Assembly: GCF_002906575.1 (NCBI RefSeq)
Contig: NZ_CP026309.1
Location: 1,984,001 to 2,048,000 of the forward strand
Direction: 5' to 3'
Source of the DNA: Salinigranum rubrum
GTDB lineage: Archaea; Halobacteriota; Halobacteria; Halobacteriales; Haloferacaceae
Length of the DNA: 64,000 nt
The notes under the pieces are model-generated. The model saw nothing but the letters and a program-made list of their open reading frames with translations, was not told where the DNA came from and did not search any database. A program made the translations under genes and the position numbers. How positions within the stretch are numbered: position 1 is the first letter of the stretch; every line of letters starts with the position of its first letter. Positions 1-64,000 of this stretch are shown piece by piece.

Positions 1-929
1 TAGAACGACTCGGTCGTCGGCACCTCGCTCGACGGGAAGCCGTACAACCGTGCGAACGGACCGTGTCTCGTCTGCCGCCCGGTCGCGATGTCGACCTCGT
101 AGATGACCGAGTCGGTGGCGTCGAGCGCGAACTCCATCCGGTCGCGAACCGTCTCCAACTTCAGCTGGTACGCCTTCCGGTCCGTGACGTCGCGGACGGT
201 CCCGACCGTGTGGACCCCGGCCTCGCTCGGAAAGACGGAGAACCGGAACTCACAGTGAATCGGGCCGTCATCGACTCGACGGAGCGGCGCCTCGACGGTC
301 CCGACCGTGTCGCTGCCGGTGACGAGCGCCTCCCGAGCCTCCCGGCCCGCGGCCGTCGTCTCGGTGTCGACGACGCGCGACAGCGTCGACCCGACGAGTT
401 CCTCGCGCGACCGCCCCGTCAGGTCGGCCATCGCCCGGTTGACGAAGACGAACCGCAGGTCGTCGTCGAGGACGTACACGCCCTCGTCGATGGTCTCGAC
501 GATTCGCTCGTAGCGGGCCAACTCCCGGTCGCTCTCGTAGCGGTGAACGGCGTTCTCGATCCGGTTCGCGAGGATGGTGTACTGCTCCCCGTTCCCTCGT
601 TTCTGGAGGTAGTCGGTCACGCCGGCGGAGATGGCCTGGCTCGCGATTTCCTCGCTCCCCTTCGCCGTAAACAGGATGAACGGGAGTTCGGGGTGTCGCT
701 TTCGGACCGCGTCGAGAAAGTCGAGGCCGGTCCAGTCGGGCATGTCGTAGTCGGAGACGACGCAGTCGATTCTCTCCTCGGGGTCGTCGACGAGTGCGAG
801 TCCCCGCTCGGCGCTGGTGGTCGTGACGACATCGAACGACTCGCCCTCCCGGGTGAGAAACTCGGACGCCATCTCCACGAACGCCCGCTCGTCGTCCACG
901 TGAAGCACGCGGATACGGTCCGGTCGCAT
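1..929 (-). CDS. receiver-PAS regulator/sensor (truncated at window edge)
   Basis: The gene starts at 929 on the minus strand and runs off the window at base 1, leaving about 309 residues. Residues 1-120 are a response-regulator receiver domain: acidic pair in HVDDE, phospho-acceptor Asp in VVSDYDMP, conserved Lys in LFTAKGS. A PAS domain follows (FVNRAMADLTGRSREEL, then a PAC-like VRDVTDR), and a second PAS begins at the edge. In haloarchaea this order usually ends in either a histidine kinase or a Bat-type HTH activator; the output domain is outside the window, so neither can be chosen. It is cytoplasmic, with no membrane segment seen. No partner gene is adjacent. Confidence 0.85.
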   Translation of the reverse strand, partial: MRPDRIRVLHVDDERAFVEMASEFLTREGESFDVVTTTSAERGLALVDDPEERIDCVVSDYDMPDWTGLDFLDAVRKRHPELPFILFTAKGSEEIASQAISAGVTDYLQKRGNGEQYTILANRIENAVHRYESDRELARYERIVETIDEGVYVLDDDLRFVFVNRAMADLTGRSREELVGSTLSRVVDTETTAAGREAREALVTGSDTVGTVEAPLRRVDDGPIHCEFRFSVFPSEAGVHTVGTVRDVTDRKAYQLKLETVRDRMEFALDATDSVIYEVDIATGRQTRHGPFARLYGFPSSEVPTTESF

Positions 930-1028
930 ACTCAGCCCTCCATCGGTCGATACGTCCCTCTCACCGACGACGGGTATAGCTGTTGCCACGTGACACGGGG
1001 AGCACCGGCGACTCCCGTCTCCCGCGGG

Positions 1029-2369
1029 CTACCCCCGCCGTCGTGCGGCGACGTTCTCCTCCGTCGTCTCCTCGGTGACGACCTCGTACAGGAGCGCCCG
1101 TCGGCCGTCGGATTTGGGGCGGAGTATTCGTCCGAGTCGCTGGGTGAACTCCCGTTCCGAACCCGACCCCGAGAGGACGACGGCGACGTTCGCGTCGGGG
1201 ACGTCGACCCCCTCGTCGAGGACGTTCGCGGTCACCACCCGCGAGTAGGTGCCCTCCCGGAACCGCTCCAGTATCTGCCGGCGCTCCGCGGCCCCGGTCT
1301 CGTTCGTGACCGCCGGGAGGAGAAAGCGCTCGGAGAGGCGGTAGACCAGGTCGGTGTGGGCGGTGAAGACGATGACGCGGTCGTCGCGGTGGCGGTCGAG
1401 GATGGACGCGAGCGAGTCCACCTTCGCGTCGGCGTTCATCATCACCCGGCGGGCGCGCTGCTTCGCCAGGAGCGCCTCGCGGGCGCGGGGGTCGTTCCCC
1501 GACCGCATCACCAGTTTCTGGTAGTCCGCGCCCGAGCGCATGTCGAGGTTCGAAGTTCGAAGGTAGTCGACGAACGTCTCCTGCGCCGCGTCGTACCGGC
1601 GACGCTCCTCGTCCGAGAGAGCGACCTCGATTCGTTTGATGTCGTAGTCGGCCAGGTGCTCGCCGGCGAGGTCGTCGACGTCGAGCGCGTAGACGCGCGG
1701 GCCGACGAGTTCTTCGATCGCTCGGTGAGCGCCGTCGGGTCGCTCGAACGTCGCCGTGAGTCCGAGGCGGGCGGGGGCGGCGAGGAGGCGGGCGATGTCC
1801 TGGTAGCCCTCCCCTCCGAGGTGGTGGACCTCGTCGAAGACGACGAGGCCGAACTGGTCGCCGACGTCGTCGGCGCGGAGGTACGCCGAGTCGTACGTCG
1901 AGACCGTGACGCTTTCCTGACGTTGCTCGCCGCCGCCGAACTGCCCGACCTCGACGTCGAACTCGGCTTCGAGTTCGCGCCGCCACTGCTCTAGGAGGTC
2001 GATAGTCGGGACGACGACGAGCGTCGGTCGATCCAAAGAGACCATCGCGGCGATGGCGACGACAGTCTTGCCCGCACCGGTCGGGAGTTCGACGACGCCT
2101 CGCCTGTTCGCTCGCTGCCAGGCGTCGAGGGCGTCGCGCTGGTACTCGCGGAGGTCGTACGTCGTCGAGAGCGAGAGAGCGGGCCACGAGCCGACGCGGT
2201 CGTCGTAAGCGTCGTCTCGGCTGTCGAGGACGTCCCTCAGCGCGCTGTAGCGGAACGCGGGGGCGCGTCCGGTTCCCGAGCGGGGGTCTGTTTCGAGGAA
2301 CGGGAGCGAGAGACCGGCGGGCGGGTCGTCGACGCGAATCGTCCCGTTCTCGAACGAGAGCGTGGTCAC
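1029..2369 (-). CDS. XPB/Rad25-type DEAD/DEAH helicase
   Basis: A 446-residue superfamily 2 helicase resembling archaeal XPB (Rad25). A short N-terminal region is followed by the Q-like motif LREYQRDALDAW, Walker A PTGAGKT, the DEVH box (VVFDEVHHLGG), motif III LGLTATFERPDG and motif VI QRLGRILRPK. Archaeal XPB homologues unwind DNA in repair or transcription; the exact role here is not shown by context. The ATG at 2369 is the first start that keeps the N-terminal segment. Neighbours are in other units: the regulator upstream on the map has its own start at 929, and the 2370-2641 gap separates the helicase from the next gene. Confidence 0.88.
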   Translation of the reverse strand: MTTLSFENGTIRVDDPPAGLSLPFLETDPRSGTGRAPAFRYSALRDVLDSRDDAYDDRVGSWPALSLSTTYDLREYQRDALDAWQRANRRGVVELPTGAGKTVVAIAAMVSLDRPTLVVVPTIDLLEQWRRELEAEFDVEVGQFGGGEQRQESVTVSTYDSAYLRADDVGDQFGLVVFDEVHHLGGEGYQDIARLLAAPARLGLTATFERPDGAHRAIEELVGPRVYALDVDDLAGEHLADYDIKRIEVALSDEERRRYDAAQETFVDYLRTSNLDMRSGADYQKLVMRSGNDPRAREALLAKQRARRVMMNADAKVDSLASILDRHRDDRVIVFTAHTDLVYRLSERFLLPAVTNETGAAERRQILERFREGTYSRVVTANVLDEGVDVPDANVAVVLSGSGSEREFTQRLGRILRPKSDGRRALLYEVVTEETTEENVAARRRG

Positions 2370-2641
2370 TGCGCGAGGGTAGTCGGGGGAGACCTAAAAG
2401 CGTCGTCGCTGTCGAACGAGAGCATCGTCGCTGCCGAACGAAGTGGTGTTCGGTAGCTGCGTGGTGGTGGGCGAACGAACGGGACGAGCGGTACGGAACG
2501 AGACTGCGCCCGTGCACTCACATCGTTCCGTTCACACATAGCCGCGGACACCAACTCCGATGACAACGACCGAAACGGACCACACCACACCCATAGCTAT
2601 AGAAGGAAAGGACCAACACGACGGCCGTCGAGAGTGAGGGT

Positions 2642-2836
2642 ATGACCGACGAACTCGAAGACGACACACCAGGAGACGACCAACCCTCGGACGAACCGCC
2701 CGAGGCGGTCAGGGAGTTCATCGACGCCGCCGAACAGATATACTACGAGTACAACGAGGGCTACCTCGACCCCGACGCCGCGCTCTCGCGTCTCGGCGAC
2801 CACGTCGCCGAACTCCGAGACACCTACGAGGAGTAG
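2642..2836 (+). CDS. small acidic hypothetical protein
   Basis: A 64-residue, very acidic protein with an Asp/Glu/Pro-rich first third and a predicted helical remainder (EFIDAAEQIYYEYNEGY). No family recognised. It is unlikely to be a shadow: the acidic composition is typical of haloarchaeal proteins and the start follows a purine-rich stretch. Its 3' end overlaps the convergent acyl-CoA ligase gene by 13 bases, so the two terminators must lie within coding sequence. Confidence 0.6.
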   Translation: MTDELEDDTPGDDQPSDEPPEAVREFIDAAEQIYYEYNEGYLDPDAALSRLGDHVAELRDTYEE

Positions 2837-4482
2837 TCGTCTCTCTCACGGAGTTCCGTCCGACGGATCTTCCCCGTCACGGTCTTCGGGAGGTCGTCGA
2901 CGAACTCTATCTCCCGGGGGTACTCGTGGGCCGCCAGGTCCTCTTTGACCCGCGCCTGGATGTCCGCCTTCAGGTCCTCGCTCGGCTCGTGTCCCTCCGT
3001 GAGCACCACGTACGCCTTCACGATGTTCCCGCGCTCCTCGTCCGGTTTGGGGACGACAGCCGACTCGGCGACGGCGGGGTGTTCGCCGAGCGCGCTCTCG
3101 ACCTCGAACGGACCGATGCGATAGCCGGAGGAGATGATGACGTCGTCGGCGCGTCCCTCGAACCAGAAGTAGCCGTCCTCGTCTCTGTACCCCAGGTCGC
3201 CCGAGAGATACCAGTCGTTGACGAAACACTCCGCGGTCTGCTCGGGCTTCTCCCAGTACTCCGCGAAGAAACACGGGAAGTCGCCGCGCTCGGCGATGAC
3301 GCCCGTCTCGCCCGCGTCGAGCGGTTCGCCCGTCTCGGGGTCGACCACGTCGGCGGTCACGCCCGGGAGCGGCTTACCCATGCTTCCGGGACGGACCTCC
3401 ATCGCGGGGTAGTTGTTGATGACCATGTTGCCCGTCTCGGTCTGCCCGTAGGTGTCGAGGACGGTCACGCCGAGTCGCTCGCGGCCCCACTCGACGACGC
3501 CCGCGCTGAGCGGTTCGCCGATGGAGAGCGCGTGGCGGAGGTCGAGCGACGCGCCCTTCAGGACTTCCTCGTTCGCGCGGAGCATCCGGAACACCGTCGG
3601 CACCGAGAAGAACACCGTGATCGGGTACTCGTCGAGCAGTGAGGCCCACGTCTCGGGGTCGAACTCGCCCTCGTAGGTGAAGAGCGTCGCCCCCCAGAAC
3701 CACGCCCCGAGGGTGTTGATGGGGCCGGTGAGCCACCCCAGGTCGCCCGTGCTCCAGTAGAGGTCCCCCTCCTGGAGGTCGACGCTGTACTTCTGCGTCG
3801 CGGCGACGCCGGCCACCCAGCGGTGCTTGTGGAGGACCCCCTTCGCCAGGCCGGTCGTCCCGCTGGTGTAGTACAGGAGCGCGTCGTCCTCGCCGCCGGT
3901 CTCCGCGACGTCGTACTCCCGAGACGCGTCCTCGACGGCGGCGTGGTAACTGACGTCGCCCCGTCTGAGACCGGTCCCGTCGTCGCTGACGACGACCACG
4001 TGTTCGACCGAAGGTACGTCTTCGAGCGCCCGGGCGACCGTCTCGCGGTTTTCGGCGGTGGTGAACACCACCTTCGCGTCGCAGTCGTTCAGGCGGTACG
4101 AGATGCCGTCGGGGCCGAACCGCTCGTTCGCGCTCCCCCACACGGCCCCGCGTTTTAACGCCCCGACCATCGCCACGTAGTGTTCGGGAATCCGCGGCAT
4201 GTACGAGAAGACGCGGTCGCCCCGCTCGACCAGGTCGTCGAGGACGTTCGCCACCCGGTTCGACCGCTCCGAGAGTTCCCAGTAGGTGAGCGTCTCCCGC
4301 TCGCCGTCGGTCCCGGCGTAGTACAGCGCCACCCGCGAGCGGTCGGTCGCGTGGCGGTCGACCGTCTCGTGGGCGATGTTCAGTCGTTCGGGCGCGTCCC
4401 AGTCCGCCGCCGCGTACACGTCGCCCCACTCGAACGACTCGTAGACGTCCTCGTAGTCCGAGAGGTTGTGCTGTGTGGACAT
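2824..4482 (-). CDS. AMP-forming acyl-CoA synthetase (acetyl-CoA synthetase-like)
   Basis: A 552-residue member of the ANL superfamily, which activates a carboxylic acid with ATP to an acyl-adenylate and then transfers it to CoA. The P-loop-like YYTSGTTGLAKG is near residue 207, the adenine-binding DTYGQTETG near 340, the hinge motif (GDLGYRDEDGYFWFEGR) near 435, and the catalytic Lys in PKTVTGKIRR near the C-terminus. The length fits acetyl-CoA or medium-chain acyl-CoA synthetases; the substrate cannot be read from sequence. The start at 4482 gives the usual N-terminus with no signal peptide. It converges with the small acidic gene and shows no operon partner. Confidence 0.9.
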   Translation of the reverse strand: MSTQHNLSDYEDVYESFEWGDVYAAADWDAPERLNIAHETVDRHATDRSRVALYYAGTDGERETLTYWELSERSNRVANVLDDLVERGDRVFSYMPRIPEHYVAMVGALKRGAVWGSANERFGPDGISYRLNDCDAKVVFTTAENRETVARALEDVPSVEHVVVVSDDGTGLRRGDVSYHAAVEDASREYDVAETGGEDDALLYYTSGTTGLAKGVLHKHRWVAGVAATQKYSVDLQEGDLYWSTGDLGWLTGPINTLGAWFWGATLFTYEGEFDPETWASLLDEYPITVFFSVPTVFRMLRANEEVLKGASLDLRHALSIGEPLSAGVVEWGRERLGVTVLDTYGQTETGNMVINNYPAMEVRPGSMGKPLPGVTADVVDPETGEPLDAGETGVIAERGDFPCFFAEYWEKPEQTAECFVNDWYLSGDLGYRDEDGYFWFEGRADDVIISSGYRIGPFEVESALGEHPAVAESAVVPKPDEERGNIVKAYVVLTEGHEPSEDLKADIQARVKEDLAAHEYPREIEFVDDLPKTVTGKIRRTELRERDDYSS

Positions 4483-4570
4483 CCCGCGCGTAGTTCTCGG
4501 CCCCGGAGTATTGTTGTTTCGGCGTCACGTCTGTCCCCCGCGCGTCCGGACAGTGACACGCCGACCCGGT

Positions 4571-4948
4571 TCACGTCTCGGCCGTCTCCGCCGTGTCCGG
4601 CAACGGCTCGACCCGGAAGACGTAGCCCGCGAAGGCGTCGTCGAGACGGGTCGGCCCCTCCTCGGCGGTGTGTTCCGGGCACAGGGCGGCCGTCGCCTCG
4701 ACCGGACCGTGCCCGGTGTCTTCGAGGTACCGTTCGAGGACGAGGAACGCCGCGGGTTCGTCACAGCCGCGCCGGTGACAGCGCTGGGGAACCTCGGCGG
4801 CCCCCTCAGCCGCTTCGGCGTCCCCCTCGCTCGGCGGTTCGGGCTCGGGTTCGTCTCGGCGCTGTCGGGCCTGCTCTATCTCCCGCTCCCGCTGGCGGCG
4901 TGCCTCGTTTCGCGCCTGCTCCTCTCGTCCGCGCTTCGTGTCCGCCAT
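4571..4948 (-). CDS. small protein with charged helix and zinc-binding-like motif
   Basis: A 125-residue protein. Residues 1-35 are an Arg/Glu-rich helix, possibly a coiled coil; an acidic linker follows; the C-terminal half carries CHRRGC and, about 35 residues later, LCPEH, a spacing that suggests a Cys3His zinc site. No named family recognised, and there is no signal or membrane segment. It lies between the ligase and the ABC importer on the same strand but with gaps of 88 and 60 bases. Confidence 0.6.
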   Translation of the reverse strand: MADTKRGREEQARNEARRQREREIEQARQRRDEPEPEPPSEGDAEAAEGAAEVPQRCHRRGCDEPAAFLVLERYLEDTGHGPVEATAALCPEHTAEEGPTRLDDAFAGYVFRVEPLPDTAETAET

Positions 4949-5008
4949 ACACTACCCCAGGCGTGTTACCACATAACACTAGGGTGTCGGGCGGTCCGAG
5001 AGATGGGG

Positions 5009-5877
5009 TCAGTCCCCGATGAGTCCGCGGATGCGCTCGACGTACTCGGCGAAGGCGGCGTCGGTCCGGTGTCTGGGACGAGCGAGGTCGACCGAGACGA
5101 CGTCGCGGACGCGGCCGGGGTTCGCCTCCATCACGACGACGCGGTCCGCGAGCGTTACCGCCTCCTCGACGTCGTGGGTGACGAACAGCACCGTTTTCCG
5201 GGTTTCGGCCCACACCTCCAGCAACGCCTCGTGGAGCATGTCGCGCGTCTGTGCGTCGACGCTCCCGAACGGTTCGTCCATCAGGAGGAGTTCGGGGTCG
5301 ACCGCGAGCGCCCGCGCGATGCCGACGCGCTGTTTCATCCCCCGGAGAGCTCCTTGGGGTAGGCGTCGGCGAAGCCCGAGAGGCCGACGAGGTCGATCAT
5401 CTCCGCGACCCGCCGCTCGCGCTCTTTGCCCTCGACACCCTGCTCTTCGAGGCCGAACGCGACGTTCGCTCTCACGGTGCGCCACGGGAAGAGGCCGTAC
5501 TCCTGGAACACCATTCCCCTGTCGGTCCCGGGCCCGGTGACCCGCTCGCCATCGAGGCGGACCTCCCCCGCGGTCGGCTCTTCGAGTCCGGCGATGAGTC
5601 GGAAGAGCGTGGTCTTTCCACAGCCCGAGGGGCCGACGATGCAGACGAACTCGCCGGTGCCGACCGAGAACTCTACTCCGGAAAGCGCCTGGACGGTCTG
5701 GCGGTCGGAGTCGTACCGTTTCCCCAGGCCGTCGACGACGACCTTCTCGCGCTCGCCCGACGGGCCGCCGCCGTCACGCGTCGTCGCCGCGTTCGAGCCC
5801 CCACCGGCCTCCGCATCCGCGTCCGCGCTCGCGTCCACGTCCGTGTCGCTCATCGAGTCCCCATCTAGGCGCGCCAT
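5009..5877 (-). CDS. NitT/TauT-type ABC transporter ATPase (frameshift in sequence)
   Basis: The ATPase subunit of a nitrate/sulfonate/taurine-type importer (SsuB/TauB-like). Walker A GPSGCGKTT, Q-loop MVFQEYGLFPW, signature LSGG|MKQRVGIARA and Walker B LLLMDEPFGSVD are all present, but the signature is split. The reading frame breaks inside LSGG at a C5 run (5339-5343), where six bases are needed. With one added base the gene is 289 codons and complete. Starts are possible at 5877, overlapping the permease stop by 13 bases, or at 5853 (MSDTD). It is the last gene of the binding protein-permease-ATPase unit. The break is probably a sequence error, though a real null allele cannot be excluded. 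Confidence 0.85.
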
Positions 5878-6704
5878 TCGAGAACCCTCCGTTCCACGCG
5901 TCGGAAGAGCCCGTCGCTCGCGAGGAAGACGACGCTGATGACGAGCATGTACGCCACGGAGACGTCCATCTGGAGGTTCTGCGCCGCGTTGATGATCTGG
6001 AAACCGACGCCCGGCGCGCCGAACAGTTCGGCGGCGACGACGATCATCCAGCACTGCCCGATGCTCGTCCGGATACCGGTCATGATCGACGGCGACGCCG
6101 CCGGGACGACGACCTTCCGAACCATCCCCAGGTCGGAGTCGACACCGAGCGAACTGGCGACCTCCTTCAGGTGCCGTGGGACGCCCTCGACGCCGGAGTA
6201 GGCGTTGTAGAAGTTGATCCAGAACGCCCCGATGCCGACGATGAACGCCGCGCCGCTGTGGTTGATGCCGATCCAGACGATGGCGAACGCGATCCACGCC
6301 AACGGCGGGATCGGTCTGAGGACGCGGGTGACCGGCGTCAGCGCGTCGTCGAGCGTCTCGTTCCACCCCATCGCGATGCCGAGCGAGATGCCGAGCGTCG
6401 ACCCGACGACGAGGCCCGGGAGGTAGTGAAAGAGGCTCTGGACGAGTTTCGCGACCATCCGCGTCGCGGGCAGTTCGACGCCGAAGCCGAGCGCCAGCGT
6501 CTCGGCGGCCGTCAACTCCCTCAGGAACGCGCTCGCGACGGCCAGCGGGGTGGGGAGGAGGTACGCCCGCCCGATGGCGAGCGCCGCCGCCTGCCACGCG
6601 AGGAGGAAGCCGGCCGTCCCGACGGCACCGAGGACGAACCGCCGCGCGTCGACGCTCTCCAGCAGGGGTGCGGACTCCGCCTCGCTCGTGGTTTCGACCG
6701 CCAT
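5865..6704 (-). CDS. NitT/TauT-type ABC transporter permease
   Basis: A 279-residue inner-membrane permease of the SsuC/TauC/NrtB type. Roughly six hydrophobic segments follow a short acidic cytoplasmic N-terminus. The EAA-type coupling loop is visible as EVASSLGVDSDLGMVRKVVV, which contacts the ATPase. It sits one base after the stop of the substrate-binding gene and overlaps the ATPase start, so the three genes form one transcriptional unit. Family substrates are nitrate, sulfonates, taurine, or thiamine-pyrimidine precursors; the sequence does not decide among them. Confidence 0.9.
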   Translation of the reverse strand: MAVETTSEAESAPLLESVDARRFVLGAVGTAGFLLAWQAAALAIGRAYLLPTPLAVASAFLRELTAAETLALGFGVELPATRMVAKLVQSLFHYLPGLVVGSTLGISLGIAMGWNETLDDALTPVTRVLRPIPPLAWIAFAIVWIGINHSGAAFIVGIGAFWINFYNAYSGVEGVPRHLKEVASSLGVDSDLGMVRKVVVPAASPSIMTGIRTSIGQCWMIVVAAELFGAPGVGFQIINAAQNLQMDVSVAYMLVISVVFLASDGLFRRVERRVLEWRA

Positions 6705-6705
6705 C

Positions 6706-7767
6706 TCAGAGGCTGTCGTAGACGCCGTAGTCGAACATGTCCTCGACGCTCAGTTCCGACTCGGTCTTGCCGAGACGGGCGGCGTACCGCGCGAAGATTT
6801 CGGCACCGGATTCGATCTCGTGGGGGTTCGTGATGAACGCCGACGCACGCGAGTCCATCGCCTGCTGTGCCGTCTCCACCGGGAGCGCCTCCTCGCCGAT
6901 GACGGTCGAGGCGTGCTGTGCGGCCCGGTCGGGGTTCGACAGCGCGAAGTCGGTCGCGCGCTGGTGCTGGCGGACGAACTCCGTGGCGACCTCGCGGTTC
7001 TCCGCTCGCAGGCGGTCGTGCATCAGCGTCACCGCCGCGGGCTGGCCCGGCATGAAGTCACCGGCCCACGCGATGGGCGAGAAGGGCGCGTCGTTCGCCT
7101 CGATGACGGTGGGGACCGGTTCCATGATGGACGTGCCGTCGATCTTCTCCGAGAGGAGCGCCTGTCGCACCGGTCCAGCACCGCCGAGTGCGGTGATCTC
7201 GACGTCCTCTTCGGGGTCGAGCCCGAGTTCCTCCTCGACCCAGTACCGAAGGAGGATGTCGGGCACCGACCCCGGCGGGAAGGTGCCGAACTTGAACTTG
7301 CGACCCTTCTCCTCCTCGAAGACGGAGAAGGCCTCCGTTCCGTGCTTTTCCCACAGTTCCGCGAACTCGTCGGTCGCGAGTATCTGCATCGCGTCCCTGA
7401 TGTTCGCCGCGGTGATCTTCGAGGGGATTCCCCTGTCCATGACGATCATCGCGGGGACGATGCCGAACATCATCACGTCGAAGTCGCCCTTCGCCGAGGC
7501 CTGCACGATGGAGGGCCCGTCCGAGAACAGCTTCCCCGAGACGTCGACGGAGAGTTCGTCGAAATACCCCTCCTCCCGCATGACGAAGTACTGCATGTCG
7601 GGGTAGATGGGCATGTACGCGACGTCGAGTTCGGAGAGGCCGCTGCCCCCGCCACCCGTGACGGCTCCGGCACAGCCAGCGAGGGCGGCCGCGCCCGTCG
7701 CTCCGGCCGCACCGAGGAACCGTCTCCTCGACGTCCCAAACCCGTCACCGCGCGTGTGCTCTGACAT
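6706..7767 (-). CDS. NitT/TauT-type ABC substrate-binding lipoprotein (Tat-exported)
   Basis: A 353-residue solute-binding protein. The start at 7767 gives a twin-arginine signal (TSRRRFLGAAGA) followed by a lipobox (LAGCAG), so it is predicted to be folded before export by Tat and lipid-anchored outside the cell. The mature part resembles SsuA/THI5 (NMT1)-like proteins: DVAYMPIYPDMQYFVMREEG at the start of the domain and a PGSVPDILLRY segment in the hinge region. It is the first gene of the importer operon and is divergent from the aminotransferase at 8089. Ligand unknown; a link to amino or sulfonate nitrogen is only inferred from the neighbouring aminotransferase. Confidence 0.88.
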   Translation of the reverse strand: MSEHTRGDGFGTSRRRFLGAAGATGAAALAGCAGAVTGGGGSGLSELDVAYMPIYPDMQYFVMREEGYFDELSVDVSGKLFSDGPSIVQASAKGDFDVMMFGIVPAMIVMDRGIPSKITAANIRDAMQILATDEFAELWEKHGTEAFSVFEEEKGRKFKFGTFPPGSVPDILLRYWVEEELGLDPEEDVEITALGGAGPVRQALLSEKIDGTSIMEPVPTVIEANDAPFSPIAWAGDFMPGQPAAVTLMHDRLRAENREVATEFVRQHQRATDFALSNPDRAAQHASTVIGEEALPVETAQQAMDSRASAFITNPHEIESGAEIFARYAARLGKTESELSVEDMFDYGVYDSL

Positions 7768-8088
7768 GGGTCGAACTACGAGAGCGTCCTTTATGCCCCG
7801 CTCGCAGGCGGTAAGAGTCGTGTGCAGCCGTTTCGAAGGGTACATACGACTCAGGGTGGGAGACGCCCTGTACCCCGATTCCAGCGGCCTTTGCCGGAGA
7901 ATCGTCCTGTGCCCTCGCGTCGTAGAAACCGGCAAGACCGTTGCGTACCCGCCGAGGTTCACGTCAGCGGCCGAGGGCGTTCGCGCCCGGCGGCTGTCGG
8001 TGTCTGCCAGCGGCGACGCACAACCGGTCGAGTCGGTAGACGGCGCGGTTTCGCAAAGAACTATCCGCTCCGCGGTGCGGGTGAGAGT
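7768..8088. other. divergent intergenic region
   Basis: A 321-base gap between the ABC importer operon (leftward) and the aminotransferase (rightward), and so the likely site of both promoters. An AT-richer patch (AAAGAACTATCC, near 8054-8066) lies about 30 bases before the 8089 start and may be its TATA region. No RNA gene, repeat or operator was seen. Confidence 0.5.
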
Positions 8089-9210
8089 ATGACAGGCTTC
8101 TCAGACCGGGTCGAACGCATCTCCATCAGCGGCATCCGCGAAGTGTTCGAGGCCGCGGGCGAAGATGCGATCAACCTCGGCCTCGGCCAACCGGACTTCG
8201 CGGCGCCCGAGCACGCGCGGCGGGCGGCCGCCGACGCCATCATGGCCGGCGAGGCGGACGCGTACACCGAGAACAAGGGCATGCTGTCGCTCCGCGAGGC
8301 AATCGCCGAGAAACACGCCCGCGACCAGGGTATCGAGCGCTCGCCCGACGACATCGTCGTCACCGCCGGCGGGAGCGAGGCGCTCCACATCGCCCTCGAA
8401 GCCCACGTCGACAGCGGCGAGGAGGTCATCATCCCCGACCCCGGCTTCGTCTCGTACGACGCGCTCACGAAACTCGCCGACGGCGAACCCGTTCCCGTTC
8501 CCCTCAGGGAAGACCTCACCATCGACCCCGCTCGGGTGGAGGAGGCCATCACCGACGACACCGCCGCGTTCGTCGTCAACTCCCCCGGGAATCCGACGGG
8601 TGCCGTGTCGAGCGAGGCGGACGTCCGCGAGTTCGCCCGCATCGCCGACGCATACGACGTGCTCTGTATCTCCGACGAGGTGTACGAGTACACCGTCTTC
8701 GACGGCGAGCACGTCTCGCCCGTCGAGTACGCCGAGAGCGACAACGTCGTCGTCGTCAACTCCGCCTCGAAGCTGTTCTCGATGACCGGGTGGCGCGTCG
8801 GCTGGGTTCACGCGTCTTCTCCTCGAATCGAGCGGATGGTCCGCGTCCACCAGTACGTCCAGGCGTGTGCCTCCGCGCCCGCACAGTACGCCGCCGAGGC
8901 GGCGCTCACCGGCCCGCAGGAACTCGTCGACGAGATGACCGACTCGTTCAAACGGCGGCGCGACCTCCTCCTCGATGGGCTCGCGGAGATCGGTATCGAG
9001 TGCCCGACGCCGACCGGCGCGTTCTACGCGATGCCGAAGGTACCCGACGGCTTCGTCGAAGCCTGCATCGAGCGCGGCGTCATCCTCGTGCCCGGCGAGG
9101 CGTTCGGTTCGCACGGGGCGGGGTACGCCCGCATCTCCTACGCCACGAACGTCGAGGAACTGGAGGAGGCGCTCGACCGGATGGCGGCGGCGTACGACGC
9201 GGTCGCCTGA
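8089..9210 (+). CDS. class I/II pyridoxal-phosphate aminotransferase
   Basis: A 373-residue fold-type I aminotransferase related to aspartate aminotransferases, which moves an amino group between an amino acid and a 2-oxo acid. Visible features are the substrate-arm GLGQPDF near the N-terminus, NSPGNPTGA near residue 165, the PLP-phosphate and Lys region NSASKLFSMTGWRVGW near 224-239, and the C-terminal Arg in GYARISYA. The ATG at 8089 is chosen because the family alignment begins there; the open frame extends further upstream without family resemblance. Substrate specificity is not resolved. Confidence 0.9.
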   Translation: MTGFSDRVERISISGIREVFEAAGEDAINLGLGQPDFAAPEHARRAAADAIMAGEADAYTENKGMLSLREAIAEKHARDQGIERSPDDIVVTAGGSEALHIALEAHVDSGEEVIIPDPGFVSYDALTKLADGEPVPVPLREDLTIDPARVEEAITDDTAAFVVNSPGNPTGAVSSEADVREFARIADAYDVLCISDEVYEYTVFDGEHVSPVEYAESDNVVVVNSASKLFSMTGWRVGWVHASSPRIERMVRVHQYVQACASAPAQYAAEAALTGPQELVDEMTDSFKRRRDLLLDGLAEIGIECPTPTGAFYAMPKVPDGFVEACIERGVILVPGEAFGSHGAGYARISYATNVEELEEALDRMAAAYDAVA

Positions 9211-9327
9211 GGACGAACGCGCTCTCCAACGCGAAACAGTAACCATATTCGATTTCTTCGGTTCTGTGGGAGAACCGGCTTCGATTTCTCGTGAGAGTTT
9301 TATCTGTCGGGGATAACCCACCTACCG

Positions 9328-10425
9328 ATGGGGAGAGTCGTCTCGTTTCGAGGGGTCTCCGACGTGGACCTCTCCTGGAACGAGGCGACGGGGGCGATAG
9401 GTGATTCGGTTACGGTGCTCCCGGTCGTCGTCGCCGTCACGGTCCTCACCGACCTGTCGCTGTCGACGATGCTCGTCTGGTTCGGCGTCTTCCAGCTCGT
9501 CTGGGGTCTCTACTACGGCGTTCCCGTCTCCGTCGAGCCGATGAAGGCAGTCGCCGCGCTCGTCATCGCCGGGTCGATCACGGCCGGCGAACTCCTCGTC
9601 GCCGGCTTACTACTCGGCGTCGTGCTGTGTCTCGCCGGAGCGACAGGGTCGCTCACGCGACTCGGGCGGGTCGTCGGGTCGCCGGTCGTCCGCGGCATCC
9701 AACTCGGGGTCGCGCTCGTCCTGGTGCGGACTGGTGTCGACCTGAGCGTCACGAACCCCACGCTGGCGGGTCTCGCCTGTCTGATCGCGGTCGTCCTCGT
9801 CGTCGGGGGGTACTGGCGAACGAGCGCGCTCGCCGTGTTGCTCGCCGGTGGCATGGTCGCGGCGAGCACCGTCGGACTGCCGTCGCCGACCGTCCCGTCG
9901 GTCGGGATGGCGGTGCCAGTGGGGATGAGCGACCTGACGGTCCCGGCGCTCGAAGCGACGCTCGCGCAACTGGGGATGACGCTCGGCAACGCCGCGCTGG
10001 CGACGGCCGTCCTCCTCGGTGACTACTTCGACCGGGACGTCTCGCCGGACGAACTCGCGACGAGCATGGGCGTGATGAACCTCGTCGCCGTCCCGCTCGG
10101 CGCGCTTCCGATGTGCCACGGGAGCGGCGGCGTCGCCGGCAAGTACGCCTTCGGCGCGCGGACCGCGGGGGCGAACCTCCTGCTCGGCGTCGGCTACCTC
10201 GCCGTGGCGGTCCTCGCGGTCGAACTCGTGGCCGCGTATCCGGTCTCGATGCTCGGCGTCGTCTTGGTCCTCGTGGCCCTCCAACTCGGTCGGACGAGCC
10301 TCGAAGCGGCGACCGACTACCCGCTGGTGGTCGCCGTCGGTCTCTGTGGGCTCTTCTTCGACCTCGGCCTCGCGTTCGTCTGTGGCATCGCCGCCTATCA
10401 CCTGCTTCGGTGGCGGCGTGGCTGA
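9328..10425 (+). CDS. MOT1-family molybdate/sulfate transporter
   Basis: A 365-residue membrane protein with about ten hydrophobic segments. The family marker PMCHGSGGVAGKYAFGAR (near residues 258-275) matches the conserved segment of MOT1-type molybdate transporters, and a second conserved stretch GVPVSVEPMKA lies near residue 65. Predicted role: uptake of molybdate, or sulfate, across the cytoplasmic membrane. A TATA-like TTTTATC (9297-9303) precedes the start by about 28 bases, so the message is probably leaderless. No molybdenum-cofactor genes are adjacent. Confidence 0.88.
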   Translation: MGRVVSFRGVSDVDLSWNEATGAIGDSVTVLPVVVAVTVLTDLSLSTMLVWFGVFQLVWGLYYGVPVSVEPMKAVAALVIAGSITAGELLVAGLLLGVVLCLAGATGSLTRLGRVVGSPVVRGIQLGVALVLVRTGVDLSVTNPTLAGLACLIAVVLVVGGYWRTSALAVLLAGGMVAASTVGLPSPTVPSVGMAVPVGMSDLTVPALEATLAQLGMTLGNAALATAVLLGDYFDRDVSPDELATSMGVMNLVAVPLGALPMCHGSGGVAGKYAFGARTAGANLLLGVGYLAVAVLAVELVAAYPVSMLGVVLVLVALQLGRTSLEAATDYPLVVAVGLCGLFFDLGLAFVCGIAAYHLLRWRRG

Positions 10426-10459
10426 ACCGCCGGCCTGCTCTTCCGTGTCGCCCCGCCGC

Positions 10460-11635
10460 TCACGTCGCCGTACTGACGATCTTGATCACGTCGCCCTCTT
10501 CCAACTCGTAGGACTCGCTGATCCGCCGGTTCGACCGGGCGTCGACGGCGTGGAGGTAGCCGTCGCCGATGTCGGAGTGGACGGCGTACGCGAGGTCCTT
10601 CGGCGTCGACCCCCGCGGTACCAAGAAGGCGTCGGGGAGGGTCTCGCCCTGCCCGTCGGTCCACTTCGACTCGTTCTGCACGGGGTAGACGGTGATGTGG
10701 TCGAGCAGGTCGTAGACGGCGGTGTCGATGGCCTGCTGGACGCCCGTCCCGCCGTACTCGGCCATGACCTCACGTATCTGTTCGAGTCCGTTTCGCTGCC
10801 CGCCGGTGAGGTCGCCGACGATGGTGAACTCCTCGTCGCCGGGGTCGTACTCGACGATACCCGCCTCCGCGCCTCGCCTGAGCGCGAGTTCGCCGTCGGC
10901 GGTCGCCACGACCGAGAGCGTCTCGTGCTCGGCGATGCGCCGGAGGTTTTCGGACGGTGCGATGTCGGCCTTGTTCGCCACGAGGACGAGCGGCTTGGTC
11001 CGCTCGCGGATCTCTCGGGCGAGCGCCTCTCGCTCCGCGTCGGTCCACTGGATGGGGTCGGTCGGGTAATCGAGCGTCCGGAGCGCGGCGGCGACGTCGT
11101 ACTCCGACGCGCCGAACCCGGTGAGGAGGTCGGCGAGCGCCTCGTCGATGTCGAAGTCGGGCGACCGGGACTTCCGCTCGACCCCCTCCCAGTTGCGGTC
11201 GATGATGCCGGCCAGCCACTGGTCCATCTCCTCCCTGATGAAGTCCACTTCCGCTATGGGGTCGTACGCCCCCACCTCGACGGGTTCGCCCTCCTCGTTC
11301 GTGCCGCCGGAGGCGTCGACGACGTTGAGGATGGCGTCGGCGTTCGTGAGTTCGTCGAGGAACTGATTACCCAGCCCTCGCCCCTCGTGCGCCCCGGGGA
11401 CGAGCCCCGCGACGTCGACCAGTTCGACGGCCACGTACCGTTTGCCGTCCTCGCAGTTGCCACACCGCTCGTCGCGGTCGAGACACGGACAGCGCGCCCG
11501 GGCGTAGGTGATGCCCCGGTTCGCGTCGATGGTCGTGAAGGGGTAGTTGGCGACGTCGACGTCGGCCATCGTGGCCGCCGTGTAGAACGTGGACTTGCCC
11601 GCGTTGGGCTTCCCAGCGAGCGCGAGAGAGAGCAT
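10460..11635 (-). CDS. ychF: YchF/OLA1-type redox-regulated ATPase
   Basis: A 391-residue OBG-family P-loop NTPase. G1 GKPNAGKST is near residue 8, the switch region DVAGLVPGAHEGRGLGNQF is conserved, VANKAD is the G4 motif, and a C-terminal TGS domain (YELEEGDVIKIVS) closes the protein. The archaeal form carries a Cys-rich insert (CPCLDRDERCGNC near 50-62). YchF proteins bind ribosomes and hydrolyse ATP rather than GTP. The start at 11635 is fixed by the G1 motif, although the open frame runs further upstream. It is a single gene in this neighbourhood. Confidence 0.93.
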   Translation of the reverse strand: MLSLALAGKPNAGKSTFYTAATMADVDVANYPFTTIDANRGITYARARCPCLDRDERCGNCEDGKRYVAVELVDVAGLVPGAHEGRGLGNQFLDELTNADAILNVVDASGGTNEEGEPVEVGAYDPIAEVDFIREEMDQWLAGIIDRNWEGVERKSRSPDFDIDEALADLLTGFGASEYDVAAALRTLDYPTDPIQWTDAEREALAREIRERTKPLVLVANKADIAPSENLRRIAEHETLSVVATADGELALRRGAEAGIVEYDPGDEEFTIVGDLTGGQRNGLEQIREVMAEYGGTGVQQAIDTAVYDLLDHITVYPVQNESKWTDGQGETLPDAFLVPRGSTPKDLAYAVHSDIGDGYLHAVDARSNRRISESYELEEGDVIKIVSTAT

Positions 11636-11726
11636 ATCCCCTTCCTCGCACGTACCGAAAGAGTGCCTTTCGGTCGTCGTGGAGTGCGCGCGGTCGTGAG
11701 TGCCGGCCGTCGCCGGCCCGCGACCG

Positions 11727-12788
11727 TCACTCGTCGGGTCGGTCCCGCTCCCCGTCGGCGTCGTCAGCGGTCGACTCCGACTCCGGTTCCGATTCGGCCG
11801 TCGACGCCTCTGACTCCGACGCCTCGACGGGTTCGGCCGCCGGCGGCGCGTCCTCGACGACCTTCTCTTCCCGCCGGAAGGGCCACCACCCGCGCCGCCA
11901 CGCGAGGGCACCGCCGACGAGGCCGATGGGCGTCGCGAGGACGATGAGGTACGGAAGGACGTACCCGAGGACGACGACGCCGGCACGCAGGGCGACGACG
12001 ACACCGTTCACCGATTCGAGGAACGCGCCGACGAAGCCGATGTCGTACCACTTCTCGTCGACGCCGAGGCGGTCGGGCCGTTCCTCCCGGATGTCGACGG
12101 TGATGGTCGAGTACGCCACCCGGCGTTCGAGCGCCTGCTTCCGCGCCTCCAGTCGCTCGATTTCCGTCTGTACTTCCGAGAGTCGGCGCTCGACCTGGAG
12201 GATTGACTCGGTGTCGTTCGCCTGCTCGTACAGCGTCCGGAGGCGGTCGCGCTGGGCGCGGAGGTTGTTCAGTCGCGCCTCGATGTCGACCAACTGTTCG
12301 GTGACGTCCTCGGTCGAGGTCGACGACTCGATGACTTCACCCTCCTCTTGGACGTCGTTGAACGTCTCGCTGAACCGCTCGTTCGGGATCCGGAGGACGA
12401 CGGTCCCCATCAGGTACGTCCGCTCGCCGACGCGGCGCTGTTGTTGTTGGGTGTCGGAGACGAAGCCGCCGCGCGACTCGACCAGTTGGGTGAGGTTCCG
12501 CTCGGCCCGCTCGAAGTCCGTCACTTCGAGAGTCACGTGTCCGGTCCGGATGAGCGCGCGCGAGTCGATGGACTGCATCGACGAGGCGTCGTCACCCGAC
12601 CCGCCCGATTCGGCGGCCATCTCGGTGGCCTGCGCCGTCGCTTCCGCGTCGTACTCCGCACCGGTGCTGGCTGCGCCGCCGTCACCGCCACCAGACCCAC
12701 CGCTCTGTGCTGCCCCGTTACAGCCCGCGAAGACGGCCATAAGCACCACGAGGACCGTCACGACCGTGTGTCGCCGGCGTCGGTTCAT
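11727..12788 (-). CDS. DUF4349 lipoprotein
   Basis: A 353-residue envelope protein. The start at 12788 gives a basic N-region, a hydrophobic core and a lipobox-like VFAGCNG, suggesting lipid anchoring. A Gly/Ser-rich linker follows, then a DUF4349 domain (RTGHVTLEVTDFERAERN), a long coiled coil (about residues 165-225, ARLNNLRAQRDRLRTLY), a C-terminal membrane segment (AGVVVLGYVLPYLIVLATP) and a very acidic tail. The function of DUF4349 is unknown; its position is compatible with an envelope or stress role. No operon partner. Confidence 0.8.
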   Translation of the reverse strand: MNRRRRHTVVTVLVVLMAVFAGCNGAAQSGGSGGGDGGAASTGAEYDAEATAQATEMAAESGGSGDDASSMQSIDSRALIRTGHVTLEVTDFERAERNLTQLVESRGGFVSDTQQQQRRVGERTYLMGTVVLRIPNERFSETFNDVQEEGEVIESSTSTEDVTEQLVDIEARLNNLRAQRDRLRTLYEQANDTESILQVERRLSEVQTEIERLEARKQALERRVAYSTITVDIREERPDRLGVDEKWYDIGFVGAFLESVNGVVVALRAGVVVLGYVLPYLIVLATPIGLVGGALAWRRGWWPFRREEKVVEDAPPAAEPVEASESEASTAESEPESESTADDADGERDRPDE

Positions 12789-12858
12789 GTCCGTGCGAAC
12801 GACAAGGAGCACAAAAACTCTTGGCTAGAGACAAAAGGGGGTTTCACTCATCGCCGCC

Positions 12859-14355
12859 TCACCGCTCCCGTTCGGCGGCCGCACCGTCCGCCGGCGCGAC
12901 GTGGTCGACGCCACGCACCTCGAATCGAGCGCCGCCGCTCCTGCTCTCGCCGGCCGAGACGGTCCATCCGTGTGCCTCCGCGACCCCCTGAACGATGCCG
13001 AGGCCGAAGCCGACACCCCCCTCGTCCGTCGTGTATCCCCAGTCGAAGGCCCGGTCGCGCTCTTCGGGTGCGAGGCCCGGGCCGTCGTCGGAGACGGCGA
13101 ACCCGGGGACGTCGCCGTCGAACCACTCGACGCGAACGGTCGCCTCGTCGCCCCTGTCCGTCTTCCCGTGCGTGACGGCGTTCGAGAGGAGGTTCTCGAG
13201 CAGTCTTCGGAGCGCGCTCTCGTCGGCGCGGACGGTGACGTCCTCGCCCGCGTCGACGACGAGGTCCGTCCCGCGGCTGTCGATGAGGGTCCACACACTC
13301 CGTACCGTCTCGACGAACGCGACGTCGGCGGGATCGTCGACCGCGTCCGGTTGCCGGGCCAGCGTCAGGACGTTGTCGATGATGTCGGTCATCTGCCGAC
13401 ACGCCCGCGAGATGCGCTCGGCGTTCTGGTCGACGGTCGCCTCGTCACCCTCGTGTGCGGCCTCGCGGAGCAACACGAGCGACCCCTCGACGACGTTCAC
13501 CGGCGTCCGAAGGTCGTGACTCACGATGCTCGCGAAGCGGTCGAGCCGCCGGTTCTGCCGTTCGAGGCGGGCCCGCTGTGCGTGTTCGGTGGTGACGTCT
13601 TGGGTGAGCGCCATGCCGGCGACGACCGCGCCGGCCCGGTCGCGGACGGGAACCGTGTGACCGCGGAAGGTGCGACCCGCGTAGGTGAACTCGAAATCGG
13701 AGTGTTCGCCGTCGAGCGCCGCCCGGTACAGCGCGCCGTACCGTTCGACAAAGGCGGGCGAGTGTGCGTCTTCGAACCGCTCGCCCTCCAGGTGGTCCCG
13801 GTCGAGCGGGAGGTCGTCGAACACGGTCCCCCCGACGACGAGATACCGGAGTTCCCGGTCGTACAGCGCGACCGCGCCGTTCGGCAGGTTCTCCGCGAGC
13901 ATTCGGTACCGGCGGTCGACGTCGTGCCCCTGTCCTCGGTCGGAATCGACCCGTTCGAGCGCCGTCCGGACTGCCTCCTCCAGTGACTCGTCCGCGGGAC
14001 AGTAGCCGGTGATTCCGGCGGCGACGGCCCGGGCCGCCAGTCGCTCGCTCCCCTCGGTCCCGGGAGCGAAGACGGTCGCGACCCCGTGGGTGTGTTCGTC
14101 GACCCGCCGGAGGAAGCCGAGGCCGTCGTCGCCGGTATCGTCGCCATCGGCGTCTCCGTCGTCTCCCCGTCCCGACAGGACGCCGCCCACGACACAGTCG
14201 GGATACCACGAGTCGGCGAGAGTGTCGTCGAGGAGAGCGCACGCTTCCGCGGCCGTTGCGACGCGTCGAACATCGAATTCCCCCGGGCTCTCCCCGACAT
14301 CGGCGTCGACCCCCACCCAGAGGACGCGCGTGTCTACCTCCCCCCGCACGTTCAT
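12859..14355 (-). CDS. PAS-containing histidine kinase with degenerate receiver-like N-terminus
   Basis: A 498-residue cytoplasmic sensor kinase. The first 140 residues look like a receiver fold, but the phospho-Asp position reads CVVGGV, so it is probably a pseudo-receiver. A PAS domain lies at about 160-275 (GAVALYDRELRYLVVGG). The H-box is IVSHDLRTPVNVV, the N-box LLENLLSNAVTHGK, and the G-boxes SDDGPGLAPEERDRAF and GVGFGLGIVQGVAEAHGW. It should autophosphorylate on the H-box His; no cognate regulator is adjacent. The start at 14355 follows an AT-rich leader (about 14375-14400). Confidence 0.88.
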   Translation of the reverse strand: MNVRGEVDTRVLWVGVDADVGESPGEFDVRRVATAAEACALLDDTLADSWYPDCVVGGVLSGRGDDGDADGDDTGDDGLGFLRRVDEHTHGVATVFAPGTEGSERLAARAVAAGITGYCPADESLEEAVRTALERVDSDRGQGHDVDRRYRMLAENLPNGAVALYDRELRYLVVGGTVFDDLPLDRDHLEGERFEDAHSPAFVERYGALYRAALDGEHSDFEFTYAGRTFRGHTVPVRDRAGAVVAGMALTQDVTTEHAQRARLERQNRRLDRFASIVSHDLRTPVNVVEGSLVLLREAAHEGDEATVDQNAERISRACRQMTDIIDNVLTLARQPDAVDDPADVAFVETVRSVWTLIDSRGTDLVVDAGEDVTVRADESALRRLLENLLSNAVTHGKTDRGDEATVRVEWFDGDVPGFAVSDDGPGLAPEERDRAFDWGYTTDEGGVGFGLGIVQGVAEAHGWTVSAGESRSGGARFEVRGVDHVAPADGAAAERER

Positions 14356-14464
14356 ACGCCCAAGAGTGAAACTATCGCAATAAAGTTTGTCTGACAAATG
14401 ATAACTATCCGAGACGTTCGGTCGAGGGGCACAGCGCACGACCGGTTCGCTCCGTCGCGGTGTC

Positions 14465-15322
14465 TCACTCCGCGTCGCGGGAGGTGTCGTCGCGGCGGAT
14501 GTGCATCTCGCCGCGGGCGCGGACGGTGCCGTCGACCGTCGCGCGCTCGTGGAGAGCGAGGTCGCCACAGGAGACGTCGCCGAGGACGCGCGCACCCTCT
14601 TCGATGGTCACGTGACCGCCGCGGGTCGTGACGTCGCCGTGGATCCGGGTCTCGGAGCCGACGGTGATGTCGCCCTTCGCGCGGAGGCTGCCGAACACGT
14701 TGTTGCCCGACCCCATCTCGATGCTCGCGGCGCGGATATTCCCATGTAAGCGGCAGTCGGAGCCGACGTGTGCGGGCGTGGAGACGCGCCAGGCGTCGTC
14801 GGAGACGTCGGCGCCGCGGGGGATGACCAGTGGGGTCTGGCCTCCATCGGACGAGAGCGCCTGCGCCATCTCGTCGGCGGCGTCCTTCTCGCCGATTCGA
14901 AGTAACTGCGAGAGGACGATGAAGTAGAAGACGAGCGTCGGCATGGGGTTCCGAATAACGATCCAGCCGCTCGCTTCGAACCCCTCGTCGATGTCGACGT
15001 CGTCGCCGATGTCCAGGTCGCCCGAGACCATCAGGCGGCCCTCGATGTGGACACGTTCTCCTAGATAGGCGTCCTCGCCGACGAGCACGTTTCCGGCCAC
15101 CTGACACCAGACGTCGAGACGGCAGTCGCCGTCGGCCTCGATGTCGCCGCCGAAGCGGACGCGCTCGCCCGCCATCACGTTCCGGCCGCGGACCCCGAAC
15201 TCCACGGAACTCTGCCCGCCGACGAGCACGTCACGGTCGGTGACGAGGTCGTGCTCCTCGACGGTCGTTCCGTCGGGGATCTCGAGGGCGTCGAGCGGGT
15301 CGGTTCCGAGTGACACGGGCAC
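14465..15322 (-). CDS. bactofilin-like polymer-forming protein
   Basis: A 285-residue protein made almost wholly of short beta-helix rungs with repeating Gly/Asp turns (for example VRFGGDIEADGDCRLDVW, then GNIRAASIEMGSGNNVFGSL), as in bactofilins, which self-assemble into filaments. Two beta-helical blocks (about 10-125 and 170-275) are separated by a hydrophobic stretch TLVFYFIVLSQLLRI (near 128-142) that could touch the membrane. The acidic composition is typical of haloarchaea. A cytoskeletal or surface-scaffold role is inferred from the fold only. Single gene. Confidence 0.75.
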   Translation of the reverse strand: MPVSLGTDPLDALEIPDGTTVEEHDLVTDRDVLVGGQSSVEFGVRGRNVMAGERVRFGGDIEADGDCRLDVWCQVAGNVLVGEDAYLGERVHIEGRLMVSGDLDIGDDVDIDEGFEASGWIVIRNPMPTLVFYFIVLSQLLRIGEKDAADEMAQALSSDGGQTPLVIPRGADVSDDAWRVSTPAHVGSDCRLHGNIRAASIEMGSGNNVFGSLRAKGDITVGSETRIHGDVTTRGGHVTIEEGARVLGDVSCGDLALHERATVDGTVRARGEMHIRRDDTSRDAE

Positions 15323-15442
15323 AGACGTTCATGGCACGTCACGAGTAATATACTCTCGTGCGACGCGCGTCAGACGGCTACGTGTCGACAGCGTTGAAAC
15401 GGCCCACAGGACGGCCGTCCGAACACGAACGGTCGGGGCGTC

Positions 15443-16806
15443 TCACCGGGTGACGTTCAGTCCGCGCTCGATGTCCGTCGTGTAGTCGTCGTCCTCCTCG
15501 ACGTGGGTTCCGTTGTCCCGCAGCGTGTTCGTGGCGACGACGCCGTCGGCACCCGAGCGCACCAGGATGCCGGTCCCCGTCTCGCTGACCGTGTTCCCCG
15601 TGACGGAGAAGCCGAACGGCCGCTTCGTCTCGCGTGCCCCCTGATTCCCCTCGTCGGCGGGGACCGTCCGCACGAGGACGCCCACCGGACAGTTGTCGAC
15701 CTGGTTGCCGGAGACGGTGACGTCGTACGTGAGCGCCTCCTGCGTCCCTTTCACCTCGTCGCGGAGGTGGGTCTCCTTGTACTCGAGTTCGATACCCGCC
15801 TCGCCGCCGGGGTCGGGAGCGAACTCGTCGAGGTTCCGGCAGACGTTCCCGACGATAGCTCCCTTCTGTGACGGCGAGCACGCGATGAGGCTGTGTCCGC
15901 CGTCGAAGACGACGTTGCCGGTGACGAGGAAGCCGTTCGTGTTGTACGGGGCGATGTTGTTGAACTTCATCCCGGAGACCCGGTTCCGCGCGATGACGAC
16001 GTTGCGCGACTGCCGCAGGTCCTTGTCGCTCCCGGCGGGCGCGCCGCGGGTGGTGATGCCGTACCAGTTCGGGTCGACGACTTCGTTGCCGACGACGCTC
16101 ACGTTCGTACACCGGGTCACCGACAGCGCCATCTGGAACCCGTTGACGGTCCGGTTGTTGGCGATGAGGACGCCGCGACACCCGTCCGCCTGAACCGCCT
16201 GGTTGCCCCGCTGGGTCCCGCCGGCGTCGAACTCGACGTTCGTGACGGCCACGTTGTCGCCGCGGAGCCGGACGATATCGTGCCCCGCCGGGACCCGAGC
16301 GTCCTGCTCCTCGGTCGGGAGGACGGTTTCGACGGTCCCGGTCTGGGAGGCGACGAACCGGGTTCCCCCCACGCCCGTCAGGGTGGTGTCGCTTCCCATG
16401 GTCGCTGGCGCGCCGAACTGGAACGTGCTCGCGCCCGCGACGACGGTCCCGCCGCCGGTGAGGTCGTCGAAGGCGTACTGGAACGCCTCGTCGGCCGTCC
16501 CGTCGGTGCTGAACGCCACCTCACCGGCCCCCGCGTCGACGACGACGTACGTGTCGCCAGCGACCCCGCGCCCCTCGGCGGCCGTGCTGTTCCCCTGCGA
16601 CTGCGTGGCTGCCGACCCGCCGCCCGCTCGTTTGAGGACGAAGTAGACGGACCCGCCCCCCGAGAGGACCGGAGGGGGACTGACCTGTGCGGCCCCGCCG
16701 AACCAGCCGAACCCGGCGGCCGCGCCGAGTCCCCCATGAACGACCGACGTGTCGATTCCCAGTTAGTGGCGCTTCCACCGGCGTCACCCGTACGTTCGTG
16801 CGACAT
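15443..16806 (-). CDS. Tat-exported right-handed beta-helix protein (frameshift in sequence)
   Basis: The corrected gene encodes about 454 residues. The N-terminus from 16806 has a twin-arginine signal (STRRSFMG), but the frame is lost right after it at a C5 run (16731-16735); one added base continues into GLGAAAGFGWFGG and joins the long downstream frame. The mature part is a parallel beta-helix of the pectate-lyase/NosD type, with rungs such as NVSVVGNEVVDPNWYGI and FSVTGNTVSETGTGILVR. The protein is predicted to be secreted, possibly as a polysaccharide-binding or degrading surface protein; no catalytic residues could be assigned. Without the correction the gene would lack its export signal. 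Confidence 0.75.
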
Positions 16807-16954
16807 CGGGCGTTTCTCTCGAAGGCGCTCACAAATCCGTTTATAATAGTCGAACATCGAACACATATCCGTCCGTATCGGTCATACCAGTCTCCGGGGG
16901 AACGTAGCGTCCCCGAGCGCCTCGTAGAAGGAACGTCGTGACGGGTGCCGTGCG

Positions 16955-16962
16955 TTTATATA
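16955..16962 (+). promoter_or_regulatory. TATA box of the 16985 gene
   Basis: TTTATATA lies 23-30 bases before the ATG at 16985, the classic archaeal spacing for a leaderless transcript. Confidence 0.65.
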
Positions 16963-16984
16963 CTCCCGAGAGGTACCTCCCTCC

Positions 16985-17185
16985 ATGACCGCCCTCTCGT
17001 TCGACGAACACGGTGTCGACGTCGTCTACCAGGGAACCGATTTTCGGCTCGAACGGGACCTCATCGAGGAGGCCATCGGCAAATCCTACCCGAACGTGAC
17101 CGACCACGAGGTGCTGAAGATCGTCGAGAAGAACCCGCACCTGTCGGGCGAACCCCGCCGCATCCAGGACATCCTGCGGACGTAG
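16985..17185 (+). CDS. small conserved haloarchaeal protein (DUF5800-like)
   Basis: A 66-residue soluble protein beginning MTALSFDEHGVDVVYQGTDF and ending in a basic helix (GEPRRIQDILRT). It resembles the haloarchaeal DUF5800 family as I remember it; function unknown. A strong TATA box directly upstream supports expression. It is followed 24 bases later by the convergent end of the glycosyltransferase gene. Confidence 0.75.
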   Translation: MTALSFDEHGVDVVYQGTDFRLERDLIEEAIGKSYPNVTDHEVLKIVEKNPHLSGEPRRIQDILRT

Positions 17186-17209
17186 TCGAATTCCGCCTCG
17201 AATTCGACG

Positions 17210-17932
17210 TCAGACCGACCGACCCGACGCCCGCGACACGCCCGAAGAGAGCTGTCGCAGGCGCTCCTCGGCGGCGACGCGGACGATAGAGCCCGCGATC
17301 TCCGCCCCACCCGAGAGCGGGTCGAGCGTGGTCTCGCCGCGGCGTTCGCGGTACTCGATTTTTATCTCTTTCACCCGGTAGCCGCGCATCACCGGTCTGA
17401 GGAGCAGTTCCGCGGAGAGCCCCGTGTTCTCCGTCCACGTCACCTCGTCGATGACCTCCTTTCGGTAGGCGCGCATGCCGGTCGTCGTGTCGCTGAGGCG
17501 ACGCCCGGCCAGCAGCGACGCGCCGAGCGCGAACGCCTGGTTCCCCAGTCTGTTGAACCGCGGCATCGTCTCCGCGCCCCGCGAGAGTCGGTCGCCGGAG
17601 ACGACGTCGTACCCCTCGTTGATGGCGTCGAGGAAGTCCGGCAGTCGCTCCATGGGATAGGTGTCGTCGCAGTCGGTGGTGACGACGACCGGTCGGTCCG
17701 GGGCCAAGACCGCCTCGCGGACCGCCACGCCGTACCCCTGTGGCTCCTGTTCGATGACGCGAGCGCCGTGCTCGCGGGCGACATCCGGCGTCCGGTCGGA
17801 AGAGCCGTCGACGCAGACGACCGCCGCCCGCCCGTCGGTCACCGCCTCGATGTCGGTGAGGACGTGTTCGATTGCCTCTGCTTCGTTGTAGGTGCCCATC
17901 ACGACGGCGACGTCGTCGAAGGTGTAGGTCAT
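17210..17932 (-). CDS. family 2 glycosyltransferase (dolichyl-phosphate sugar synthase-like)
   Basis: A 240-residue GT-A fold enzyme. The nucleotide-binding start VVMGTYNEAEAIEHVL, the CVDGSSDRT loop, and the metal-binding TTDCDDTYPMERLPDF (DXD-like) are all visible. The length and the absence of C-terminal membrane helices match DPM1-type enzymes that load a sugar onto dolichyl phosphate at the cytoplasmic face for protein glycosylation. Substrate sugar not determined. The start at 17932 is the natural one. Single gene, convergent with the DUF5800-like gene. Confidence 0.87.
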   Translation of the reverse strand: MTYTFDDVAVVMGTYNEAEAIEHVLTDIEAVTDGRAAVVCVDGSSDRTPDVAREHGARVIEQEPQGYGVAVREAVLAPDRPVVVTTDCDDTYPMERLPDFLDAINEGYDVVSGDRLSRGAETMPRFNRLGNQAFALGASLLAGRRLSDTTTGMRAYRKEVIDEVTWTENTGLSAELLLRPVMRGYRVKEIKIEYRERRGETTLDPLSGGAEIAGSIVRVAAEERLRQLSSGVSRASGRSV

Positions 17933-18008
17933 TACCCCTCGGTTGCGTGGGGAGTGATTTGAAGGTTTAGGTTCGCCGAAACCAAGCCGGAACGCCTACT
18001 CCCCCCAC

Positions 18009-18260
18009 TCAGGCCGACGTCTCCGTCCCGGCGGTGAGGTCGGTCGCCCGACGGAAACCGAGGTACAGGAGCACGCCCCCCGCGAGGCCCGTCGCCACGA
18101 AGTCGAGCGGCCAGTGCCACGGGAAACGCGGCGGCGGGTCGCGGACGCTCCCGGGGAGCGCCCACAGCACCGGGATGTACCAGTAGAGGTACGCCACGAG
18201 GTAGAACCCGCCGATGATGAGCCAGAGCCACTCGGTCCGTTCGAGCCACGCGCGAAACAT
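18009..18260 (-). CDS. small two-helix membrane protein
   Basis: An 83-residue protein starting at 18260 with two membrane segments (WLWLIIGGFYLVAYLYWYI and FVATGLAGGVLLYLGF) separated by a Pro-rich loop (RDPPPRFPWHWP). No family recognised. A longer open frame in this phase continues upstream but there it only shadows the gene at 18292. Thirty-one bases separate it from that gene on the same strand, so co-transcription is possible. Confidence 0.65.
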   Translation of the reverse strand: MFRAWLERTEWLWLIIGGFYLVAYLYWYIPVLWALPGSVRDPPPRFPWHWPLDFVATGLAGGVLLYLGFRRATDLTAGTETSA

Positions 18261-18291
18261 ATGAACGAGATGACACTGTGTCGTCGTAAGT

Positions 18292-18972
18292 CTACGTGTC
18301 GTCGAGTTCGACGTCGACGCCCGCTGGGGTCGACCCGTCCGGCGACCGCTGCTTCCCGACGAGATACCCCAACCCGAGGGCGACGGCTGCGACGAGGGCG
18401 GCAGTCCCGACGAGAGCGAGCAGGCGGGAAGACGGGCGGTGAGAGCGACGCCGATCCGCCGCGTCGCGCCACTCGACCGCCCGCGCGTCGACGTACGCGT
18501 CGACCGAGTCGTCGTCGACCACCTCGAAGGAGGCCGACCCGGCGAAGTCGAACGGCGCGAGGAGCGACTCCAGCACGTCGACGAACGCCTCCGCGTCCGC
18601 GCGCGACGCCCACTCGTACAGTTCGAGGAACTCGCCCGGGCGTTCGCCGGCCAGCCACAGCTTTCGTCTGAACCCGGGCATCCCCGCGAAGAAGGGCGTG
18701 GCGACGTTCGCGAGCGGGTCGAACAGGACGCCGCGGACCGTCTCGCCCGCCTCTCGTCCCCGCACCTGCATCGTGAAGACGAGCACGACACAGTCGGAAG
18801 ACGCGTCGTGTCCCGCGAGCGCCGTCTCGCGGTAGACGATGAACGCGTCGCCGCTCGGGGATTCGAGGACGTCGCCGAGTCGCCCGCGCGGAAACCGGAC
18901 GCTCCCATCGAGCAGAGACCGGGCGGAACGCAGCGCGGCGCGGGTGAGCGTGAGGGCGGTGTTCGGTGTCAT
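18292..18972 (-). CDS. hypothetical protein with C-terminal membrane anchor
   Basis: A 226-residue protein. Residues 1-165 are soluble and contain a repeated alpha/beta pattern (LELYEWASRADAEAFVDVLE) that weakly suggests a dimeric alpha-beta barrel. A single membrane helix follows (LLALVGTAALVAAVALGLGY, about 185-205) with a short acidic tail. No signal peptide, so the soluble part is probably cytoplasmic. Function unknown; it may be co-transcribed with the small membrane protein downstream. Confidence 0.65.
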   Translation of the reverse strand: MTPNTALTLTRAALRSARSLLDGSVRFPRGRLGDVLESPSGDAFIVYRETALAGHDASSDCVVLVFTMQVRGREAGETVRGVLFDPLANVATPFFAGMPGFRRKLWLAGERPGEFLELYEWASRADAEAFVDVLESLLAPFDFAGSASFEVVDDDSVDAYVDARAVEWRDAADRRRSHRPSSRLLALVGTAALVAAVALGLGYLVGKQRSPDGSTPAGVDVELDDT

Positions 18973-19157
18973 GATGTGTCGCCGACCGAGCGCGGCGTCC
19001 GACGGCCCAGGGCTCGGAGTTCGGCCCTTGGTATTTGTCGACGACTGACATAACCGTTGGCCCGGGGACGCGCTGGACGAGGTTTCGCCCCCGACGCCGG
19101 GCGAGCGACAGATAGTATCAATATCACGTTCGTCGATTGACGTGTAGAGGAGAGTCG

Positions 19158-20027
19158 ATGGTGCTACACGTGCGGCGGTGGCTGTCGGAGGTGTGGGAGC
19201 GGCTGGAGTCGCTTCTCACGGGAGAGAAACCCGACGAGTCGGACCTCGACCTGTACGTCGAGGTGACGCTTCGAGCGGTCGTCGACGCGGTCGTTCCCGA
19301 GACGCCCGAACTCGCCGACGAACTGGGTCCCGAACACGTCCCGGGAGGGCTCGCCGTCGGGATGGAGGAGTTCCTCGTCACCTTCGTCGACGACCTCTTC
19401 CAGTTCGGCTTCCCGCACGTCGGGACGCGGGGGAACCTCCCGCTGTCGGCGCCGCTGGTAGAGGTCCTCGACGCGGCGGCGGACGCGCTCGTCGCACACG
19501 GCGACAACGAGGCCGAACCCGATGTCGAGCGGGTCGTCGCGCTGCTCGGTCCCGGCGACCCGCCCGCCCGTCGCGTGAGACGGGTCGCGGGGACGTTCGC
19601 GAAGCTGTCGCGGCGCGACCGACTGCGCGCGCTCGGCATCCTCGACGAGTTCGAACTCCGGGTCGCACCGTTCGGGCACGGCCTGTTCGAGTTCGACGCC
19701 GGCCTCGTCGGCCAACTCGTCGTCGGCTTCGCGGAGATGATCTACTACAGCGAGTGGCAGGGGTACGACGACTTCTCGCTCCCCCCGAGCGAGCGCACCC
19801 ACCCGAACGACCCCGCAGCGGTTCAGAGCTGGCGGCAGACCGGCTACCCGGGGGTCGCCGACGGCTACGCCGCCCTCCGCGGCTACGTCGGAACGGACGA
19901 CAGCCCGCTCGGCGCGGGCGACACCTGGACGGATATCGACGGGCGAGTGAGCATCGTCCGCGAGTCGGGGAGCTTCCGCGAGAACGACTACGACACCACG
20001 GGGTACGAGGAACCCTACCCGGAGTGA
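19158..20027 (+). CDS. gluconate 2-dehydrogenase subunit 3-like protein
   Basis: A 289-residue protein of the subunit-3 type that accompanies membrane or periplasmic GMC dehydrogenases. It is mostly helical and rich in acidic residues, and it includes the segment FAEMIYYSEWQGYDDFSLPP seen near the end of such subunits. No clear signal peptide was seen at the ATG of 19158. It ends 6 bases before the GMC oxidoreductase, so the two form a two-gene operon and probably a complex. No cytochrome c subunit is present, so the electron acceptor is unknown. Confidence 0.75.
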   Translation: MVLHVRRWLSEVWERLESLLTGEKPDESDLDLYVEVTLRAVVDAVVPETPELADELGPEHVPGGLAVGMEEFLVTFVDDLFQFGFPHVGTRGNLPLSAPLVEVLDAAADALVAHGDNEAEPDVERVVALLGPGDPPARRVRRVAGTFAKLSRRDRLRALGILDEFELRVAPFGHGLFEFDAGLVGQLVVGFAEMIYYSEWQGYDDFSLPPSERTHPNDPAAVQSWRQTGYPGVADGYAALRGYVGTDDSPLGAGDTWTDIDGRVSIVRESGSFRENDYDTTGYEEPYPE

Positions 20028-20033
20028 GTGACG

Positions 20034-21749
20034 ATGGTCGCCGCACACTACGACGTGGTCGTCGTCGGCGCCGGGGGAGACGGTCCCGTGGCCGCCTGGA
20101 AACTCGGCGAAGCCGGACTCTCGGTACTGGTTCTCGAGGCCGGGCCGTTCTACGGCAACGAGCAGTGGCCGAAGCCGAACGAACAGCCGGGAGCGGAGTC
20201 GTCGTCGAGCGTCGACGACCTGAGCGGGAGGCTGCTCGACGAACAGTTCACCACGCGGGAGTTGGAGATGATCCGGAAGCTCGTGTTCGGCCCCGCCGAC
20301 CACGAGCGCGGGTTCTGGCTCCGGAAGTTCCCGGGCGACGGGGCTATCTTGCAGTGTGCGGGCGTCGGCGGGACGACGCTGCACTACACGGGCTGTCACC
20401 CGCGCGCGTACCCCGCCTCCATCGACGAACAGCCCCACTGGCCCGTCGACTACGCCGACCTCGTTCCCTACTACCGGGAGATAGAGGCCATGTGCGAGGT
20501 GACGCCCGCGCCCGTCACCGCGAAGGAGGAGCTGTTCTTCCGCGGCGCGGCCGCCGCCGGCTGGGACCTCATCGACGGGCTGAACGTCACCGAACCGGGC
20601 TACCGCCCCCAGCCCAACGCCATCCGCCAGCCCGACCCGCGGCTGCACGTCGACGCGGGGTACGACGGGGACTTCACCTATCCCGAGGTCGACGGCGACA
20701 CGCTGGCGCTCGGGAGCATCGCCGGCCACCCGTTCCCGCGCGGCGCGCCCTACGAGGAGAAGGCCAAGCGCGCGAGCAACGTCAGCTTCGTCCCCGCGGC
20801 GCTCCGCACGGGCAACGTCACGGTTCGACCCAACGCCTTCGTGACCAGTATCGAAACCGAGACGGCCGGGAACGACCACCCCGAGGCGACGGGCGTCCGG
20901 TTCAGGGACACGTGGTCGGGGCGGGTCGAATCGGTGGACTGCGAGGTTCTCGTCCTCGCCGCGGGCGCCATCGAGACGCCGCGACTGTGGTTGAACGCCG
21001 ACCTCCCGAAGAACGAGTGGGTCGGCCGCGGCATGACCATCCACTTCGGCGACAACGTGATGGGGCTGTGGGACGCCGCCGACCTCGAATCGAGCATCGG
21101 GCAGGACACCGTCGACCAGTTCCAGGGGCAGGACATCGCGGCCCGGTTCGACTACCCGGGGCTCGGGATGCTCCAGACCGTCGGCACCGCCCCGGGCATC
21201 GGGGCCATCCTGGGGTTCGGGTCGAGCGCCTCGGGTTTTGCTTTCGAGAACGACCCGGACGACGCGCCCTGGGACACTCTCGGGAGGCTGGCCGGGTCGG
21301 AACTCAAGCGGTTGCTCTCGGGCTACCGCCGGACCCTCCAGGTCCTCGTCGTGAGCGACGACCGGCCCCACCGACGGAACGGCGTCACCGTCGTTCCCGG
21401 CGTCGAGGACGAACACGGACCCATCCCGCTCGTGAACTACGAGCCGAGCACGGGCGACAGACAGCGGCGCGACCGACTCGCCGAGATAGCCGCGGAGATC
21501 CTTCGAGCGGCCGGCGCCTCACACGTCCATCGCTCTGACTCGCCGCCGACGGCGCTGCACGTCCACAGCACGATGGCGATGGGGAAGGTGGTCGACGAGG
21601 CGTGCGAGGCGTACGACGTCGGTCGGCTGTTCGTCGCCGACCACTCCGCGCTGGCGAACGGCGTCGGCGGCGCGAATCCGACGAACACGGGGCAGGCACT
21701 GGCCGCCCGGACCGCGGATAAAATCGTCGAGCGGTACTTCGCGGGCTAA
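20034..21749 (+). CDS. GMC-family FAD oxidoreductase
   Basis: A 571-residue flavoenzyme. The FAD-binding start is VVVVGAGGDGPVAAWKL, with VLEAGPFYG after it. ILQCAGVGGTTLHYTG is a second FAD-contact region, VLVLAAGAIETPRLWL the third, and the C-terminal HVHSTMAMG and NPTNTGQALAARTADKI complete the GMC pattern with a catalytic His and Asn. Likely substrates are sugars, gluconate or related alcohols, by analogy to the adjacent subunit 3. The start at 20034 follows the subunit 3 stop. Its stop overlaps the convergent gene by 4 bases. Confidence 0.87.
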   Translation: MVAAHYDVVVVGAGGDGPVAAWKLGEAGLSVLVLEAGPFYGNEQWPKPNEQPGAESSSSVDDLSGRLLDEQFTTRELEMIRKLVFGPADHERGFWLRKFPGDGAILQCAGVGGTTLHYTGCHPRAYPASIDEQPHWPVDYADLVPYYREIEAMCEVTPAPVTAKEELFFRGAAAAGWDLIDGLNVTEPGYRPQPNAIRQPDPRLHVDAGYDGDFTYPEVDGDTLALGSIAGHPFPRGAPYEEKAKRASNVSFVPAALRTGNVTVRPNAFVTSIETETAGNDHPEATGVRFRDTWSGRVESVDCEVLVLAAGAIETPRLWLNADLPKNEWVGRGMTIHFGDNVMGLWDAADLESSIGQDTVDQFQGQDIAARFDYPGLGMLQTVGTAPGIGAILGFGSSASGFAFENDPDDAPWDTLGRLAGSELKRLLSGYRRTLQVLVVSDDRPHRRNGVTVVPGVEDEHGPIPLVNYEPSTGDRQRRDRLAEIAAEILRAAGASHVHRSDSPPTALHVHSTMAMGKVVDEACEAYDVGRLFVADHSALANGVGGANPTNTGQALAARTADKIVERYFAG

Positions 21750-22099
21750 CTCAGCCCGCGGTCGTCGGGGGAGTCCTCCAGTTCCTTCGCGCGGTCGACG
21801 AGGTAGTCCATCATGTCGCGGGCGGCGTCGCCGACCGCGTCGAGGTCGTCCGTCGACTGGCCGCTGACGCGGACCGAGAGGTCGTAGAGGTCGAGTTCGA
21901 CCGTCGGGACCGTCTCGTCGCCGTTGTCGCCCTCCCGTTCGGCCTCGTGTGCGGGGGGCGTCGTGTTCTCGATTTCCCCGTGGGGGTCGTCGTCCGCGTC
22001 GTCGACGCCGACCGACTCCGCGTCGACCGCGTCGGTGTCCTCGGCGTCCGTGTCGGAGTCAGTGCCGTCGTTCGCGTCGTCGGCGCGTTCGAGGGTCAT
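21746..22099 (-). CDS. small acidic hypothetical protein
   Basis: A 117-residue protein starting at 22099 (MTLERADDANDG). The first 60 residues are almost pure Asp/Glu with Thr/Ser and are probably disordered. The remainder (VELDLYDLSVRVSGQSTDDL then a helix DAARDMMDYLVDRAKELE) is a small ordered domain. No family named. It ends 3 bases from the DnaQ-like gene's neighbourhood and could be co-transcribed with it (30-base gap). Confidence 0.65.
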   Translation of the reverse strand: MTLERADDANDGTDSDTDAEDTDAVDAESVGVDDADDDPHGEIENTTPPAHEAEREGDNGDETVPTVELDLYDLSVRVSGQSTDDLDAVGDAARDMMDYLVDRAKELEDSPDDRGLS

Positions 22100-22129
22100 A
22101 CCGCTCTCCTCCGTCGGACGGCACAAAAA

Positions 22130-22891
22130 TCACTCGCCCTCTCCCTCGCGCGAGCCGAACGCTCGCTCGTCGAGACGGGTCGTGACGTGGTCGGCGAGCG
22201 TCGACAGGTTCTCCGTGTCCTCGCGGTTGTACGAGACGAGCGTGTCCAGCGCCGCGCTGTCCCCGCGTTCGTACTGCCGCCAGAGCCTGACGGCGTCGCG
22301 CCCCGAGAGGTCCGGGCGGTCCCGGCCGATACCGACCTCCCGTTCGATGGATTTGAGCCCGCCCGCGAGCCCGACCGAGCGGCAGGCGTACATCAGGTCC
22401 AGGTGCGGGTAGTCGAGGTCGACGTCGAACGACGTCTCCAGGAAGGGGACGTCGAACCGGGCGCCGTTGAACGTCACGAGCAGGCCCGCGTCGGCGAACA
22501 CGTCCGCCAGCGCGTCGGCGGTGAGGTCGTCGCCGTTGACGAGCGTCGTCGTCTCGCCGTCTCTGTGCACCGAGACGGTCGTCACCTCGTCTCGGTTGTG
22601 GTCGAGGCCGGTCGTCTCGATGTCGAAGAAGCAGGCGTCGTCGCGGAACGTCTCGTAGAGTCGCCACCGCTCGTTGCTCGGGAACGTCCGCGCGAAGTAC
22701 GCCGTGTCGCGCGCGTCCAGTCGAGGGCGGGCCTCGTCGATGAACGTCTCGATGCGTTCGGCCGTCGTCGGGCCGACGCCTTTGATTTCCCGGTGAAAGT
22801 CGTCCCACTCGCGGACGCCGTTGTTCCACAGCCGCCGTTCCGTCGTCTCGCCCACCCCGCGGACCGGGATGAAGGAGTTCTCGACGCGCAT
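22130..22891 (-). CDS. DnaQ-like 3'-5' exonuclease / RNase H-like domain protein
   Basis: A 253-residue predicted nuclease. Residues 1-55 contain helix-hairpin-helix-like segments (VRGVGETTERRL and IKGVGPTTAERIE), which would bind DNA. The nuclease part has CFFDIETTGLD (first two acidic ligands), LVTFNGARFDVPFL and the final YNREDTENL, the DEDD pattern of the YprB-type RNase H-like exonucleases. A role in DNA repair or structure-specific cleavage is inferred. Start at 22891 is the first in-frame ATG. Confidence 0.8.
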   Translation of the reverse strand: MRVENSFIPVRGVGETTERRLWNNGVREWDDFHREIKGVGPTTAERIETFIDEARPRLDARDTAYFARTFPSNERWRLYETFRDDACFFDIETTGLDHNRDEVTTVSVHRDGETTTLVNGDDLTADALADVFADAGLLVTFNGARFDVPFLETSFDVDLDYPHLDLMYACRSVGLAGGLKSIEREVGIGRDRPDLSGRDAVRLWRQYERGDSAALDTLVSYNREDTENLSTLADHVTTRLDERAFGSREGEGE

Positions 22892-22972
22892 GCGCGGAGG
22901 AGAGAGGCCGACGGGCCTAAAGCTCTCGCTCCCAGCCTCGTTCGCGGTCTGTTTCTCTCACACCGGCCCCGC

Positions 22973-24967
22973 TCACTCGAACGCGAGCACCAGCCCGAGT
23001 TCGTCGAGGAGGAGTTGCTGGCCGACTCCCTCGCGTTCGAGGCGGTTGAACGCCTGCTTGACGACGTGGGCCGGGTACCCCTCGGCCGTGAGCGCGTCGA
23101 GGCGGACGTTCAGTTCGCCCTCGTCGGCGCGTTCGCGGACGACCGCTACGCAGTCGTGGAGGCGCTCGGCGTCGACCCCGACGTCGAAGAGGCCGGCGTT
23201 GCCCGCGAGCAGGTCGTCGGACGCGTCGAACCGGAGTTCGCCGGTCTGGAGGTCCACCAAGTAGAGGTGGAGCCGCCGGTCGAAGCGGTTCCGCGCGAAC
23301 GACTCGTCGAGCAGGCGGTCGGCGACGTCGTCGGTCCAGCCGGTCGGCGACGCGAGCGCGAGCACGGTGTGAGCGTCGTCGTCACCGATGGTCCGGACCG
23401 CGCGGGTGACGACGTCGAGGAGGTCGTCGACCGTCGCCGGCCGGGCGTCGAAGCCGTTGTGCGCGTAGGCTTCGAGGTGGCTCACCACGCTCGCTTCGAG
23501 GACGAGTTGTCGCTCCCGGCCGAGGCCGAGATAGCGCGACCGCCCGAGTTCGAAGCGGACGCTCCGGTTCGCGGGGAACGCGTCGAAGTCGCCGTCGGCT
23601 CCGAGGTAGTCGCGCAGTCGAGGCACCTCGTCGCGGCGGCTGACCGCGCCGTCCCACGCCGCCGGCGGTACCTCGACGGCCCCCTCGGGAGTGGTGAGAC
23701 GCGCCGCCTCGTGGACGCTGATGTCGAACCGACCGAGGTAGTCGAGTTCGAACAGCCGCGCCATGGCCGTGGTGACGACGCCCTCGCCGGTTCGTTCGGT
23801 GGTCTCGGACAGAGCGGTCGACAGCGCCTCGACGCGCGCCGTCAGGTCGGCCTCGCGCTCGTCGAGGCGCGCCTCCGCGTCGGCGATGCGCTGGCGTTCC
23901 CGTCTGAGCGCGTCGATGCTCTCGGCCACCGCGTCGTGCTGTTCGCGGAGCGCGTCGAGTTCGTGTGAGACGAGCGCGACCGTCTCCTCGCCCAGGCGTC
24001 CGCCGTCGGCTAGCGCCCTCTCGTGAGCGGTTTCGAGTTCCCCGATGCGTTCGGTGAGCCGGCCGTCGAGCTGACTCGCGCGGTCGATTCTCTCCGAGAG
24101 GTCCGAAACGGCCCGCTCCTGTGTCCGCTGGAGTTCGGCCGTCTGCGCGCGGAGCGCGTCGAGTTCCTCCCGCACCCCGTCCGACAGCTCCCTGCCGTCG
24201 AGGCCGGCCTCGACCGTCCGGAGCCTGGCGTCGACGGCGGCCTCCCGCTCCGAAAGCGTCCGGTCGAGGTCGGCCGCCACCGACTGCACCTCCCGCTCGA
24301 TGGCTTCCCGTATCGCCTCGCGTTCGTCCGCGGAGTCGGCGACGGCGGTGATGGCCCGCTCGATGGAGTCGACCAGTCCCGAAGGGTTGTGAATCTCGAC
24401 GTACAGTTGGACGGCGCGCTTGATCTTGTCGAGCCGGGCGTCGTAGCGGTTCACGAGCTGTTTCAGCACGTCCCGCTGGACGGTCGGGTCGTCCAGCAGC
24501 GCGTCGAGGTCGTCGAGTTGAGTGGAGTGGTACTCCTTTGCGAGGGTGTACACCTCGCCGTCCATCCGCCGGATGCGCTCTTCGATTCCCTCCTCGCTGA
24601 GCGCGTCGAAGCTCTTGTACCGCTCGAAGTCGATGGCGGCCTGCACTTCCACGGGGGCGAAGTCGCCGTCCAGTTCCGTGGGAACGGGCTCGTTCCGGTT
24701 CTCGAAGCTCGCGTAGACGAACAGCCGGGCGAGGCGGAACCGGCTCCGCAGTTCCTCCCGCTCGGCGCTCGTAAGCTGGTCGGGACACGAGGCGGGGTAG
24801 TCGAAGACGAACTCCTCCTCCTCGCGAGCGAGCCGCCGGTACCGCTCGACCCGCGAGTCGGTCGGCATCCGCCCGAGCGACGCGAGGTCCTCGTCGATGA
24901 CCGCCTCCTGGAGCTGGAGGAGTCCACGTAGTCTGTCCGCACAGTCGCCTGAATCGATGGAACTCAT
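22973..24967 (-). CDS. large coiled-coil protein of unknown function
   Basis: A 664-residue protein. The first 200 residues are helical with no known motif. About residues 205-400 form a long Arg/Glu/Ala-rich coiled coil (DERADLTARVEAL-like heptads, for example ELDALRAQTAELQRTQERAV). The last 260 residues form a globular domain with mixed beta/alpha character (VRFELGRSRYLGLGRERQLV, then LHLYLVDLQTGELRFDASDD). No membrane segment or signal. It is divergent from the ESCRT-like cluster at 25259 and shares its 291-base promoter region, so it may belong to the same process, but this is inference from position only. Confidence 0.7.
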   Translation of the reverse strand: MSSIDSGDCADRLRGLLQLQEAVIDEDLASLGRMPTDSRVERYRRLAREEEEFVFDYPASCPDQLTSAEREELRSRFRLARLFVYASFENRNEPVPTELDGDFAPVEVQAAIDFERYKSFDALSEEGIEERIRRMDGEVYTLAKEYHSTQLDDLDALLDDPTVQRDVLKQLVNRYDARLDKIKRAVQLYVEIHNPSGLVDSIERAITAVADSADEREAIREAIEREVQSVAADLDRTLSEREAAVDARLRTVEAGLDGRELSDGVREELDALRAQTAELQRTQERAVSDLSERIDRASQLDGRLTERIGELETAHERALADGGRLGEETVALVSHELDALREQHDAVAESIDALRRERQRIADAEARLDEREADLTARVEALSTALSETTERTGEGVVTTAMARLFELDYLGRFDISVHEAARLTTPEGAVEVPPAAWDGAVSRRDEVPRLRDYLGADGDFDAFPANRSVRFELGRSRYLGLGRERQLVLEASVVSHLEAYAHNGFDARPATVDDLLDVVTRAVRTIGDDDAHTVLALASPTGWTDDVADRLLDESFARNRFDRRLHLYLVDLQTGELRFDASDDLLAGNAGLFDVGVDAERLHDCVAVVRERADEGELNVRLDALTAEGYPAHVVKQAFNRLEREGVGQQLLLDELGLVLAFE

Positions 24968-25207
24968 TGTACTCTTACACCTACCCGCACGTGCCTTCGT
25001 CCGCCGCCCGAACAGAAGCCGTGGCTATCCGTTAGATGATGTCACCCGAGTATAAGTACGGGATAGACGATTCGTCTGATTATCTCGTTAGATAGAATAT
25101 CATTCGAGCCGGCGGGTCGGGATTCGGGAGCCGTGCACGTCTTCCCGAATACTGTCCCGGTTCTGTAACGTACGGTAACCCTGAGATACCGGTGGCCTGT
25201 CGTACGT

Positions 25208-25216
25208 CTTTATCCC
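25208..25216 (+). promoter_or_regulatory. TATA-like box before the ESCRT-like cluster
   Basis: TCTTTATCC lies about 45 bases before the first start codon of the cluster at 25259, which would leave a leader of about 20 bases. The shared upstream region also holds an AT-rich patch (25030-25105) with two CGTTAGAT copies, at about 25029 and 25086. Confidence 0.45.
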
Positions 25217-25258
25217 CTTCTCTGTCGTATCGGTGTCGTTACACTAACAAGGTAGACA

Positions 25259-25588
25259 ATGACTCTCGAACTCTGGCAACTCGGCGGTGTACTCCTGTTG
25301 AACGTCGTCCTCGGCGCGCTGTTGGTCGTCGGGGTGTTCGCGTTCATGGAGCGGCGGGTGACCCTCGGTGCTGCCGGTGGGATTCTCGTCGGCGCGGCGC
25401 TGATCTACGCGCAGGCGACGCTCGGCGAGACGTGGCTCAACGTCACGGTCGCCGAGATGAAACTGCTCGTCCTCGCGGCGGCGGTCGGTGCCGTCGTCGG
25501 CGTCGTCGGCGTCGTGTTGGCGGTCGAACCCGAACTCGACCCCAAGGAGCGGGCCGCGCGCAAGCGCCGCAAGGCCGCTGGTCGCTAA
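25259..25588 (+). CDS. small three-helix membrane protein (first gene of ESCRT-like cluster)
   Basis: A 109-residue membrane protein with three hydrophobic segments (GGVLLLNVVLGALLVVGVFAF, AAGGILVGAALIYAQA, and KLLVLAAAVGAVVGVVGVV) and a basic C-terminal tail (KERAARKRRKAAGR) likely facing the cytoplasm. No family recognised. It is followed 61 bases later by the ESCRT-III-like gene, making it a candidate membrane recruiter for that cluster. Confidence 0.7.
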   Translation: MTLELWQLGGVLLLNVVLGALLVVGVFAFMERRVTLGAAGGILVGAALIYAQATLGETWLNVTVAEMKLLVLAAAVGAVVGVVGVVLAVEPELDPKERAARKRRKAAGR

Positions 25589-25649
25589 CGGCGACCACGA
25601 AGGACGTGTACCGACAGCGAACAACGACCGGTAGCGACAACTGATACAC

Positions 25650-26297
25650 ATGAAACTCAGAGAATGGGTGTTCGGCGGCAAGGACTTCAAGACGATGCTC
25701 GACCCGACGGTGTACTCCGACGAGGAGATATCCCGGGACAAGCACAAGGCGAACATCCTGATGACGCAGTACGAACAGGAGATGAACAAGCACGCGGCGT
25801 CGTACAAACGTCTCATCAAGGAGGGTGCCGAAGCGGGCGAACTCCAGCGCAAGAACCTGGCGATGCGCGCGCGGATGGAGAAGCAGCGCTACAACCAGAA
25901 GAAACAGCTGTTCACGATGATGAGCACGAAACTCGCCGCCGTGATGAGCCTCGAGATGGCCCGCGAGATGGCCAGAGCGAAGTCACAGGACGGCGGGCTC
26001 GTCATCGACACCGTGTTCACCGCCGCGGAGGCCCAACAGATCCACTCGCAGGTGCTCGACAGCATGACCGACCTGGGCGTGCGCAACGAGGCGATGGAGA
26101 AGTTCGTCGACACGCTCAACATCCCCGTCGTCAGCGACGAGGTGACCGAGGACTCGGCCGAGATTACGGCGATGGAACGGATCGCCGCCGGCGACCGAGG
26201 CGCGGACGAACTCGACATCGAAGACGAGTTCGGCGCCGAGTTCGACCCCGCGGAGATGGATGTCTCCGACGTCGACTTCGACGAAGCCGCCGGGTGA
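25650..26297 (+). CDS. ESCRT-III/Snf7-like helical protein (candidate)
   Basis: A 215-residue protein with the layout of ESCRT-III subunits. A short amphipathic N-terminus (MKLREWVFGG) is followed by a basic helical hairpin (about residues 26-112, with YKRLIKEGAEAGELQRKNLA in the turn region and long Met/Lys-rich second helix), a further helix (about 124-155), and a strongly acidic tail (160-215). Within the tail, EITAMERI (171-178) fits the MIM1 pattern for MIT binding with conservative changes. The next gene encodes a Vps4-like ATPase with an MIT-like domain. Known ESCRT-III proteins polymerise on membranes and are remodelled by Vps4. Similarity is by architecture and local pattern, not a database match. 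Confidence 0.6.
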   Translation: MKLREWVFGGKDFKTMLDPTVYSDEEISRDKHKANILMTQYEQEMNKHAASYKRLIKEGAEAGELQRKNLAMRARMEKQRYNQKKQLFTMMSTKLAAVMSLEMAREMARAKSQDGGLVIDTVFTAAEAQQIHSQVLDSMTDLGVRNEAMEKFVDTLNIPVVSDEVTEDSAEITAMERIAAGDRGADELDIEDEFGAEFDPAEMDVSDVDFDEAAG

Positions 26298-26367
26298 GCC
26301 GAGTTCGAAGACTCACCGGTGACAGAGCGGCTGACAGCGCGTGCGAAGACACAACGGAGGGACAGCG

Positions 26368-27555
26368 ATGTTCGACGAGAGTGCGTTCAAAGAGATAGTT
26401 ACAGAACAGTACACGAAGGAGCGAAAACGCGCCGAGAAGCAGTACAAGAACGGCAATCGAGCGGCCGCCGCTCGTCACTACCGGGCGGCAGCGTCGCGGC
26501 TGACAGAACTCGCTGACCTCGAGCGGAACGGCGAACTGGAGAAGCGTCACCGGACGGACGCCGAGCGCTACCGCTCGTGGGCCGAGAAGTTGGAGCGCGA
26601 GCCACAGCCACAGCCGCGGCAAGCGGGGAGCGCGTCGAGCGAGGGAGAGGGGTCGGGGCGTGGCGCGCTCCGGACAAAGGGCGAGTCGGCGGAGCAGACC
26701 GAAGGTGACGAGACGCTGGAGGCGGCACGCCTGCTCGAAGCGCCGCCGGCTCTCACCTTCGACGACGTCGGCGGGATGCACGACCTCAAGCAGTTGCTCA
26801 TCGAGCGCGTCGTCGACCCCCTCGAACGCAAGGAACTGTACGAGGAGTACGACCTCGGCGTGGTCAACGGCATCCTCCTCTATGGGCCCCCGGGGACGGG
26901 CAAGACGTTCATCGCGCGGGCGCTCGCGGGAAAACTCGGCTACAACTTCATGAACGTCACCACGGCCGACGTCGTCAGCAAGTACGTCGGCGAGGCCGCC
27001 CAGAACGTCCGCGACGTCTTCGCCGTCGCCAAGGCGAACCAGCCGTGTATGGTGTTCTTCGACGAGTTCGACGCCGTCGCCTCCGACCGCGGCGGGGACA
27101 TGTCCAGTTCGGAGAAGCAGATGGTCAACCAGTTCCTGCAGTCGCTCACGGACGTCCAGGGCGAAGACGTCGTCGTGGTCGCGGCGACGAACTACCTCGA
27201 CCTCCTCGACTCGGCGGTGAAGCGTTCGGGGCGGTTCGACGAGCGCATCGAGGTGCCGCCGCCGGACGCCGACGCCCGCGTCGAGATACTGAAGATCCAC
27301 CTGCGGAACCGCCCAGTGTTGTTGAAGGAAGTCGACTGGGACCGCGTCGCCGCGCTCACCGAAGGGTACTCCGGGAGCGACATCGAACTGGTCGCGGAGA
27401 ACGCTGCTCGACTGGCGCTCAAGGAGCGCCTCGAACGCGACGAGACGGTGTACATCTCACAGACGCACATCGAGGCGGCCATCGGCGAGACGCCGCCGAC
27501 CATCGAGTACGACGCGAGCGACGGCGGTGGCGACGCGGGCGAAGGGGTCGCCTGA
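26368..27555 (+). CDS. Vps4/CdvC-like AAA ATPase with MIT-like N-terminal domain
   Basis: A 395-residue AAA protein. Residues 5-75 form three Lys/Arg/Ala-rich helices ending AERYRSWAEKLERE, closely like the MIT domain of Vps4, spastin and CdvC. A disordered acidic linker follows. The AAA module has FDDVGGMHDLKQLL, Walker A GPPGTGKT (about 173-180), Walker B MVFFDEFDAV (about 226-235), the SRH with KRSGRFDERIEVPPPD and sensor 2 YSGSDIELVAENAAR. The SRH resembles Cdc48-type proteins as much as Vps4, so the clade needs a tree. Start at 26368 follows a purine-rich GGAGG (26357-26361). Its stop overlaps the next start by one base. Confidence 0.85.
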   Translation: MFDESAFKEIVTEQYTKERKRAEKQYKNGNRAAAARHYRAAASRLTELADLERNGELEKRHRTDAERYRSWAEKLEREPQPQPRQAGSASSEGEGSGRGALRTKGESAEQTEGDETLEAARLLEAPPALTFDDVGGMHDLKQLLIERVVDPLERKELYEEYDLGVVNGILLYGPPGTGKTFIARALAGKLGYNFMNVTTADVVSKYVGEAAQNVRDVFAVAKANQPCMVFFDEFDAVASDRGGDMSSSEKQMVNQFLQSLTDVQGEDVVVVAATNYLDLLDSAVKRSGRFDERIEVPPPDADARVEILKIHLRNRPVLLKEVDWDRVAALTEGYSGSDIELVAENAARLALKERLERDETVYISQTHIEAAIGETPPTIEYDASDGGGDAGEGVA

Positions 27556-28295
27556 TGCGCGCGTACCTCTCGCCCGTCACCGACAGCGACGAGGTCCGCC
27601 GGGTGGTCGTCGAGTCGTCCGTCGGTATCTACCGGCGAGCGGAGGACGCCGCAGTCGTCGTCTCGACGGGCGACGACGTGGTCGACCTCGGCGTCGCCGA
27701 CCAGTCGGTCTCGCGTCTCCGCCCCGGCGGACCGCCGGTGGTGCTCGAACCGACGACGAACGGCGTCGCGGTCCGCAACGACGGCAGCACCAACCCGGTG
27801 TACGTCCGCACCGGCATCGGCGAGCACACGCTCGACCGCGGCGAGTCGACGCTCGTCGACAGCCACTGCACCATCACCGTCGGCGGACGGCGCGGGACCG
27901 CGCTGCATCTCACGCTGGAACGCGACGACCGCCTCACCCTCGGCGAGTACGTCGACCACGCTGGTCTCAACCTCGGGCGGTCGGGCGCGGTCCTCGGCGG
28001 GGTTCCGGTCTCGTCGTACGTCCCGGCGGTCGTCGAACTCCTGTTGAAGGCGCGCGAGGAGGGGACGAGCGAGTGTCTGAAGTACACGCACGAACTCCGG
28101 ACGGTCCTCTCGGAACATCCCATCGAGAGCGGCGAGTACGACGACCTCTGCGACGAGGTCGACGACATCGAGGGACGGCTCGAACTCCGACTCGAACTGT
28201 CGATGGGCGACGAACTCGACCCCGAGTACCACGCGCGTATCGACCGCGCGGCCCACCGGGTCGTTCGGCTGTACACCAGAGAGGTGGCCGTCTGA
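27555..28295 (+). CDS. FHA-like phosphopeptide-binding protein (candidate)
   Basis: A 246-residue cytoplasmic protein. Residues 15-115 are beta-rich and contain an FHA-like end (VRNDGSTNPVYVRTGIGEH, then LDRGESTLV), where FHA domains normally read STNGT; the usual N-terminal GR and SRxH residues are not clear, so the domain is divergent or a non-canonical forkhead-associated fold. The C-terminal half is helical and acidic. It overlaps the ATPase and the kinase genes by one base each, so translation is coupled. FHA proteins bind phosphothreonine; with the kinase and phosphatase next door a signal-reading role is likely. Confidence 0.6.
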   Translation: MRAYLSPVTDSDEVRRVVVESSVGIYRRAEDAAVVVSTGDDVVDLGVADQSVSRLRPGGPPVVLEPTTNGVAVRNDGSTNPVYVRTGIGEHTLDRGESTLVDSHCTITVGGRRGTALHLTLERDDRLTLGEYVDHAGLNLGRSGAVLGGVPVSSYVPAVVELLLKAREEGTSECLKYTHELRTVLSEHPIESGEYDDLCDEVDDIEGRLELRLELSMGDELDPEYHARIDRAAHRVVRLYTREVAV

Positions 28296-30844
28296 TGGTG
28301 GCCGACGTGACGGTCGGCGACCCGCTCCCGGGAACCGAAGGAGGGGTCACTCCGCCCGCGACCGAGAGCGAGGGCGACGGTGGAGAGCCGACCAAGCGGT
28401 GGTACTACCTCACGCTGCTGTTCCTCGTCGTGACGGTGGCGTACGGCCTCTCGGTGCTCGCACTCGACAGCGCGTACTTCCTCTTCCCGGGCGAACTCGG
28501 GATGCTGCTCTGGATCGGTGTCGTCGTCGCCAGCGGCCCCCTCGCCCTGTTCTTCTGGCTCGACACGCGGGCGGTGGCTCGTGCGAATCGGAATCCGGAG
28601 GTCGTGGACACTTCGCGGCTCCTGGGACCGTGGGTCACCGGAATCGGCGGCGGTCTCACGGGTCTCGTGGCGGTGTTCGTCGTCCCGGTGGGAATTTTGG
28701 CTGCCGTCTACTACCAGTTCCCGCTCCTGTTCGCCGTTCTGTGGTACCTGGGGTCGACGCGCCGGCGAGCGCTGCGCCTGGCGGAAAAATCACAGCCACC
28801 CATCGTCGACCCGCCGTTCGTCAGCCCACCGGAGAACGAGTCGCCCGACGAGGACCGCCCCGACTTGCCGCCGCGGCTGTATCGCAAGGCGAAGCGGCTG
28901 AGAGAGCGCGGCAGCGACCGGATGGCGGACGGCGAGACGGCACAGGGGAACGACGACCACGAGAACGCGGCGTCGGCGTACCGCGAGGCGGTCGATGCGT
29001 ACACGAAGGCGGTCGAACTCGTCGACGGCTACGCGGTCGACGACTCCGCACTCCGCAGCGATCTTGAACGGGCGAAGGAGGAGTACCGGACGGTCACGCG
29101 CGTCCGCGAGAGTGCGACCGCGGACGAGTACCTCGCCAGCGCGCGAGACATCGCGCGCCGCGGTGACGAGCGGTACGCGGACGGTGACCGCGACGGTGCA
29201 ATCGACCTGTGGACGGAGGCCGCGACAGTGTACGACCGGGCCATCGAAGTCGCCGCCGAGGAGGACGCGGGCGACCTCCGACGGCTCCGACAGGAACTCC
29301 GTGCGAAGGTCACCGAGACGGAACGCGAGCGCGCGACGGCCCGCCGCGTCCACGCGGAGGCGACCGCCGACGAGGCGCTCGCCCGCGGGCGCGCGGCGCT
29401 GGACGACGGCGACCACGACGGCGCGAAGGCGGCGTTTGCTGAGGCGGTCGAGGCGCTCGAAACCGCCCGTGCGGTCGCGCGCGAACACGACGAGGACGCG
29501 ACCGACCTCGACGACGCACTGGGCCACGCGCGGCGCGGTGTCGTCGACGCCACCCTGGGGGCGCTCGAAGCGGAACTGGCCACACGCACTGGCGACGAAA
29601 CGACCACGGGCCGCCGGGGGAGCCGCGGGCTTTTCGACCGTGTGCGCCGCGGACTCGACGACCTCGAAGCCGCGGAGAGCGAGGCGTTCACCGACGACCA
29701 CCACGACCGGGTCGCGAGCCTCCGCGAGCGGGTCGCCATCGAGACGCTCCGCGAGGCGGTGGTCGGACAACTCGCCGAGATGGAGCGGGCGGAGCGACTG
29801 TACGCGGGCGAGAAGTTCTTCGAGGCGCGGGAAGTGTACCGCCGGGTCCGCGCGAGCGTCGAGGCGCTCGCGGCGACGGAGTCGGCGTCGCTCACCGAGG
29901 AGGTCGAGGACGAACTCTCGCGGGTCGTGCTCGCGTGCGAACTGAACGTCGAGGCCATCCGGAAAGCCATCTACGAGAGCGACTCGACCGAACCGCTCGT
30001 GACCACCGAGGAGATCGCCCACGGGGGCCCGCTCCGCGACGAGGACGACCTCATCGTCGACCGGGTGCTCGAATATCTCCCGGGATACACGCGCGTCAAG
30101 CAACTCGGCGGCGGCGGCTTCGCCGACATCTGGGTGGTCAACGGCGAGGCGGGACGGGCGGCGCTGAAAATCCCCCGGGTGTCGGACTACGAGACCATTC
30201 CGGAGTCGAAGATCCGGCGGTTCGTCGCGGAGGCGGAGAACTGGCAACTCGTCGCGAACCACCCGAACGTCGTCGACGTCCTGCAGTACGGCGAGAAGCC
30301 CGTCCCGTGGCTCCTCCTCGAACTGTGCGAGGGGACGCTCCGGGCGCGGCTCGACGCCGGCGCGGCGTTCGACGAGCGGGTCGTCGTCCTCGCGGCCGTC
30401 GGCGACGCGCTCGGGTACGCGAACGCGAAAGGCATCGCTCACCTCGACATCAAGCCGGAGAACGTCCTGTTCGACGGCGAGGGCGTCGCGAAACTCGGCG
30501 ACTGGGGGCTGTCGAAGGTGATGACCGAGGGGACGATAACCGGCACCGGCCACAGTCTCCTGTACGCCGCGCCCGAGCAACTGGACCGGAGCCTCGGCGA
30601 GCGGGACATCCGCACCGACGTCTACCAGTACGGCGTCCTCGCGTACGAACTCCTGACGGGCGAGCACCCCTTCGAGGTCGGGTCACGCGAGGCCATCGTC
30701 CCCCCCAGTAAACGGAACCCGGACCTCCCGGGGTCGGTCGATACGACGCTCCTGAAGGCGCTGGCGTACGACCAGACCGAGCGGTACGAGCAGGTCGTGC
30801 AGGTGCGCGACGCGCTCACCAGAGCGCTCGGAGTCGAGGCGTGA
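28295..30844 (+). CDS. membrane-anchored Ser/Thr protein kinase with TPR/MIT-like repeats
   Basis: An 849-residue protein. Four membrane segments fall at about 36-57, 68-88, 111-139 and 140-153. A helical region follows with hairpin repeats starting near 193, 278 and 359 (for example YLASARDIARRGDERYADG), a TPR- or MIT-like pattern. The kinase domain is C-terminal (about 590-849): Gly loop LGGGGFADIW, Lys in AALKIP (near 625), catalytic HLDIKPEN (near 715), DWG in place of DFG (near 736), APEQL, and DVYQYGVLAYELLTG. All catalytic residues are kept, so it is probably active. The kinase lies on the cytoplasmic side if the N-terminus does. Confidence 0.87.
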   Translation: MVADVTVGDPLPGTEGGVTPPATESEGDGGEPTKRWYYLTLLFLVVTVAYGLSVLALDSAYFLFPGELGMLLWIGVVVASGPLALFFWLDTRAVARANRNPEVVDTSRLLGPWVTGIGGGLTGLVAVFVVPVGILAAVYYQFPLLFAVLWYLGSTRRRALRLAEKSQPPIVDPPFVSPPENESPDEDRPDLPPRLYRKAKRLRERGSDRMADGETAQGNDDHENAASAYREAVDAYTKAVELVDGYAVDDSALRSDLERAKEEYRTVTRVRESATADEYLASARDIARRGDERYADGDRDGAIDLWTEAATVYDRAIEVAAEEDAGDLRRLRQELRAKVTETERERATARRVHAEATADEALARGRAALDDGDHDGAKAAFAEAVEALETARAVAREHDEDATDLDDALGHARRGVVDATLGALEAELATRTGDETTTGRRGSRGLFDRVRRGLDDLEAAESEAFTDDHHDRVASLRERVAIETLREAVVGQLAEMERAERLYAGEKFFEAREVYRRVRASVEALAATESASLTEEVEDELSRVVLACELNVEAIRKAIYESDSTEPLVTTEEIAHGGPLRDEDDLIVDRVLEYLPGYTRVKQLGGGGFADIWVVNGEAGRAALKIPRVSDYETIPESKIRRFVAEAENWQLVANHPNVVDVLQYGEKPVPWLLLELCEGTLRARLDAGAAFDERVVVLAAVGDALGYANAKGIAHLDIKPENVLFDGEGVAKLGDWGLSKVMTEGTITGTGHSLLYAAPEQLDRSLGERDIRTDVYQYGVLAYELLTGEHPFEVGSREAIVPPSKRNPDLPGSVDTTLLKALAYDQTERYEQVVQVRDALTRALGVEA

Positions 30845-31566
30845 CGCGCGTCGAAACCGCCGTCGAGAGCGACGCCGGTCTCGTCCGCACGAACAACGAG
30901 GACAGCACCCTCCGCGTCGCGCTCGACGGCGACGAGGGTCGACAGTGGCTGCTCGCCGTGGCCGACGGGGTCGGCGGCGTCGACGGCGGCGAGGTAGCCA
31001 GCACTGCCGTCGTCTCCGAACTCGCCGCGTACGCGAAGCACTTGCGGGACGCCGGCGAACGCGACGCCGAGACGCTCCTCCGTGAGGGACTCGCCGCCGC
31101 CCGGGAGGAGTTCACCGCCTACGCCGCGGCCGAAGGGTTCGGCGGGGCGGGCACGACGCTGGTCGCGGCGGTGGTGGACGTCGACTCGGACTCCCTGCCG
31201 ACCGTGACCGTTCTCAACGTGGGAGACAGTCGCGCGTACGTCTGCGGGTCGAGCGGCCTCCGGCAGGTAACCACCGACCACACCGTCGGCCGAGAACGGG
31301 ACGCCGGCGGGCGGTACGGGCACGTCCTCTCGCGGTGGGTCGGTGTCGAGGCCCGGGTCGACCCCGACGTGTTCGTCGAACCGCTCGACGAAACGCTCCT
31401 GCTCTGCTCGGACGGTCTGACGAACGAACTGTCGGACGAGGAGATACGGGAGGTGCTCGAAGGCGGTGGCTCCGTCGCTGACCGCGCCGCGGCGCTCGTC
31501 GAGCGGGCACTCGCACACGGCGGGCGGGACAACGTGAGCGTGGTGTTGGCGGCGGTCCGCGACTGA
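30841..31566 (+). CDS. PP2C-type Ser/Thr protein phosphatase
   Basis: A 241-residue metal-dependent phosphatase. The PP2C motifs are visible in order: VRTNNEDS, LLAVADGVGGVDGGEVAS (metal Asp), GAGTTLVAA, NVGDSRAYV, TTDHTVG, LLCSDGLTNELSDEEI and GRDNVSVVLAAV. It starts with GTG at 30841, overlapping the kinase stop by four bases (GTGA), so the kinase and phosphatase are translationally coupled and likely act on the same targets. No transmembrane segment. It is the last gene of the ESCRT-like cluster. Confidence 0.92.
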   Translation: MTRVETAVESDAGLVRTNNEDSTLRVALDGDEGRQWLLAVADGVGGVDGGEVASTAVVSELAAYAKHLRDAGERDAETLLREGLAAAREEFTAYAAAEGFGGAGTTLVAAVVDVDSDSLPTVTVLNVGDSRAYVCGSSGLRQVTTDHTVGRERDAGGRYGHVLSRWVGVEARVDPDVFVEPLDETLLLCSDGLTNELSDEEIREVLEGGGSVADRAAALVERALAHGGRDNVSVVLAAVRD

Positions 31567-31635
31567 CCGACTGAAGGCAGGCGCGGCAAAACAATTGGTC
31601 GACTACAGAAGGAGACTCGACCTCTCAGTGAGCCG

Positions 31636-31803
31636 TCACACTTCGAGAGGCCCACCTGGGTCGTGCCAGAACAAAACGGCACCGGAGACCGCGACGACCA
31701 ACCACGCGACTGTCATAAGCGGGTCGTTCTGCATGAACCCGGTGATTGCGAGAGCCAGACCGAGGAGAATCTGCACGCCGTAGATGAGATATCGGAGGTT
31801 CAT
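31636..31803 (-). CDS. small two-helix membrane protein
   Basis: A 55-residue protein starting at 31803 with two hydrophobic segments (YLIYGVQILLGLALAITGF and VAWLVVAVSGAVLFW). No family recognised. It lies on the opposite strand, convergent with the phosphatase gene. Acidic or charged residues are few, so confidence rests on the clean helix-loop-helix pattern. Confidence 0.55.
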   Translation of the reverse strand: MNLRYLIYGVQILLGLALAITGFMQNDPLMTVAWLVVAVSGAVLFWHDPGGPLEV

Positions 31804-32009
31804 ACCGGAACGAGGACGGAACACCAGATAATTCTGTACACGTCGGTTCCTGCGAGGAACGCTCCCGCCCGACCGATTGTTCGGTCATCCCCCCGCCTTC
31901 GGGACCGACCGTTCGTATCGCGGCTGTGGGTTTACGAGTCGCACGAGCGACGGAACTCCTCGGACCGAACAACCCAACGCTTTTTCGCCGAACGCACGAG
32001 GCTCGATTC

Positions 32010-33188
32010 GTGTTCGCCTCCCGCCTCTCGGAGCGGGGAACCTGGCTCGTCGTCATCTGCTGGTTCGTCGCCGTCGACGCCGTCGGCCTCCAGCTCCGTG
32101 GTCCGCTGTTGGCCTCACTCGAAGCGGAGTTCGGTGCCTCTCCCGCGCTCCTCGGCCTCGTCGCACCCGCGGGAACCGTCGGGTTCGTCGCGACCCTGCT
32201 CGTCATGGGTAGCGTCGCCGGACGCCTCGACATCGGACGTGCGATGCGAGTCGGGGTGGTCGCCGTCGCCGTCTGCGTTGCCCTCCTCGCGTTCGTCCCC
32301 TCCTTCACCCTCTACCTCGGCGTGTTGGTGCTTCGCGGCGTCGCGACGGGCGTGTTCCGCGCGCTCGACCGTCCGGTGTTGAGCCACCTCTACGCCGACG
32401 CGCGCGGGCGCGTGTTCAACCTCTACGACTTCGCGTGGGCCGTCGGTGCGACGCTCGGCCCGGTGCTCGTCGTCGCCGCGCTCGCGGCTGGGTCCTGGCG
32501 GCTCGCGTACGGCGTCCTCGCGGTCGGGTTCGTCCCCGTCGCCGTGGCGCTCTGGCGGCTCGACTTCCCCGAACTCTCCGGCGTCGAGCGACCGCTCAGG
32601 CTCGCGGACGTCCGGCGGGTTCTCGGCCGGACCGAAGTCACGGGCGCGTCGGTCGCGCTGTTCGTCAGCGGCGGCGTCGAGGGGGGGCTGTTCACCTGGC
32701 TCCCGTACTACGCGCGGACCGTCCTCCCCTCCTCGACGGCGAGCCTCACGCTCTCGGTGCTCGTTCTCGGGTACATCCCCGGTCGGCTGGTCTACAGCCG
32801 TGTCGCCGAGCGCGTCGGCTACCTCCCGCTCGTCCTTGCGCTCACCGCCGGGGGAACGGTCGTCCTCGTGGGCGTGCTGACGCTCGCCGGGACGCCGCTT
32901 CTGGTCGCCGTCTTCGTCCTCGGCGTCCTCCTCTCCGGAGTGTCTCCGACGCTCACGGCGTACGCGATGTCGGCGGTCCCGTCCTACGGCGGGCCGGCCA
33001 ACGCCGTGACGACGGGGTCGGTTTACTTCGGCCTCGCGGTCTTCCCACCGGTGATGGGCGTGATGCTCGAACGTCGCGGAATCGAGGCTGCGATCTCGCT
33101 CCTTCCGGTGCTGGCGACGCTCACGGGAGTCTGTCTCGTCGTCACGTTCGTCGCGGTGCGCCGACGGGGTCGCGTCGCCCCCATCTGA
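32010..33188 (+). CDS. major facilitator superfamily transporter
   Basis: About 392 residues with 11-12 membrane segments and an MFS-type loop (SVAGRLDIGRAMRVGV) between helices 2 and 3. The ORF is open from 31926, but the GTG at 32010 is preferred: a T-run TTTTT at 31981-31985 sits about 25 bases upstream as a TATA-like element, and the hydrophobic protein begins there (SERGTWLVVICWFVAVDAVG). Substrate unknown. Single gene. Confidence 0.8.
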   Translation: MFASRLSERGTWLVVICWFVAVDAVGLQLRGPLLASLEAEFGASPALLGLVAPAGTVGFVATLLVMGSVAGRLDIGRAMRVGVVAVAVCVALLAFVPSFTLYLGVLVLRGVATGVFRALDRPVLSHLYADARGRVFNLYDFAWAVGATLGPVLVVAALAAGSWRLAYGVLAVGFVPVAVALWRLDFPELSGVERPLRLADVRRVLGRTEVTGASVALFVSGGVEGGLFTWLPYYARTVLPSSTASLTLSVLVLGYIPGRLVYSRVAERVGYLPLVLALTAGGTVVLVGVLTLAGTPLLVAVFVLGVLLSGVSPTLTAYAMSAVPSYGGPANAVTTGSVYFGLAVFPPVMGVMLERRGIEAAISLLPVLATLTGVCLVVTFVAVRRRGRVAPI

Positions 33189-33234
33189 GCCCTCGAACCG
33201 GGGGGTTATGGTCCGAGAACGCCTCTCTCTCAGT

Positions 33235-33927
33235 ATGTGTGGCCGATACACGCTGTTCACCACCCAGCCCCGGTTGGAAGAGCGGTTCGGTGCGTCGTTC
33301 CCCCGGGAGATCGAACCCCGGTACAACTGCGCGCCGGGACAGCACCTCCCCGTACTGACCGGCGACGCGCCCGAGGAGTTCTCGTTCAAGAAGTGGGGAC
33401 TCGTCCCGTCGTGGGCCGACGACGGTTCGACGTCGTTCATCAACGCCCGTGCCGAGACGGTGAGAGAAAAGCGGAGTTTCGCCGAGCCGTTCGAATCCAG
33501 GCGCTGTCTGGTCCCGGCGGACGGCTTCTACGAGTGGGTCGAGCGAGGAGAGGGGAAACAACCCTATCGCGTCGCCTACGAGGACGACCGTCCCTTCGCG
33601 ATGGCAGGGCTCTGGGAGCGGTGGACCCCGCCGACGCGACAGACCGGACTCGGCGAGTTCGGGGGCGAGGGGTCGGGAGACTCCGAGCCGGTCGAGACGT
33701 TCACCGTCGTGACGACCGAACCGAACGAGGTCGTTTCGGACCTCCACCACCGGATGGCCGTCGTGTTGAGTCCGGACGAGGAGGAGACGTGGCTCCGCGG
33801 CGACGCCGACGAGGCGTTCGAGCTCCTCGACCCCGCCCCCTCCGAGGGGTGGCACGCGTACCCCGTCTCGACACGGGTGAACAGTCCCGCGAACGACGGC
33901 CCCGACCTCGTCGAAGCGACCGAGTAA
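33235..33927 (+). CDS. SRAP (HMCES/YedK) abasic-site DNA-protein crosslink protein
   Basis: A 230-residue SRAP protein. Cys2 in MCGRYTLF is the nucleophile that, after Met removal, crosslinks to abasic sites in single-stranded DNA. Other conserved residues are seen in FINARAETV, LVPADGFYEW (active-site Glu) and DLHHRMAVVL (His). The start at 33235 is required because Cys must be residue 2. An insert of about 20 acidic residues (GLGEFGGEGSGDSEP) is typical of haloarchaeal copies. It shields abasic sites during replication. Single gene. Confidence 0.93.
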   Translation: MCGRYTLFTTQPRLEERFGASFPREIEPRYNCAPGQHLPVLTGDAPEEFSFKKWGLVPSWADDGSTSFINARAETVREKRSFAEPFESRRCLVPADGFYEWVERGEGKQPYRVAYEDDRPFAMAGLWERWTPPTRQTGLGEFGGEGSGDSEPVETFTVVTTEPNEVVSDLHHRMAVVLSPDEEETWLRGDADEAFELLDPAPSEGWHAYPVSTRVNSPANDGPDLVEATE

Positions 33928-34261
33928 CCGTTTCTCTGCGCTCCGCCGACCGCGGCGGTTCGGCGACCAGGAGAGACCAACTCGATCCCGAACTCGAACG
34001 CGATGTGATGGCGATTCCGGTCCAGACGCCGAAGAGCGGGGTCTTCGAGCCAACTGCCGGTGTTCCACTGCGTCACCGAAGATCGACATTTTGTATAGCG
34101 ACATGTGATTTACGAGTCCGCAGCACGACAAGGACCACGAGTATCTATCGGATGTTCGAGGACAAATTCCGAGAACGATCCTCGAATTCGTGGGGACTCC
34201 AGGCCACCGCTCCAGACCGGGCGTCTCCGGGAAATCCGGGTACAAAACACGTGTCGGAGCG
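33928..34261. other. convergent intergenic region
   Basis: A 334-base region between two converging genes. It holds an AT-rich patch (ACATTTTGTATAGCGAC, near 34088-34104) but no plausible gene, RNA or clear terminator hairpin. The short open frames here have non-acidic, shadow-like compositions. Confidence 0.45.
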
Positions 34262-35640
34262 TCACGCACTGGCTGACGCTCCCCGGGCCGCGTCTGCGAC
34301 GCGTTTCGCGGCGAGCAGTCCGAGCAGGAGCGCGCCCCAGACGCCCGGCTGGAAGACAGAGACGACGACATCAGCCACGGTGGCGTCGAGGCCGGGGACG
34401 GAAGCCGCGCGATACGGGAGGACGGGTGGCAGGAACTCGACGGCCAGTCTGAGCCCGAACGAGTGGACGTGAAAGCAAAACAGTGCCAGGAGCGGGAGCC
34501 ACGGTTTTCCGTGGGCTGTGAGTTCGACCTGCAGCATCACCACGACGCTCGGCACGAGCGCCGTCAGGTAGTAGCTGTACGCCTGTGGTGCCAGGAGGGG
34601 CATCACCGCGACGCCCAGCGCGAACGTCTCGCGGTCCGCACCCCCTCTCGCTGCGAGCGCGAGTCCGACGACGGCGAGGCTGCCGAGGAGCCTGAGCGGG
34701 AGCGAAAGGGGGCGAGCGCGTACAGCGGTCTGAAGTACGGTGCCATCCAGAGGAGCGGGCTCCGGACCGGCTCGGATTTGCCCCATCGGATGACGTCGAG
34801 GTAGCTCACGTGTGCCTCGACGCCGAACGCGACGAGGGAGACGACGGTCAGGGCGACACCGGCTCCGACAGCACCGAGGAACCGACGGCGGTCGGTGAGG
34901 AGGTGCGCCCCGACGGGCGCGTAGACGAGTTTGACCACGCCCACGAACCCCGTGCACGCGCCGCTCGCGTATCCCACGGTAGACGCGCTCGGAGAGTCAC
35001 GCTCGGCGACGAGCAAGCAGACCACGGAGAGCGTGAGGAAACCGGCCAGAAACGCCGATATCTGTCCCTGCTTCACCGAGAACAAGAGCGGGTGAAAGCC
35101 GACGAGCGCCCACAGGACGAGCCCACGCTCCCAGAGTCGGAGTCTGTGGCCGAGTTCACGCGTCAGCAGTTGGAGGCTCCCCCACAGGAACAGCACGGAG
35201 CAGAGCTCCCACAGCAACGCGCCGGTGTCGAACGAGAGCTGGTCGAAGGGCCAGACGACGAGGAGGAAGACGGGCGGGTAGAGGTAGCTCCCGCCGTACC
35301 CTCCCTCCTCGTTCCGCACGTAGAGGGGTTCGCCCGCTCGCCACCGGTCGAGTGCGCCCGTGTACGCGCCGAAGTCCCAGTACCTGAACGGCGCGGCGAC
35401 GTCGGCGAGCCGCAGGGCGCTGTCGACGAACGGGTACAGGAGCAATACGACCGCGAGCGCGAGCGCGCCGATCACGAACCCCGGCCGCGTATCTACCCGT
35501 TCGCCGAGCCGCTGAATCAGTGACGGACCCGGGTTACGGAGTCGTCTCGGGAGCGGGGCGTCGACTGCTCGGGCCACTTCGAGGCCACCATCCACGAGGA
35601 CGAGGAGTGCGACGATCCACCCGACGAGGACGACGAACAT
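34262..35640 (-). CDS. GT87-type membrane glycosyltransferase (frameshift in sequence)
   Basis: The corrected gene encodes about 459 residues, with eight or more membrane segments. The acidic pair in FRYWDFGAYTGALDRW and the loop SYLYPPVFLLVVWPFDQL are typical of GT87/DUF2029 mannosyltransferases, which use a lipid-linked sugar donor outside the membrane. The frame is lost at a G5 run (34708-34712); one added base joins YALAP to LSLPLRLLGSLAVVGLAL and restores the C-terminal helices. A role in cell-envelope or S-layer glycan assembly is inferred from the family. The gene stands alone. Confidence 0.78.
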
Positions 35641-35857
35641 CCCACCGGACGATTCCGCTCCTCCCCGAGATTCTTGTGGAGGGGCAAACGCTCGTTTGAC
35701 TCACGCGAGTGTGGCCGTTGGTGAGCCGATCAGTAATCACCGAACGAGACACCACAACCTCTTCCGATATATAACTGGATCTGACCCACAGATTCTAGTT
35801 ATCGTCGAATAGAACATCAAATGGGCGGCTATTGTGGTACTAGAATGGGGGATAATA

Positions 35858-35866
35858 TACTTTATC
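35858..35866 (+). promoter_or_regulatory. TATA box of the DUF5805-type gene
   Basis: TACTTTATC in a strongly AT-rich patch lies about 25 bases before the ATG at 35887; this spacing selects 35887 as the start. Confidence 0.55.
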
Positions 35867-35886
35867 TCCGAATGAGGGTTAGATTG

Positions 35887-36318
35887 ATGTACCGCCGCCG
35901 TGAGCGGAGAAGTGTGACCGACACGCCCGATTCCGAGCGCACGCGCGTACAGACGTACGTCCCGGCGTATCAAAAAGACGTCTGGCAGGAGCACGCCGAT
36001 GAGTTGGGGATGACACAGAGCGAGTTCGTTCGAACGATGGTCCAGGCGGGTCGCCGTGGGTTTTTGTCGGGAAAACCGGGTCAGAAAGACGGCGATTCCG
36101 GAGGGGCGTCTTCGGCCTCCAACCCCCAGGGTACAGGCATCGAAAACACGGTCGTAGAGACCCTCTCGAACGAGGGTGCGCTCGACTGGGATCAACTCCT
36201 CGCGCGCCTCACCGCGGACGTCGAGGACCGACTCGACGAGGCGCTCTCAGAACTTCAGGGCGAGAACCGGGTCCAGTACAGCGGACGCGACGGGGGGTAC
36301 GTGCTGACCGATGAGTGA
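35887..36318 (+). CDS. DUF5805-type DNA-binding-like protein
   Basis: A 143-residue protein. The segment VQTYVPAYQKDVWQEHAD and GMTQSEFVRTMVQAGRRGF form a ribbon-helix-helix-like N-terminal domain; a Gly/Ser linker leads to a winged-helix-like C-terminus (LDWDQLLARLTADVEDRLDEA). It resembles haloarchaeal DUF5805 proteins commonly seen beside tyrosine recombinases. The alternative GTG at 35914 would drop the basic MYRRRERRS. Its stop overlaps the recombinase start by eight bases, so the pair is translationally coupled and it may control or assist the recombinase. Confidence 0.75.
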   Translation: MYRRRERRSVTDTPDSERTRVQTYVPAYQKDVWQEHADELGMTQSEFVRTMVQAGRRGFLSGKPGQKDGDSGGASSASNPQGTGIENTVVETLSNEGALDWDQLLARLTADVEDRLDEALSELQGENRVQYSGRDGGYVLTDE

Positions 36319-37329
36319 GACGACGACGGACCCGATAGCGTACTTCCTGCAGGACATGGAGTACTACGGTCGGTCGGACCGAACGCGCGAGGCGTACCAG
36401 CGCGTTCTGGAGGATTTCGCGTCGTTTCTCGACGCGCAGTCGACGACGTTCGAGGCGGCGACGAACCGCGACTGCATGGCGTGGATCCACCGCCAACGGG
36501 GCCAGGCGGCCGAGAGCACCGTCGCCACTTACGCGGCGTACCTCCACCGCTTCTACGCCTACATGAACTCGGTCGACGCCTTCGAGGCCAACCCCATGAC
36601 GCTCGTGATGGAGGAACTCGACGAACGCATCGAGACGAACCCGACGCGACGCGACGTGTCGGTCGCGGAGATGCGGGCGTTCGTCCGCGGCATCTCGCAT
36701 CCACTGGACCGAGCGGTCGTCGTGACGCTCCTGAAGACGGGTATCCGCGTGGGTGAACTCTGTAACCTCGACCTGCGCGACCTGCGACTGACCGGCAGTA
36801 GCGCCGCGGAGGCGTACGATTTGACCGGCCGCCCACAGCTAGAGGGGCGCGGGGACTCGCTGTTCGTCTCCTCGAAACCGACTCGCGGGCAGGTGACCCA
36901 CGGCGAGCGCCGCGAGGACTCGAACAAGCGCAAGCGCTCGACGGTCGTCCCCGTCGACGACGAACTCGCGACCGTCCTCACGGAGTGGTTGGCGATCCGT
37001 CCTGACGCGCGTTCCCCTGCGGACCCGCTGTTCGTGCGGACGCGTGACCACTGGGGGGCCCGCCTCTCCGCGAAGGCGGCCCGCCGAATCGTGGTCGCTC
37101 ACGCGGAAGCGGCGGGGTGGCACCGAACAGGTGGGGGAAGCGACGAGAACGTCACCCCCCACTACTTCCGGCACTTCTTCACGACCCACATGCGCGACCG
37201 AACCGGCGACCGGGGCATCGTGAAGTACCTCCGCGGCGACGTCGCGGGAGACATCATCGACACGTACACCCACAACTGGGGGACCGGGTGCGAGAGACGT
37301 ACGAACAGCACGTCTACTCGCTGTGTTGA
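36311..37329 (+). CDS. XerC/D-like tyrosine recombinase (frameshift near 3' end)
   Basis: The corrected gene encodes about 339 residues. The N-terminal SAM-like DNA-binding part (residues 1-100: SDRTREAYQRVLEDFASFLD) precedes the catalytic domain: Arg in TGIRVGELCNLDL, Lys/His region, HYFRHFFTTHM and the nucleophile Tyr in IIDTYTH. The frame is lost after NWG at a G5 run (37278-37282); one added base gives the expected tail (DRVRETYEQHVYSLC). The catalytic residues lie before the break. No attachment repeats or phage genes were seen, so it may be a chromosomal resolvase rather than an element integrase. Confidence 0.85.
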
Positions 37330-37571
37330 GCGTGGGTCCGACCCCCGTGTTTCTTGGAAGCGGGCGGTCGAAAATGTTGGTAATCTAATTATTCTGGCGT
37401 CGGTCGAACGACGGATAAACTTCATAGTGCTATATTCAATCCGTGCCCGTGGAGAAGGACTCGGCCCGGTCGAGAGAGGGTGGCCTCAGCGGCGGAGAGC
37501 ATCTCCACAGTCCGCGGCGTGAACGCTCGGGAACCGAAGAAATCGCAGTCAGCGCAGGAACGAGAGTCGTC

Positions 37572-37820
37572 TCAGTCGTCGAGTTCGAGCGTGATGAGGC
37601 CGGCACCGGCCTCGATCTCGGCCTCGTTCTCGGCGATGATCTCGCTGACTACGCCGTCTTTCTCGCTCGTGACGTCGTAGAAGTTCTTCATCACGCCGAC
37701 CAGGGCGACGGTGTCGCCGGCGGAGACGCTGTCGCCGACCTCGACGAACGGCGGGTCTTCGGGGTCTGGACTGCGGTAGAACACGCCCGGCATCGGGGCT
37801 TCGATGGTGAATGTCGTCAT
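37572..37820 (-). CDS. biotin carboxyl carrier protein-like (biotinyl/lipoyl domain)
   Basis: An 82-residue single domain with the biotinyl-domain fold; the acceptor Lys45 sits in VGVMKNFYDV, where classical BCCPs have EAMKM. It would carry CO2-biotin between a carboxylase and a transferase. It directly follows pxpC (73-base gap, same strand) and lies close to a biotin carboxylase gene at 40303, so the three parts of a biotin-dependent reaction are together. The MKN variant means biotinylation is likely but not certain. Confidence 0.78.
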   Translation of the reverse strand: MTTFTIEAPMPGVFYRSPDPEDPPFVEVGDSVSAGDTVALVGVMKNFYDVTSEKDGVVSEIIAENEAEIEAGAGLITLELDD

Positions 37821-37893
37821 AGGTGAGGGAACGTGGTATCGACGTACCGTACAGTGTTCGCAGTCATAAACGTTGCCTCGGGTCGGGGACGCG

Positions 37894-38856
37894 TCACGCG
37901 AGCGACTCCCGGACCTCGTCGAGCAGCGCCTGTTCCTCGTGTCGGGCGTCGAGTGCCTCGTCGACCGTGACCGACTCGAAGTACACCTCCTCGTGAGTGC
38001 GTCGCTGTCCGAGCAGGTTCCGGTCGCTGCTCACGACGGTGCCGACGGTCGCGTACCCGCCTCCCGTCACCGCGTCCCGCATCAACACGATGGGGAGCGT
38101 CGACACCTGGATGGAGCCGACGGGGTACCCCAGGTCGACCACGTTCGAGGGGTCCGGCCCGGCACCGAACGGCTGGTCGCGCGGTTCGAACTCGATGTCG
38201 ACCCCTTCGAGGCGGTAGCCGACGCGGTCGGCGTCGGCCTTCACCTTCCACGGTTCGCTGCAGAGTTCCTCGCGGCTCTCGTCGGTGAGCCGGTAGTCAC
38301 ACAGCCCCAGGACGACGCGGATAGGGTCGCTGTCGTCGTACGAGGGAACGGCGTTCGAGGGAGTCGTTCGGCCTGTCAGTCCCCCGGTGTCGGCGTCGCC
38401 GACCGCGAGGGTGTCGCCCTCCGCCAGCGTTCGGCCGTCGTAGCCGCCGATACCGACCAAGGTGTACGTCGACCGGCTTCCCATCACGGGTTCGACGTCG
38501 ATGCCACCGGCGACAGCGAGATACGTCCTTGCCCCTTCGGTCGCGAACTGCATCGAGAGTTCGTCGCCCGCTTCGACCTCGACCGACTCCCACATCGGCA
38601 CCGACTCGCCCGCGAGTTCGCCGGCCATCGTCGCGCCCGCGAGCGCGATGACGGTGTCCTCCTCGAACCGGAGGTCACACCCCTTGTACGTCATTTCGAG
38701 GGTCGCGTCCGACGGGTCGTTGCCCACGAGGTAGTTCGCGACGGTGTGTGAGTACTGGTCCATCGCGCCCGAGGGAGGCATCCCGATGTGGTAGTGGCCG
38801 AAGCGTCCGTCGTCTTGGACCGTCGTCGAGAGGCCGCCGTCGAGAACGCGGATCAT
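37894..38856 (-). CDS. pxpC: 5-oxoprolinase subunit C / biotin-dependent carboxyltransferase family
   Basis: A 320-residue protein of the PxpC/KipA (AHS2) family. It opens MIRVLDGGLSTTVQDDGRFG and continues HIGMPPSGAMDQYSH, the typical start of the family; LTGRTTPSNAVPSYDDSD precedes the conserved C-terminal GPDPSNVVDLG. PxpC acts with PxpA and PxpB to open 5-oxoproline (pyroglutamate) to glutamate with ATP; related domains occur in urea amidolyase. Its start overlaps the pxpB stop in ATGA, so the two are coupled. The carrier-protein gene follows. Confidence 0.88.
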   Translation of the reverse strand: MIRVLDGGLSTTVQDDGRFGHYHIGMPPSGAMDQYSHTVANYLVGNDPSDATLEMTYKGCDLRFEEDTVIALAGATMAGELAGESVPMWESVEVEAGDELSMQFATEGARTYLAVAGGIDVEPVMGSRSTYTLVGIGGYDGRTLAEGDTLAVGDADTGGLTGRTTPSNAVPSYDDSDPIRVVLGLCDYRLTDESREELCSEPWKVKADADRVGYRLEGVDIEFEPRDQPFGAGPDPSNVVDLGYPVGSIQVSTLPIVLMRDAVTGGGYATVGTVVSSDRNLLGQRRTHEEVYFESVTVDEALDARHEEQALLDEVRESLA

Positions 38857-39757
38857 TCGTACAGCACCTCCACCAACCGCTCGTTGTACCCATCCGGGTC
38901 CGCGAAGAACTCCTCGGGGAGAACTCCACGTCGACGGTGGTGAACTCGAACGTCCCCGCTTCGACCTCCTCGCGGATGGCGTCGTACTCGGCGCGGTCTA
39001 TCTGTCTGAATTTGAGGATGTCACCCGGGTTGGGGAACACCATCGACTCGGTGAAGTCGGGGAGCTCCTGGTCGACGTCGAGCACCTCGACCGGGGTTCG
39101 CCCGTACAACTGGTAGCCGCCGGCCCCTTTGACGGGATACACCGCGGTGAACGCCCCCCCGTACCCGACCGCGCGCGACGGCGTCGCGGTCCGCGGCTGG
39201 ACGTACTTGGGAACTTCGATCTGTCGGTCCTTGGGTACCATCTGGAAGCACCACGGCAAGCCGGGGACGAAGCCGACCATCGTCACCATGTGCGGCGAAC
39301 CCGAGTGGGCATCGATGAACGCTTCGACGGAGTCGAAGCCGTTGATGCGCGCCGAGTACTCCAGGTCTGTCGCGTCGGGGTCCTGGTGGTTGTCTCGGAA
39401 CTGCATCAGCGTCTCGTGGGTCCACTCGTCCTGGTAGAGGACGGGGAAGTCGACGATGCGGGTGTCCCACTCGAAGTCCGAGAGGTCGGTCTCGCTTGCG
39501 ATCTCTTTCAGTTCCGCGACGAGGTCTGTCGGGGAGATCTCGTCGGGATCGAAGTGGACGAGGTACGACGCGTTCGACGGACAGATCTCGTCGACGCCCG
39601 GGAGGTCGCGCTCGCGTATCTGCTGGGTGATGGCCATCGCCTGGAAGTTGGCGTCGAAGCTCATCTCCTCGCTCAGTTCGACGAACACGTAGTCGTCCGC
39701 GCCGTGTTCGTACCGCGGCTCGGGGAGCTCCGTCGGGGTGATGCGTTCTGCGGACAT
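38853..39757 (-). CDS. pxpB: 5-oxoprolinase subunit B (frameshift in sequence)
   Basis: The corrected gene encodes about 301 residues of the PxpB/KipI (AHS1) family. The conserved MVTMVGFVPGLPWCFQM, RTATPSRAVGYGGAFTAVYP and GGYQLYGRTPVEV segments are present. The frame is lost at a G4 run (38916-38919) near the end; one added base gives FSPEEFFADPDGYNERLVE and a stop overlapping the pxpC start. The start at 39757 (MSAERITPTELPEP) is supported by a TATA box about 30 bases upstream. Known pairing with PxpC forms the lactam-opening part of 5-oxoprolinase. Confidence 0.85.
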
Positions 39758-40302
39758 CGGTGATAGTGGATTGTCAGCAGGTACCGAATTATAGGTGACG
39801 GTCATCGTGGCATGTGAGTCGGCACGACAGGTGTTCGGTAGAGGTATCAGTGGCCGCCTGGGAATGTCTCCTCACATCGGCCGGAGGGTGACTGATACGG
39901 GCGAGAAAACCGTGCGACAGACCCCCCAACCGGTCGCTCGCGGACGGAGCCGCGAGCCGACCCTCGCGCGCCGCTCGGTCGTTGCACTCACTCGCTTCCG
40001 CGCGCCGACCGCCACTGACGAGCCGGTGCGGTGGCGCGTGCTGGCGCGATTGTCTGTCGCGTCGGCACCGCGCGAGGGATGAGTGAGCGAGCATGCGAGC
40101 GAACGAGTCGGCTGGGGAGGCTCGTGGCCGCACCGCGCCCGTCTACCGTGCAGTCGCTGTCTCGTCGGTCGTGCTGGCTTCCCGTACCCTCTCAACGCCA
40201 CGCTGGCCGGTCTTCTCACTCACCCCACACCCACACACCGATTCGAGCGAGCCGAATCGACTTACCCCCGGATATATATCCGTGCTCACTATACCCAGCG
40301 AC
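39758..40302. other. divergent regulatory region between pxpB and the biotin carboxylase gene
   Basis: A 545-base region with outward promoters at both ends: AATTATAG (39787-39794) for pxpB and a palindromic TATA element (40269-40282) for the carboxylase. The middle is GC-rich and contains copies of a dispersed haloarchaeal-type repeat in both orientations (about 39898-39935 minus, 40110-40157 plus). Open frames across it look like shadows. Confidence 0.6.
40269..40282 (+). promoter_or_regulatory. palindromic TATA element of the biotin carboxylase gene
   Basis: CGGATATATATCCG is a perfect 14-base palindrome that contains the TATA box, centred about 28 bases before the ATG at 40303. This fits a leaderless transcript, and the palindrome could double as a repressor site. 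Confidence 0.6.
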
Positions 40303-41712
40303 ATGTTCGAGCGCGTCCTGGTCGCCAACCGGGGAGAGATAGCGATCCGTGTCATCAACGCCTGCCACGAGTTGGGAGTCGAAGCCGTCGCGGTGTACAG
40401 CGATGCCGACGAGACGGCGAAACACGTCAGGCACGCGGACCTCGCGGTCCACGTCGGCGGGTCGATGGCGTCGAAGAGCTACCTCGATATGGACGCGCTC
40501 GTCGACGCCGCTCACGAGTCGGGCGCCGAGGCGGTCCACCCCGGCTACGGCTTCCTCGCGGAGAACGCGACGTTCGCCCGACGGGTCGTCGACGAGGGCC
40601 TCACCTGGGTCGGTCCGTCGGCGGACGTGATGGAACAACTGGGCGAGAAGACCAAGTCTCGAAAGGTGATGCAGTCGGCCGGTGTCCCCATCGTTCCGGG
40701 GACGACCGACCCGGTGACCGAAGCTTCGGAAGTCGAATCCTTCGCCGAGGAACACGGCTACCCCATCGCCATCAAGGCCGACGGCGGCGGCGGCGGGCGC
40801 GGGCTGAAGGTCGTCGACAGCGACGACTCGATTCCCGAGGCGCTCCAGGCGGCGAAGCGCGAGGGCGAGGCGTACTTCGACAACCCCGACATGTACGTCG
40901 AGAAGTTCCTCGAAAACCCCAGACACATCGAGGTGCAGGTCATCGCCGATGCCCACGGGCAAGTCCGCCACCTCTACGAGCGGGACTGCTCCCTCCAGCG
41001 CCGACAACAGAAAGTGCTGGAGGAGACGCCCTCGCCGTCGCTCACGCCCGAACTCCGGGAGGAACTCTGTGAATCGGCGAGACACGGCATGGCGGAAGCC
41101 GGCTACACCAACGCCGGCACGGTGGAGTTCCTCTACGAGGAGAGCGCTGCGTCGGAGACGCAGCGAGGAGACGGCGAAGCCGTCGAGGGCGACTTTTACT
41201 TCTTAGAAGTGAACACTCGCATCCAGGTCGAACACCCCCTCTCGGAGATTACGACCGGCATCGACCTCGTGGCGTGGCAGCTCCGGGTGGCCGCCGGCGA
41301 GGAACTCGACTTCTCCCAGGAGAGCGTCGAGCCCCGCGGCGCGGCGATGGAGTTCCGAATCAACGCCGAGGACGCCGCGAACGACTTCGCTCCGCGGCCG
41401 GGCGAACTCACGACGTATCGCCCACCTCGCGGCATCGGCGTCCGCGTCGACGACGGCGTCGACGAGGGCGACGGTATCTCGCCCTTCTACGACTCGCTCG
41501 TCGGGAAGTTCATCGTCCACGCCGAGAACAGGGAGGCAGTGATCCGTCGGTCGAAACGCGCGCTCCGGGAGGCCGCCGTCGAGGGCATCCCGACGACGAT
41601 TCCGTTCCACCGGACGATGCTCGACGACGAGCGCTTCCGGAACAACGAGCACACGACGAAGTTCATCGACGAGTCGTTCGACCTGTCGACAGTGCCCGCG
41701 TGGGAGGAGTAG
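40303..41712 (+). CDS. biotin carboxylase (AccC/PccA-like)
   Basis: A 469-residue ATP-grasp enzyme that carboxylates biotin using bicarbonate and [23 protein letters not shown] starts the family; [30 protein letters not shown] (Gly-rich ATP loop), [26 protein letters not shown] and [18 protein letters not shown] are all conserved. It lacks the biotin domain found in fused alpha subunits, so it needs a separate carrier such as the one at 37572. It is transcribed away from pxpBC and converges with pxpA, placing it inside the oxoprolinase cluster. The start at 40303 is fixed by the family N-terminus and the TATA element. Confidence 0.92.
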
Positions 41713-41727
41713 GCGGGACGGATCCCG

Positions 41728-42489
41728 TCAGACCAGGTCGTCGAGGCCGACGAGTTCGATGCCGTACTCGTCGACCGCCTCGTGGATGGCTTCGAGGTAT
41801 TCGACGGCGTTCGGGCCGTCGCCGTGGACGCAGATGCTCTCGGCCGGCACTTCGATGGTCTCTCCGGTGGCCGTCTCGACGGTCCCCTCGGTGGCGATGG
41901 AGACGAACCGTTCGACCACTTCCTCGGGTGGTTTGGGCTCCATCTGCTTCTCGACGATGAGGCTCCTGTCCTCCCGGTACAGGATGTCGACGTACCCCTC
42001 GAACACCGCCCGCAGGTCGTCGAACTCCTGGGCCACCTCGTAGATGTGCATGTCGGTCGCGAGGTAGATGAGGTCCGGATCCACTTCGAGAATCCCTTCC
42101 ATCACGGCGCGCGCGTGGTCTTCGCTCTGTGAGAGCATCGAGTACATCGCGCCGTGGGGCTTGACGTGCTGGACGCTCGTCCCGTGGCGGGCGGCGAACG
42201 CGTCGAGCGCCCCGAGCTGGTAGACCACGTAGTCGCGCACCTCTTCGGGCGTGGCGTCCATCGTCCGTCGCCCGAAGCCCATCATGTCCGGGAGGCCGGG
42301 GTGGACGCCGACGCCGACGTCGTGTTCGGCCGCCAGTTCGACCGTCTCGCGCATGACGTGGGGGTCGCCCGCGTGGAAGCCGCCCGCGATGTTCGCCGAC
42401 GTGATGTACGGCATTACCTCCCCATCCCTTCCCATGGTGTAGTTGCCGAAGCTCTCGCCCATGTCGCAGTTGATGTCGATTCGAGCCAT
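41728..42489 (-). CDS. pxpA: 5-oxoprolinase subunit A (LamB/YcsF family)
   Basis: A 253-residue protein. The family markers [17 protein letters not shown] at the N-terminus, [44 protein letters not shown] and the C-terminal [14 protein letters not shown] are all present. With PxpB and PxpC it forms ATP-dependent 5-oxoprolinase. The start at 42489 is the natural one; the open frame continues upstream only as the antisense of the aminotransferase gene. It is separated from pxpBC by the biotin carboxylase and converges with it 16 bases apart. Confidence 0.92.
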
Positions 42490-42565
42490 ACGCCACCGAT
42501 TGACACGACGTGGATTAACGGTTGTGTTCGCGGAGACGTGGAAACCGGCTGCCACCTGAGCCAAA

Positions 42566-42572
42566 CCTATTT
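42566..42572 (+). promoter_or_regulatory. TATA-like box of the first aminotransferase gene
   Basis: CCTATTT lies about 28 bases before the ATG at 42598. Because it overlaps the alternative in-frame ATG at 42574, it favours 42598 as the start. Confidence 0.5.
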
Positions 42573-42597
42573 CATGGCGCTCTTCGACGTGAGGAGT

Positions 42598-44015
42598 ATG
42601 ACCGCCGGCCCACCGATCGAAGACGTCCACTTCGCCGACGCACCACAGATGAACACCTCGATTCCCGGCCCCGAGTCGAAGCGGCTGCTCGACCGCCAGC
42701 GCGAGGTCGACACGAGCGCGGTCGCCTACCCGCGAAGCGTCCCCATCGCCCTCGACGAGGGCCGAGGAGCCACCATCCGAGACGTCGACGGCAACGTCTT
42801 TCTCGACTTCTTCGCCGGTATCGGCGTTCTCAACGTCGGTCACTCGAACCCCTACGTGCTGGAGGCCGTCAACGCCCAGACCGAGAAACTCGTCCACACC
42901 ATCGACTTCCCGACCGAAGCGCGCATCGAGTTCATCGAGCGGCTGAACGACATCGCGCCCGGCGGGCTGAAGGACCACAACAAGGTGGTCTTCGGCGGAC
43001 CCAGCGGCTCGGACGCCATCGAGGGCTCCATCAAACTCGCCAAGCACAACACCGGTCGCGACGCCCTGATGGCGTTCGAGGGCTCGTACCACGGCGGCAC
43101 CACCGGGGCGCTGAGCCTCACCGGCGGCCGCAAGTACAAGGAGGGGTACGACCCCTTGCTTCCGGACGTCCGCCACGTTCCCTATCCCTACCCGCTCCGC
43201 GAACGAGGGGACGCCGACGCGGAGAACGCCCGCGCGGTCTGTCCGACGTCCGACTGCTGTAGCGACCTCTCGTGTGCCCGGTCGCTCGAACGCGTCCAGG
43301 CCGCGGTCGAAGACCCCTACGCCGGGCATGAGAAGCCCGCGGCCATCTGGGTCGAACCGATCCAGGGCGAGGGCGGCGTCGTCGTCCCCCGGAGGGCTTC
43401 CTGCAGGGGCTGCGCGACATCGCCGACGACAACGACGTGATGCTCGTCTTCGACGAGATTCAGTCCGGGTTCGGCCGGACCGGCGAGTGGTGGGCCTCAG
43501 AGTGGCACGGCGTCACCCCCGACGCGATGACGATGGCGAAGGGCATCGGCGGCGCCGGCATCCCGCTCGGCGCGATGATGTACCACGAGGAGTACGACAC
43601 GTGGGGGCCGGGCGGTCACATCGGCACGTTCAGAGGGAACATCCCCGCGATGCGCGGCGGCATCGCCGCAATCGACTACATCGAGTCGCACGGCCTGCTG
43701 GACCACGCCGTCGACCTGGGCGAGTACATCAGAGGACGGCTCCGCGAGGCCGACAGCGACCACCTCGCCGAGGTGCGTGGGAAGGGCCTGTTCATCGGCG
43801 CGGAGTTCGTCGACAGCGAGGGCCAGCCCTCGAAGGAGGCGAAGGCCATGGTGAAAGACGTCCAGACGTACTGTTACGAACACGGCGTTCTGGTGTGGAC
43901 CGCCGGTCGGCAGGGGACTGTCCTCCGACTCCTCCCCTCGCTGGTCATGACGCACGAGCAGGCCGAAACCGGGCTGGACATCGTCGTCGAGGCCATCGAG
44001 GCACAGGTCGACTGA
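42598..44015 (+). CDS. class III aminotransferase, 4-aminobutyrate-type (frameshift in sequence)
   Basis: The corrected gene encodes about 472 residues of the omega-amino acid:2-oxo acid aminotransferase group. [37 protein letters not shown] and [15 protein letters not shown] precede the break; [17 protein letters not shown] and the PLP Lys in [15 protein letters not shown] follow it. The frame is lost at a C5 run (43386-43390); one added base gives [18 protein letters not shown] Cys-rich insert ([12 protein letters not shown]) sits near residue 220. Probable amino donors are GABA, beta-alanine or similar, which would fit the ring-opening genes around it. Confidence 0.85.
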
Positions 44016-44099
44016 CCCGACCGTCGGACCCGGTTCGTGTCGGCGCGGTGAGGCGGCACGGAAGATTAATCTCGGCGTCCCCCGAACCGCACTGATACG

Positions 44100-45443
44100 A
44101 TGGCCACTGAAGACCAAGAGACCGTGGACGCGGGGCTGAACGACGTCGAACGGACCGACAAGGAGTACGTCTTCGGGACGTGGGCGTACCAGAGCGAGGT
44201 GAGCCCGACCGAAATCGTGGGCGGAGACGGCGTTTACTTCACCGACGCGCGCGGCAACCGCCGGCTGGACTTCTCGGCGCAGTTGATGTGCTCGAACCTC
44301 GGCCACTCCGCCGACCGCGTGGCCGACGCGATGGCCGAGCAGGCGCGGACGGGCGCGTACTTCGCCCCGTCGCTGACGACGGAGAACCGCGCGGAGTTGG
44401 GACGGCTACTCGCCGAGGTCACTCCGGGAGACCTCTCGAAGACGTTCTTCTCCACTTCGGGGACCGAAGCGGTCGAAGCCGCCATCAAGATCGCTCGCCT
44501 CTACACGGGCAAGCACAAGATCATGTCGCGGTACCGGTCGTACCACGGCGCGACCTACGGCTCCATCTCCGTGACGGGCGACCCGCGACGGCTGATGGCC
44601 GAACCCGCCCTGCCGGGAACCATCAAGGCACCGGACCCCTACGCGTACGGCTCCACGCTGGAGCCGATGGAGAGCCTCGAATACATCGACGAGATGCTCA
44701 TGCTCGAAGGCGACACCGTCGCCGCCGTCCTCGTCGAACCGGTCGTCGGCTCGAACGGCATCCTCGTCCCGCCGACGGAGTACCTCCCTCGCCTGAAGGA
44801 AATCGCCCACGACCACGGCGCGCTACTCATCTGCGACGAGGTGATGGCCGGCTTCGGCCGGTGTGGCGAGTGGTTCGGGTCGGACGTCTTCGACGTCACG
44901 CCCGACATCATGACGATGGCGAAGGGACTCACCGGAGCCTACGCCCCGCTCGGGGCGACGACGGTCACCCCCGAAATCGCCGCACACTTCGAGGACAACA
45001 TGTTCTGTCACGGCCACACTTACGCCGGGCATCCCGTCGCCGTTGCGGCCGGCCGCGCGGCGGTGGAGACGTACATCGACGACGACCTCATCCCGCACGC
45101 CCGCGAGATGGGCGAGTACCTCGGCGACGAACTGGAGAAAGTCGCCGCCGACCACCCGAGCGTCGGCGAAGTGAGGGGCGTGGGCCTGTTCCGCGGCGTG
45201 GAACTCACCAAGAAGGAGGGCGAGCGCGTCCCCTTCGGCGAACGAAAGGACAAGATATCGAAGGGCAAGACGGTCGTCGACGAGGTGTCGGGTCACGCGT
45301 GGAAGAACGGGATGCATCTGGCGAACATGATCAACACGCTCATCATCGCGCCGCCGGTCGTCATCAGCGAGGACGAGGTCGACGAGGCGGTCGCCATCCT
45401 CGACGAGGCGCTCCGCGTGAGCGACGACGCGATGGAGAACTGA
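44100..45443 (+). CDS. class III aminotransferase (beta-alanine/taurine-pyruvate type)
   Basis: A 447-residue intact omega-aminotransferase. FSAQLMCSNLGHS, KTFFSTSGTEAVEAAIKIA, RYRSYHGATYGSISVTG, ICDEVMAGFGRCGEWF and the PLP Lys in TMAKGLTGAYAPLGA are conserved. It resembles taurine- or beta-alanine-pyruvate aminotransferases more than the neighbour at 42598, so the two probably have different substrates. Beta-alanine is the product of dihydrouracil breakdown, for which a hydantoinase and a carbamoylase lie downstream. A TATA-like GATTAATC (44065-44072) precedes the ATG at 44100 by about 28 bases. Confidence 0.9.
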   Translation: MATEDQETVDAGLNDVERTDKEYVFGTWAYQSEVSPTEIVGGDGVYFTDARGNRRLDFSAQLMCSNLGHSADRVADAMAEQARTGAYFAPSLTTENRAELGRLLAEVTPGDLSKTFFSTSGTEAVEAAIKIARLYTGKHKIMSRYRSYHGATYGSISVTGDPRRLMAEPALPGTIKAPDPYAYGSTLEPMESLEYIDEMLMLEGDTVAAVLVEPVVGSNGILVPPTEYLPRLKEIAHDHGALLICDEVMAGFGRCGEWFGSDVFDVTPDIMTMAKGLTGAYAPLGATTVTPEIAAHFEDNMFCHGHTYAGHPVAVAAGRAAVETYIDDDLIPHAREMGEYLGDELEKVAADHPSVGEVRGVGLFRGVELTKKEGERVPFGERKDKISKGKTVVDEVSGHAWKNGMHLANMINTLIIAPPVVISEDEVDEAVAILDEALRVSDDAMEN

Positions 45444-45464
45444 GGCGCGAACAGCGAGGGAGAT

Positions 45465-45472
45465 TTTTATGT
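45465..45472 (+). promoter_or_regulatory. TATA-like element upstream of the amidase
   Basis: TTTTTATG lies about 160 bases before the amidase ATG (45633). Its transcript would have a long leader that carries a 45-codon open frame from 45496 overlapping the amidase start; whether that frame is translated is unknown. Confidence 0.4.
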
Positions 45473-45632
45473 GACTCGCCGGTGACCGAGAGCGCATGCG
45501 CCGCCTGCTGCAGCCACAGCCATCGTCGAACCGTGACCGTCTCCGCGTGCCGTTCGCACTGCGGCCCGCCGGAGGGAACGACCGCCGCACGAGACGTGAC
45601 CGCACCGCGCGTCGACGACCGCGGTGGCACCC

Positions 45633-47093
45633 ATGACGGACACGTCCTCCGGGTCCGACCCGACCGAGGCCGACCGGGAACTCATGCGGAGTCAGGCCGC
45701 TCGGCTCGCCCTCGACGTGTCGGAGTCGACCCTCGACGAGATTCTCGCGGACGCCCTCGGGTCGGCACCGGCGGAGCGACCGCCGGCCGAGACCGGCGAC
45801 GACCGCGGTCACCGCGCTGACGACGACGAGAACGCGCTTCTGGCGGTGTACGACGAACCGCGCGTCGAGTCCGGCCACGGGACCCTCGTCGGAACGACGG
45901 TGGCGCTCAAGGACAACATCGCCGTCGCGGACCTGGAGATGACCTGCGGCTCCGAGGCGTACTCGGTGGTCCCGTCGTTCGACGCGAGCGTCGTCGAACG
46001 CCTGCTGGCGGAGGGTGCGGGCGTCGTCGGCAAGGCGAACATGGAGCCGTTCGCGATGGGCCCGACGGGGGAGTTCTCCGACTTCGGCCACGTGACGAAC
46101 CCGGTCGATGCGGACCGAGTGCCCGGCGGGTCTTCCAGCGGGAGCGGCGCGGCCGTCGCCGCCGGCACCGTCGACGTCGCGCTCGGGACCGACACCGGCG
46201 GGAGCGTCCGCATCCCGGCCGCCTGCTGCGGCGTCGTCGGGGTGAAACCCTCTCACACCCTCGTGCCGCGACACGGCTTCGTCGACTTCGCCCCCTCGCT
46301 CGACACCATCGGCCCGCTCGCGCGGGACGTCGAGACGGCCGCGACGGTGCTGGAGAGCATCGCCGGTCCCGACCGCCGCGACCCGACGACGTCGAGCGCG
46401 CGGCGGGTCGGGTCGTTCACCGACGACCTCGACGACGCGGACGGGCTTCGCGTCGGGTTGCCGTCGACGCCCTTCTCGCGTTCCGAACCGGTGGTGGCCG
46501 AGGCGGTCCGCTCGGTCGCCACGCGGCTCGAAGCCGTCGGCGTCGACGTTCGCGAAGTTCCCCTCGACCTCGGGGAGATGGAGGCCGCCTACCTCAACGT
46601 CGGCTCCGCGGAGTTCGTCTGGCTTCTGGAGCAAGACGGCGTCGTCCGCGGACACGGCTCGGGCTACAGCGAGGAACTCCGCGCCGCGTTCCGTGCCGCG
46701 CGCGAGCGAGGACTGGGTGACCACGTCGCTCGCCGGATTCTCCCCCCGGCGTTCCTCGACGCCCGGAGCGAGGGACGGACCTACGCCCGGGCCCGCCGGA
46801 AGGGAATCGCGTTCGAGGAGCGTCTCGACGAGGCGTTCGAGTCGGTGGACGCGCTCGTGATGCCGACCCTCAGGGACCTCCCGCCGAACGTCGGCGAGAC
46901 GACGACGCGCGCCGACTTCGTCCCCATCATCGGCAACACCGCGCCGTTCAACATCGCCGGGACGCCCGCCGTGACGGTGCCAGTCGCCGAGATGTCGGGC
47001 GTCCCGGTGGCCGCCCAGGCCGTCGCGCCGCGGTTCGAAGACGACGTCGCGCTCCGGGTCGCTCGGGCGCTGGAGCGGGTAGCCCGACAGTGA
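45633..47093 (+). CDS. amidase-signature family hydrolase
   Basis: A 486-residue amidase-signature enzyme. The Ser-cisSer-Lys triad is visible: Lys in VALKDNIAVADL, cis-Ser and Ser in GGSSSGSGAAVAAG, and TDTGGSVRIPAACCGVVG. Relatives include GatA, allophanate hydrolase and aryl/aliphatic amidases. There is no GatB/GatC gene here, so a catabolic amide hydrolase is more likely than tRNA amidation. The start at 45633 (MTDTSSGSDPTEAD) is preferred over an in-frame GTG at 45624. It lies between the aminotransferases and the hydantoinase. Confidence 0.88.
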   Translation: MTDTSSGSDPTEADRELMRSQAARLALDVSESTLDEILADALGSAPAERPPAETGDDRGHRADDDENALLAVYDEPRVESGHGTLVGTTVALKDNIAVADLEMTCGSEAYSVVPSFDASVVERLLAEGAGVVGKANMEPFAMGPTGEFSDFGHVTNPVDADRVPGGSSSGSGAAVAAGTVDVALGTDTGGSVRIPAACCGVVGVKPSHTLVPRHGFVDFAPSLDTIGPLARDVETAATVLESIAGPDRRDPTTSSARRVGSFTDDLDDADGLRVGLPSTPFSRSEPVVAEAVRSVATRLEAVGVDVREVPLDLGEMEAAYLNVGSAEFVWLLEQDGVVRGHGSGYSEELRAAFRAARERGLGDHVARRILPPAFLDARSEGRTYARARRKGIAFEERLDEAFESVDALVMPTLRDLPPNVGETTTRADFVPIIGNTAPFNIAGTPAVTVPVAEMSGVPVAAQAVAPRFEDDVALRVARALERVARQ

Positions 47094-47333
47094 GGCGCGT
47101 GGTTCGGCAGTCGAGGTAGCGGCTTCGTGCCGACGACGGCAGGCAGTCCCCGACGTGGACGGGAGCGCGGGGAGACGAGCGACAACGACACACGGACCCG
47201 GTGAGTCCTCTCCCGCTCCAACCGGCGTGCTCGGGACGGGGTCCGAGCGCGTTCCCTCGCGCGCTCGGCGCTGGTGGACGGAGCCACCGGGAGCACACGC
47301 CGGCCGCCGCCGGGCACGCAGTTGGTGTCAACG

Positions 47334-47339
47334 TTTATA
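47334..47339 (+). promoter_or_regulatory. TATA box of the hydantoinase gene
   Basis: TTTATA lies about 28-33 bases before the ATG at 47367, consistent with a leaderless message. Confidence 0.6.
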
Positions 47340-47366
47340 GCCTCGACTGGAGTTGTCTCACACGAC

Positions 47367-48745
47367 ATGCCGGTAGACACAGTCATCACTGGCGGGACGC
47401 TCGTCACCGCCCAGGACACGTTCGAAGGGGCCATCGCGTTCGACGACGGGAAAATCGTCGCGGTCGGGGACGAGGCGTCGATGCCCGACGCGAGGGAGAC
47501 GGTCGACGCCTCGGGGCTGTTGGTGATGCCCGGGATGATCGACCCACACGTCCACATCGAGGACCACTTTTCGATAGACACCTACGAGACCGGGACCGCG
47601 GCGGCCGCGCTCGGGGAATCACGACGTACATCGACTTCGCGTGGCAACACTGGGTCGGCGACCTCTCGAACTACGACGAGGACGGCACGCTGATGGACGG
47701 CCTCGCGGAGAAGCAGCGGAAGGGCGAGCAGGCGCTCATCGACTACAGCGTCCACGCCGCGATTACCCGCGAGGACCCGGAGGTACTGGACGAACTGGAG
47801 ACACTGGTCGAAGAGGGGGTGACGTCGTTCAAACTGTTCACCGCCTACGAAATCGGCCTCGGCTACGGCTTCATGAACCGCGTCCTCGAACGCCTCGCCG
47901 ACCTGGACGCCGTCGGGGTATTCCACACCGAGGACGCCTCCGTGACGGACGAACTCACCGAACTGTTCATCGAGGAGGGGAAGGGCGACCCGACGTGGTA
48001 CCCGCAGTCGCGGCCCGACTACGCGGAGGCGATGGCCGCGAACGACGCCGCCCGGATGGCCCAAGAGGCGGGAGCCAAGTACTACGGCATCCACACCAGT
48101 TGCCGGAAGTCGGCCGAGGAACTCGCGCGGTTCCGCGGCGACGGGTCGTTGCTCCGCGCGGAGACCTGCACGCACTACCTCGTCTGTGACGACTCCATCT
48201 ACGAGGATATCGGCTGTCAGGCGATGATCGCCCCGCCGATTCGAAAACCCGACGACCAGGAGGCCATGTTCGAACACCTCAGACACGGGACGCTCGACAT
48301 CGTCTCCACCGACCACTGCGGGTACTCGCTCGAATCGAAGCAGGTGGACAACTGGTGGGAGTCGACGTTCGGCGCGAACGGCCTCCAGGCCAGCCTCCCC
48401 ATCGTCCACGACGAAGCGGTCGGCAAGCGCGGCTTCTCCTACCCGTGGCTGGTCCGCGTCATGAGCACCAACGTCGCCCAGGTGTTCGGTATCCCCGGGA
48501 AGGGGACGCTCGACCCCGGCACCGACGCCGACGCGATCCTCTTCGACCCGACCGAGTCCTACACCATCACGGCGGCGGACAACGCCTCGAAGGCGGACTT
48601 CTCCATCTACGAGGGACGGGAGGTGACCGGGAAGGTGAAGCAGACGTTCGTCCGCGGCGAACTGGTCGCCGACGACGGCGAAATCGTCGCCGACCCCGGC
48701 CACGGCCGGTTCGTCGAGCGGGAACTCCCCGATTGGAGCGTCTGA
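47367..48745 (+). CDS. dihydropyrimidinase/hydantoinase family amidohydrolase (frameshift in sequence)
   Basis: The corrected gene encodes about 459 residues. The metal-binding HxH is in MIDPHVHIEDHF; the carbamylated Lys is in GVTSFKLFTAYEIG; further ligands are His in YYGIHTSCRKS, His in ETCTHYLVCD and Asp in IVSTDHCGYS. The frame is lost at a G4 run (47613-47616); one added base gives AALGGITTYIDFAW. The enzyme opens cyclic diamides such as dihydrouracil, hydantoin or allantoin; the exact ring is not resolved. Together with the M20 carbamoylase at 62015 and the class III aminotransferases it could form a reductive pyrimidine or hydantoin pathway. Confidence 0.87.
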
Positions 48746-48852
48746 TTCGACGGACGAACAGTTCCGGACGAAGAACGCCACGACTGCCCACACGCCCCCG
48801 CGTATCTATTCGGGAGACAACCTTTTAGGCCCGAACGTACACGAGATGTGTA

Positions 48853-50624
48853 ATGAGCAGCGTACACGAGGCGTCGCCACGCGCCGTCGACGACGCCGAC
48901 CCACCGACCCCGCGCTTTCCCCACGCTAACTGCGTCGCCGTCGACGTGCTCGCCGACGTGCTCTCGACCGCCTTCGGGCCGCTCTCGAACGACAAACTCG
49001 TCGTCAACCAGCTAGCGAGCGAGACCGAACCGGAGAACCCCGGCGACGTCCCCGCCGACGACCTCGTGGTCACGAGCGACGGCGCGACCCTCCTCGAAGA
49101 ACTCCCCGTCACTCACCCCATCGCCCCCATCGTCCGCCGCGTCCTCGGCCCGGAGCGCCCGGGCGACACCGACGTGGTCGGGCAGGACATCCCCGACGGC
49201 GTGACCTCGACCGTCGTGCTCCTCTCGGCGCTCCTCGACGAGGCGGTCGACCTCATCGACACCGGCGTCCACCCCCACGACGTTCGCGCGGGCTACGCGG
49301 TCGGCCTCGACGCCGCGCTCGCGACGCTCGACGCCGAGACGCGCCGTCTCCCGTCGTTTTCGGACACCCGTGCGGTCGAGGAGCGGGTCGCGCGGTCGGC
49401 GGCGACCGGCAACGACGTCGGCGGCCTCGCGGCGCGGTGGGCCCCGCGGTGGTGGATGCGGTCGACCTCGTCACCCGGCCCACCGAGGAGACGTTCGCCG
49501 TCCGGACGCTCAGTACCGGTTCTCTGGGCGACTCTCGAATCGTCCGCGGGGCCGTCCTCGACCGCAACGGCCGGGCGAACGAGCACATGCCCCGGCGGGT
49601 GGCCGACGCGACGGTCCTACTCCTCGACGGGCACACCACGGGCGGACTGACGGACCCCGAGTGGGACGAGCGGGCGACGCTCGACCTCCGGTCGTCGTCG
49701 GTCGGGGAGGTGAAAGACCTCTACGCGGCCCGGCGCGAGGACATCGTCGACTCCTACCGGGAGATGGGCGTCGACGTGGTCGTCTGCCGCCTCGGCATCA
49801 CCCCCGAGTTCCAGAAACTCCTCGCCGACGCGGGTATCATGGGGATTCGGGCCGTGAACCGCCTCGACATGCGCCAACTGGCGCGGGCGACCGGCGCGAG
49901 CCTCGTCCGCAACCCCGAGGACGTCTCGCCCGACGACCTCGGCTTCGCGGGGAGCGTCGAGGAGGTCCGCGGCGACCCCCGCCGAGGCCGGAGAAAGAAC
50001 ACCGTCATGACGGTGTTCGACGAGTGCCCGAACCCCGGATCGGTGGCCGTCGTCCTCCACGGCGTCTCGGGCCACGTCGCGACGCAGGCGACGACGGGGG
50101 TCAGAAAGATGGCCGCGGCCGTCGCCGTCGCCCGCGGCGAGGGCGGGCACCGACCCGGCGTCGTCCCCGGCGCGGGTGCCATCGAGATGGAACTCTCGCG
50201 CGCGGTCCGCGCCCGGGCGACGGACCTCCCGACGAAGGCGCAACTGGCGGTCGAGGGGATGGCCGACGCCTTCGAGACGGTGGTGGCGACGCTCGCGCGG
50301 AACGCGGGCGCGGACCCCATCGACGCTGTCGCGGACCTCCGGATGGCGCACGCGGCCGGCGGCCTCGACGCGGGCTTCGTCCTCCCCGAACGGGAGGTGA
50401 AGAGCGCGACCGACGCCGGCGTGTTCGACCCCGTCGCCTACCGCCGAACGGGCATCGTCGCGGCGTGTGAGGTGGCCGACCTCGTCCTCCGCGTCGACGA
50501 CGCCATCGACGCGACCTTCTCTGATGAGCCGCTCGGTCCCGACGACGCTATCTACGACGACCGCGCGGAGAACCACCTCGACTGGCTCGAGGAGAACCCC
50601 GGGACGCGCTGGGACCGAGACTGA
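48853..50624 (+). CDS. divergent group II chaperonin (thermosome-like; frameshift in sequence)
   Basis: The corrected gene encodes about 590 residues of the TCP-1/Cpn60 family. The usual ATP motifs are altered: GPKG reads GPLS in TAFGPLSNDKLVV, while TSDGATLLEEL is kept, and GDGTT reads PDGVT in IPDGVTSTVVLLSALL. The apical and C-terminal parts remain recognisable (GVVPGAGAIEMELSRAVRAR), but no GGM tail is present. The frame is lost at GG (49436-49437); one added G gives LAARVGPAVVDAVDLV. It may bind rather than turn over ATP, or fold a special client. It lies among catabolic genes and not with other thermosomes. Confidence 0.8.
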
Positions 50625-50751
50625 GCGACGAGACACACAACTCGGTCGCGAGTTCCTCTTTTTGCGGCGGTTCGTCCCGGTGAATCGGCCGAAACGCCGA
50701 CTTCACCGCCAGCAACAGTTAAGCCGAGTCGGCGAGAGTTTTCACGTGCCC

Positions 50752-51600
50752 ATGGCGAAAGCTACCGTCTGTCTATCGTACGATTTCGACGCAGTATCGA
50801 CCTGGCTCTGGTCGTATGACTCGTGGGACGAGCCCACCCGCCACTCGCGCGGGGTGTTCGGCGCGGAGGTCGGCGCGCCCCGACTGTTGGACCTCCACGA
50901 CAAGTACGACGTCCCCGCGACGTGGTTCATCCCCGGCCACACCATCGAGAGCTTCCCCGAGATCTGTGGCGAGGTGTGGGACCGCGGCGGCGACGTCCAG
51001 CACCACGGCTGGAGCCACACTGGTCCGGCGACGTTCGAGTCCGAGGAGGACGAACGGGCCGACGTCGAGCGCGCCGTCGACAACATCGTCGACCTCACCG
51101 GGCGGAAGCCGACGGGCTATCGCTCCCCGGCGTGGGACTTCTCGGCGCACACGCTCGACATCCTGGCCGACATCGGCATCCGCTGGGAGTCCTCGAAGAT
51201 GGCGTCGGACTTCACGCCCCACTACGTCTACGGTGGCTGGGAGGCACCCCCGGACGGCCCGTACGTGCGCGGCGAACCGACCGACATCGTCGAACTCCCC
51301 GTCTCGTGGCAGCGCGACGACTGGCCGCCGCTGACGTTCACCTGGGCGCGCCCGCACCGGATGGGCTACGTCCCCGAGGACTCCATCTTCCAGCGCTGGT
51401 ACGACCAGTTCGACTGGATGTACGAGAACGTCGACGACGGCGTGTTCATCCTCACGATGCACCCGCAGGTGATGGGGCAGGCCCACCGCATCATGCGCCT
51501 CGAAGCGCTCGTCCAGCACATGTCGACGAAGCCGGACGTCGAGTTCAAACTGATGGACACGGTCGCCGAGGAGTGGCGCGAGGCGAACCCGCCCGCGTAG
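50752..51600 (+). CDS. polysaccharide deacetylase-family protein (PuuE allantoinase-like)
   Basis: A 282-residue NodB-fold hydrolase. Metal ligands are visible in CLSYDFDAVSTWLW and HHGWSHTGPATFE; TGYRSPAWDFSAHTLDIL is the third conserved block. No signal peptide, so it is cytoplasmic; this and the length favour the PuuE-type allantoinase/cyclic-imide hydrolase branch over cell-wall deacetylases. A TTAA-containing element (near 50718-50723) precedes the ATG at 50752 by about 30 bases. It sits between the chaperonin-like gene and the convergent MmgE/PrpD gene. Confidence 0.82.
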   Translation: MAKATVCLSYDFDAVSTWLWSYDSWDEPTRHSRGVFGAEVGAPRLLDLHDKYDVPATWFIPGHTIESFPEICGEVWDRGGDVQHHGWSHTGPATFESEEDERADVERAVDNIVDLTGRKPTGYRSPAWDFSAHTLDILADIGIRWESSKMASDFTPHYVYGGWEAPPDGPYVRGEPTDIVELPVSWQRDDWPPLTFTWARPHRMGYVPEDSIFQRWYDQFDWMYENVDDGVFILTMHPQVMGQAHRIMRLEALVQHMSTKPDVEFKLMDTVAEEWREANPPA

Positions 51601-51630
51601 AGCATCCGATTTCTCCGTTTTTCGACCCGC

Positions 51631-52980
51631 TCAGAGCGGAGCGAGCAACTCTCGAACGCTCGGACACGAGCGGAGCGCGCGGAGGTCGGCGAACGTCGCC
51701 TCTGCGGTCGGGCGGTCCAGCACCTCGGTGGCACACTCGAGGAACTTCGCTTCTAACTCCGATTCGGAGAGGGGGTTCGCGGGCGTTCCCGGCGGTTCCT
51801 CCAGCGTCCCGTCGTACCGCTCTCCGTCCGTCGTCTCCACGACGACCCGGGCGTGGTTCGACTTGTACGCGAGCGTGTCGTCGACGGCGAACGACGCGCG
51901 CTCGCGGACGTGCTGGACCTCGGGGTCCTCGATGGCGGCGGGTTCGAACGCGGTCAACCCGACGCGGTCGAAGACCACGGCGGCCGCGAGCGCGTACTCC
52001 ATCGAGAACTTCGCCTCCAACCCGGTTTCGGGGTCCGGGTGAACGAGCGCGTCGCCGGCACCGCGCGACGTCGTCGTCTCGATGTGCTCGATGGTCTCGG
52101 GAGCGAGGCCGTGGTCTTCGCTCAACTGCGACGCGAGCGCGACGCTCGTGTGCGTGAAGTAACAGCACGGGTACGCCTTGACGCTGATGCCGGTTTCGAC
52201 GAGTCGCCACGGGTCGCCCGGCGGGTCGGCGACGCGCTCGGCGCCCTCGGCGTAGCGCTCCCAGAAGCCGCCGTCGCCGCTGATCGCCGCCTCGTCGGCG
52301 GTGAAGCCGTCCCGAGCCAAGAGCGCCGCGGTCACGCCGGAGCGGCCGGCCAGTCCCGCGTGCAGCGGCTTGGTCATCGTGCCGAAGTTGCGTTTCAGCC
52401 CCGACGGCATCGACGCCGCGATGGACAGCGCCCGTGCGGTCGTCTCTTCGTCCAGGTCGAGCAGCGACGCGGCAGTCGCCGTCGCGCCGAACGTCCCGAA
52501 CGTCGACGTGGGGTGCCAGCCCTGCTCGTAGTGCGTCGGGGAGACGGGTTCGCCGACGTAACACTCCGCCTCGAAGCCCGCGGCGAACGCCGTGACGAGG
52601 TCTCTCCCCGAGGCGTCGACGCGCTCGCCCACTGCCAGCGCGGGAGCGACGAGCGGGACGCTCGGGTGGCCGTCCATCGCCCACGAGAGGTCGTCGTAGT
52701 CGAGCGCGTGCCCGGCGGTGCCGTTCGCGAGGACGGCGTCGGCGAGCGACGCCGTCTCACCGGTACCGAGGACGGTGGTCTCGCCCGACCCGAGGCTCGT
52801 TGCGAACCGCACCGCCCGCGCGCCCGCGTCGGCGACGCTTCCTGCGAGCGTCACCCCGACGGTGTCGACGAAGGCGCGTTCGATGGTCGTCCGCGCGGCC
52901 TCGGGGACAGCGTCGTACGTCAGGTCGGCGACGAACGCCGCCAGCGTCGCTTCGGGTCGCTCCGCGTCGACGGGTGGCAT
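51631..52980 (-). CDS. MmgE/PrpD family protein
   Basis: A 449-residue member of the 2-methylcitrate dehydratase/iminodisuccinate epimerase fold. Conserved segments are FVDTVGVTLAG, NGTAGHALDYDD, GHPSVPLVAPALA and KAYPCCYFTHTSVALASQL. Known members dehydrate 2-methylcitrate or act on other small carboxylates and iminodisuccinate. No prp genes are nearby, so a role in the surrounding nitrogen-ring catabolism is possible. The start at 52980 begins the homologous region. Confidence 0.85.
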   Translation of the reverse strand: MPPVDAERPEATLAAFVADLTYDAVPEAARTTIERAFVDTVGVTLAGSVADAGARAVRFATSLGSGETTVLGTGETASLADAVLANGTAGHALDYDDLSWAMDGHPSVPLVAPALAVGERVDASGRDLVTAFAAGFEAECYVGEPVSPTHYEQGWHPTSTFGTFGATATAASLLDLDEETTARALSIAASMPSGLKRNFGTMTKPLHAGLAGRSGVTAALLARDGFTADEAAISGDGGFWERYAEGAERVADPPGDPWRLVETGISVKAYPCCYFTHTSVALASQLSEDHGLAPETIEHIETTTSRGAGDALVHPDPETGLEAKFSMEYALAAAVVFDRVGLTAFEPAAIEDPEVQHVRERASFAVDDTLAYKSNHARVVVETTDGERYDGTLEEPPGTPANPLSESELEAKFLECATEVLDRPTAEATFADLRALRSCPSVRELLAPL

Positions 52981-53222
52981 GGGCGTCGTTCGCAATCCGG
53001 CGGGATAAACACGTCTGTCGGCGTAGTGAAAGTTAGTACGAGGCGCGGTGCGGGGTGGGGGGTGGGGGATGCACGCGCGCCCCGTCCGCGAGGTGGACTC
53101 GGGTGGGGATAGGGGGCTGTCGAACACCGAAACGGGTTCACAGCACGGGGAGTCACCTCGTGCTCGCCCGTATCAACGGGGTCATCGCGATGCGGTGTCG
53201 GTCGTCCGTGTCGGCGCCGGCG

Positions 53223-55052
53223 TCAGGAGTGGTCGTCCCGACGCTCGGCCGTGGCCGCCGTGTCGAGGTCGCCGTCCGTGATGACGACGTCGTACGCGTC
53301 GAGCGCCCGTTCCTCGTCGAGGAGGCCGTCCAGGTAGTCCTCGTACACCTGTTCGGCCGAGCGCTCGTGGGGGTCGCCGTACCCGCCGCCGCTGGCCGTC
53401 TTGATGAGGACGCGGTCGTTCGCGGCGAACTTGTAGCCCGACTCCTTCGAGTTGAGGTCGATGACCTCTCCGTCCGCGGTGACGTGCTTCAGGTCGCCGT
53501 GTGTTCCGTCTGTACCACCAAACAGCCCGTGTGGCTTATAAGTGTTTCCGTCACCCTCCATCGTCATCACGGCGTCGGTCAGAAAGCGCGACTCGCGGAC
53601 GATGCCGATGCCGCCCCGGTGCCGTCCGGCCCCGTGACCGTCCTCTCGCAGCGCGTACCGCTCGACCCGCATCGGGTGGGAGAGTTCGATGTCCTCGACC
53701 GGCCGGTTCTTCGTGTTGTGGACGAGCGCGTCAACCGCGTCGAGGCCGTCCGCACCGGGTCGTCCCCCATAAGATCCCTCGTTCACTTCGAGGTAGACCC
53801 AGTACTCGCCCGCGTCGTTCGTCCCCCCGTAGGAGACGAAGTACACCTGCCCGCAGGTGCCGGCGCACACCTTGTCGGGGATGGCCTCCGCGAGCGCCTT
53901 GATGATGAGGTCCGACATCTTGTCGACCTGGTTGATGCGGGCGAACGCGGAGGTGGGGGGCGTTGGATTGAACATGCACCCGGGTCGGGCCTTCGGGTGT
54001 ACCGGAGCGAACGTGCCCGAGTTCTGCGGGAGGTACTCGTCTCTGACGAACGTGTCCATCAGAATCGAGCGGATGGTGAAGTAGATGCAGACGTCCGTCG
54101 AGCCGTGGAACGGGATGTTGTACCCCGTCGGCGTCTGGTCCGCCGACTTCGACATGTCGACCGTGATGTCCGACCCCTCGACGATGACCTCGGCGGCGAT
54201 TTTCAGTCGCTCTCCCCTGTTCCGCCCGTCGTCGTCGAGGTAGTCCTCGGCGTAGTAGGTGCCGTCGGGGATTTTCCGGATCTCGTTTCGGAGCAGGGCC
54301 TCGGCGTAGTCCATCAGCGCCTCGCCCGTCGCCTGAATCTCGTCGAGGCCGTACTTCTCGACCAGCGCGAGGTAGCGCTCCTTCCCGACGTTGCAGGAGG
54401 AGACCTGCGCCTGGAGGTCGCCGATGACTTCCCTGGGGGTTCGGACGTTGTCGCGGATGAAGTTCCAGATTTCCTCGACGCGCTCGCCCTCCGAGTACAC
54501 CTTCGTCGCCCGAAAGAGGCTCCCCTCGGCGTACATGTCCTCCAAGTCGACCGCCAGTCCGGGAGTGGCCGAACCGATGTCGAGGTGGTGTGCGGTGTTC
54601 GCGGCCCACGCGATGTGCTCGCCCTCGTAGAAGATTGGCACGGCGACGGCGATGTCGGGCGAGTGGCTCGCCCCGTAGTGGGGGTGGTTGTGGATGAAGA
54701 CGTCGCCCTCGTTGATGGCATCTTCTCGGCTGACGCCGCGCTCCTCGAAGGTGTCGTACATCCCCTGGAGGTATCCGATCAGGGAGCCGACGTGCATCGG
54801 CGTCGAGTCCGACTCACAGAGTTCGCGGCAGTCGGTGGTGAAGATGCCCGCGCCCATGTCTTCGGACTCGCGGATGATAGACGAGTACGAGGAGCGGATG
54901 AGCTTGTACGCCATCTCCTGGGCGATGGTGTCGAGTTCGCCGCCGATGACCTGCATGGTCACCGGGTCGATGTCGCGCTCGCGGAGCACGTCCGCGGCGG
55001 TGGTCTCTTCTTCCGCCCTCGTGTCGGTGGTGTCGGTGGTGTCTGAACTCAT
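53223..55052 (-). CDS. hyuB: hydantoinase/oxoprolinase subunit B (HyuB)
   Basis: A 609-residue hydantoinase B/oxoprolinase family subunit. The conserved RDIDPVTMQVIGGELDTIAQEM, SYSSIIRESEDMGAGIFT, EGDVFIHNHPHYGASHSPD and YFTIRSILMDTFV are present, and GGGYGDPHERS lies near the C-terminus. With HyuA it forms an ATP-dependent enzyme that opens N-methylhydantoin, 5-oxoproline or related rings. The start at 55052 overlaps the hyuA stop in ATGA. It ends the two-gene unit. Confidence 0.88.
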   Translation of the reverse strand: MSSDTTDTTDTRAEEETTAADVLRERDIDPVTMQVIGGELDTIAQEMAYKLIRSSYSSIIRESEDMGAGIFTTDCRELCESDSTPMHVGSLIGYLQGMYDTFEERGVSREDAINEGDVFIHNHPHYGASHSPDIAVAVPIFYEGEHIAWAANTAHHLDIGSATPGLAVDLEDMYAEGSLFRATKVYSEGERVEEIWNFIRDNVRTPREVIGDLQAQVSSCNVGKERYLALVEKYGLDEIQATGEALMDYAEALLRNEIRKIPDGTYYAEDYLDDDGRNRGERLKIAAEVIVEGSDITVDMSKSADQTPTGYNIPFHGSTDVCIYFTIRSILMDTFVRDEYLPQNSGTFAPVHPKARPGCMFNPTPPTSAFARINQVDKMSDLIIKALAEAIPDKVCAGTCGQVYFVSYGGTNDAGEYWVYLEVNEGSYGGRPGADGLDAVDALVHNTKNRPVEDIELSHPMRVERYALREDGHGAGRHRGGIGIVRESRFLTDAVMTMEGDGNTYKPHGLFGGTDGTHGDLKHVTADGEVIDLNSKESGYKFAANDRVLIKTASGGGYGDPHERSAEQVYEDYLDGLLDEERALDAYDVVITDGDLDTAATAERRDDHS

Positions 55053-57148
55053 CGTTCGAACCTCAGTTCGATTGCGCCGTTCGCTAACACGGTCGCCGTC
55101 CACCCGGGGTGGACGACGACGGTGCTGTCGAATTCGTCGATGACGGCGGGGCCGGCAACGACGTTCCCCTGCGCCAGTCGGTCGCGGTCGTACCGCGTGA
55201 CCATCGTCGGTTCGGGGGCGACGCTCGTCCCGAAGACGACCCGGGATTCGGTCGTCGCGGCGTCGGCGGGGTCTTCGTCGCCCGAGGCGACCGACTGGGG
55301 CGTGTACGACTGAATCTCTCCGACCGCCGTGACGCGGAGGTTGAGCAGTTCGACCGGGTCGGCCTCGAAGTAGTGGCCGTACTCGGCCTCGTGTTTCCGC
55401 TCGAACGCCTCCCTCACGCGGGCGTGCCAGTCGCCGTCGGTCCCCTCGAAGGGGACGTTCAGTTCGTAGCCCTGCCCCTCGTAGAGGCAGTCGACGGTGC
55501 GTTCGAACCGCCAGCGCGACTCGTCGACCTCGTCGCGGGTGAGCTGTTCTCTCCCCCGCGATTCGAGGCGGTCGAACGCCTCGTCGATGTACTCCCCCTC
55601 GACGGTTTCGAGCCGCTGGCTCACCGTCTGCTGGACGTCGTACTTGACGTTTCCAGTCAACAGGCCGCGCGCGGAGGCGATGCCGGGTGCGGGCGGAACG
55701 AGGACGGTGTCGACCTCCAGTTCCTCGGCGATGCTTGCGGCGTGCATCGGGCCGGCCCCGCCGAAGGCGACGATGGTGTACTCGCGGGGGTCGTAACCGC
55801 GCTGGACGGTCTGCTCGCGGATCGCGCGGTACATGTTCGTGTTCGCGACTTCGAGGGTGGCGAGCGCGGCGCGTTCGACCGTTTCGAACCGCTCCTGGTC
55901 GGTGGCCTCCACCAGTTTCGACTGGATGGCCTGATGGGAGAGGTCGGGGTCGAGGTCGAGGCCGCCTCCCAGGAACGAGTCGGGGTCGATCCGCCCCAGC
56001 ACGACCTGTGCGTCCGTCGTCGTGGGCTGGTCGTTTCCGCGCCCGTAGCAGGCGGGGCCGGGGTCCGCGCCCGCCGACTTCGGGCCGACGTTGAAGCCCA
56101 TCGCCCCGTCGAACCAGGCGATTGAGCCGCCGCCGGCGCCGATGGTCTCGATGTCGAGCATCGGGACGATGGTCGGGTACCCGCCCACCTTGCTGTCGCG
56201 CGGGTCGCGTTCGAGGACCCTCCCGGGGAGGACCGAGATGTCCGCCGACGTCCCGCCCATGTCGAGCGCGATGAGGTGCGAGCGGTCGAGGGCGCTTCCC
56301 TCGAACTGCGCCGAGAGCACCCCGGCGGCGGGACCCGACACGAGGGTCGTCACGGGGCGAGAGGCGACGTTCCGGACGCTCGCCATGCCACCGTTGGACT
56401 GCATGATGAGCACCTCCGCGTCACAGCCGACGCCGGCGAGCCGTTTCTGTAACCGAGTGAGGTACGTCGACATCACGGGTTCGAGGCGAGCGTTGATGGC
56501 CGTCGTGGTGAACCGCTCGAACTCGCGGAACTGCGCGACGACCTCGTGAGAGGTCGATACGAGGAGGTCGGGGTACTCCTCGGCGATGAGGTCACGCGTC
56601 CGCTCCTCGTGTGTCGGATTGAGATACGAGTGGAGGTAACAGACGGCGATTGACTCGACGCCCGCATCGACGAGTTCGGCCGTGCGGTCGAGCACCTCGC
56701 TCTCGTCGAGCGGCGTCACCACCTCTCCGGGGGGGTAGACCCGCTCTGTCACCTCCTTTCGGTGGCGACGCTTGACGACCGGGTTCTCCTGCCAGGGGAT
56801 GGTCTGCTGGAGCGAGAAGCTGTGTGGCTTGCGGTGCCGACCGATGTGAAGCACGTCGCGGAAGCCACGTGTCGTCAGCATCCCGGTCTCCGCGCCCTCG
56901 TGTTCGATGAGCGCGTTCGTCGCCACCGTCGTCCCGTGGAGGACCTGTCCGACCTCGCCGGGATCGACGCCTGCGATGTCACAGAGCTCGACGATTCCCG
57001 TCACCGTCGACTCGGAGGGGTCCGCCGTCGACGGCGTCTTGTGGCTGTACTCCGCCTCGTCCGTCACGAGGACGAGGTCGGTGTTCGTCCCGCCGACGTC
57101 GACGCCGATTCGGATGCGCGGCTGTCGCCGGGTGCTGTGGCTTCCCAT
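55049..57148 (-). CDS. hyuA: hydantoinase/oxoprolinase subunit A (HyuA)
   Basis: A 699-residue actin-like ATPase subunit. Phosphate-binding motifs are GVDVGGTNTDLVLV near the N-terminus and LIALDMGGTSADISVL near the middle; HGTTVATNALIEHEGA, GAGGGSIAWFD and VAFGGAGPMHAASIAEEL are also conserved. It phosphorylates or activates the ring substrate with ATP while HyuB completes cleavage. A TATA box (57175-57182) about 30 bases before the start supports 57148. This is a second, unrelated type of ATP-dependent ring opener beside PxpABC. Confidence 0.9.
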   Translation of the reverse strand: MGSHSTRRQPRIRIGVDVGGTNTDLVLVTDEAEYSHKTPSTADPSESTVTGIVELCDIAGVDPGEVGQVLHGTTVATNALIEHEGAETGMLTTRGFRDVLHIGRHRKPHSFSLQQTIPWQENPVVKRRHRKEVTERVYPPGEVVTPLDESEVLDRTAELVDAGVESIAVCYLHSYLNPTHEERTRDLIAEEYPDLLVSTSHEVVAQFREFERFTTTAINARLEPVMSTYLTRLQKRLAGVGCDAEVLIMQSNGGMASVRNVASRPVTTLVSGPAAGVLSAQFEGSALDRSHLIALDMGGTSADISVLPGRVLERDPRDSKVGGYPTIVPMLDIETIGAGGGSIAWFDGAMGFNVGPKSAGADPGPACYGRGNDQPTTTDAQVVLGRIDPDSFLGGGLDLDPDLSHQAIQSKLVEATDQERFETVERAALATLEVANTNMYRAIREQTVQRGYDPREYTIVAFGGAGPMHAASIAEELEVDTVLVPPAPGIASARGLLTGNVKYDVQQTVSQRLETVEGEYIDEAFDRLESRGREQLTRDEVDESRWRFERTVDCLYEGQGYELNVPFEGTDGDWHARVREAFERKHEAEYGHYFEADPVELLNLRVTAVGEIQSYTPQSVASGDEDPADAATTESRVVFGTSVAPEPTMVTRYDRDRLAQGNVVAGPAVIDEFDSTVVVHPGWTATVLANGAIELRFER

Positions 57149-57174
57149 ACCTATCTCCAGAGTCGTGAGTCGCC

Positions 57175-57182
57175 GTTATAGC
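57175..57182 (-). promoter_or_regulatory. TATA box of hyuAB
   Basis: CTATAACG on the minus strand lies about 27-34 bases before the hyuA start at 57148, the expected spacing for a leaderless transcript. Confidence 0.6.
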
Positions 57183-57245
57183 CGTTTCCCTCGTGTCAAC
57201 GGGTCCCAGGGGAAGCTTGAACCGCCGCGCTCTCGTCGGGAGGGT

Positions 57246-57869
57246 ATGTCCGAACGACCGGGTGACCCGTCCGCAGACGACAGGGAAGCGGACGTCGGGA
57301 GCGACGACGACGAAGCCGACGCAGCATCGACGCTCGCTGCGGCCGCGCCGGGCGAGTCGGTGACGGCCGACCGACTCCGGGACCGACTCGTCGGCGAGGG
57401 TGACCCCGCGCGACTCCTCGACGTCCTCGCACCGGACGAGAAACCGCAGTACCTCCTCGACGGCGTCATGGCCGACCGCGTGCGCGAGGACGGCGAGCGA
57501 AGCCGGCGGATGGCGACGCCGGGGGGGAGCGCGTTCACGCTCGTGACCGACCGGGCGGTCCACGTCGTCGTCCAGTACCGCGACCGCCTCGCCGTCGAGA
57601 CGGTTCCCCTCGCTCTCGTCGACGGCACGACCGTCCAGCGCGCGGGCGAGGAGACGCGGCTCGGTATCGACACTGGCGACGCACGGTACGAGGTGTACCC
57701 GAGTGGGACGCCCACCGAAGAGGTCGAAGCCGCGGCGGCGTACCTCGACGGGCGGGAAGGCGGGGCGAACGACGCCGTCTCGGCGCTGGAACGTCTCGCG
57801 GGACTGTACGAGCGCGGCCTGCTCACCGACGAGGAGTTCGCGGCGGCGAAGCGCGACCTGCTCGACTGA
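57246..57869 (+). CDS. PH-like/SHOCT-domain protein
   Basis: A 207-residue protein: an acidic disordered N-terminus (about 1-45), a helical segment, a beta-rich PH-like domain (FTLVTDRAVHVVVQYRDRLAVETVPL), and a C-terminal SHOCT motif (LERLAGLYERGLLTDEEFAAAKRDLL), a short helix pair involved in oligomerisation. Function unknown. It is divergent from hyuA with about 100 bases between starts. Confidence 0.8.
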   Translation: MSERPGDPSADDREADVGSDDDEADAASTLAAAAPGESVTADRLRDRLVGEGDPARLLDVLAPDEKPQYLLDGVMADRVREDGERSRRMATPGGSAFTLVTDRAVHVVVQYRDRLAVETVPLALVDGTTVQRAGEETRLGIDTGDARYEVYPSGTPTEEVEAAAAYLDGREGGANDAVSALERLAGLYERGLLTDEEFAAAKRDLLD

Positions 57870-57923
57870 CTCGTCGGCTCTCTCGGTTCACGCTTATTAG
57901 TCGGCTCCGCGTCTCGACGCTCG

Positions 57924-58415
57924 ATGACGACCGAGACTCACGTCGTCGAACTGACGAGCGAGGCACAGTGGCGTGCGATCCATCCGGTGATGAGCCAGCT
58001 TCGACCGCTGGACGTCGAGACGTTTCTCGACCACGTGCGCGTGATGGCCGGCGAGGGGTACCGGCTGTTCGGGCTGTACGAGGGGAGCGGCGACGACGGC
58101 GGCGACGGAGGGGGCGAGCGCGTGGACGTCGCCGACCCGGTGGCGCTCGCGGGCGTCCGCCTCTCGACGACGCTGTACCACGGCCGTCACGCGTGGGTGT
58201 ACGACCTCGTCACCCGCGAGGACCGCCGCTCGGAGGGCCACGGGGCCGAACTCCTGGCGTTCGTCGAAGAGTGGGCGCGCGACCACGACTGCGCCGTCGT
58301 CGAACTCGCCTCGGGGCTGTGGCGCGACGACGCTCACCGTTTCTACGAGGAACACGTCGACTACGAGCGCTACTGTTACACGTTCAAGAAGGACTTGGCG
58401 GAGGGAGGAGAGTGA
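57924..58415 (+). CDS. GNAT family N-acetyltransferase
   Basis: A 163-residue acetyltransferase. The acetyl-CoA-binding motif is DLVTREDRRSEGHGAELLAF, and the C-terminal ELASGLWRDDAHRFYEEHVDY is typical of the fold. It would transfer an acetyl group from acetyl-CoA to an amine; the acceptor is unknown. An acidic Gly-rich insert (GSGDDGGDGGGERVD) lies near residue 60. A TATA-like CTTATTAG (57892-57899) precedes the start by about 28 bases. Confidence 0.85.
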   Translation: MTTETHVVELTSEAQWRAIHPVMSQLRPLDVETFLDHVRVMAGEGYRLFGLYEGSGDDGGDGGGERVDVADPVALAGVRLSTTLYHGRHAWVYDLVTREDRRSEGHGAELLAFVEEWARDHDCAVVELASGLWRDDAHRFYEEHVDYERYCYTFKKDLAEGGE

Positions 58416-58771
58416 GTCGGTGAGGAATCGTTGTCGACCCGGTCGGTGATGGCGGGAAGACCGCGCGGGACACGGACGCGGCGGACCGCAGCCTCGTCCT
58501 CCCCAGCCGGTGCGACCGGGACGGAGCCCGGCCACGGCCACCGGAGCGACGAAGTCGCTTCAGTGGATGAACGAACGACCGAGCGGAGCGAGGGAGAGAG
58601 CGAATCGGTTGGGGAGGACTGGTCTCACGGCGCCCGTGCGCCGTGCGGGTTTCTCTCACTCGCCCCGGTTTCGATGGCGTCTCAGGCGTCCTCTCCACGG
58701 CTCACACACCCACGGACGGTTCGAAGAGAGGGCGCACAGAGTTATATCGCACTTGCTCGAACTGAGAGACG
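58416..58771. other. intergenic region with inverted dispersed repeats
   Basis: A 356-base gap before the UspA gene. It carries two inverted copies of a GC-rich dispersed element (about 58457-58510 minus and 58607-58656 plus), the imperfect palindrome GAGCGACGAAGTCGCTT and, at its end, the UspA promoter. No gene seen. Confidence 0.55.
58742..58747 (+). promoter_or_regulatory. TATA box of the UspA gene
   Basis: TTATAT lies about 25-30 bases before the ATG at 58772. Confidence 0.6.
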
Positions 58772-59206
58772 ATGATCGAGCGCGTACTCATCGCGGTCGG
58801 CGAGGAACGGATGCACATCGAGGATATCACCGAACACGCCATCGAGATCGCGAGCGCGCTGGGCGCGTCCGTGACGCTCCTGCAGGTGTACACCCAGTCG
58901 GAGTTCGACGAACTCCTCAAGGGACTGGAGTACGATTCGGCGGATCCGACCGACATCGCGAAGCGAAACGGCGTAGTGCGTGACGCGGCGAGTCTCATCC
59001 GCGAGGCGGACCTCGACCTCGACGTGGTCGGGACGGTCGGCACGCCCGCCGAAGAGGTCGCAAGCTACGTGACCGACCACGGCATCGACCACGTCTTCAT
59101 CGGCGGGCGGAAGCGACGACCCACCGGGAAGGCGCTTCTCGGGAGTACGAGCCAGGACATCCTCCTCGCGCTCGACGTCCCCTGCACCGTGTTCCAACTG
59201 GGGTGA
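58772..59206 (+). CDS. universal stress protein (UspA family)
   Basis: A 144-residue UspA-fold protein. It starts MIERVLIAVGEERMHIEDI and ends with the family nucleotide-binding segment (FIGGRKRRPTGKALLGSTSQ followed by DVPCTVFQ). Many such proteins bind ATP or AMP and act in stress responses; the target is unknown. A TATA box supports the start. Confidence 0.88.
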   Translation: MIERVLIAVGEERMHIEDITEHAIEIASALGASVTLLQVYTQSEFDELLKGLEYDSADPTDIAKRNGVVRDAASLIREADLDLDVVGTVGTPAEEVASYVTDHGIDHVFIGGRKRRPTGKALLGSTSQDILLALDVPCTVFQLG

Positions 59207-59311
59207 GGGTTCAGGTCCCAGCACCGTTTCCGCGCAGAACTGTAACCTGTCGACGAATTCCGCGTTACCGTTCCCCAAAACGTTAACACCGCCGTTATCC
59301 TTGAGAGGAGC

Positions 59312-60462
59312 ATGAGCGTTGCGCGCGAAGTAGAGAGTGTCATATCCGTAACCTCGCTGGAGAAGTCGTTCGCGAACGAGCAGGTGCTCAGAGGCATCGA
59401 TTTCACCGTCGACGACGGCGAGTTCTGTGTCGTCGTCGGCCCGTCGGGGTCGGGGAAGTCGACCCTGCTGAAGTGTATCGCCGGCCTCGTCGAGTTCGAC
59501 CGCGGCTCCATCTCCCTCGACGGACGGGACGTGAGCGGCCTCTCGGTCCCGAGCGGAACATCGGGTTCGTCTTTCAGGACTTCGAAGAGCGGCTCTTCCC
59601 GCACATGACCGTCGCCGAGAACGTCGCCTTCGGGCTCCGGCAGGCGGGAGCCAGCGAGACCGAAATCGAGACGAAGACCGACGAGATGCTCACGCTGCTC
59701 GCCATCGGCGAGACGCGCGACAGCCTCCCCTCCGAACTCTCGGGCGGACAGCAACAGCGGGTCGAACTCGCCCGGCAACTCGTCCGCGAGTGCGACGTGA
59801 TGTTGCTCGACGACCCCCTCGCCGACCTCGACTACAAGCTCCAGAAACGGATGGAACTGGAGATGCGCCGGATCCACGAGGAACTCGGCAGCACGTTCGT
59901 CTACGTCACCCACAACCAGGACCAGGCGCTCAAACTCGCGGACAAACTCGTCGTCGTCAACCAGGGCCTCATCGAGCAGGTCGGCACCCCCGACGAGGTG
60001 TACGCCGAACCGGCGACGGCGTTCGTCGGCCGGTTCGTCGGCGACTCGAACCCGCTCTTGGGGAGCGTCACCGACGTCGACGGCACGACGCTGACGGTCG
60101 ACACGCCGGTCGGGGACGTGACGGCCGTCACGCGCGACGAGGGCGTCGAACCCGGCGCCGAAGTGGTCGTGCTCGTCCGCCCCGAGTCGGTTCGACTCGG
60201 CGACGCGGCCGAGGGCTGTGACAACACGTTCGTCGGGAGCGTCAGAGGTCGAACGTACACCGGCGAGGTGACGGAGTTCACCGTCTCGCTCCGGGAGGGC
60301 GGAGCGGAGGTCGAGGACTTCCAGTCGGTCACGAGCGGGAACGTCCCGATGGAGGCGGTGCAGTCGCGGACCACGGTCGGGTGGGACGCCGACGAGGGCG
60401 TGGCCTACGCGAAGCTGAGCGTGAGCGACACCGTAACCGTCGACGACCTGATGGAGGTGTGA
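59312..60462 (+). CDS. ABC transporter ATPase, spermidine/putrescine-type (frameshift in sequence)
   Basis: The corrected gene encodes about 383 residues of the PotA-like ATPase group with a C-terminal TOBE domain. Walker A GPSGSGKSTLL, Q-loop FVFQDFEERLFPHMTV, signature LSGGQQQRVELARQL and Walker B MLLDDPLADLD are present; the Walker B has Asp where Glu is usual (LLDDP). The frame is lost at CCC (59548-59550); one added C gives SVPERNIGFVFQDF. It is followed 2 bases after its stop by a second ATPase gene. Confidence 0.83.
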
Positions 60463-60464
60463 CG

Positions 60465-61655
60465 ATGTCCGATTCGAACCTCACCCAGCGACCCCCCGAG
60501 ACGGCAGACGACCGGAACGACGTCCTCCGCGTCGAGGGACTCACGAAGATATACCCCGACGGGACGCTCGCGGTCGACGACATCGACTTCGCCATCAAGG
60601 AGGGCGACTTCTGTGTCATCATCGGCCCCTCCGGCTGTGGAAAGTCGACGACGCTGCACTCGCTCGTCGGGAAGATTCCCCCGACCGAAGGGAGCGTCAT
60701 CCTCGACGGCGTCGACATCACCGACACGCCGACGTACCAGCGCGACATCGGGCTCGTCTTCCAGGACTTTCAACTCTTCCCGCACCTGAACGTCGAGGAG
60801 AACATCACCTACGGCCTGAAGCGGATGAACGCCTCCCCGGACGTCGTCGACGAGCGGCTGTCGAACGTGCTGGAGATGATGCAACTCGACGAACTCCGCG
60901 ACCGCGCGCCGCGAGAGCTGTCGGCGGGGCAGAAACAGCGGGTCGCTCTCGCGCGGAGCCTCGTCCTCGAACCCAAACTGCTCCTCCTCGACGAGCCGCT
61001 GGGCGACATGGACTACAAGCTCCAGAAGCGCATGGAGCGCGAACTCCTCCGCATCCACCGCGAACTCGACACCACGTTCGTCTACGTGACGCACGACCAG
61101 ACGCAGGCGATGCGGCTGGCCGACCAGATCATCGTGATGAACGGCGGAAAGGTCGAACATTCGGGGCCCGTGGAGGAGGTGTACAACCGCCCGAAGACGG
61201 CGTTCGTCGCGACGTTCGTCGGCGACTCGAACCTCTTCTTCGGCGAACTCGTGGGCGTGAGCGACGACGGCGAGACGGCGGAGATGGAAACCGGGCTGGG
61301 AACGTTCACCGTCAGCACCGCCAACCTCGTCTCCGACCCCCACGAGGTGGTGGGCGAGCGGATGCCGTTCGCCGTGCGGCCGCAGTTCCTCCGACTCGTC
61401 GAGGGGGAGATAGACAACACCGTCGACTGCGCCGTCGAGGACGTGCTCTACCAGTCGGGGACGGGCACGCAGGTCATCCTCTCCGCGGAGGACGACGAGG
61501 GAGAGGCCGTCGAACTCCAGTTGAAGTCCGAGGACAGACTGGAGGTCGACTCCGAGCGGGTCACCGTCGGCTGGGACGCCGAGCACACGATTCTCTTAGA
61601 GCGGCCGAGCGTCTTGGACGACATCGACCTGGAGAAGGACATCCTCGGGCAGTAG
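60465..61655 (+). CDS. ABC transporter ATPase, spermidine/putrescine-type
   Basis: A 396-residue ATPase with Walker A GPSGCGKSTTL, Q-loop LVFQDFQLFPHL, signature LSAGQKQRVALARSL, Walker B LLLLDEPLGDMD and a C-terminal TOBE-like domain that often has a regulatory role. It closely follows the first ATPase, so the two could form a heterodimer. Its binding protein and permeases are not in the window. A role in importing hydantoins, amides or polyamines is inferred from the neighbours. A T-rich stretch (TTGTTTTT, about 61674-61681) just after it may be its terminator. Confidence 0.88.
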   Translation: MSDSNLTQRPPETADDRNDVLRVEGLTKIYPDGTLAVDDIDFAIKEGDFCVIIGPSGCGKSTTLHSLVGKIPPTEGSVILDGVDITDTPTYQRDIGLVFQDFQLFPHLNVEENITYGLKRMNASPDVVDERLSNVLEMMQLDELRDRAPRELSAGQKQRVALARSLVLEPKLLLLDEPLGDMDYKLQKRMERELLRIHRELDTTFVYVTHDQTQAMRLADQIIVMNGGKVEHSGPVEEVYNRPKTAFVATFVGDSNLFFGELVGVSDDGETAEMETGLGTFTVSTANLVSDPHEVVGERMPFAVRPQFLRLVEGEIDNTVDCAVEDVLYQSGTGTQVILSAEDDEGEAVELQLKSEDRLEVDSERVTVGWDAEHTILLERPSVLDDIDLEKDILGQ

Positions 61656-62014
61656 TCGGTTCGTCGCGTCTCCATTGTTTTTCGTGTCACCGGCGGACGA
61701 GTCCGCCGAGCCATCCACTCGCTTCCTCCGGTCGCTCGTGGAGAGACCGGGTGGGGCGGTCTTCGTGAGCGAGTGAAGCCAGTGAACGAACGGCTCGGAG
61801 CGACGTCGTCGCTCCGGCGAACGAGGCTGCCGTCCACCGCGCCCGTGTCCCGCGCGGAACGCTTACGACGTCACCCCGCCTTCGCAGACAGTTCGTACCG
61901 ACTCCGCAGACGGGCCACCCCGACTTCGCAGCTCGACCCGCACGACCGACGACGAGCCACCGGAGAACTCACACGCACACAAAGAGTTATGCCACCGATA
62001 CGAGAGTCACGGAT
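61656..62014. other. intergenic region with hairpin and dispersed repeat
   Basis: A 359-base gap. It has a T-rich terminator-like stretch near 61674-61681, a perfect inverted repeat (61691-61708), a second short palindrome (GGAGCGACGTCGTCGCTCC, near 61797-61815) and a dispersed-repeat copy (61821-61857). A TATA-like GTTATG (61985-61990) lies about 27 bases before the next start. Confidence 0.55.
61691..61708. repeat. perfect 8-base inverted repeat
   Basis: CGGCGGAC and GTCCGCCG are separated by two bases. The element lies about 40 bases after the second ATPase stop and close to a T-run, so it may be an RNA hairpin or a protein-binding site. Confidence 0.45.
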
Positions 62015-63249
62015 ATGAACCTGACACTCGACCGGGACCGGTTCGTCTCGACGATGAAAGAACAGGCTGAAATCGGCGGTACCGACGGCGGCGGCCTCCA
62101 CCGGCTGACGCTCTCCGACGAGGACAAAGCGATCCGCGACTGGTTCGCCGAACGGATGGAAGAGGAGGGACTCGAAACCAGAGTCGACACGTTCGGCAAC
62201 ATGTTCGGCCGCCGTGAGGGGACCGACCCCGACGCGAAGCCGGTGATGGTCGGCTCACACCTCGACTCCCAGCCCTTCGGCGGGATTTACGACGGCGCGC
62301 TGGGCGTCATCGCGGCGCTGGAGTTCGTCCGTACGCTGAACGACGAGGGAATCGAGACCACCCACCCCATCGAAATCGTCAACTGGACCAACGAGGAGGG
62401 GTCGCGCTTCCAGCCGGCGATGCAGGGCAGCGGCGTCTGGGCGGGCGTCCTCGACATCGAGGAGGAGTACGCCAAGACCGACGCCGACGGTGCCGTGTTC
62501 GAGGAGGAACTCGAACGAATCGGCTACAAGGGCGACGTCCCCTGCGAACCGCCCGAGGAGTACGAGGCGTACTTCGAACTCCACGTCGAGCAGGGGCCGT
62601 ACCTCGAAGAGAACGGAAAGGAGGTCGGCGTCGTCACGGGCGTCGTCGGCTTCACGTGGGGGCGTTCACCTTCTACGGCGACGCGGACCACTCGGGACCG
62701 ACGCCGATGCACTACCGGAAGGACGCCCTCGTGGCCGCGGCGGACGTCATCACCCAGATCCGACGCATCCCCTCCACGCTGGGCGAGCGCACCGTCGGGA
62801 CGACGGGCTACATGGACGTCAAGCCGAACTCCATCAACATCATCCCCGAGGAGGTGACGTTCACGTGGGGGTTCCGCGACCCCGAAGAGGAAATTATCGA
62901 GGAGGCCCGTTCCCGGGTCCTGAAAGAAGCGGAGTGGGCCGCCGAGCGCGAGGGCATCGAGTGGGAGTTCGAAGACCGGATGCGCGTCTCGCCCGTGCAC
63001 TTCGCCGACCGCACGGTCGACGCCGTCCAGACGGCGGCGGACGACCTCGGATACGACAGCATGCGCATCTTCAGCGGCGCCGGCCACGACGCCTCGTACA
63101 TGCACGGAATCTGTGACACCGCGATGGTGTTCGCGGTCAGCGAGAACGGTAAGAGCCACAACGAGGACGAGTACACCTCGTGGGACGACTGTTACACGGC
63201 GGCGCAGACCATCGCGAACGCCGCACTGACTATCGCTGGGAGCGACTGA
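62015..63249 (+). CDS. M20 family N-carbamoyl amino acid/beta-alanine amidohydrolase (frameshift in sequence)
   Basis: The corrected gene encodes about 411 residues of the Zn-dependent hydantoinase/carbamoylase (HyuC/AmaB) group. Metal ligands appear in GSHLDSQPFGGIYDG (His, Asp), NWTNEEGSRFQPAM (Glu), FELHVEQGPYLEE (His) and GHDASYMHGIC. The frame is lost at a G5 run (62658-62662); one added base gives GFTWGAFTFYGDADHSGPTPM. It cleaves N-carbamoyl compounds to an amino acid, CO2 and ammonia, the step after hydantoin or dihydropyrimidine ring opening. The next gene follows 1 base later. Confidence 0.86.
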
Positions 63250-63250
63250 G

Positions 63251-64000
63251 ATGTCCGACCCGACGTTCGACCGCCTCGGCATCTGGAACTGGGAGTCACC
63301 CTCCATCGACGACGAGATTCACTACGCGCAGTACGCCGAGGAGAGGGGGTTCGACACGGTGTGGCAGGGCGAGTCCCGACTCGTCCGCGACGCGATGACC
63401 GTGATGGGCGCGTACACGCAGGTCACCGACCGGATCAAGTTCGCCCCCGGCGTCACCAACTGCTACACGCGCAACGTCGCGCTGATGGCGCAGACGTTCT
63501 CGACGCTGCACGAACTCTCGGGCGGGCGGGCGATGCTCGGTATCGGTGCGTGGTGGGACCCTCTCGCCAGCAAGGTCGGCATCGACCGCGAGAACCCGCT
63601 GCGGTACATGTGGGAGTACTGCACCGTGCTCAGCCGGTTGCTCGACCTCGAAACCGTCACGTACGACGGCCAGTTCATCCAGGTCGAGGGCATCGAACTC
63701 GACCTCGTACGGGCGAACGCCGACCCGCGCGACGTTCCCATCTACATCGGCGCGACGGGGCTGACGATGAACAAGATGACCGGCGAACTCGTCGGCAAGG
63801 GGGTCGTCGACGGCGTCTACATGAACTACCTCATCCCGCCCGAGTACAACGAGAAGGCGATGGAGAAGCTGAAGGAGGGCGTCGAAAAGCAGGGCGGGAG
63901 CATCGACGACGTGGACCGCCCGCAACTCATCGCCGTCTCGATGGACGAGGACCGAGACGTCGCCATCGACAACGCGCGCGGGCTGGTCACGCAGTACATC
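63251..64000 (+). CDS. LLM-class flavin-dependent oxidoreductase (truncated at window edge)
   Basis: The first 250 residues of a luciferase-like (LLM) enzyme. GIWNWESPSIDDEIHYAQYA, RGFDTVWQGESRL, FSTLHELSGGRAMLGIGAW and VPIYIGATGLTMNKMTGELV match the F420/FMN barrel, close to the 5,10-methylenetetrahydromethanopterin reductase (Mer) group. It starts one base after the carbamoylase stop and so is in the same operon; an oxidoreductase acting on a ring compound or a C1 carrier is plausible. Its C-terminus is outside the window. Confidence 0.87.
   Translation, partial: MSDPTFDRLGIWNWESPSIDDEIHYAQYAEERGFDTVWQGESRLVRDAMTVMGAYTQVTDRIKFAPGVTNCYTRNVALMAQTFSTLHELSGGRAMLGIGAWWDPLASKVGIDRENPLRYMWEYCTVLSRLLDLETVTYDGQFIQVEGIELDLVRANADPRDVPIYIGATGLTMNKMTGELVGKGVVDGVYMNYLIPPEYNEKAMEKLKEGVEKQGGSIDDVDRPQLIAVSMDEDRDVAIDNARGLVTQYI

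Follow-up and report, generated by a model that had tools for sequence, protein, structure and literature searches.

Does a haloarchaeon carry an ESCRT machinery in an operon with its own kinase and phosphatase, and what would such an operon do in a cell that possesses FtsZ? The question was raised by a first-pass annotation of a window of 64,000 nucleotides from Salinigranum rubrum (contig NZ_CP026309.1, positions 1,984,001 to 2,048,000), which described six same-strand genes with overlaps or short gaps. All six ORFs were recovered and form a tight plus-strand operon, in which gene pairs 3/4, 4/5 and 5/6 overlap by 1 to 4 bases and the upstream pairs (1/2 and 2/3) are separated by 61 and 70 bases. 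The annotation's title had an ESCRT-III/Vps4-like pair "fused" to a kinase-FHA-phosphatase module, which was loose wording for genes that adjoin as neighbours. Its gene set was real but overlooked a divergent seventh gene (X) that is part of the conserved set. The features, in window positions, are as follows.

22973-24967, minus strand: gene X, 664-aa divergent coiled-coil protein, with homologues at other module loci
25259-25588, plus strand: gene 1, 109-aa small membrane protein A, candidate membrane anchor
25650-26297, plus strand: gene 2, 215-aa ESCRT-III-like protein B (alignment, AlphaFold2, Foldseek, hhalign)
26157-26186, plus strand: MIM1-like C-terminal helix of B, residues 170-179 (alignment, AlphaFold2)
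26368-27555, plus strand: gene 3, 395-aa MIT-AAA ATPase C, Vps4-like (AAA 1e-39, MIT fold)
26377-26598, plus strand: MIT domain of the ATPase, residues 4-77, three helices (model, Foldseek, profile)
27555-28295, plus strand: gene 4, 246-aa FHA-like protein D (conserved residues)
28295-30844, plus strand: gene 5, 849-aa Ser/Thr kinase (Pkinase 6e-28)
30841-31566, plus strand: gene 6, 241-aa PP2C phosphatase (PP2C 2e-12)

The start of gene 3 was taken as the ATG at 26368, with a GTG at 26341 as a possible alternative. Genes 3, 5 and 6 had the database matches listed, and a Pfam search with genes 1, 2 and 4 returned no family above the cut-off.

The proposed MIT domain at the N terminus of the ATPase was confirmed by predicted fold and by sequence. 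The model of this domain (pLDDT 89.5) was compared with the PDB using Foldseek, and the 11 best matches were all Vps4-family MIT domains (2w2u, 1yxr and others), the best of them at a TM of 0.71/0.81 and an rmsd of 1.7 Å; in addition, a profile search matched the archaeal MIT domain 2w2u at E 0.0015 and also CdvC (4lcb). The AAA core, with Walker A, Walker B and arginine-finger region all intact, scored highest against PAN, CDC48 and FtsH models, and a CdvC model spanned both MIT and AAA regions but fell below the cut-off. In an AAA tree built without CdvC and without katanin, window-type ATPases formed a separate long branch beside the Vps4 clade and outside the clade proper; together with Vps4 they were set apart from Cdc48/PAN (UFBoot 96), in a group joined by two other long-branch AAAs. 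The Vps4 C-terminal helix was absent from the window ATPase. In these respects the core departs from that of a textbook Vps4. A Vps4-like C terminus was present in the ATPases of variant loci L023, L063-L066 and L068, and at two of these (L023 and L066) counterparts of X, A and B adjoin an ATPase that grouped with yeast Vps4 (UFBoot 99). The ESCRT reading of the operon holds because ATPases that truly belong to the Vps4 clade occur at loci with matching neighbours.

Protein B starts with a short N-terminal helix, followed by a long hairpin of two helices (residues 24-61 and 64-112), then small helices and an acidic tail. Its AlphaFold2 model had a pTM of 0.67, with pLDDT values of about 81-95 in the hairpin. 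The expected Snf7-like fold was borne out in part, by this hairpin and by hhalign against Snf7/Shrub/CHMP3/Vps24 (P = 4e-4, probability 34%; controls P ≥ 0.27), with the Snf7 and CHMP3 reference sequences, like that of yeast Vps4 in the tree, taken from the PDB search. It was not borne out by Foldseek, which gave no significant match and scored coiled-coil and SNARE proteins as high as ESCRT-III members, or by Pfam Snf7, which did not match B. The Pfam result is uninformative, since a Sulfolobus control also missed the cut-off; across the organism's own genome and phylum, Pfam Snf7 gave weak and mostly partial matches in long frames. Taken together, these results are suggestive of an ESCRT-III fold, short of proof. 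The tail helix of B fits the MIM1-like spacing E-x-x-[LMA]-x-x-[RE]-[LIM], and E171, M175, A179, A180 and G181 are nearly invariant in the alignment. AlphaFold2 placed residues 170-179 in a helix at a pLDDT of about 85-89, flanked by low-confidence stretches, and the helix resembles a putative MIT-interacting motif.

These data also bear on a different reading, in which the operon would encode a kinase-regulated AAA unfoldase or disaggregase, B and X being adaptors or substrates of a Cdc48/PAN-like ATPase and the MIT-like bundle a generic docking domain. Such a reading would fit the core scores, the position of the core apart from Vps4 in the tree, the lack of a significant fold match for B, and the fusion of some module-near kinases in relatives to HSP70-GrpE (others are fused to beta-propellers). 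We consider it unlikely, however, as the N-terminal domain specifically matches Vps4 MIT domains, B has retained its MIM-like tail, X, A and B have counterparts beside Vps4-clade ATPases at L023 and L066, and a conserved 3-TM protein suggests a membrane role.

The 109-aa protein A, a putative membrane anchor, has about 3 transmembrane helices and a conserved VTVxEMKLLV...GAVxGV segment, and its identity between genera reaches 67%, above that of the ESCRT-III-like gene. In protein D, residues 1-125 form an FHA-like region and the C-terminal part is helical. R27, S53, R54 and N80 are conserved in most or all members and are likely phospho-peptide contacts; the FHA identity of D rests on this motif conservation, as Pfam FHA did not match the protein and the FHA domains of GarA/Rv1827 aligned in register but at a non-significant E of 1.5. 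Protein X has a conserved domain at its centre and a short one at its C terminus; the profile of the latter had just two PDB matches, both weak (RPC6, E 0.1; MCM5, E 2.1). Both RPC6 and MCM5 bear winged helices, and the C-terminal domain of X may be one. The architecture of X matches that of arCOG09748 from published archaeal ESCRT loci, a likeness of architecture and not an arCOG assignment.

The conserved neighbourhood that the first-pass annotation had suggested surveying was found, with the X-A-B-C-D set recurring around ESCRT-III-like genes (B) in other haloarchaea. The recurring module comprises the coiled-coil protein X and the 3-TM, ESCRT-III-like, MIT-AAA and FHA-like proteins, plus kinases and often a PP2C. 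Among 32 ESCRT-III-like genes at other haloarchaeal loci, 25 had a MIT-AAA gene nearby, 20 a homologue of X (nearly always in divergent orientation) and 17 an FHA-like gene, a recurrence which argues that the arrangement is not due to chance; the 3-TM gene lay directly upstream in 12 of the 32 cases. Some module loci lacked a nearby PP2C or kinase. Identity between module proteins of the compared loci fell to ~28%, and a single-protein query returned only Halonotius-type relatives. The spread of the module was patchy: the ESCRT-III-like gene occurred in 26 of 391 haloarchaeal genomes and in 14 of the 86 genera sampled. A search of viral contigs for relatives of the 215-aa protein found none.

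This patchiness indicates that the class cannot rely on the module for its core division machinery, and it bears on the possibility of a Cdv-like division apparatus acting beside FtsZ or replacing it. The ESCRT-III plus MIT-AAA pair does resemble CdvB/CdvC of Thermoproteota, and FHA-family proteins have been reported to show limited similarity to CdvA towards their C-terminal end (PMC10936438). However, no CdvA was recognised among the operon genes, the operon adds a kinase, an FHA-like protein and a PP2C to the Cdv set, and its ATPase core is divergent and lacks the Vps4 C-terminal helix. In addition, two FtsZ genes scored above the cut-off in the window genome, and a role other than division is therefore more likely; we regard a division apparatus as very unlikely. 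The same patchy distribution would suit an accessory anti-viral or stress defence module made up of kinase, AAA and coiled-coil proteins, and PADLOC gave IetA as a match for the ATPase, with PD-T4-6 and mad6 as matches for the kinase. These matches were confined to the AAA and kinase domains, both of which are generic, and a defence role, which leaves the membrane and MIT parts unexplained, is very unlikely. The IetAS system itself was rejected, as similarity was restricted to the AAA domain and PADLOC found no further defence partner among the operon genes, such as the IetS protease.

We compared the locus with published archaeal ESCRT systems. The first-pass annotation knew of no described ESCRT machinery in haloarchaea and thought a phosphorylation switch in such an operon new, but both had been anticipated: Makarova et al. 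(2024, mBio; PMC10936438) described a Halo_FHA clade in Halobacteriales, in which Vps4 and ESCRT-III are joined by an FHA protein and some loci also carry kinases and phosphatases; the authors proposed phosphorylated proteins as cargo and already suggested phosphorylation control. The window likewise holds a Vps4-type ATPase, an ESCRT-III-like and an FHA-like protein side by side (the FHA database match being non-significant), a Ser/Thr kinase, a PP2C and an arCOG09748-like coiled-coil protein; its 3-TM protein goes unmentioned for the clade in the main text of that paper. Main-clade systems (Thermococcales, Methanomicrobiales and some Halobacteriales) resemble the operon in having a coiled-coil plus winged-helix protein (the winged helix of X being putative), a kinase and a phosphatase, and were reported with arCOG08177 (Cas2-like/TBP) (PMC10936438). 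Among the operon genes, no arCOG08177 protein was noticed. The loci with Vps4-clade ATPases (L023, L063, L066 and L068) may belong to this main clade, and the window locus probably lies outside it. Halo_adaptin systems also occur in FtsZ-bearing haloarchaea, but the ATPases published for them have a VAT-like N domain and no MIT, in contrast to the clear MIT domain found here. Overall, we put at roughly 80% the probability that this is an ESCRT locus of the Halo_FHA type published for haloarchaea, working by the mechanism proposed below.

The addition made here is how kinases and phosphatases are distributed relative to the operon, in this genome and across the class. The kinase has about 4 N-terminal TM helices, a middle region of helical repeats and a C-terminal Hanks domain (residues 598-845) with an HLD variant of HRD; at locus L018, a TM-TPR-kinase related to it lies close to the module. 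MIT domains in the middle region of the operon kinase were considered and rejected, as MIT profiles did not match it and the PDB yielded nothing meaningful. The metal-binding aspartates of the PP2C are intact. In the 5-Mb genome, PF00069 matched no protein other than the operon kinase at E ≤ 1e-6, and PP2C_2 none other than the operon phosphatase at E ≤ 1e-4. The tie between these enzymes and the ESCRT operon extended across the class: among the 391 genomes, kinases were detected in 22 of 26 with the ESCRT-III-like gene compared to 123 of 365 without it, and PP2C in 17 of 26 compared to 53 of 365. The ESCRT-III-like gene was present in 10 of the 11 genomes having at least four kinases, and within module genomes 32 of the 47 kinases listed lay ≤ 30 kb from it (~0.8 expected).

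We propose that B would assemble on the cell membrane via its N-terminal helix, recruited there by proteins A and X. The ATPase would grip the MIM-like helix of B through predicted MIT-MIM binding and remodel or disassemble the B polymer, leading to membrane budding, sorting or repair. The membrane kinase would phosphorylate a client or a subunit of the module, the FHA-like protein would read this mark and couple it to the ESCRT core, from which the signal would be cleared again by the PP2C. The most likely role is phosphorylation-gated membrane budding or protein sorting rather than cell division. A broader proposition, which we hold as doubtful, is that Hanks kinases and PP2C serve mainly as an ESCRT control layer in the haloarchaea that have the module, with HSP70-GrpE, beta-propeller and TM-TPR receptor kinases marking cargo that the FHA protein hands to ESCRT-III/Vps4, and with phosphorylation taking the role that ubiquitin has in eukaryotic and Asgard sorting.

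A literature search found no experimental study of haloarchaeal ESCRT loci, which have been predicted from sequence. Genetically tractable species exist among haloarchaea, and this genome is a simple test case for phosphorylation control of ESCRT because its single detectable Hanks kinase and PP2C both lie in the operon. If phosphorylation does control ESCRT in these organisms, ESCRT cargo would there be marked by a signal other than ubiquitin, a finding that would bear on the origin of the eukaryotic system.

Six tightly packed genes and a divergently transcribed neighbour make up a module that we read, with a probability of roughly 0.8, as an ESCRT system:

25259-31566, plus strand: tightly packed six-gene operon, in order A (three-transmembrane protein), B (215-aa ESCRT-III-like protein), C (MIT-AAA ATPase), D (FHA-like protein), a kinase and a PP2C phosphatase
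22973-24967, minus strand: X, divergent gene for a coiled-coil protein, part of the module

The open reading frames and tight layout, with overlaps of 1 to 4 bases between genes 3/4, 4/5 and 5/6, bear out the same-strand operon proposed by the first-pass annotation, to which X adds a divergent member. Pfam assigned families to C (AAA), the kinase and the PP2C, and A, B, D and X were without a curated family above the cut-off. By inspection, catalytic motifs were intact in C (Walker A GPPGTGKT, Walker B FFDEFD, and RSGRFDER), the kinase (the K in AALK, HLDIKPEN, DWG and APE, with HLD replacing HRD) and the PP2C (NNED, ADGVGG, SDGLT and GRDN).

The N-terminus of C was confidently modelled as a three-helix bundle (pLDDT 89.5), and its 11 best PDB matches in Foldseek were all Vps4-family MIT domains, led by 2w2u, an archaeal MIT domain solved with ESCRT-III (TM 0.71/0.81). 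E-values were modest (0.07 at best), which is usual for a bundle of 86 residues, and no other family ranked higher. A sequence profile of the same region matched 2w2u (E 0.0015) and CdvC 4lcb (E 0.024), and also designed TPR proteins, one of which scored higher. The MIT domain assigned earlier is thus upheld by the Foldseek result and the profile match to 2w2u. In one genus, a second small protein matching the MIT profile (E ~1e-6) sits close to the ESCRT-III-like gene (loci L063:8840-9520, L064:8765-9445 and L065:10141-10821).

The ATPase core was placed in an AAA tree of own-genome Cdc48 and PAN, VAT, p97, yeast Vps4, and window-type and variant ATPases (CdvC and katanin not included). Window-type ATPases formed a long-branch group that, with two other long-branch AAAs, joined the Vps4 clade apart from Cdc48/PAN (UFBoot 96); the group probably lies alongside the Vps4 clade proper, a tentative placement given the two long-branch AAAs that accompany it. 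ATPases from variant loci (L023, L063, L065, L066 and L068) clustered with yeast Vps4 (UFBoot 99) and kept a Vps4-like C-terminus. At L023 and L066, X, A and B neighbours the same as the window's lie beside such a Vps4-clade ATPase. Of all the evidence for assigning the module to ESCRT, this bridge is the strongest. Overall, the original ESCRT reading is likely right.

Protein B was modelled as a long helical hairpin (24-61/64-112) with additional short helices, and with its C-terminal helix (170-179) set apart. Foldseek returned no significant match for this model; the ESCRT-III superfamily (Vipp1, CdvB2, Snf7 and Asgard ESCRT-IIIB) took ~12 of the top 50 places, intermixed with other long helical proteins. 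Compared with Snf7/Shrub/CHMP3/Vps24, the B profile gave P 4e-4 (14 core members) or 0.004 (all 30), at a probability of only 34%, cf. P 0.27 or more for three controls. The profile comparison, unlike the structure search, is thus suggestive of the proposed Snf7 kinship. E171, M175, A179, A180 and G181 are conserved in the C-terminal helix, in a MIM1-like spacing, so that the helix is a putative MIT-interacting motif. A weak Snf7 match below the cut-off lies elsewhere in the same genome (C1:3322511-3322732, a 294-aa frame) and is possibly PspA-like.

Relatives of B were found in 11 of 242 haloarchaeal genomes by single-protein search and in 26 of 391 genomes (14 of 86 genera) with a nine-member profile, the weakest matches (E above 1e-4) being partial. 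Briefly, ~20 kb around every relative was read and searched with iterated profiles. A recurrent order emerged (divergent X followed by A, B, C and D, with a kinase, a PP2C or both at the end), with named members in Halonotius roseus, H. pteroides, H. aquaticus and H. terrestris. Among 32 B-type genes, some of them paralogous copies or stand-alone genes, neighbours included the ATPase (25), X (20), a kinase (19), D (17), A (12) and a PP2C (8), in support of a conserved, if patchy, neighbourhood in haloarchaea. Two ESCRT-III-like paralogues occur in or near one locus at L061, L024, L065 and L069, as in multi-subunit ESCRT-III systems. The stand-alone ESCRT-III-like proteins, which have no module gene as neighbour, are those at L021 and L056 (both from a single genus) and at L067; their C-termini are longer (376-402 aa).

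D likely has an FHA domain, judging from its sequence: R27, S53, R54 and N80 of its N-terminal FHA-like region are conserved in most or all members. The region lines up in register with the FHA domains of GarA and Rv1827, but at E 1.5, and Pfam returned no match. FHA-like proteins with a C-terminal zinc ribbon in place of the helical part occur at L016:4228-5040, L019:4003-4773 and L055:5181-5921. The operon kinase is the sole PF00069 match (E ≤ 1e-6; RIO and other kinase types lay outside the search) and the PP2C the sole PP2C_2 match (E ≤ 1e-4) in its genome. Across 391 genomes (at most six candidates scored per genome, among the matches listed), kinase matches occurred in 22/26 genomes with B vs 123/365 without (Fisher p 4e-7, kinship ignored) and PP2C in 17/26 vs 53/365 (p 3e-8, kinship ignored), an enrichment to be read with the caveat that a separate kinase-PP2C pair is widespread across other haloarchaea. 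A B match was present in 10 of the 11 genomes that had four kinase matches or more (p 3e-12, kinship ignored). Among the matches listed for 13 module genomes, 32 of the 47 kinases lay within 30 kb of B (~0.8 expected). Together, these sole matches and the class-wide enrichment support a link of such kinases and phosphatases to the ESCRT module. The separate pair lies ~1 kb apart at G052:C1:2045844-2047599, in another haloarchaeal genome, and at similar sites in many genomes without a B gene. Module-near kinases in relatives are fused to PQQ-type beta-propellers (L018, L121, L122), EF-Tu domains 2 and 3 (L121), a plastocyanin domain (L123), transmembrane and TPR segments (L018), or HSP70 and GrpE, the last in two genera, one being Salinigranum itself:

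L120:2900-6550 and L122:12013-15138, near ESCRT loci: HSP70, GrpE and Hanks kinase in one protein

The claim that haloarchaeal ESCRT is undescribed falls, as the system is of a known kind. The Vps4 tree of Makarova et al. 2024 (PMC10936438) names clades including Main and Halo_FHA, the latter defined by FHA family arCOG13166 adjoining Vps4 and ESCRT-III in haloarchaea; some of its loci also hold arCOG09748, arCOG08177, kinases and phosphatases. Compared by description, X fits the published arCOG09748 architecture (helical N-terminus, coiled coil, globular domain and C-terminal winged helix; PMC10936438). Those authors suggested that phosphorylation is key and that the cargo is phosphorylated proteins; their main text makes no mention of HSP70, chaperones or HSP70-GrpE-kinase fusions (PMC10936438). 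A literature search for arCOG13166 returned this paper alone, and a search of titles and abstracts found no experimental test of haloarchaeal ESCRT. The presence of two FtsZ genes in the same genome argues against a role in division and for one in budding, sorting or repair. To the published picture this analysis adds a link of kinases to ESCRT on the scale of whole genomes, and a case in which the only Hanks kinase and the only PP2C detected in a genome lie inside the operon.
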